Positions 1-28,145 of a stretch of DNA of 28,145 bases are shown in pieces; position 1 is the stretch's first letter, and each line of letters starts with the position of its first letter. Below the pieces are notes generated by a model. The model was not told the origin of the DNA, did no database searches, and was given only the letters and a program-made list of their open reading frames with translations. The position numbers and the translations under genes were made by a program. The stretch spans positions 1 through 28,145 of IMG/VR virus record IMGVR_UViG_3300025057_000037. One strand, 5' to 3'. The stretch comes from a virus.

Positions 1-195
1 TTCTGTATCTTCTTTAGAAGTTTTTGCAGGATATATATATCCCCCAGCATCTTTATATAGAACTGTGTTTGTAGATAAATCTAAGAAAGCTGTTCCTGTA
101 GGAACGCTAGCCCAATCATTAGAATCAACAACTGTTCCTACGTATTCTGGTCCTAATACTGGAGTAATTGAATTTGTTATTGCTACGTATGCCAT
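1..195 (-). CDS. Tail fibre / receptor-binding protein, N-terminal part (partial, third copy)
   Basis: The minus-strand frame starts at the ATG at 195-193 and runs off the left edge with no stop, so only about 65 residues are visible. They begin MAYVAITNSITPVLGPEYVG and continue into a stretch ending near KDAGGYIYPA. This matches the start of the 460-residue fibre protein downstream of 1804 (MAYIPIT..., PEYAGTTVDS, DWPSVP, VYYKD), so it is a third member of the same tandem family. The shared N-terminal part probably attaches the fibre to the virion, while the variable part lies outside the window. The gene follows the small 65-residue protein by 10 bp and belongs to the same leftward operon. 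The fibre role is inferred from its paralogues; the homology within the window is seen directly. Confidence 0.7.
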   Translation of the reverse strand, partial: MAYVAITNSITPVLGPEYVGTVVDSNDWASVPTGTAFLDLSTNTVLYKDAGGYIYPAKTSKEDTE

Positions 196-205
196 GAGTT
201 AAATA

Positions 206-403
206 TTATTCATTCATATACACCTCACACATCTGTATGAATGTATCATATATTGCTTTTGCTTCAACAGTCATTGAATCGTACTCAATAATTTTTTGAG
301 TAAACTGTTCAGTAGATTCAGTATCGTCATACTGCACTAAAATTCTTTTAGGTAATCCATTTTGATTATCTTGAGTTACTACTTGTACTAAGTCTTTTGC
401 CAT
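206..403 (-). CDS. Small fibre-cassette protein (copy B), 65 aa
   Basis: This short acidic protein begins MAKDLVQVVTQDN and ends in YDTFIQMCEVYMNE. It is clearly paralogous to the 69-residue protein at 1813-2022: both share MAK.L.Q.VTQDN, PKR..VQ..DT, a YD.MT motif and KAIYD.F.QM...MN. It lies between two fibre genes with gaps of 10 and 18 bp, and an A-rich leader (AAATAAAA-type) precedes its ATG. I do not recognise the family. Because one copy follows each fibre gene, it may be a fibre chaperone, a capping subunit or a minor decoration protein; this is inference from position only. No signal peptide or membrane segment is present. Confidence 0.75.
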   Translation of the reverse strand: MAKDLVQVVTQDNQNGLPKRILVQYDDTESTEQFTQKIIEYDSMTVEAKAIYDTFIQMCEVYMNE

Positions 404-421
404 TTTTATTTTTTTTAAATA

Positions 422-1804
422 TTATGCATCTATTATATTTCCATAAGCATCTGGAGTAGTAGTTAATGCTTGTGAAATATAAGTTGTATCTATAAAAGTT
501 CCTAATCCTGAATATACATTACCTGAATACCTAACTGCTCTGCTATTACCATAAATGTCTGTTATTCCAAAAGTACCAGTAAATATAGTTTCTATAGTAC
601 AATTCATAACTGCTTGAGGACCAATAGAAAATCCACCTGCTAATCCATGTCCATTAGCATTAAAATAAAAAGACTTAACAGTGCAATTAAAAATTGATCC
701 AGATAAATCTAATCCTTTACCTGCAGTTGAGTAAAAAGTGCAATTATAAGCTTTAGCAGTAGTAGAAGTAATTGAGGCACCTGAATTAGCATAACTAGTA
801 AAATTGCAACCATTTTGACTTCCACCATTAATAAATCCACCTTGCGATGAAGTGCTTACAGAATTTAAACCATAATTTGCAGTACTTGAAAAAGTTCCTG
901 AAGTTGCAGTACTAAATGCAGTACAATTAAGAGTGTGGCCTGAATTATTATAAATTGCATAGTTTCCATCTGATCTTACTGTGCAATTTCCAGCAGTTGA
1001 ATTTCCTGAAAATATACCCAATCCTCTATAGCTTGAAGAATAAATGTATGAATTATTTATATCTCCACCTCCTAAATATACGCTATATCCATCAGTTGAA
1101 TAAGTAGATGTGTTATTAGCTTCTCCTGCATCTATTCGTAATCCAACACTTGCAGTTATGTCACTTCCTGTAGTTTTATAAATACCTCCTTGTAATTTAC
1201 CTCCAACAACACGACCTGCAGTTCCAACTTCATTTATAAATGTAACTCCATTACAAAATACTATTCCAGCATTAGATTTATAAATAGCAAGTGCAGCTCC
1301 AGCATTTGGGGAAGCTTGACTTGCTCTTTTTACTGTTCCATTTAAAATAGTAGCAGTTAATCCTGTAGTAACAAATGTATCTTCTATTGCATTTAAAGTT
1401 GTACTAGCATTATCTAAAGTGTAAGTATATCCATTTAATTGATAAGTAACTCCTGCTTTTAACTCCCAAACTACAGATCCAGTTTCTCTTACATTAGCAA
1501 ATAGCTCTATAGTTTGCCCAGATGATGCTGCTGCATTTGCTGAAGCTATATCTGAATAATAAGTATAAGTTCCTGCAGGATCACTAATTCCCCAGATACC
1601 ACTTGAACTACCTCCTCCAGATTCATAAAGACTTATTACAGTTCCTGTAATATCTTTGTAGTAAACTAGTCTGTCTGTTAAATCAAAGAAATAAGTTTTA
1701 ATAGGTACACTAGGCCAATCTGCTGAATCTACAGTTGTACCTGCATATTCTGGTGCTGCTGATGGATTTACTCCTGATCCTGCTGTTATTGGTATATAAG
1801 CCAT
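422..1804 (-). CDS. Beta-helix tail fibre / receptor-binding protein, 460 aa
   Basis: The N-terminal ~60 residues (MAYIPITAGSG..., VYYKDITGTV) are shared with the partial gene at the left edge. A Gly/Ser linker follows, then a segment GIWGISDPAGTYTYY near residue 75 that is nearly identical to one in the 417-residue protein at 2034-3287. From about residue 150 to 430 the chain is rich in Ser, Thr, Asn and Gly, with recurring turns such as YNCT, FNCT and LNCT every ~20 residues. This pattern suggests a right-handed parallel beta-helix, as in pectate-lyase-like tailspikes. The C-terminal tip (T.ISQA..T.DAYGNIIDA) resembles that of its paralogue. The likely role is host-surface binding at the tail or capsid surface; no hydrolase site is recognised. 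It lies 8 bp downstream of the 69-aa protein. Confidence 0.7.
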   Translation of the reverse strand: MAYIPITAGSGVNPSAAPEYAGTTVDSADWPSVPIKTYFFDLTDRLVYYKDITGTVISLYESGGGSSSGIWGISDPAGTYTYYSDIASANAAASSGQTIELFANVRETGSVVWELKAGVTYQLNGYTYTLDNASTTLNAIEDTFVTTGLTATILNGTVKRASQASPNAGAALAIYKSNAGIVFCNGVTFINEVGTAGRVVGGKLQGGIYKTTGSDITASVGLRIDAGEANNTSTYSTDGYSVYLGGGDINNSYIYSSSYRGLGIFSGNSTAGNCTVRSDGNYAIYNNSGHTLNCTAFSTATSGTFSSTANYGLNSVSTSSQGGFINGGSQNGCNFTSYANSGASITSTTAKAYNCTFYSTAGKGLDLSGSIFNCTVKSFYFNANGHGLAGGFSIGPQAVMNCTIETIFTGTFGITDIYGNSRAVRYSGNVYSGLGTFIDTTYISQALTTTPDAYGNIIDA

Positions 1805-1812
1805 AGTCTAAA

Positions 1813-2022
1813 TTATTGTTGATTCATAACATCTGTTGACATCTGAACAAAAGAATCATAAATTGCTTTTTGTTCTGTAGTCATTGCGTCATAATCTAAT
1901 ATTGTTTGATCATCTGCATCAGCTACAGTATCTTCCCATTGAACTATCATTCTTTTAGGGACTAATCCTAAAGGTCCTGATAAGTTATCTTGAGTTACTA
2001 TTTGTTTTAAATTTTTTGCCAT
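1813..2022 (-). CDS. Small fibre-cassette protein (copy A), 69 aa
   Basis: This paralogue of the 65-residue protein at 206-403 begins MAKNLKQIVTQDN and keeps the PKR..VQ.EDT, YDAMT.EQKAIYD and QM...MN motifs. It carries a short insertion (SGPLGLV) near residue 16. It sits 11 bp after one fibre gene and 8 bp before the next on the minus strand. Its function is unknown. The fibre-small protein-fibre-small protein alternation argues for a role tied to each fibre, for example in folding or assembly. A short acidic segment (EDTVADADDQT) lies mid-protein. Confidence 0.75.
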   Translation of the reverse strand: MAKNLKQIVTQDNLSGPLGLVPKRMIVQWEDTVADADDQTILDYDAMTTEQKAIYDSFVQMSTDVMNQQ

Positions 2023-2033
2023 AATTATTTATT

Positions 2034-3287
2034 TTATCCTACTATAATATTACCAAAATTATCTTCAGTATTAACTTGGGCTTGCGTAATAAAAGTAGTG
2101 TTTATTGGTGTTGTTGTATTATTAAAAGTATTACCACCATAATGTACATTTATAGCAGCACTAGCATTAATGCAATAAGTATTAGTAAAATATGGTTCAA
2201 ATGTATTATTAAAAAACTTATTTGTAGTAGTGCCATCTACAACAGCAAATGCAACATGACCAATAGAACTATTCCATTCATTAGTTAATGTACAGTTAAA
2301 CATATTTCCTTTGCCATAAAATGCATAATTAATTCTTGAAAATAAATGAGAATTATATGCCCCAGCACCTCCTACATGAGTATATAAAGCATAACCAGTC
2401 TCAGAAACAGCAGTACAATTGTAAGCGTGTGAACTATTTAATCTACAATGAATGCCATAATTACTAGCAGAGTGACCAGTACAATCATATATTTTACCAA
2501 ATACATATATCCCATCATTAGCTGAACTATAGCCATAACAATTATACGTTTTTGCAAGACTAGATCCTTGACTAATTGCTGCTTGTCCATCGCTATGTGC
2601 AGTGCAATTTGCTACTAAACCGGCAGCAGATGTAGATGAGTATATTGCAACAAGATTTTGAGAATAAGCATTAGAATTTAATAATTTTCCAGTACCTTGA
2701 ACTCTTGCAGCATAACCACCTATACTATATATATTAGCATTAGATACTGTGCCATCAGTTAAATATAAAGCATAGTTAAAACCTACACTAGTAGGTGAAG
2801 TATTTATGAAAGTTCCCCCACTAACATAACTACCATTGGTTACATAAGCTGTATTAGTAACTTCAGAAGTAAATACTACGCCTTCTAAATATAAAGTTCC
2901 TCCACTTGTAGCATTTAACGCACTTGCATTAAAACCTGCCGAAGGAGTACCTTTTCTTACAAAAGTTCCGTTTAGTATTTTAGCACTTTGGCCTGCATTT
3001 ATTCCTGTAAGTGTTAACGTATTAGTATTAAGATCTGAATTATCTAATGTGTATGTATACCCATTTAACTGATAAGTTACATCAGCTACTAATGTCATTT
3101 GAACAATTCCTGTTTCAACCACATTAGCAAATAGTTCTATTGTATCTCCTGCAGATGCCGCAGCATTAGCTAGTGCAATTGTATTATAATAAGTATAAGT
3201 ACCAGTAGCATCTGATATACCCCATATTCCTGATGCTCCACCACCTCCTGTAGATGCTAACGTTGCTTCTGTTCTAGATTGTGACAT
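2034..3287 (-). CDS. Beta-helix tail fibre / receptor-binding protein, 417 aa
   Basis: This paralogue of the 460-residue fibre lacks the N-terminal MAYIPIT domain and begins with a short leader (MSQSRTEATLASTGGGGA) that leads straight into GIWGISDATGTYTYY. After the shared region up to YQLNGYTYTLDN, the sequence diverges into beta-helix-like rungs with repeated YNC, FNCT and YNSH turns. The C-terminal end (TTFITQAQVNTEDNFGNIIVG) again resembles its paralogue. A Gly-rich hinge at residues 13-17 is probably the break between attachment and fibre parts. The shorter N-terminus may mean it joins a different partner, such as the 113-aa protein encoded 2 bp upstream. Receptor binding is inferred. 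Confidence 0.7.
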   Translation of the reverse strand: MSQSRTEATLASTGGGGASGIWGISDATGTYTYYNTIALANAAASAGDTIELFANVVETGIVQMTLVADVTYQLNGYTYTLDNSDLNTNTLTLTGINAGQSAKILNGTFVRKGTPSAGFNASALNATSGGTLYLEGVVFTSEVTNTAYVTNGSYVSGGTFINTSPTSVGFNYALYLTDGTVSNANIYSIGGYAARVQGTGKLLNSNAYSQNLVAIYSSTSAAGLVANCTAHSDGQAAISQGSSLAKTYNCYGYSSANDGIYVFGKIYDCTGHSASNYGIHCRLNSSHAYNCTAVSETGYALYTHVGGAGAYNSHLFSRINYAFYGKGNMFNCTLTNEWNSSIGHVAFAVVDGTTTNKFFNNTFEPYFTNTYCINASAAINVHYGGNTFNNTTTPINTTFITQAQVNTEDNFGNIIVG

Positions 3288-3289
3288 AA

Positions 3290-3631
3290 TTATTGTTGAA
3301 TAAGAAGTTTACAATTTGTACTACCTGTAGCATCATAAGAAATACCATTTAAAGTACCGTTTGGATTGTTAAATGAGTATGTGCCTTCAGGAAAAGATTC
3401 TCCGTCAATTATAAGAGTACCTGCTATGTTAATAAACGTAATACTTTTTAATGTTGCTGAAGTTGTTCCTGTCAATCCTGTTATATCAGAAGTTGTGGCA
3501 GTTTCTACGGTAGTAGTTAAAGATGCTTGAAGACCTGATATTCCTGTTATAATAGATGATAATCTATTTCTTATTTCTTGTAGCCTAATTCTTATTACGC
3601 TGTTTGTACCTCTTCCGTGTGTATTAGCCAT
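3290..3631 (-). CDS. Putative fibre-associated virion protein, 113 aa
   Basis: The protein is not recognised. The first ~40 residues (IRIRLQEIRNRLSSIITGISGLQ) look helical with hydrophobic spacing suited to a short coiled coil. The remainder is Thr/Gly/Ser-rich and beta-like, ending in CKLLIQQ. This plan resembles a trimeric stalk or a small tail-tip protein. It is the first gene after the terminator following the 668-residue virion protein and lies 2 bp before the 417-residue fibre, so it probably works with the fibres, perhaps as their base. A 13-bp palindrome lies just upstream. Confidence 0.6.
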   Translation of the reverse strand: MANTHGRGTNSVIRIRLQEIRNRLSSIITGISGLQASLTTTVETATTSDITGLTGTTSATLKSITFINIAGTLIIDGESFPEGTYSFNNPNGTLNGISYDATGSTNCKLLIQQ

Positions 3632-3647
3632 GATTGTTTAAAATAAG

Positions 3648-3660
3648 TGTTTAATAAACA
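3648..3660. repeat. 13-bp palindrome upstream of the fibre operon
   Basis: TGTTTAATAAACA is a perfect inverted repeat around a central A. It lies between the terminator of the 668-aa gene and the start of the 113-aa gene, 16 bp from its ATG. It could be an operator controlling the fibre genes or a minor hairpin. No -33/-7 promoter is evident beside it. Confidence 0.4.
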
Positions 3661-3694
3661 AAAAAGGGAGAGGGAATTGTATAAACTCCTCCCT
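3659..3694 (-). terminator. Rho-independent terminator after the 668-aa virion gene
   Basis: Read on the minus strand, a G-rich arm at 3693-3686 (GGGAGGAG) pairs with CTCTCCC at 3672-3666, with one bulged base, a 13-nt loop and a run of six T residues after it (3665-3660). It lies 20-60 bp past the stop codon of the 668-residue gene and separates the virion genes from the fibre array. Confidence 0.75.
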
Positions 3695-3716
3695 CCCCTA
3701 TTATGTAAGGTTAATA

Positions 3717-5723
3717 TTAGGCTCCGAATGCTTGAACCGCTGGTACTCCTGCTCCTGTAGCAAGTGCGTTTAACAAGTCTTCAACATCTTTATGTCTACC
3801 TACTTCAACAAAGATGTCATAGTTGATATCCTCGTTGATTCGTCTTCCAAAACCTTGAGTTCTGTTAAAGTGACTAACAGTCAATGTGTACTGAACGTAC
3901 TGCTTAGACTGCTCTTCAATGTTTGAAGTTTCTCCACGAAGAAGTCTTCCTAAGTACTCTTTTCTGTAGTTAAGTCCTCTGAAGTATGATCTTCCTTCGT
4001 TTTCGAAAGCCCTCAAGTTTCCTCCTAGGTGAGTTCTTGGAATCCATCTAGAAAGGTACTTAGGCTCATATCTTCCTTTTGGAAGTCTGCCAATACCTTC
4101 ACGGATTTCTTCAGGGTATCCTGCTGCAACTCTAATTTGAGTTGAAGTTTCAGTGAATCCTACTAAATCTCTTAAACACTCATCTCCTTCTAAGATAAAC
4201 TCTTTAGATTTAAACTTGATACCGCATAAACAGTTTCCTTCTGGAAGAACTCCTGCGGTCTCTACCTTAACCCAGCTTTGAGTATCATAACTTTCCGGTG
4301 CATCAGTTTCGTAAAGACCTTTGAATACGTCATCACACTCCTCACAAACAAGGTTTGAAATAACTGTAGTTTCGTAAGTAGTCTGACAAGCTGTTGGAGC
4401 GATTGTTTGAGATTTAACAACTTCTGTATCAAAAGCTGCGTTCAATTCAGCAAGTCTATCATTTCCACACTCGTCATCCGGTAGTGTAATTCTGTAAGTC
4501 TCTTCGATTACGTTACAAGTACCACATTGAGTCCACGCAGTTATTGTTTCGTTTCTATTCTCACAAAGATCTGCTACATCTACAGGACTACTGAATGTTG
4601 CTGTAGCATGAGGGTCACCTGTTCCTATAAATGTACTGATTTCTGCATCAGTTAATGGAGCTGTTGTTATAAAAGTGTAGTAGCCTACACCTGCATTTTG
4701 GCCATCAGACTTTAAAACTGATCCACCTACAAAGCTAGCGCTCGCTGCAGCTAAGTCAACTTCAAGTGTAGCTGTTAAATCGGCTCCATCATCTTCAATT
4801 GTTAAAGCATAAAAAATTCCTCCAGTTACTTCTGCGTAACCTTCAGGGCAATCTTCACAACCTTTAATAAAAGATGCTATTGTTTGTATAAAATCTGATG
4901 GTGCTCCTGCAGTAGCCGGTAATAATAACTGATACTTTGAAGTTGGTCCAACTCTGTCGATTCTCTTAACAGGTACATCGTATTGTGCAGCTACAAGAGC
5001 TTCAGCCTCATCAGTTCCTGTGTCACAAACTTCTAAGCAGTAGAAGTTGTAAGCGATTTCGTCTGGAGTAGCCGGTGTATCACAGCTAAATACAGGTGTA
5101 ATATCAACTAGTTGTCCTACAGTAAGTCCACCAGTTAGTTGTTTAGCTTTCAATCTTTCGATTGCCTCAATAGTGATTGTTTTACAATCAACTGTTGAAC
5201 ATTCGTCACATTCTTCGCAGTTATTAAAAGGGTCACACTCAGGAACTTCTACATTAATGTTAACCACTTCTGTATCTCCTTTGCCTCCACGGAATGCTAC
5301 CGCACCTCCTTTTAGTTCTAAAGATAGTCTGAAGTATGCGTCTCCTGTTTGAAAACTAAATGCAGTGTTTGCATTTACTCCGTCATAACCAATAATAACT
5401 TCGTCTAGTGACTGTTCTGTACGTTCTGGAGTGCTAACTTTAAGGTCAACGATGTCTCTCAAAGAGAAGGGCATTGTTGATTCGTCTTTGTTAGAATAAG
5501 AACGATTTGATTCTCTATCTGCAACTCCAAGTCTAAGAACAAAATCTTTTGCGTCCTTATCTTTTCCTGCAGTAGATGTTACTACTTTTGCACCATTGGA
5601 AGTTGTTACTGATTGGTCAATCAAAGCTAACTGCCCCTTTGCCAAGTCAAGAGAACCTCCAGTGGTTTTAACAGCACCTCCTATTACGAAAAAAGGTCTG
5701 TCAAATGCTCTGTTTAATCCCAT
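3717..5723 (-). CDS. Cysteine-rich large virion protein, 668 aa
   Basis: This is probably a structural protein of the tail or neck, judged by size and by its place between head genes and fibres. The N-terminal ~150 residues (MGLNRAFDRPFFVIGGAV...) and the C-terminal ~130 residues (RYEPKYLSRWIPRTHLGG... to GVPAVQAFGA) contain no Cys. The middle, about residues 160-530, holds some 20 Cys, many as CxxC or CxC (NCEECDEC, CEDC, CGTC, CEECDD, CLCG). That middle looks like repeated insert domains that bind metal or form disulfides on the virion surface, fitted into a conserved outer shell. Tail-sheath or tail-tube identity is possible but not demonstrable. It ends at a strong terminator and follows the 222-aa gene after 29 bp. 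Confidence 0.65.
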   Translation of the reverse strand: MGLNRAFDRPFFVIGGAVKTTGGSLDLAKGQLALIDQSVTTSNGAKVVTSTAGKDKDAKDFVLRLGVADRESNRSYSNKDESTMPFSLRDIVDLKVSTPERTEQSLDEVIIGYDGVNANTAFSFQTGDAYFRLSLELKGGAVAFRGGKGDTEVVNINVEVPECDPFNNCEECDECSTVDCKTITIEAIERLKAKQLTGGLTVGQLVDITPVFSCDTPATPDEIAYNFYCLEVCDTGTDEAEALVAAQYDVPVKRIDRVGPTSKYQLLLPATAGAPSDFIQTIASFIKGCEDCPEGYAEVTGGIFYALTIEDDGADLTATLEVDLAAASASFVGGSVLKSDGQNAGVGYYTFITTAPLTDAEISTFIGTGDPHATATFSSPVDVADLCENRNETITAWTQCGTCNVIEETYRITLPDDECGNDRLAELNAAFDTEVVKSQTIAPTACQTTYETTVISNLVCEECDDVFKGLYETDAPESYDTQSWVKVETAGVLPEGNCLCGIKFKSKEFILEGDECLRDLVGFTETSTQIRVAAGYPEEIREGIGRLPKGRYEPKYLSRWIPRTHLGGNLRAFENEGRSYFRGLNYRKEYLGRLLRGETSNIEEQSKQYVQYTLTVSHFNRTQGFGRRINEDINYDIFVEVGRHKDVEDLLNALATGAGVPAVQAFGA

Positions 5724-5752
5724 TGTTTTAGAATTTTATGTTTGTATTTATG

Positions 5753-6421
5753 TTAAATTGCCGAAAATAATCTTTGTCCATCTAATTGGTAGCTCGCTGT
5801 ATCGTTATTTATAGCTGCATATTCTTTAGCCATTGCTAACAATATTCTTCCTACCACTTTATCATCTAATTCCGGATGAACATCTTGGGAAGGATTCCCG
5901 TTTGGGTGAATATACCCACTTATATCTACCTTTTTAGGGTATCTATAATAAGACAATTCTGCCTTATCTATTTTAAAGTCTTTTTTATATACAGCCACTT
6001 TGTTAGAAGCTGTTGTATAGAAGGTTTCAGTGTAAGGTATTGAAGGTTCGTTATATTTATCATTATATGACTCTTCAAGATCCTCGTTTTTGATTTCCCA
6101 ACACTTTAGTTCTACATTGTTACATGAACTGTTGGAGGCGAATACATTCAAGTTAGATAAATCAAAATAATCGTCTGGTAATTTGAAGTCATCGTGCCTA
6201 GTATTCGATGATACCTTTGGAAGTTTTTTATCTAGTACTAGTAGTGGTGATACATATCTGATAGCGTCCTCATTTCTTTTCTCTAATATCCATTCTAAAT
6301 ATCTATTTTGAATATCGTTGAATATTATAATGAATCTAGGTTTATCTACGCTTAAATTGTTGTTAGTTAGGTTTCTGTTAACCAGGTTTACAAATTGTAG
6401 ATATGCTTCATCAATCTTCAT
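5753..6421 (-). CDS. Putative head-tail adaptor (neck) protein, 222 aa
   Basis: The N-terminal half is helical (DEAYLQFVNLVNRNL, IIFNDIQNRYLEWILEKR). It is followed by KLPDDYFDLSN, a 'P.DY..L' element common in phage head-completion and adaptor proteins, then a beta-rich part with YYRYPKKVD. The C-terminal part is helical (LDDKVVGRILLAMAKEYAAIN). That order, and its place after capsid genes and before a large virion protein, fits a gp6/gp15-like or crAss-type ring protein. The first 11 bp overlap the end of the 320-aa gene, suggesting coupled translation. The function is inferred from architecture. Confidence 0.5.
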   Translation of the reverse strand: MKIDEAYLQFVNLVNRNLTNNNLSVDKPRFIIIFNDIQNRYLEWILEKRNEDAIRYVSPLLVLDKKLPKVSSNTRHDDFKLPDDYFDLSNLNVFASNSSCNNVELKCWEIKNEDLEESYNDKYNEPSIPYTETFYTTASNKVAVYKKDFKIDKAELSYYRYPKKVDISGYIHPNGNPSQDVHPELDDKVVGRILLAMAKEYAAINNDTASYQLDGQRLFSAI

Positions 6422-7373
6422 CTTCTAATAGAAGAGCTTTTTTAATATTCTCAAGCTCTTTTGTTTTGGCTATGTTTGTCGCTGCGGCTTTTAAATCTGG
6501 ACCTATTTCTTGGTCTTCGTAGAAATATATACCGTTAGGATTTCTTGTGACTCTATTTCCTCTGTTGTAAGCGTCTTTTAGTTTTATGAAAATATCAATT
6601 TTAGATCTTCCTATTTCGTCTTTTGAGTCTTCTACAAGTCTAAGGAAGGTATCGATATTTGTTTTTCCATCTCCTACATTAAGATACTGATCAAATAATC
6701 CTCTAAATGCATCATTGTCTATTTCTGGAGAAACTACAAGGTTTGCATAATTCAACATAGAAATTAATCTAGGTTTGTCTGTGCTTAAAATTTGTTCGAA
6801 GATACCAACAGCTTTAAATTTCTTAGCCGACTTTTCATCTTTTTTCTTAACATCTTCGGTGATGTCTACAACAGTGTAAGATGATTGGTTGTATCTTGAA
6901 TCTCCTTCTTCTCCTTTAGGAGTTAACTGTTTTGTCAAAAGCGCAAAGTACAATGTTAACACATCTGATGGCTTATCTGTATTAAATACTTGGCCTGCGT
7001 ATATGTGGAAATTTGTACTATTCCAAAACTCGTCATCGCTATGACTGAGTATATCTTCTTTACCTACTTCATGTCTGTAGGGATTTATTACGTTTTTTTG
7101 TAATAATTCTATCCTTTCTGTAACTACCTCTTTTGCTAATCCTTTATAACAAGGGGAGTACATGTGAAAACCTGTATCCCAAACTCCGGTTTTAGCAGAT
7201 TTCTGAATATACCTACACTGAAAGGTTTCTCCTACACCATCTGATGGTAATTTAGTAACACCAGCTTGAATGAATCCTGATGGTGCTGATAGATCTTCTT
7301 TATCTCTTACGACATAAATCGAATCTTTGAATACTTTAAAACCTTCTACTTCAAAAAGTAAATTGTCTTTCAT
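6411..7373 (-). CDS. Unrecognised structural-block protein, 320 aa
   Basis: This mixed alpha/beta protein starts MKDNLLFEVEGFKVFKDSIYVVRD, with a lysine-rich middle (VKKKDEKSAKKFK) and a C-terminal helical part ending LENIKKALLLEDED. No enzyme motif, signal peptide or membrane segment is visible. It lies directly after the major capsid candidate, beyond a terminator-like hairpin, and overlaps the next gene by 11 bp. A role in head completion or capsid stabilisation is plausible from gene order only. Confidence 0.55.
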   Translation of the reverse strand: MKDNLLFEVEGFKVFKDSIYVVRDKEDLSAPSGFIQAGVTKLPSDGVGETFQCRYIQKSAKTGVWDTGFHMYSPCYKGLAKEVVTERIELLQKNVINPYRHEVGKEDILSHSDDEFWNSTNFHIYAGQVFNTDKPSDVLTLYFALLTKQLTPKGEEGDSRYNQSSYTVVDITEDVKKKDEKSAKKFKAVGIFEQILSTDKPRLISMLNYANLVVSPEIDNDAFRGLFDQYLNVGDGKTNIDTFLRLVEDSKDEIGRSKIDIFIKLKDAYNRGNRVTRNPNGIYFYEDQEIGPDLKAAATNIAKTKELENIKKALLLEDED

Positions 7374-7450
7374 TTTTGTTGGATTTATTTTGGTATAAAA
7401 TTAATTCTTAAAAGCTTTAAAACCAAAAAGATTAATTTTTATTTGATAAT

Positions 7451-7476
7451 ATGAGGGGAATTTTCACTCCCCTCAT
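7451..7476 (-). terminator. Hairpin terminator after the capsid gene
   Basis: A perfect 9-bp inverted repeat (ATGAGGGGA at 7451-7459, TCCCCTCAT at 7468-7476) with an 8-nt loop lies 40-70 bp beyond the capsid stop codon. On the minus strand the following bases are A/T-rich but hold no immediate long T run, so it may terminate only partly. That would let high capsid transcription drop before the downstream genes. Confidence 0.6.
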
Positions 7477-7487
7477 TTACCATAGTG

Positions 7488-7509
7488 ATTAGAATATCAC
7501 AATTCTAAT
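7488..7509. repeat. 8-bp inverted repeat next to the capsid stop
   Basis: ATTAGAAT (7488-7495) and ATTCTAAT (7502-7509) are perfect inverted copies separated by ATCACA, with a T run on the plus-strand side (7509-7514). It sits 10 bp beyond the end of the capsid gene. It may stabilise the capsid mRNA 3' end, or terminate transcripts arriving from the left on the plus strand. Its half-site TAGAAT/ATTCTA resembles the palindromes near 28005 and 28094 but with wider spacing. Confidence 0.45.
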
Positions 7510-7518
7510 TTTTTGAAA

Positions 7519-17216: not shown

Positions 17217-17621
17217 TTAAGTTATTTTGAAGACGATTATCATAGAAGAATCTTCTACAGATTTTACATAGTTCTGCAGCATTTCTAAATCCTTATGAAG
17301 GTGGTTTATCCTAGTATTCATGGGGTCTTTTACTAAGTAGTTGTTAGACCTTAGTTCTAGGTTCATTGAATTTATTGCAGGTTTTTCTACGTTTAATATT
17401 TTTGCAGCTTTTTCTTTTGTATTCTTACTGTATCCGTATTTTATATACAAAGCGAGTAGAAGTATTAACTTTTCTCTCAGAGTATTTGACGATAGACCAC
17501 TAACCTTTCTGTGACAAGAAAAAAGATATATAGCCTTCTTTAGCCCGTCTAATTCATCGTTTTTATTTATCGATGGGGCTAAATATACGTTTGGGACTTT
17601 GCTTGTTTGTGCTTCTTCCAA
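17217..17621 (-). CDS. Helix-turn-helix protein, first gene of the packaging operon (TerS candidate), 134 aa
   Basis: The start is TTG at 17621-17619: the frame has no upstream ATG before the stop at 17636, and the nearby ATG at 17626 is out of frame. Residues ~45-95 form a winged-helix-like unit (LREKLILLLALYIKYGYS, TKEKAAKILNVEKPAINSMNLELRSNNYLVKD). The end is helical, then beta (SSMIIVFKIT). Small terminases and phage regulators often have such an HTH domain and sit at the head of the packaging operon, so TerS is a reasonable guess. The alternative is a MarR-like regulator. The non-ATG start may keep its level low. Confidence 0.5.
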   Translation of the reverse strand: MEEAQTSKVPNVYLAPSINKNDELDGLKKAIYLFSCHRKVSGLSSNTLREKLILLLALYIKYGYSKNTKEKAAKILNVEKPAINSMNLELRSNNYLVKDPMNTRINHLHKDLEMLQNYVKSVEDSSMIIVFKIT

Positions 17622-17720
17622 AACATCGAAATTTTAAATTTGCCTATAAAAATATATCATATTTACCAATTATCCAAATTTTTACGTAAAAAAATTTTAT
17701 TTTTGATAAAAACTTTATAT
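17622..17720. promoter_or_regulatory. Divergent promoter region between structural and replication blocks
   Basis: These 99 bp are extremely AT-rich and separate oppositely directed operons. On the plus strand a -7-like box TATTTTTG lies at 17698-17705, 15 bp before the ATG at 17721, without a good TTG at -33. On the minus strand TTG (17669-17667) is followed after 18 nt by TATAGG (17648-17643), about 20 bp before the TTG start. Both promoters are inferred from position and weak matches. Confidence 0.4.
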
Positions 17721-17960
17721 ATGATTGACGAAGAATATTATGATCCGGACGAAGCTCAGTACTTTTATGAGACTATTAATGAGATACCGGAAGAGGTGCT
17801 TTCAGATGATTTTTATGAGAGAAATTCTGATTTAGTAAACGCTATTTCAAACTCTCTTTGTGATGTAAACAAGATTACTAGGGGAAAGCTGCCTACTGAA
17901 ATAGGTGTAAAAGTTATGGTCGCATTTTTTGCTAGTTTGAAAATTCACGGATTAAGATAG
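17721..17960 (+). CDS. Acidic hypothetical protein, 79 aa
   Basis: The ATG at 17721 is preferred because it follows a -7-like box by 15 bp and the upstream part of the frame is AT-rich non-coding-like sequence. The first half is strongly acidic and aromatic (MIDEEYYDPDEAQYFYETI), and the second half is neutral to basic (KITRGKLPTEIGVKVMVAFF). No family is recognised. An acidic small protein at the front of an early operon could mimic DNA or bind a host protein, but nothing proves it. It is followed by the promoter of the structured RNA. Confidence 0.55.
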   Translation: MIDEEYYDPDEAQYFYETINEIPEEVLSDDFYERNSDLVNAISNSLCDVNKITRGKLPTEIGVKVMVAFFASLKIHGLR

Positions 17961-17979
17961 GTATATTAAAAATATTTTC

Positions 17980-18004
17980 TATATTTGCACACTTACATAG
18001 TGTG
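17980..18004 (+). promoter_or_regulatory. -7 promoter box and overlapping palindrome before the structured RNA
   Basis: TATATTTG at 17980-17987 is a perfect TAnnTTTG -7 box of the Bacteroidota type; no TTG is found at the -33 position. Right after it, CACACT (17988-17993) and AGTGTG (17999-18004) form a perfect inverted repeat around TACAT that covers the expected start site. The palindrome could be a repressor site or the 5' stem-loop of the transcript. Confidence 0.5.
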
Positions 18005-18008
18005 TTTT

Positions 18009-18309
18009 ACAACAGTTTTGACATGGACAACTCAAAACTCTAACTAATAAGAGACTCTTCAACAAGTGGGTAACCTCACAATTTGAATCTCGGCTCTGTT
18101 TGCCAACAACCGAGTCCAGCAAACTCTAAATGGGATGGCGTTGGAGAGAAGAAAAAGCCAAATATCGGAAATCGCAATATGCGATAAAGATATGAATACA
18201 TAAGAAATGGTCCTGGTACTTATTGCTCTTGATTGGTTTAGTAGCGGTATTTCCGTGAAGCTCCTGCAGAGTTGGCTTTGCTGGTAAAAAGGTGAGTTGT
18301 GTCTTGTTT
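18009..18309 (+). ncRNA. Unassigned large structured RNA (~290 nt) upstream of recA
   Basis: No protein frame fits these bases, but they fold into a closed multi-branch structure by eye. The outer helix is GACA+CAACTCA (18020-18023, 18028-18034) with TGAGTTG+TGTC (18293-18303). Inside are hairpins GTGGG-TAAC-CTCAC (18066-18079) and CTCGG...CCGAG (18089-18114), then a long-range helix CCAGCAA (18116-18122) with TTGCTGG (18278-18284). Continuous with it is AGCCAA (18156-18161) with TTGGCT (18272-18277). Further hairpins are CTCTAA/TTGGAG (18124-18146), ATATC/GATAT (18162-18193) enclosing ATCGCA/TGCGAT (18171-18185), and AATAC/GTATT next to ATAAG/CTTAT (18195-18251). A -7 box precedes it and a terminator follows. 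It does not match tmRNA, RNase P, 6S or group I/II intron signatures that I know. It may be a free RNA or a cis-acting leader of recA. Confidence 0.65.
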
Positions 18310-18328
18310 AAAAATCAATGTTTTATTT

Positions 18329-18358
18329 GGCGGTTTAGAAATAAATCGCTATTTTTAT
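18329..18358 (+). terminator. Intrinsic terminator between the structured RNA and recA
   Basis: GGCGGTTT (18329-18336) pairs with AAATCGCT (18343-18350) through a 6-nt loop AGAAAT, with two G-T wobbles, and is followed by TATTTTTATG. It ends 16 bp before the recA start. Either it ends the RNA as a separate transcript or it acts as an attenuator for recA. A weak promoter for recA (TTG at 18304-18306, TATTTG at 18324-18329) may overlap it. Confidence 0.55.
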
Positions 18359-18374
18359 GCTCAAAAATTAACAG

Positions 18375-19352
18375 ATGGGAATATCAAATGAAAAACTCAA
18401 GGCCCTCCAAAAAACATTTGGGCAAGGTGCAATTATGAAAATGAATGATGCACCAAAGCTAGACCTAAAATTTGTGTCAGCTGGATCTCTAGACCTTAAC
18501 CACGCTCTTGGTGGCGGATACCCTTTAGGTAGAATCATAGAAATATACGGACCGGAATCTTCTGGGAAAACAACTTTAGCTATACATGCTATTGCAGAGG
18601 CACAAAAAGACGGATTGATATGTGCTTTTGTTGATGCCGAACACGCTTTTGACAAATCTTACGCAGAAGCTTTAGGTGTGGACACAAATGAACTTCTTAT
18701 CTCTCAACCGGACAGTGGTGAGCAGGCCCTTGATTTAGTTGATGCACTAATAGACACAGACGAGGTGAGTGTTATCGTAGTAGATTCAACATCAGCGCTA
18801 ACACCAAAATCCGAACTAGAAGGGGAAATGGAGAAAAGTGCAGTCGGTGTTCAAGCTAGGATGTTGTCAAAAGGCCTTAGAAAGATAACAGCAAAAGCTC
18901 AAAAGAAGGAGTGTTTAGTTATATTCATTTCTCAATTGAGAGAGAAGATTGGTGTTATGTTTGGATCACCTGAAGTTGTTGGTGTTGGTAATGCTATGAA
19001 GTTTTATGCTTCGCAAAGGATTGATGTAAGAAGGTCAACACAGGTAAAAGATAAAGAATCCGGAGAAGCTGAGGGGAACATAACCAGGGCAAAAGTTGTA
19101 AAAAACAAAATAGCACCTCCATTTAGAGTAGCTGAATATGTAATTAAGTTTGGAGTGGGGATTGATAAGGACCAAGAGATTTTTGACTTAGCTGTAGCTA
19201 TGAATATAATTGAAAAAGCTGGGTCATGGTTTTCATATCAAGGAACAAAACTTGGTCAAGGGGGTGTAAAAGTTTTAGAGATACTAAAAGACAACCCGGA
19301 ACTTATGGAAGAACTAAAAGCTCAAGTAATCGAAGGGTTAAAACAACAGTAA
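18375..19352 (+). CDS. recA: RecA recombinase, 325 aa
   Basis: RecA forms ATP-driven filaments on ssDNA and pairs it with homologous duplex during recombination and repair. Seen here: Walker [10 protein letters not shown] at residues 59-67, VDAEHAFD at 86-93, Walker B VSVIVVDS at 131-138, the [12 protein letters not shown] region at 186-197, [13 protein letters not shown] in the core, and a short C-terminal domain ending EGLKQQ. It is about 28 residues shorter than the E. coli protein and lacks the long acidic tail. It resembles cellular RecA more than T4 UvsX, suggesting capture from a bacterial host. Loop L2 is odd: VVGVGN replaces the usual TTTGGN. The neighbours are a GIY-YIG nuclease and an SSB-like gene. 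Confidence 0.93.
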
Positions 19353-19353
19353 C

Positions 19354-19845
19354 ATGGAGCACAAATGGATATACAGTCAGAATGATATATTAGTGGATGT
19401 ATCCATTGATTACAAATCGCATGTGGACATAAAGAATATAAACGACATTCCCAAAGAAGCTGTCGGTTTTATATATCGTATAATAGATGAGAATGGTAGA
19501 CAATATATTGGTCAAAAATCTCTTTATACAAAAAGGAAAAAACATTTTGGTAAAAGAGAATTATCTAAAATAAAAGACAAAAGAAAAAAGACATATAAGT
19601 ACGTAATAAAGGAATCTAATTGGCTTTCTTATACCGGATCAAACAAAGAGTTAAATGAAAACATAAAGAACGGTCTAAAGTACACAAAACAAATATTGAA
19701 GTACTGTTTCAGTAAGAAGCAACTAAATTACTATGAAACAAAGTACCTCATGATTTTCGGTGTAATAGAGCCTGGTAATGCATCGTATAATGCAAATGTT
19801 CAAGGTAAATTTTACCCCAAAGATTTATTAAATGAATCGAATTGA
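19354..19845 (+). CDS. GIY-YIG family endonuclease, 163 aa
   Basis: Residues ~37-55 contain GFIYRIIDENGRQYIGQKS, the GIY-YIG signature with its two Tyr residues, followed by a Lys/Arg-rich helix and WLSYTGSNKELNENI. The likely catalytic Glu lies in LNYYETKYLMIF. GIY-YIG enzymes cut DNA. In phages they occur as free-standing homing endonucleases or as recombination/repair nucleases. No intron or split gene is nearby, and the place 1 bp after recA suits either a repair role or a homing gene settled behind recA. The N-terminal ~35 residues are unassigned. The end overlaps the next gene by 14 bp. Confidence 0.8.
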   Translation: MEHKWIYSQNDILVDVSIDYKSHVDIKNINDIPKEAVGFIYRIIDENGRQYIGQKSLYTKRKKHFGKRELSKIKDKRKKTYKYVIKESNWLSYTGSNKELNENIKNGLKYTKQILKYCFSKKQLNYYETKYLMIFGVIEPGNASYNANVQGKFYPKDLLNESN

Positions 19846-20026
19846 TTACCTTGCTATAAGAAACAAAAGAGATTTTTTATACTTGTATTTCAGAGATTGT
19901 GGAGGGATGCAAGTGAATCAACAGATGTTTAATATCTTATTATCAAAATGGATACAAAGCATGGGCATACACCCTCAAAAAGGAAGACAGATAATTACTT
20001 ATTTTCTAGATAAAAAATTTGGATAG
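19832..20026 (+). CDS. Hypothetical basic protein, 64 aa
   Basis: This small basic protein (MNRIDYLAIRNKRDFLYLYFRDCGG..., KGRQIITYFLDKKFG) has two predicted helices and no known motif. The overlap of 14 bp with the nuclease gene points to coupled translation, so it could be a partner of the nuclease. The ssb promoter -33 element overlaps the end of this gene. Confidence 0.55.
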   Translation: MNRIDYLAIRNKRDFLYLYFRDCGGMQVNQQMFNILLSKWIQSMGIHPQKGRQIITYFLDKKFG

Positions 20027-20049
20027 TATTTTATTTTTTACTAAATTTG
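20018..20049 (+). promoter_or_regulatory. Bacteroidota-type promoter for the SSB-like gene
   Basis: TTTG (20018-20021), a 20-nt spacer and TAAATTTG (20042-20049) match the -33/-7 consensus fully. The predicted start lies near 20054, leaving a leader of ~25 nt that holds AGGAAAG about 6 nt before the ATG at 20081. This is the clearest host-type promoter in the rightward block. Confidence 0.75.
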
Positions 20050-20080
20050 ACATTATTAATCAATTAATTAGGAAAGCGTT

Positions 20081-20869
20081 ATGGCTAATAACATTTATTT
20101 ACAAGTAGAGTTTAAAAGTGGAAATGTCTTTGAATTTTCAAAAGATGAAAAGCAAGGATTTGAGGAACACAAAAACTCAAAAGGAGTAGTTACTTACAGA
20201 AAGTACTACAAAGAAGGTATCTACGGAATTTACAGAGGTACAACTATTAGAGATACTAAGTTTGGAAGAGAGGTTTCTATCCACTTAGTTGATGCTTACG
20301 GTAACAATTGTTTCTTAAGCTTACCCTTATTTACACAGAAAAAGACTATAGCACCTTATGTTGAGTCTTTTATTACTGTACTTCCTTCAATGGAAAAGGA
20401 GTATGTTTACAGAGTATTCCCCTACTCTATGCAAAGAGAAGGAACTGAATACAAAAACTATGGTGTTTCGGTAATGCATGCTGATATGTATGAAAAAACT
20501 GTTAGAAAAGACTACCCTTTAGAAAGACTTAGCTATGGAAAATGGGGAGAAAACGAAGAATGGATAGATGGAGACATCCCTAAAGCAGAATGGGTAGAAA
20601 GCGTTGATGGTGGTAAAGAGCAAGATAGAAGAGAGCGTGACAGATTCTTATACAAAGTTCTAGAAGAAAACGCATCTCACTATGAGAAGACAAGTAACCA
20701 TGTTACCTCTTCAGAGCCACCAAAGCCATTCAATAGTCAACAAGCACCACAGGCTCCAGCTCCACAAAAGGAAGCTCCTAAGCCTGTATCTAAAGAAGAA
20801 TTAAAACCAACCCCTGAGAGTGTCAATTCTGAATCAGTAATAGATGAAGACATAGAATTGCCGTTCTAA
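20081..20869 (+). CDS. Single-stranded DNA-binding protein-like, 262 aa
   Basis: The N-terminal ~180 residues are beta-rich with many aromatics (YRKYYKEGIYGIYRGTTI, CFLSLPLFTQKKTI, YVYRVFPYSM), suited to an OB-like ssDNA-binding fold. A low-complexity Pro/Gln/Ala linker (residues ~210-240) follows, and the end is IDEDIELPF. An acidic tail ending in PF after a flexible linker is the hallmark of SSBs, which recruit partner enzymes through it. The core is not alignable by eye to cellular SSB, so this would be a divergent phage SSB. It has its own promoter and terminator, consistent with high expression, and lies near recA. Confidence 0.7.
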   Translation: MANNIYLQVEFKSGNVFEFSKDEKQGFEEHKNSKGVVTYRKYYKEGIYGIYRGTTIRDTKFGREVSIHLVDAYGNNCFLSLPLFTQKKTIAPYVESFITVLPSMEKEYVYRVFPYSMQREGTEYKNYGVSVMHADMYEKTVRKDYPLERLSYGKWGENEEWIDGDIPKAEWVESVDGGKEQDRRERDRFLYKVLEENASHYEKTSNHVTSSEPPKPFNSQQAPQAPAPQKEAPKPVSKEELKPTPESVNSESVIDEDIELPF

Positions 20870-20878
20870 CATAATCTA

Positions 20879-20910
20879 AGCCCCCCTATATATTCGGGGG
20901 GCTAATTTTT
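20879..20910 (+). terminator. Strong intrinsic terminator after the SSB-like gene
   Basis: AGCCCCCC (20879-20886) pairs perfectly with GGGGGGCT (20896-20903) across a 9-nt loop and is followed by AATTTTT. It lies 10 bp after the stop codon. Confidence 0.9.
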
Positions 20911-20930
20911 AACTTTAAATATCAAGGATC

Positions 20931-21323
20931 ATGAAAAATTTAATCACATTATTTATTATAGTTATTTCTTTAACTTGTTTCTCTCAAGTAAAAATAAGTA
21001 GCGCAAAATTTGACGGAAAGAAAATTTTAGAAAAATCTTCTAATGAATTACAAGAAATATCTATTTGGACAGTAACTGAAGACAGTATTTCTTGCGATAT
21101 GTATTCTCTTTCCGGAGAACATTTAGCAAAAATGTTTTGGTACGTAAACGACAACTTTAAAGTAAGAAAGGATAAAGTCTACGATGTAACAAATCTGTAT
21201 GGCCAATCCTACATTTTATCATTCTCAAAAAACAGGAACTCTGTTACAATATCTGATTATGATGTAACAGAATTATCTATTATTGAGGGTGAAGGTCTAG
21301 ACATTAATAGCTTAAACGACTAA
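20931..21323 (+). CDS. Exported hypothetical protein, 130 aa
   Basis: The N-terminus MKNLITLFIIVISLTCFSQ is a typical signal peptide, with a short basic start, a hydrophobic core and a likely cleavage near FSQ. The mature part is beta-rich (ISIWTVTEDSISCDMYSLSG, YILSFSKNRNSVTISDY) and acidic at the end. No family is recognised. A phage-made periplasmic or outer-surface protein could alter host envelope or block superinfection, but this is a guess from the signal alone. It follows a terminator, and its own promoter is not obvious. Confidence 0.6.
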   Translation: MKNLITLFIIVISLTCFSQVKISSAKFDGKKILEKSSNELQEISIWTVTEDSISCDMYSLSGEHLAKMFWYVNDNFKVRKDKVYDVTNLYGQSYILSFSKNRNSVTISDYDVTELSIIEGEGLDINSLND

Positions 21324-21324
21324 C

Positions 21325-21558
21325 ATGAATTCCACGGAAACCACAGCAAAATCACTTCTAACAGAGCAATTAAAAAGCCTTAAAAAAGTTCTACCAAAGG
21401 CTTGCACTTTTTTGTCCCCTATAAAACTAAGTAGCGGAGAAATAGCTGTTAGATCAATAATAAAAGGCGAAGAACACATTTTCGCTACACCACCAGAGAT
21501 ATATTATGATTCAGCCGGTCTAAGAAGACTAGAAGGCTTGATTATAAACTACTGCTAA
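21325..21558 (+). CDS. Hypothetical protein, 77 aa
   Basis: A small mixed protein (MNSTETTAKSLLTEQLKSLKK..., HIFATPPEIYYDSAGLRRLEG) with an N-terminal amphipathic helix. It is not recognised. It begins 1 bp after the exported protein gene and its stop overlaps the next start (TAATG), so the three small genes appear translationally coupled. Confidence 0.6.
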   Translation: MNSTETTAKSLLTEQLKSLKKVLPKACTFLSPIKLSSGEIAVRSIIKGEEHIFATPPEIYYDSAGLRRLEGLIINYC

Positions 21559-21743
21559 TGTCTCAAGAAGAAATCAAAGCAATCTACGAATCCTTGATAG
21601 AAAGTGGAGACTTTGCCTTCCTCTTCCCAAACCTGTCTGGTAATTGGGAGGAGGATAGGTCAGAGTTTAAAAAAGCTTACGACATAAATTCCTCTACTAT
21701 ACAAGACGATGATTTCTTTATTTTTGATGACGAAGACTTTTAA
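21558..21743 (+). CDS. Acidic hypothetical protein, 61 aa
   Basis: Strongly acidic, with a helical start (MSQEEIKAIYESLIESGDF) and a tail of Asp/Phe (DDDFFIFDDEDF). It is not recognised. The start overlaps the stop of the previous gene by one base. The acidic aromatic tail loosely recalls protein-interaction tails of DNA-binding partners, but no function can be given. Confidence 0.55.
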   Translation: MSQEEIKAIYESLIESGDFAFLFPNLSGNWEEDRSEFKKAYDINSSTIQDDDFFIFDDEDF

Positions 21744-21745
21744 TT

Positions 21746-23317
21746 ATGAATAGACATATATACGATATAGACCTTGTGAAGAGTCTATGTAAAAATCAAC
21801 CTAAAGGCGAGTTTAACTGTACAAATATCGCCAAGGAATACGCTAAAAAGAAAGACTTAGAATACAGTGTATCTATAGCAAGACGAATTCAGGGTATAGT
21901 AGAGAAACATGGACTACATACTGAAAGAATAAAACCAAAAAAGCATGCTCAATTTACGATGGCATGCAATAGGGATTTTAATCAAACTAAAAAGAATGCT
22001 ATAATCACATGGGCTCAGGCTCTCACGCCAATTCATGATGAACTATGGAAGAATATTCTATCTTACGCTAAGTACCATGATGCAGAGGTAATTGTTATTC
22101 CTGGGACATATCTTAACAACAATTCCCCTTTCATGTGGAAACGCACATACGCTTGGGATGATAGATTAACGGATTATCTTTACGCAACAGAGGCGAGTAT
22201 TCATAATCATCTTTCTATAATAGCCGATACCGATATTGTACCAACAGCAAAGAGGCCTCTTAGAAACCTACAAGGGGTTACCGGGATAGAAAGTAGTATT
22301 GTTGGACATCCTAGACAGCAAATGATTATATCTCCAACAATGAAGAACAGAAGGCGTAAGTTTATGTTTTCTACAGGATCAATTACTGTTCCAAATTACA
22401 GAAGAGCAAGAGTTGGTAAAGAGGCAGCTCAATATCACAGAATGGGATTCTTGTTTGTTGAGAACATATCCGATGAAAATTTTGTAGCCCGACATGTACA
22501 CGCAGAAGAAGATGGGTCATTTCAAGATTTAATTTTTAGAGTAGAGGATGAGAAAATTACATTGAAGAATGATTGGGAGGCTATGATATTCGGAGACACA
22601 CACCTATCAAAAGAAGATAAGGAGATGTTAGAGGAATCACGTAGGCTTTTCACACTTGGTAAGTGTAAGAAATCAATATGGCATGACTTGTTTGATGGTT
22701 ACTCAATAAATCATCATCAGTCTAAAAATCATGTAGCCCAAGTTATAAAGGCTAATAAAGGATTACATAAGCTAGACAAGGAAATAGAAATAAATATGTC
22801 TTTTATAAAAGATTGGAAAGACACAAATATGATTATAGTCCCTAGTAATCACCCTGATTGGATTGATAAATGGGTTTGTTATAATCAAGGAGTAAAAGAT
22901 GCTCACAATGCTATTTTATTTAATAAATTTCAGTCTATATTATTTAATGAGTTAGCTCCAAAAGGTTTATATGCTTATATAATAGAGGAGAACTTCGGTG
23001 ATGAGGTTATTTGTTTAAATAGAGACGAGTCATACGAAATATGTGGAATAGAGATAAACAATCATGGTGACTTAGGCTCTAATGGAGCAAAGGGTACTCC
23101 TGAAACATTTGCCAAACTTCCTCACCCAGTTATTTCTGGTGACAAACATTTCTGTTATACAATAGATGATGCTTATGGAGTTGGAGTTTCAGCTGTTTTA
23201 GATCATGGCTACAATGCAGGAATGTCTAGTTGGGCACAAAGTAACGGAATCATTTTATCAAACGGTAGATTTCAACATCTACTTTATTTCGATGGAAAAT
23301 TTACTAATCTAATATAA
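21746..23317 (+). CDS. T5 A1-like metallophosphoesterase, 523 aa
   Basis: The first ~60 residues look like a helix-turn-helix domain (FNCTNIAKEYAKKKDLEYSV, ARRIQGIVEKHG). The C-terminal half contains an ordered set of metal-ligand motifs of the calcineurin-like phosphoesterase type: GDTH (residues 283-286), HDLFDGYSINHH (313-324), SNHPDW (367-372) and NNHGDLGSNG (438-447). Among phages, this layout and the H-G-D-L-G motif fit the T5 A1 group, implicated in DNA transfer and host DNA breakdown. The expected activity is a metal-dependent nuclease or phosphatase. It sits 8 bp before groEL. The family call is from memory of motif order; the phosphoesterase motifs are visible. Confidence 0.55.
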   Translation: MNRHIYDIDLVKSLCKNQPKGEFNCTNIAKEYAKKKDLEYSVSIARRIQGIVEKHGLHTERIKPKKHAQFTMACNRDFNQTKKNAIITWAQALTPIHDELWKNILSYAKYHDAEVIVIPGTYLNNNSPFMWKRTYAWDDRLTDYLYATEASIHNHLSIIADTDIVPTAKRPLRNLQGVTGIESSIVGHPRQQMIISPTMKNRRRKFMFSTGSITVPNYRRARVGKEAAQYHRMGFLFVENISDENFVARHVHAEEDGSFQDLIFRVEDEKITLKNDWEAMIFGDTHLSKEDKEMLEESRRLFTLGKCKKSIWHDLFDGYSINHHQSKNHVAQVIKANKGLHKLDKEIEINMSFIKDWKDTNMIIVPSNHPDWIDKWVCYNQGVKDAHNAILFNKFQSILFNELAPKGLYAYIIEENFGDEVICLNRDESYEICGIEINNHGDLGSNGAKGTPETFAKLPHPVISGDKHFCYTIDDAYGVGVSAVLDHGYNAGMSSWAQSNGIILSNGRFQHLLYFDGKFTNLI

Positions 23318-23325
23318 AAACCAAA

Positions 23326-24909
23326 ATGTCAAAAGAGGTAGTTTTTGATAGCGAGGCTCGTGAGAGGCTTATGAAAGGCGTTGATACGCTTGCAAATTCT
23401 GTAAGAGTGACGTTAGGAGCTAAAGGCCGTAACGTTATGATAGGAGAAGGTATGTACGCAGCTAGTGTGACTAATGACGGTGTTACTGTCGCAAGGTCAA
23501 TTGAACTAGATGATGCAATCGAAAACATGGGAGCTTACTTTCTAAAAGAAGCCGCAGCTAAAACCGAAGAACAAGCCGGTGACGGAACTTCAACTGCTAC
23601 AATCCTTACTCAATCCATGTTGCGGACCGGGATGAAATACCTTGCTGCCGGAGCCAACCCAATGGATTTAAAAAGAGGCATGCAGTTAATGTCAAATAAA
23701 CTCCTAGATAAAATAGACGAAATAGCTACAAAGATTGAATACGATAGTGAAGAGGTAAAACATGTAGCTACGGTTTCAGCAAACAACGACCAAGAACTAG
23801 GTATGCTTATCGCTGATGCATTTAAGAAAGTAGGAAAGAATGGTATTGTAGCTGTAATGGAATCCGGAGGTCTTGAAACAGAAGTAAATGTTGTTGAGGG
23901 TATGGAGATAGACAGAGGATATGTTGATAGAGCATTCTGTACTAACGGAGAAAAGATGACAGCCGACTTAGAGGATTGTTATATTCTAATCACTGATGCC
24001 AAGATATTTAGTTTTAGACAACTTCTACCAATACTTGAGAAGATTAACAAAAAGAATAAACCTGTAGTTATCATATCGGATGAGATTGATCAGTTAGTTT
24101 TACCTACCATAATCCTAAATCATAGTCAAAGTTTAATTAATGTCGCATGTGTTAAAGCTCCAGGTTTTGGTAATGAGAGAGATGATATCCTAGAAGATAT
24201 TGCCACGGTTACCGGTGGAACAATCATATCTGAAGCGAGGGGTATGAAATTAGAAGATGCCGAAATAGATATGCTAGGAGAAGCTTCTAAAGTTCATATC
24301 TCTATTGATAAAACTGTGATAATCGATGGGTTTGGTGAAACGGAAGATATTGAAGAGCGAATGAAACAAATCAAGGAGTTCGCTGAAAAGGAGAAGGATG
24401 ATTACAAGAAATCAAAACTTATAGAAAGGTTAAGTAAAATAGCCGGAGGTATAGGCGTTATCTATGTAGGAGGTCACACTGACACTGAAGCTGAAGAAAG
24501 AAAGCTAAGAGTTGATGATTCAGTAGCTGCAACAAAAGCTGCAATAGAGGATGGTATTGTTCCTGGAGGAGGTGTTACTTTAGCTTTGGCAGGACACACA
24601 GTAGACTTTGACAGCATCAAACTACCTAACAGAGATCAGGAGTTGGGTGCTGATATTGTTTTATCAGCATTGAAAGAACCTCTCAGCCAAATTGTAAAGA
24701 ACGCAGGTCAATCCCCAGACGTTATCCTAAATGAAGTCCTAAAGAAAAAAGATGGGACAGGTTATAACGTAAATACAGACGAATACGAGGATATGATTAA
24801 AGCTGGTATAGTTGACCCTGCCAAAGTAACTAAATCGGCTCTTAGAAACGCTGTATCAATCTCTTCTATGGTAATTACCACAGAAGTTGTAGTGGCTAAT
24901 AAAAAATAA
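23326..24909 (+). CDS. groEL: GroEL chaperonin (phage-encoded), 527 aa
   Basis: A full-length group I chaperonin subunit that encloses and folds proteins with GroES in an ATP-driven cycle. Seen: VTLGAKGRNVMI near residue 28, NDGVTVAR near 50, the ATP-binding GDGTST at 85-90 with Asp86, VKAPGFGNERDD in the apical domain, GGIGVIYVGG, and RVDDSVAATKAAIEDG with the catalytic Asp of the intermediate domain, followed by VPGGG. The C-terminus ends VVVANKK, without the Gly-Gly-Met tail of cellular GroEL. In the apical GroES/substrate site, GYVDRAF replaces E. coli GYLSPYF, losing the second Tyr. A phage-specific substrate, such as the capsid protein, is plausible. Confidence 0.95.
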   Translation: MSKEVVFDSEARERLMKGVDTLANSVRVTLGAKGRNVMIGEGMYAASVTNDGVTVARSIELDDAIENMGAYFLKEAAAKTEEQAGDGTSTATILTQSMLRTGMKYLAAGANPMDLKRGMQLMSNKLLDKIDEIATKIEYDSEEVKHVATVSANNDQELGMLIADAFKKVGKNGIVAVMESGGLETEVNVVEGMEIDRGYVDRAFCTNGEKMTADLEDCYILITDAKIFSFRQLLPILEKINKKNKPVVIISDEIDQLVLPTIILNHSQSLINVACVKAPGFGNERDDILEDIATVTGGTIISEARGMKLEDAEIDMLGEASKVHISIDKTVIIDGFGETEDIEERMKQIKEFAEKEKDDYKKSKLIERLSKIAGGIGVIYVGGHTDTEAEERKLRVDDSVAATKAAIEDGIVPGGGVTLALAGHTVDFDSIKLPNRDQELGADIVLSALKEPLSQIVKNAGQSPDVILNEVLKKKDGTGYNVNTDEYEDMIKAGIVDPAKVTKSALRNAVSISSMVITTEVVVANKK

Positions 24910-24914
24910 AACTA

Positions 24915-25169
24915 ATGCAAGCAATAAAAAACAAGATTATAGTAAGTATCGGTAGTACCGTTGAGAAATCTGCTTCCGGTATTGTAGTTGACGCAAATAA
25001 AAAACCTGACCGTGGGGTTGTTATATCTAAAGGTGCTGAAGTAACTGAAGAGATAGAAGCTGGAGACACAGTTGTATTTAGCGAATATGCCGGAAAGGAA
25101 ATAAAAGAAGGTAGCGAAAAGTATATAACGCTAAATGAGGCTGAGGTGTACTACGTTATCAAAAAGTAA
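24915..25169 (+). CDS. groES: GroES co-chaperonin (phage-encoded), 84 aa
   Basis: The co-chaperonin caps GroEL. The protein starts MQAIKNKIIVSIGS, has a mobile loop SASGIVVDANKKPDRG whose IVV stands for the GroEL-binding IVL, and keeps the EIEAGDTVVFSEYAGKEI core and a C-terminal strand (AEVYYVIKK). It is about 10-13 residues shorter than E. coli GroES, and the first residues before the beta core are trimmed. It lies 5 bp after groEL, so the order is groEL-groES, the reverse of the usual bacterial groES-groEL operon. Confidence 0.9.
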   Translation: MQAIKNKIIVSIGSTVEKSASGIVVDANKKPDRGVVISKGAEVTEEIEAGDTVVFSEYAGKEIKEGSEKYITLNEAEVYYVIKK

Positions 25170-25172
25170 GAT

Positions 25173-25400
25173 ATGGAAAAATACGATTATGTACAACCTG
25201 ATCACTACAAAACCAACAATAAACAAGTGTGGGAATATATGATTGAGGTATACGGAGTAGAAAAGTTTATTGCTTTCTGTGAACTGAATGTGTTCAAGTA
25301 CTCGATGCGAGTTGGTAAGAAGCCAGGAGCGTCTATCGAGGATGACTTAGGTAAGATCAAGTGGTATGCTGAGAAAATTAAACAACTAAGAGATGAGTAA
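25173..25400 (+). CDS. DUF3310 family phage protein, 75 aa
   Basis: The sequence YVQPDHYKTNN..., WEYMIEVYG, FCELNVFKYSMRVGKK and EDDLGKIKWYAEKIKQLRDE carries the hallmarks of DUF3310 (PDHY at the start, N..KY..R.G.K, and a D..K..WY end). These small proteins are common in phages, often near nucleotide-metabolism genes, and their biochemical role is uncertain. It lies 3 bp after groES. Its C-terminal ~20 residues recur at 26080-26190, after the methyltransferase-like gene. Confidence 0.8.
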   Translation: MEKYDYVQPDHYKTNNKQVWEYMIEVYGVEKFIAFCELNVFKYSMRVGKKPGASIEDDLGKIKWYAEKIKQLRDE

Positions 25401-25452
25401 GGAGGAAGGATACGACTACTGGTATGAGAAATATCAGATGTTTAACGAATAA
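25393..25452 (+). other. 19-codon overlapping micro-ORF, possible truncated gene start
   Basis: An ATG overlapping the DUF3310 stop region opens a 19-residue frame (MSKEEGYDYWYEKYQMFNE). A second DUF3310 tail at 26080-26190 is likewise overlapped by a start codon, that of the 56-aa gene. This frame may therefore be the broken 5' end of a downstream gene displaced by the inserted methyltransferase segment. Expression is unproven. Confidence 0.3.
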
Positions 25453-25462
25453 ATTAAATATA

Positions 25463-26074
25463 ATGAGAATATTAGTAGCTTGTGAAGAAAGTCAAGCAGT
25501 AACAAAAGCATTTAGAGAATTAGGACACGAAGCATACTCTTGTGATATACTAGAATGTAGCGGTGGACATCCTGAATGGCATATAAAAGGTGATGCAATT
25601 AAAGAAGCTTATAGTGGTAAGTATGATATGATGATAGCACACCCACCCTGCACTTATATTAGTAGAGCTGGTGCAAGATGGATGTACCCAACAGCAGGGA
25701 ATTTATGTGAAAAAAGATACGCAAAAGCAATGGAAGCTAAATCCTTTTTTATGAAGATGATTAATGCACCAATTAAATACATTGCAGTAGAAAACCCTAC
25801 TCCATTAAAGGTTGTTGATTTACCTAAACATACGCAAGCTGTACAGCCTTACGAATATGGACACCCATACAGTAAGAGAACATTGCTTTGGTTGAAAAAT
25901 TTAGAACCATTGAAACCAACAAATGTATTAACAGACTATAAGCCGTATTTACCAAGCAATACAGGAGGTAAAAAAAGAGGGCAAAGTTACAGCAGAGGTG
26001 TAAGTAAAAACGCTAAAGAAAGCAGTAAAACATTTATTGGTATTGCAAAAGCTATGGCAGAGCAATGGGGATAG
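25463..26074 (+). CDS. Cytosine-DNA-methyltransferase-like protein, 203 aa
   Basis: I take the ATG at 25463 (MRILVACEESQAVTKAFREL) rather than the in-frame ATG at 25424, because the family-like sequence begins there. The N-terminal LVACEES...A.RELGHEAYSCDI is a Rossmann-type cofactor strand-helix-strand. PPCTYIS at residues 61-67 and VENPTP at 109-114 correspond to the PC and ENV/ENP motifs of C5-cytosine methyltransferases. The protein is short and lacks an obvious target-recognition domain, so it may be a minimal phage methylase or a related modifying enzyme. The C-terminal part is basic (GGKKRGQSYSRGVSKNAKES). It is flanked by DUF3310 sequence on both sides, suggesting insertion. Confidence 0.55.
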   Translation: MRILVACEESQAVTKAFRELGHEAYSCDILECSGGHPEWHIKGDAIKEAYSGKYDMMIAHPPCTYISRAGARWMYPTAGNLCEKRYAKAMEAKSFFMKMINAPIKYIAVENPTPLKVVDLPKHTQAVQPYEYGHPYSKRTLLWLKNLEPLKPTNVLTDYKPYLPSNTGGKKRGQSYSRGVSKNAKESSKTFIGIAKAMAEQWG

Positions 26075-26079
26075 TATTA

Positions 26080-26190
26080 ATGCTAATACAAACTAACTCT
26101 CCTGTAGAAGATGATTTAGGTAAGATAAAATGGTACGCACAAAAACTAAAAGAGCTAAGAGATGAAAACAGTACTGTCTCAGTCAAATGA
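26080..26190 (+). pseudogene. Second DUF3310 C-terminal fragment, 36 aa
   Basis: The short frame MLIQTNSPVEDDLGKIKWYAQKLKELRDENSTV repeats the end of the 75-aa DUF3310 protein (EDDLGKIKWYAEKIKQLRDE) with 3 changes in 20 residues, but at the DNA level many third codon positions differ. The N-terminal two thirds of DUF3310 are missing. It is best read as the remaining 3' end of another DUF3310 gene left after recombination, not a recent copy. An upstream in-frame ATG at 26065 overlaps the methyltransferase gene. Confidence 0.65.
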
Positions 26191-26332
26191 ACTTTGTAAT
26201 TTAGAATCCTTAGTATTAGAAGCTAACCCAAATTACGAGATAGTTAAAAAAGGAGTTGTGCAAATAGTGTATGATTCTGAATATAAATACCATCAAGTAT
26301 TTACTATAAAACCAAAAACCCCCCAAAATTAA
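26162..26332 (+). CDS. Hypothetical protein, 56 aa
   Basis: The start overlaps the DUF3310 fragment, and the frame reads MKTVLSQSNELCNLESLVLE, then ANPNYEIVKKGVVQIVYDSE and YKYHQVFTIKPKTPQN. The composition is alpha then beta, with no known motif. It is the last plus-strand gene of the block, and its stop codon lies inside the loop of the shared terminator, overlapping the stop of the minus-strand 26-aa gene. Confidence 0.55.
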   Translation: MKTVLSQSNELCNLESLVLEANPNYEIVKKGVVQIVYDSEYKYHQVFTIKPKTPQN

Positions 26333-26347
26333 TTAGGGGGTTTATTT
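26314..26347. terminator. Bidirectional terminator between convergent operons
   Basis: AAACCCCC (26316-26323) pairs with GGGGGTTT (26336-26343). The loop AAAATTAATTA contains the stop codons of both facing genes. T-rich tails exist on both sides (TTTATTTAT on plus, TTTTTGG on minus), so it can serve both operons. Confidence 0.85.
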
Positions 26348-26409
26348 ATAAATGCATCTACTGCGCTAATTAACATAGCCAAAACTACTAAGGCTACAAG
26401 CACAATCAT
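26329..26409 (-). CDS. Tiny membrane protein, 26 aa
   Basis: The frame MIVLVALVVLAMLISAVDAF followed by INKPPN is one hydrophobic membrane-spanning helix with a short polar tail. Its ATG overlaps the TGA stop of the 105-aa gene as ATGA, a sign of translational coupling. Its stop lies in the terminator loop. Phages often encode such single-span proteins, for example holin-like, antiholin or superinfection proteins, but the role is not determinable. Confidence 0.5.
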   Translation of the reverse strand: MIVLVALVVLAMLISAVDAFINKPPN

Positions 26410-26723
26410 TCTTTTGTAGGGATTATCTTTTTTAGTTTCTTATTTAAATCCCTAGCCTCTATTGCTTCTTCAAACAAATCTAGAGATACAAAATAGTTTT
26501 CTGCTGATTCTATAGCATCTGGCATGTCTTCAATATTAACGTATATAGTCGCATACGTTTCCCCTCCCCACTCAAACTCAATTATCTTTACGACTTCGTT
26601 TTCAGGAGTTTTATCCAAATGTTCTTTTAAACTAGATACTGAATGTCTGTGTACAGTAGTCTTGTTATCCGTCATCCAATACTGAATTTTGGACATGTCT
26701 ACTTCATATTTTTTATTTGCCAT
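26406..26723 (-). CDS. Hypothetical protein, 105 aa
   Basis: The protein reads MANKKYEVDMSKIQYWMTD, then a helical segment SVSSLKEHLDKTPENE, a beta stretch VVKIIEFEWGGETYATIYVN and a helical, basic end (RDLNKKLKKIIPTKE). No family is recognised. It has a good host-type promoter 5 bp before its start, so it can be expressed apart from the nuclease gene 47 bp upstream. It is coupled to the 26-aa membrane protein. Confidence 0.6.
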   Translation of the reverse strand: MANKKYEVDMSKIQYWMTDNKTTVHRHSVSSLKEHLDKTPENEVVKIIEFEWGGETYATIYVNIEDMPDAIESAENYFVSLDLFEEAIEARDLNKKLKKIIPTKE

Positions 26724-26727
26724 ATAA

Positions 26728-26758
26728 CAATATTAGAAAAAACATTTTATATAAACAA
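26728..26758 (-). promoter_or_regulatory. Promoter directly abutting the 105-aa gene
   Basis: On the minus strand, TTG (26758-26756), a 20-nt spacer and TAATATTG (26735-26728) match TTG-N20-TAnnTTTG with one mismatch. The box ends 4 bp before the ATG at 26723, so the predicted message is leaderless or nearly so. Confidence 0.55.
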
Positions 26759-26769
26759 GAACATTGCAT

Positions 26770-27150
26770 TTAATATGACTTGTATTCAGCCAAACCTTTC
26801 TCTACAAGCCAATCACTTACATTGATCGTACCAATATACAAATCCCCAATTATTCTACCGTACTTTCCCCTACCCATACTTTTCAATGTAATCTCTTTTC
26901 CAAGCAATAGGTTTCTGAGGGAATCCCTTGCGATTAGACCTTGGGGCCGCTCAGAGCCTCTAACTTCCGGTGCGTCTATACCATACAACCTGATACTCTC
27001 TTCCAGCTTAATACCAAACCCCACCTCAATAAGACAGGTAATAGTATCCCCATCATATACAGATAACACCTTAGCATTATACTCTTCACACACATTGGTA
27101 GGAACAAAAGAAGACAACCCTAACGCTAATACTAGCAATAACTTTTTCAT
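26770..27150 (-). CDS. Secreted thermonuclease (SNase-like), 126 aa
   Basis: The N-terminus MKKLLLVLALGLSSFVPTNV is a signal peptide; a Cys at residue 21 could even make it a lipoprotein, though the lipobox is poor. The mature part is a staphylococcal-nuclease OB fold. It has VYDGDT at residues 31-36 with metal-binding Asp, IRLYGIDAPE at 53-62 with the catalytic Arg and Glu, and GKYGRIIGDL at 95-104 with the second catalytic Arg. All catalytic positions are present, so it should be an active calcium-dependent nuclease acting outside the cytoplasm. It is the third gene of the leftward operon. Confidence 0.85.
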   Translation of the reverse strand: MKKLLLVLALGLSSFVPTNVCEEYNAKVLSVYDGDTITCLIEVGFGIKLEESIRLYGIDAPEVRGSERPQGLIARDSLRNLLLGKEITLKSMGRGKYGRIIGDLYIGTINVSDWLVEKGLAEYKSY

Positions 27151-27156
27151 ACTCTG

Positions 27157-27492
27157 TTAGTAAATAAACTTTTCACATTTAACACACCAATCCTTTCCAT
27201 CTTCCCCCCTTTTAATTGTGTGGGAACCTCCTTTAGAACAGGGATCAGAATCAAGTAGTAAGCTCCGGAACTCCTCCACAGGTAATCCTACCCTAACTCC
27301 AATAGGCCCGTCCATATATACAGAGGTCTCTCCTTCCTGCTCCCCTTGCCAAAAATACAAAACCTTATCTACGTTCAAGTACCCAAAATCTACATCCAGC
27401 TCTTGATCAACACTGAACCCCATTTCTTCAAATCTCTTTACCTCTTCCTCAGAGGTTGTGTCAAATATGACAGGTATCTTTATAAATCTCAT
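27157..27492 (-). CDS. Hypothetical protein with C-terminal Cys/His cluster, 111 aa
   Basis: The N-terminal part (RFIKIPVIFDTTSEEEVKRF, VDKVLYFWQGEQEGE) is alpha/beta. The C-terminal ~30 residues hold DPC, GGSHTIKRG and WCVKCEKFIY, a possible one-zinc knuckle with one His and three Cys. No family is recognised. It lies 1 bp after the 65-aa gene and 6 bp before the nuclease gene, in the same operon. Confidence 0.6.
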   Translation of the reverse strand: MRFIKIPVIFDTTSEEEVKRFEEMGFSVDQELDVDFGYLNVDKVLYFWQGEQEGETSVYMDGPIGVRVGLPVEEFRSLLLDSDPCSKGGSHTIKRGEDGKDWCVKCEKFIY

Positions 27493-27493
27493 A

Positions 27494-27691
27494 CTAATTA
27501 GGTGTATACGTTTGTTTCTTTATCACCAGGAAATACCCCTTACCCAAACTCATCCATATAATTCTATCAGGTGTTGTAATGTAATCCCCGAACCTAAATA
27601 CAAGCCCTGTCGAAAACTTTACAGTAAATACTCTCTGTTTATGGAACAATCTGTAATAGGATCTTACAAGAAACTCAACCAATTTTTTCAT
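27494..27691 (-). CDS. Hypothetical basic protein, 65 aa
   Basis: The ATG at 27691 is preferred over an upstream in-frame ATG at 27730 because a perfect -7 box lies between them and would make the upstream start untranscribed. The protein starts MKKLVEFLVRSYYRLFHKQR, amphipathic and basic, then FGDYITTPDRIIWMSLGKGYFLVIKK, with no known family. The start helix could sit on a membrane. It is the first gene of the leftward right-end operon. Confidence 0.5.
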   Translation of the reverse strand: MKKLVEFLVRSYYRLFHKQRVFTVKFSTGLVFRFGDYITTPDRIIWMSLGKGYFLVIKKQTYTPN

Positions 27692-27696
27692 CCCCC

Positions 27697-27727
27697 CAAA
27701 TATACAAAATATCTTTTGGATATGCAA
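27697..27727 (-). promoter_or_regulatory. Promoter of the leftward right-end operon
   Basis: On the minus strand, TTG (27727-27725), a 20-nt spacer and TATATTTG (27704-27697) match the Bacteroidota -33/-7 consensus without mismatch. A GGGGGG run separates the box from the ATG at 27691, so the transcript would begin at or within a few bases of the start codon. Confidence 0.7.
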
Positions 27728-27730
27728 CAC

Positions 27731-27948
27731 CGGACAAGTTACCGGGCAAGTTTTATTTTTTTAGGGGGGCGCTTGATTATAATTTGTGATTTAACGACCT
27801 TTCATATATGACTACCTATCTACTACGCACCTTCCCCCCCGCCAAAAAATTTTTTGCCCACCCCCTATACAAAAAAAGATCAACATATGCAAATTTTTTG
27901 CCTATTTTTTACCAACATATTTTTGTTGAAAACTTTTTGCCCTTTTTC
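27731..27948. other. Non-coding region with homopolymer tracts
   Basis: No convincing gene is found; open frames here are made of homopolymer-driven residues. The stretch has alternating C runs, A/T runs and repeated AATTTTTTGCC elements. It lies between the leftward operon and the rightward promoters and could hold control sites or a replication origin; nothing proves an origin. Confidence 0.5.
27848..27941. repeat. Three AATTTTTTGCC direct repeats and two CAACATAT repeats
   Basis: AATTTTTTGCC occurs at 27848-27858 and 27892-27902, and as AACTTTTTGCC at 27931-27941, spaced 44 and 39 bp. CAACATAT lies at 27881-27888 and 27913-27920, and the second copy with TGTTG at 27924-27928 forms a small hairpin. 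They may be iteron-like protein sites. Confidence 0.55.
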
Positions 27949-27977
27949 TTGCTTTTGTCCCTTATTTTTACTATAAC
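27949..27977 (+). promoter_or_regulatory. Sigma70-like promoter A
   Basis: TTGCTT (27949-27954), a 17-bp spacer and TATAAC (27972-27977) resemble a -35/-10 promoter reading rightward. A palindrome follows at 27999-28011, about 15 bp past the expected start site. Confidence 0.5.
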
Positions 27978-27998
27978 CTGGAGGGGGGCTATCTTATC

Positions 27999-28011
27999 TA
28001 GAATGATTCTA
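27999..28011. promoter_or_regulatory. Operator-like palindrome 1
   Basis: TAGAATGATTCTA is a perfect 13-bp inverted repeat downstream of promoter A. It shares the form TAGAANNATTCTA with the site at 28088-28100, so a dimeric repressor or activator could bind both. Confidence 0.5.
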
Positions 28012-28047
28012 AACTAGCTTTTTACCCTATCTTTTTTACCTTATTCC

Positions 28048-28076
28048 TTGCATATTTCAATAATTATTAGTATAGA
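28048..28076 (+). promoter_or_regulatory. Sigma70-like promoter B
   Basis: TTGCAT (28048-28053), a 17-bp spacer and TATAGA (28071-28076) point rightward. The -35 region sits in CTTGCATAT, which recurs exactly at 28137-28145, 90 bp on, where a third promoter appears to be cut by the window edge. Confidence 0.5.
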
Positions 28077-28087
28077 CAATTATTATT

Positions 28088-28100
28088 TAGAACAATTCTA
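28088..28100. promoter_or_regulatory. Operator-like palindrome 2
   Basis: TAGAACAATTCTA lies within the longer inverted repeat ATTTAGAA/TTCTAAAT (28085-28103) with three central bases. It is 12 bp past the -10 of promoter B, where bound protein would block the polymerase. Confidence 0.5.
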
Positions 28101-28137
28101 AATTAATAATCGTTAACAAACTTTTAACATTTTTTTC

Positions 28138-28145
28138 TTGCATAT
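28138..28145 (+). promoter_or_regulatory. Start of a third repeat unit (cut by window edge)
   Basis: TTGCATAT repeats the -35 region of promoter B. The matching -10 would lie about 15 bp outside the window. Confidence 0.35.

Follow-up and report, generated by a model that had tools for sequence, protein, structure and literature searches.

GOLLD and ROOL are phage RNAs which are often located near tRNA islands; both form RNA cages, and their function is not known (PMC12286853). GOLLD members often exceed 800 nt, and the phage-borne ROOL has a complex secondary structure with pseudoknots (PMC12286853). Few large structured RNAs are known from phages, and a compact, clearly pseudoknotted family from crAss-like phages would give a tractable example.

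The window, namely the whole stretch of 28,145 nt analysed here, is a 28-kb virus record and a fragment of a genome. Its terminase and a virion structural protein are closest to those of Cellulophaga phages phi17:2 and phi4:1 (38% and 34% identity), and the major capsid protein of phage csAssE-Sib finds a 39% match in the window. We take these phages to be crAss-like relatives, and on the basis of these structural genes the window phage is assigned to the crAss-like phages.

The non-coding region before recA and its homologues

A gap of about 410 bases lies between a small gene and the phage recA (Table 1). The original prediction placed a large structured RNA of unfamiliar class there, at 18009–18309. 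The description holds: the region carries a conserved multi-helix fold and belongs to no Rfam family. The conserved core of about 310 nt begins slightly upstream of the predicted span. In line with the non-coding character claimed for it, 17961–18374 contains no ORF of at least 50 aa on the + strand, and the G+C content of the RNA is 0.39 versus 0.18 and 0.25 in the flanks.

Table 1. Features of the window at and around the structured RNA (H1–H9, helices)
Feature	Position	Strand	Remarks
Small gene, upstream neighbour	17724–17960	+	38% identical to the L001/L002 counterparts
-7 box TATATTTG, presumed RNA promoter	17980–17987	+	TAnnTTTG type
Conserved core of the RNA	17995–18302	+	nhmmer, covariance model R1, RNAalifold
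H1 closing stem, 5' arm ACATAGT	17995–18001	+	pairs with GTTGTGT (18296–18302), partly G-U
H2 hairpin AGTTTTGA/TCAAAACT	18014–18039	+	invariant; pairing Fisher p 4e-6
H9 candidate, H2 loop GGAC	18025–18028	+	with GTCC (18210–18213); GTAC/GTAC in relatives
H8 5' arm AACTAATAAGAG	18042–18053	+	pairs with 18226–18230 and 18232–18238
H3 5' arm CTCTTCAAC	18055–18063	+	pairs with 18140–18148; Fisher p 5e-5
H4 hairpin CTCGG/CCGAG	18089–18114	+	CTCAG/CTGAG in L001; one double change
H5 5' arm CCAGCAAA plus CTCT	18116–18127	+	pairs with 18277–18284 (TTTGCTGG) and 18268–18271 (AGAG)
H3 3' arm GTTGGAGAG	18140–18148	+	stem test and hand alignment
H6 hairpin ATATC/GATAT	18162–18193	+	four double changes (hand alignment); alone not significant, p 0.05
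Conserved, mostly unpaired stretch GAATACATAAGAAATGGTCCTGGTAC	18194–18219	+	alignment; 26 bases
H8 3' arm CTCTTGATTGGTT	18226–18238	+	MAFFT-stem and CM-alignment tests
H7 hairpin GCGG/CCGT	18244–18256	+	Fisher p 2.6e-4
H5 3' arm AGAG ... TTTGCTGG	18268–18284	+	hand and CM alignments
H1 3' arm	18296–18302	+	CM-alignment test
Terminator-like hairpin TGGCGGTTTA/TAAATCGCTA with TTTTTA tail	18328–18356	+	presumed RNA end; hairpin 18328–18351
Phage recA, downstream neighbour	18375–19352	+	Pfam RecA E 2e-108
SegE-type GIY-YIG homing endonuclease-like gene	19354–19845		directly 3' of recA, retained in relatives
Homologue of A1-like DNA transfer protein	21746–23317		PHROG 1745
GroEL homologue, in crAss-like phage	23326–24909		PHROG 5725, Pfam Cpn60_TCP1

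A RecA search of IMG/VR led to twelve loci, two of which (L001 and L002) carry a homologous stretch in the same place. Their RecA proteins are 70% and 67–68% identical to that of the window, the small upstream gene adjoins the RNA in 3/3 phages, and nhmmer aligns the window RNA to the two stretches with E values of 7e-22 and 6e-28. We built a covariance model, R1, from these three sequences. It scores the members at 303–347 bits, with 303.5 bits for the window (17993–18317); the family thus defined has three members, two of which are close to each other. A decayed gene was rejected as the origin of the region: in each of the three copies the longest open stretches are short, run mostly antisense and lack conservation.

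Wider searches returned no further member. R1 found nothing convincing in the other fetched loci, 14 more whole IMG/VR records and six whole annotated-phage records, where the best non-member scored 16.6 bits over 70 bases of phi4:1, not syntenic and far below the members. Five scans of IMG/VR with DNA patterns of conserved motifs, the fifth relaxed, recovered L001 and L002 as the only members. The further loci returned, L016–L051 and L052 (Rothia, the sole match in genome contigs), were rejected at R1 scores of about 15 bits or less, and R1 finds no match in L068. The small upstream protein as query found nothing, and a search with the A1-like protein led to L059, L062, L063 and L064, all four of which lack the RNA. 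By blastn, the L002 RNA matched nothing among phages (E ≤ 1) or plasmids (E ≤ 0.1), and with the window as query the phage search at E ≤ 10 returned nothing beyond short matches of about 30–35 nt (E about 1 to 5).

The searches also covered known RNA families. At gathering score, Rfam 15 gave zero matches in the window, and at E ≤ 10 the RNA region of all three members gave chance-level matches only. ARAGORN and Rfam found no tRNA or tmRNA in the window. RNase P RNA, 6S, SRP RNA and group I or II introns gave no gathering match and none in the region at E ≤ 10, which agrees with their exclusion in the original prediction; HEARO was likewise without an Rfam match. The top match by bits, located at the region start, is the S15-Flavobacteria ribosomal protein leader (RF03161). 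Membership was rejected because its 20.3 bits (E 5.1) fall below the gathering score of 46.5, and the 5' letters aligned to this family are those of the -7 box.

A conserved pseudoknotted fold

The folding energy of the single sequence is ordinary (z = -0.71), so that the structure is supported by comparison and not by stability. We set aside the single-sequence minimum-energy fold, which is no better than shuffles and is at odds with the conserved helices. For the same reason, a fold drawn by eye from one sequence is unlikely to be right throughout.

The best stem of the unedited MAFFT alignment reads AAGAG/CTCTT in the window, AGGGA/TCCCT in L001 and AGAGA/TCTCT in L002. It contains four double changes, compared with a maximum of three in 100 column shuffles. 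Alignment-independent stem tests, with p values combined by Fisher's method, gave the values listed in Table 1 for H3, H7 and H2 and weaker ones for H8 (0.01), H4 (0.03), H1 (0.04) and H6 (0.05); the segment used in these tests ended within H5. RNAalifold yields -51.2 kcal/mol, whereas column shuffles average -24.0 (sd 4.0), which gives z = -6.8. The minus strand reaches z = -4.5 nearly without covariation; that it folds better than its null is to be expected of complementary DNA.

When a pseudoknotted structure of 58 pairs is scored on the CM alignment, 95.9% of its cells are paired and 11 pairs are changed on both sides. None of 500 shuffles (0/500) reaches either the paired fraction or the double-change count. 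Slid controls show 33–38% pairing, a control that favours the structure, which was derived from the same three sequences. The hand alignment, in which slips were permitted in H3 and H5b, has 21/65 pairs double-compensated; this count is biased towards the structure and is to be read beside the 58-pair test. With compensatory changes exceeding those of shuffles, the stretch before recA is a real, conserved, pseudoknotted structured RNA. A match to a known family, an absence of covariation and a decayed gene were each looked for, and none was found.

The fold comprises about ten helices. H8 and H3 are neighbouring long-range helices, both covarying: H8 has four double-compensated pairs, and H3, with one bulged A in L001, shows double changes in the hand and CM alignments. 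The 3' arm of H5 lies after the 3' arms of H3 and H8, and the long-range helix CCAGCAAA/TTTGCTGG therefore crosses both of them as a pseudoknot. Its first part, H5a, has 8 pairs with one double change in the CM alignment. For H5b, three double changes in the hand alignment, with a slip in L001, tentatively suggest pairing, and H9 is an equally tentative candidate of only 4 pairs with one double change. H1 is 95.2% paired with one-sided changes only, and H7 becomes ACATAG/CTATGT in L001 and GCATA/TATGT in L002.

Only part of the fold originally drawn by hand survives this comparison. The two-part long-range helix proposed there keeps its CCAGCAA/TTGCTGG half, corresponding to H5, with 7/7 pairs in both relatives. 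Its AGCCAA/TTGGCT half keeps only 4/6 and 1/6 pairs. The proposed 11-bp outer stem is likewise specific to the window sequence: the ACAACTC/GAGTTGT part retains 4/7 pairs in L001 and 3/7 in L002, and the GACA/TGTC part 2/4 and 4/4, respectively. Its bases instead belong to the invariant hairpin AGTTTTGA/TCAAAACT, and it is H1, ACATAGT/GTTGTGT, that closes the fold.

The RNA sits where the late block (terminase, portal and structural genes; - strand) diverges from the replication block (+ strand). The GC skew also turns here, and the locus adjoins the cumulative-skew minimum. Such a position would suit a DNA-level element, for example a replication origin, in which the repeats act as DNA and not as RNA. 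Gene orientation alone can account for the skew, however, and covariation and G-U pairs are found on the + strand only (RNAalifold covariation term 4.75 versus 0.1 on the - strand). Because the covariation is confined to one strand, we regard a DNA origin as highly improbable.

Between H6 and the 3' arm of H8 lies conserved, largely unpaired sequence, GAATAMATAAGAAATGGTNCTGGTA. The 26-base stretch in Table 1, or the loops, might bind phage or host messages, making the molecule a regulatory RNA that acts by pairing with mRNA. Against this, no strong predicted start-region target in the phage genomes is common to the orthologues of two phages beyond chance-like ranks, and an elaborate pseudoknot is unusual for pairing RNAs. 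We consider this role very unlikely.

Guide or template RNAs of nucleases and reverse transcriptases typically have about 300 nt and a pseudoknot. The size and the pseudoknot of the present RNA would fit an omega RNA, a tracrRNA-like RNA or a retron RNA. Yet the reverse transcriptase domain RVT_1 is absent from five records (G000, G001, G002, G013 and G014), and TnpB and Cas12f1-like proteins gave no match in five records. Both searches, limited to these protein groups, detected their controls; for the window they cover a 28-kb fragment. Together with the lack of a match to HEARO or any other Rfam family, this leaves a guide or template function with hardly any probability.

Transcription signals and the relation to recA

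The motif TAnnTTTG is the flavobacterial sigma-A -7 consensus (PMC9723704). As originally proposed, a -7 box, here of this type, precedes the RNA and a terminator-like hairpin follows it (Table 1). The box is present in 3/3 phages, with homologous copies at L001:4598 and L002:4612. A second TAnnTTTG stands between the RNA and recA in both relatives, 14 bases or so ahead of the recA ATG (TAAATTTG at 4979 in L001; TATATTTG at 4980 in L002). One such box is expected by chance with a probability of 0.03–0.09 per interval. Singly, each box is weak evidence, and the whole set is moderate. The search for terminator-like hairpins found 1 in the window against 0.4 expected in shuffles; L001 and L002 contain no G+C-rich terminator.

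These signals bear on the question, left between two answers by the original prediction, of whether the RNA is free or a large cis-acting leader of recA. In the latter case, the recA mRNA would begin with this RNA, which, as an attenuator, riboswitch or autoregulatory site, would control the transcription or translation of recA. The RNA is indeed directly upstream of recA on the same strand in 3/3 phages. The second -7 box of the window is imperfect and overlapped by the terminator tail, so that read-through or attenuation is conceivable. In both relatives, however, the second box separates the RNA from recA, which makes a free RNA likelier than a leader. Moreover, about 70 bases separate the end of the conserved structure from recA, and nothing conserved in structure extends to the start codon. 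A leader is thus unlikely, though it keeps some weight.

We propose that the region is probably a free, independently transcribed gene for a pseudoknotted non-coding RNA, which represents a new family in a small crAss-like lineage of Bacteroidota-type hosts. Judging from the sequence signals, transcription would run over about 365 nt from the RNA's own -7 box to its own terminator, and a separate promoter would serve recA.

Related loci and comparison with GOLLD and ROOL

At the corresponding position, phi17:2 and phi4:1 have a small gene, more than 20 tRNA genes and a stretch of about 650 nt, most of which is unannotated. The small gene is weakly similar to that of the window (HMM 6.5 bits, single-target E 5e-4). 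In phi17:2, this stretch of about 650 nt (L081:9800–10460, at 91.8–92.5 kb) follows the tRNA array and is annotated with a small hypothetical ORF only; a -7 box, TACGTTTG, stands at its start, and it has no Rfam match. The RNA profile (nhmmer), compared with ten other loci, has its sole match in 35 bases of the phi17:2/phi4:1 stretch at 2.5–2.7 bits, a score reached by 2/500 shuffles, and R1 does not detect this stretch. The match is a hint of a wider family but no proof of one. Compared with the window RNA, the stretch is alike in its corresponding locus and this weak profile match; it differs in being longer and in following over 20 tRNA genes. In distant crAss-like phages, tRNA arrays occupy roughly this locus; the array of Leptolyngbya phage Lbo-JY46, too, lies upstream of the terminase homologue.

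The loci of other relatives vary at this position. In L059, a 311-aa ORF takes the place of the RNA; its A1-like protein is 70% identical and its RecA only 52%. In L062, the small upstream gene and recA are about 500 nt apart (5340–5860), with no long ORF in between. This sequence is unlike the window RNA and has no meaningful Rfam match, and the RNA profile finds no match in it. Integron attC-like motifs (GTTAGGT ... GCCTAAC ... GTTAGAA) stand on both sides of a small ORF at L062:5850–6110, as in a gene cassette; its left edge also occurs in Cellulophaga phage phi18:3.

We also notice a second non-coding stretch of about 190–240 nt, conserved in the two relatives, at L070:14180–14420 (G001, about 34.2 kb) and, in reverse, at L078:10540–10800 (G002, about 90.6 kb). 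The two copies have a mean column identity of 84% and a G+C content of 0.38–0.40, and the G002 copy contains no tRNA and no Rfam gathering match. The window record stops short of the corresponding position.

It is conceivable, if on balance doubtful, that crAss-like phages have at their late/early divergence a wider class of ornate, fast-evolving RNAs, beside a tRNA array or replacing it, and that the present RNA is one of its branches. The stretches of about 650 nt in phi17:2 and about 500 nt in L062 would then be other branches, and the mechanism by which the class acts, in trans and during infection, would be a new one. Since the cultured Cellulophaga phages phi17:2 and phi4:1 have the corresponding locus, RNA expression from it is directly testable.

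Among known RNAs, the window RNA resembles GOLLD in being a phage-encoded structured RNA, with tRNA arrays at the matching locus in distant relatives of its phage. It differs in size, with about 310 nt where GOLLD often exceeds 800 nt; GOLLD gave no match in the window, and none at E ≤ 10 in any member. With ROOL it shares the phage-borne nature and a complex fold with pseudoknots, whereas it is smaller, has no linked tRNAs in the window and does not reach the ROOL gathering score in any of the three members. GOLLD and ROOL are phage-borne, often lie near tRNA islands and form RNA cages, and hence our working idea is that the window RNA, too, would act in trans, as a folded object. By analogy, trans action is the best reading: in the manner of GOLLD and ROOL, the RNA may work through its folded shape, with a protein, the ribosome or the RNA itself as its partner, as its structure and context suggest.
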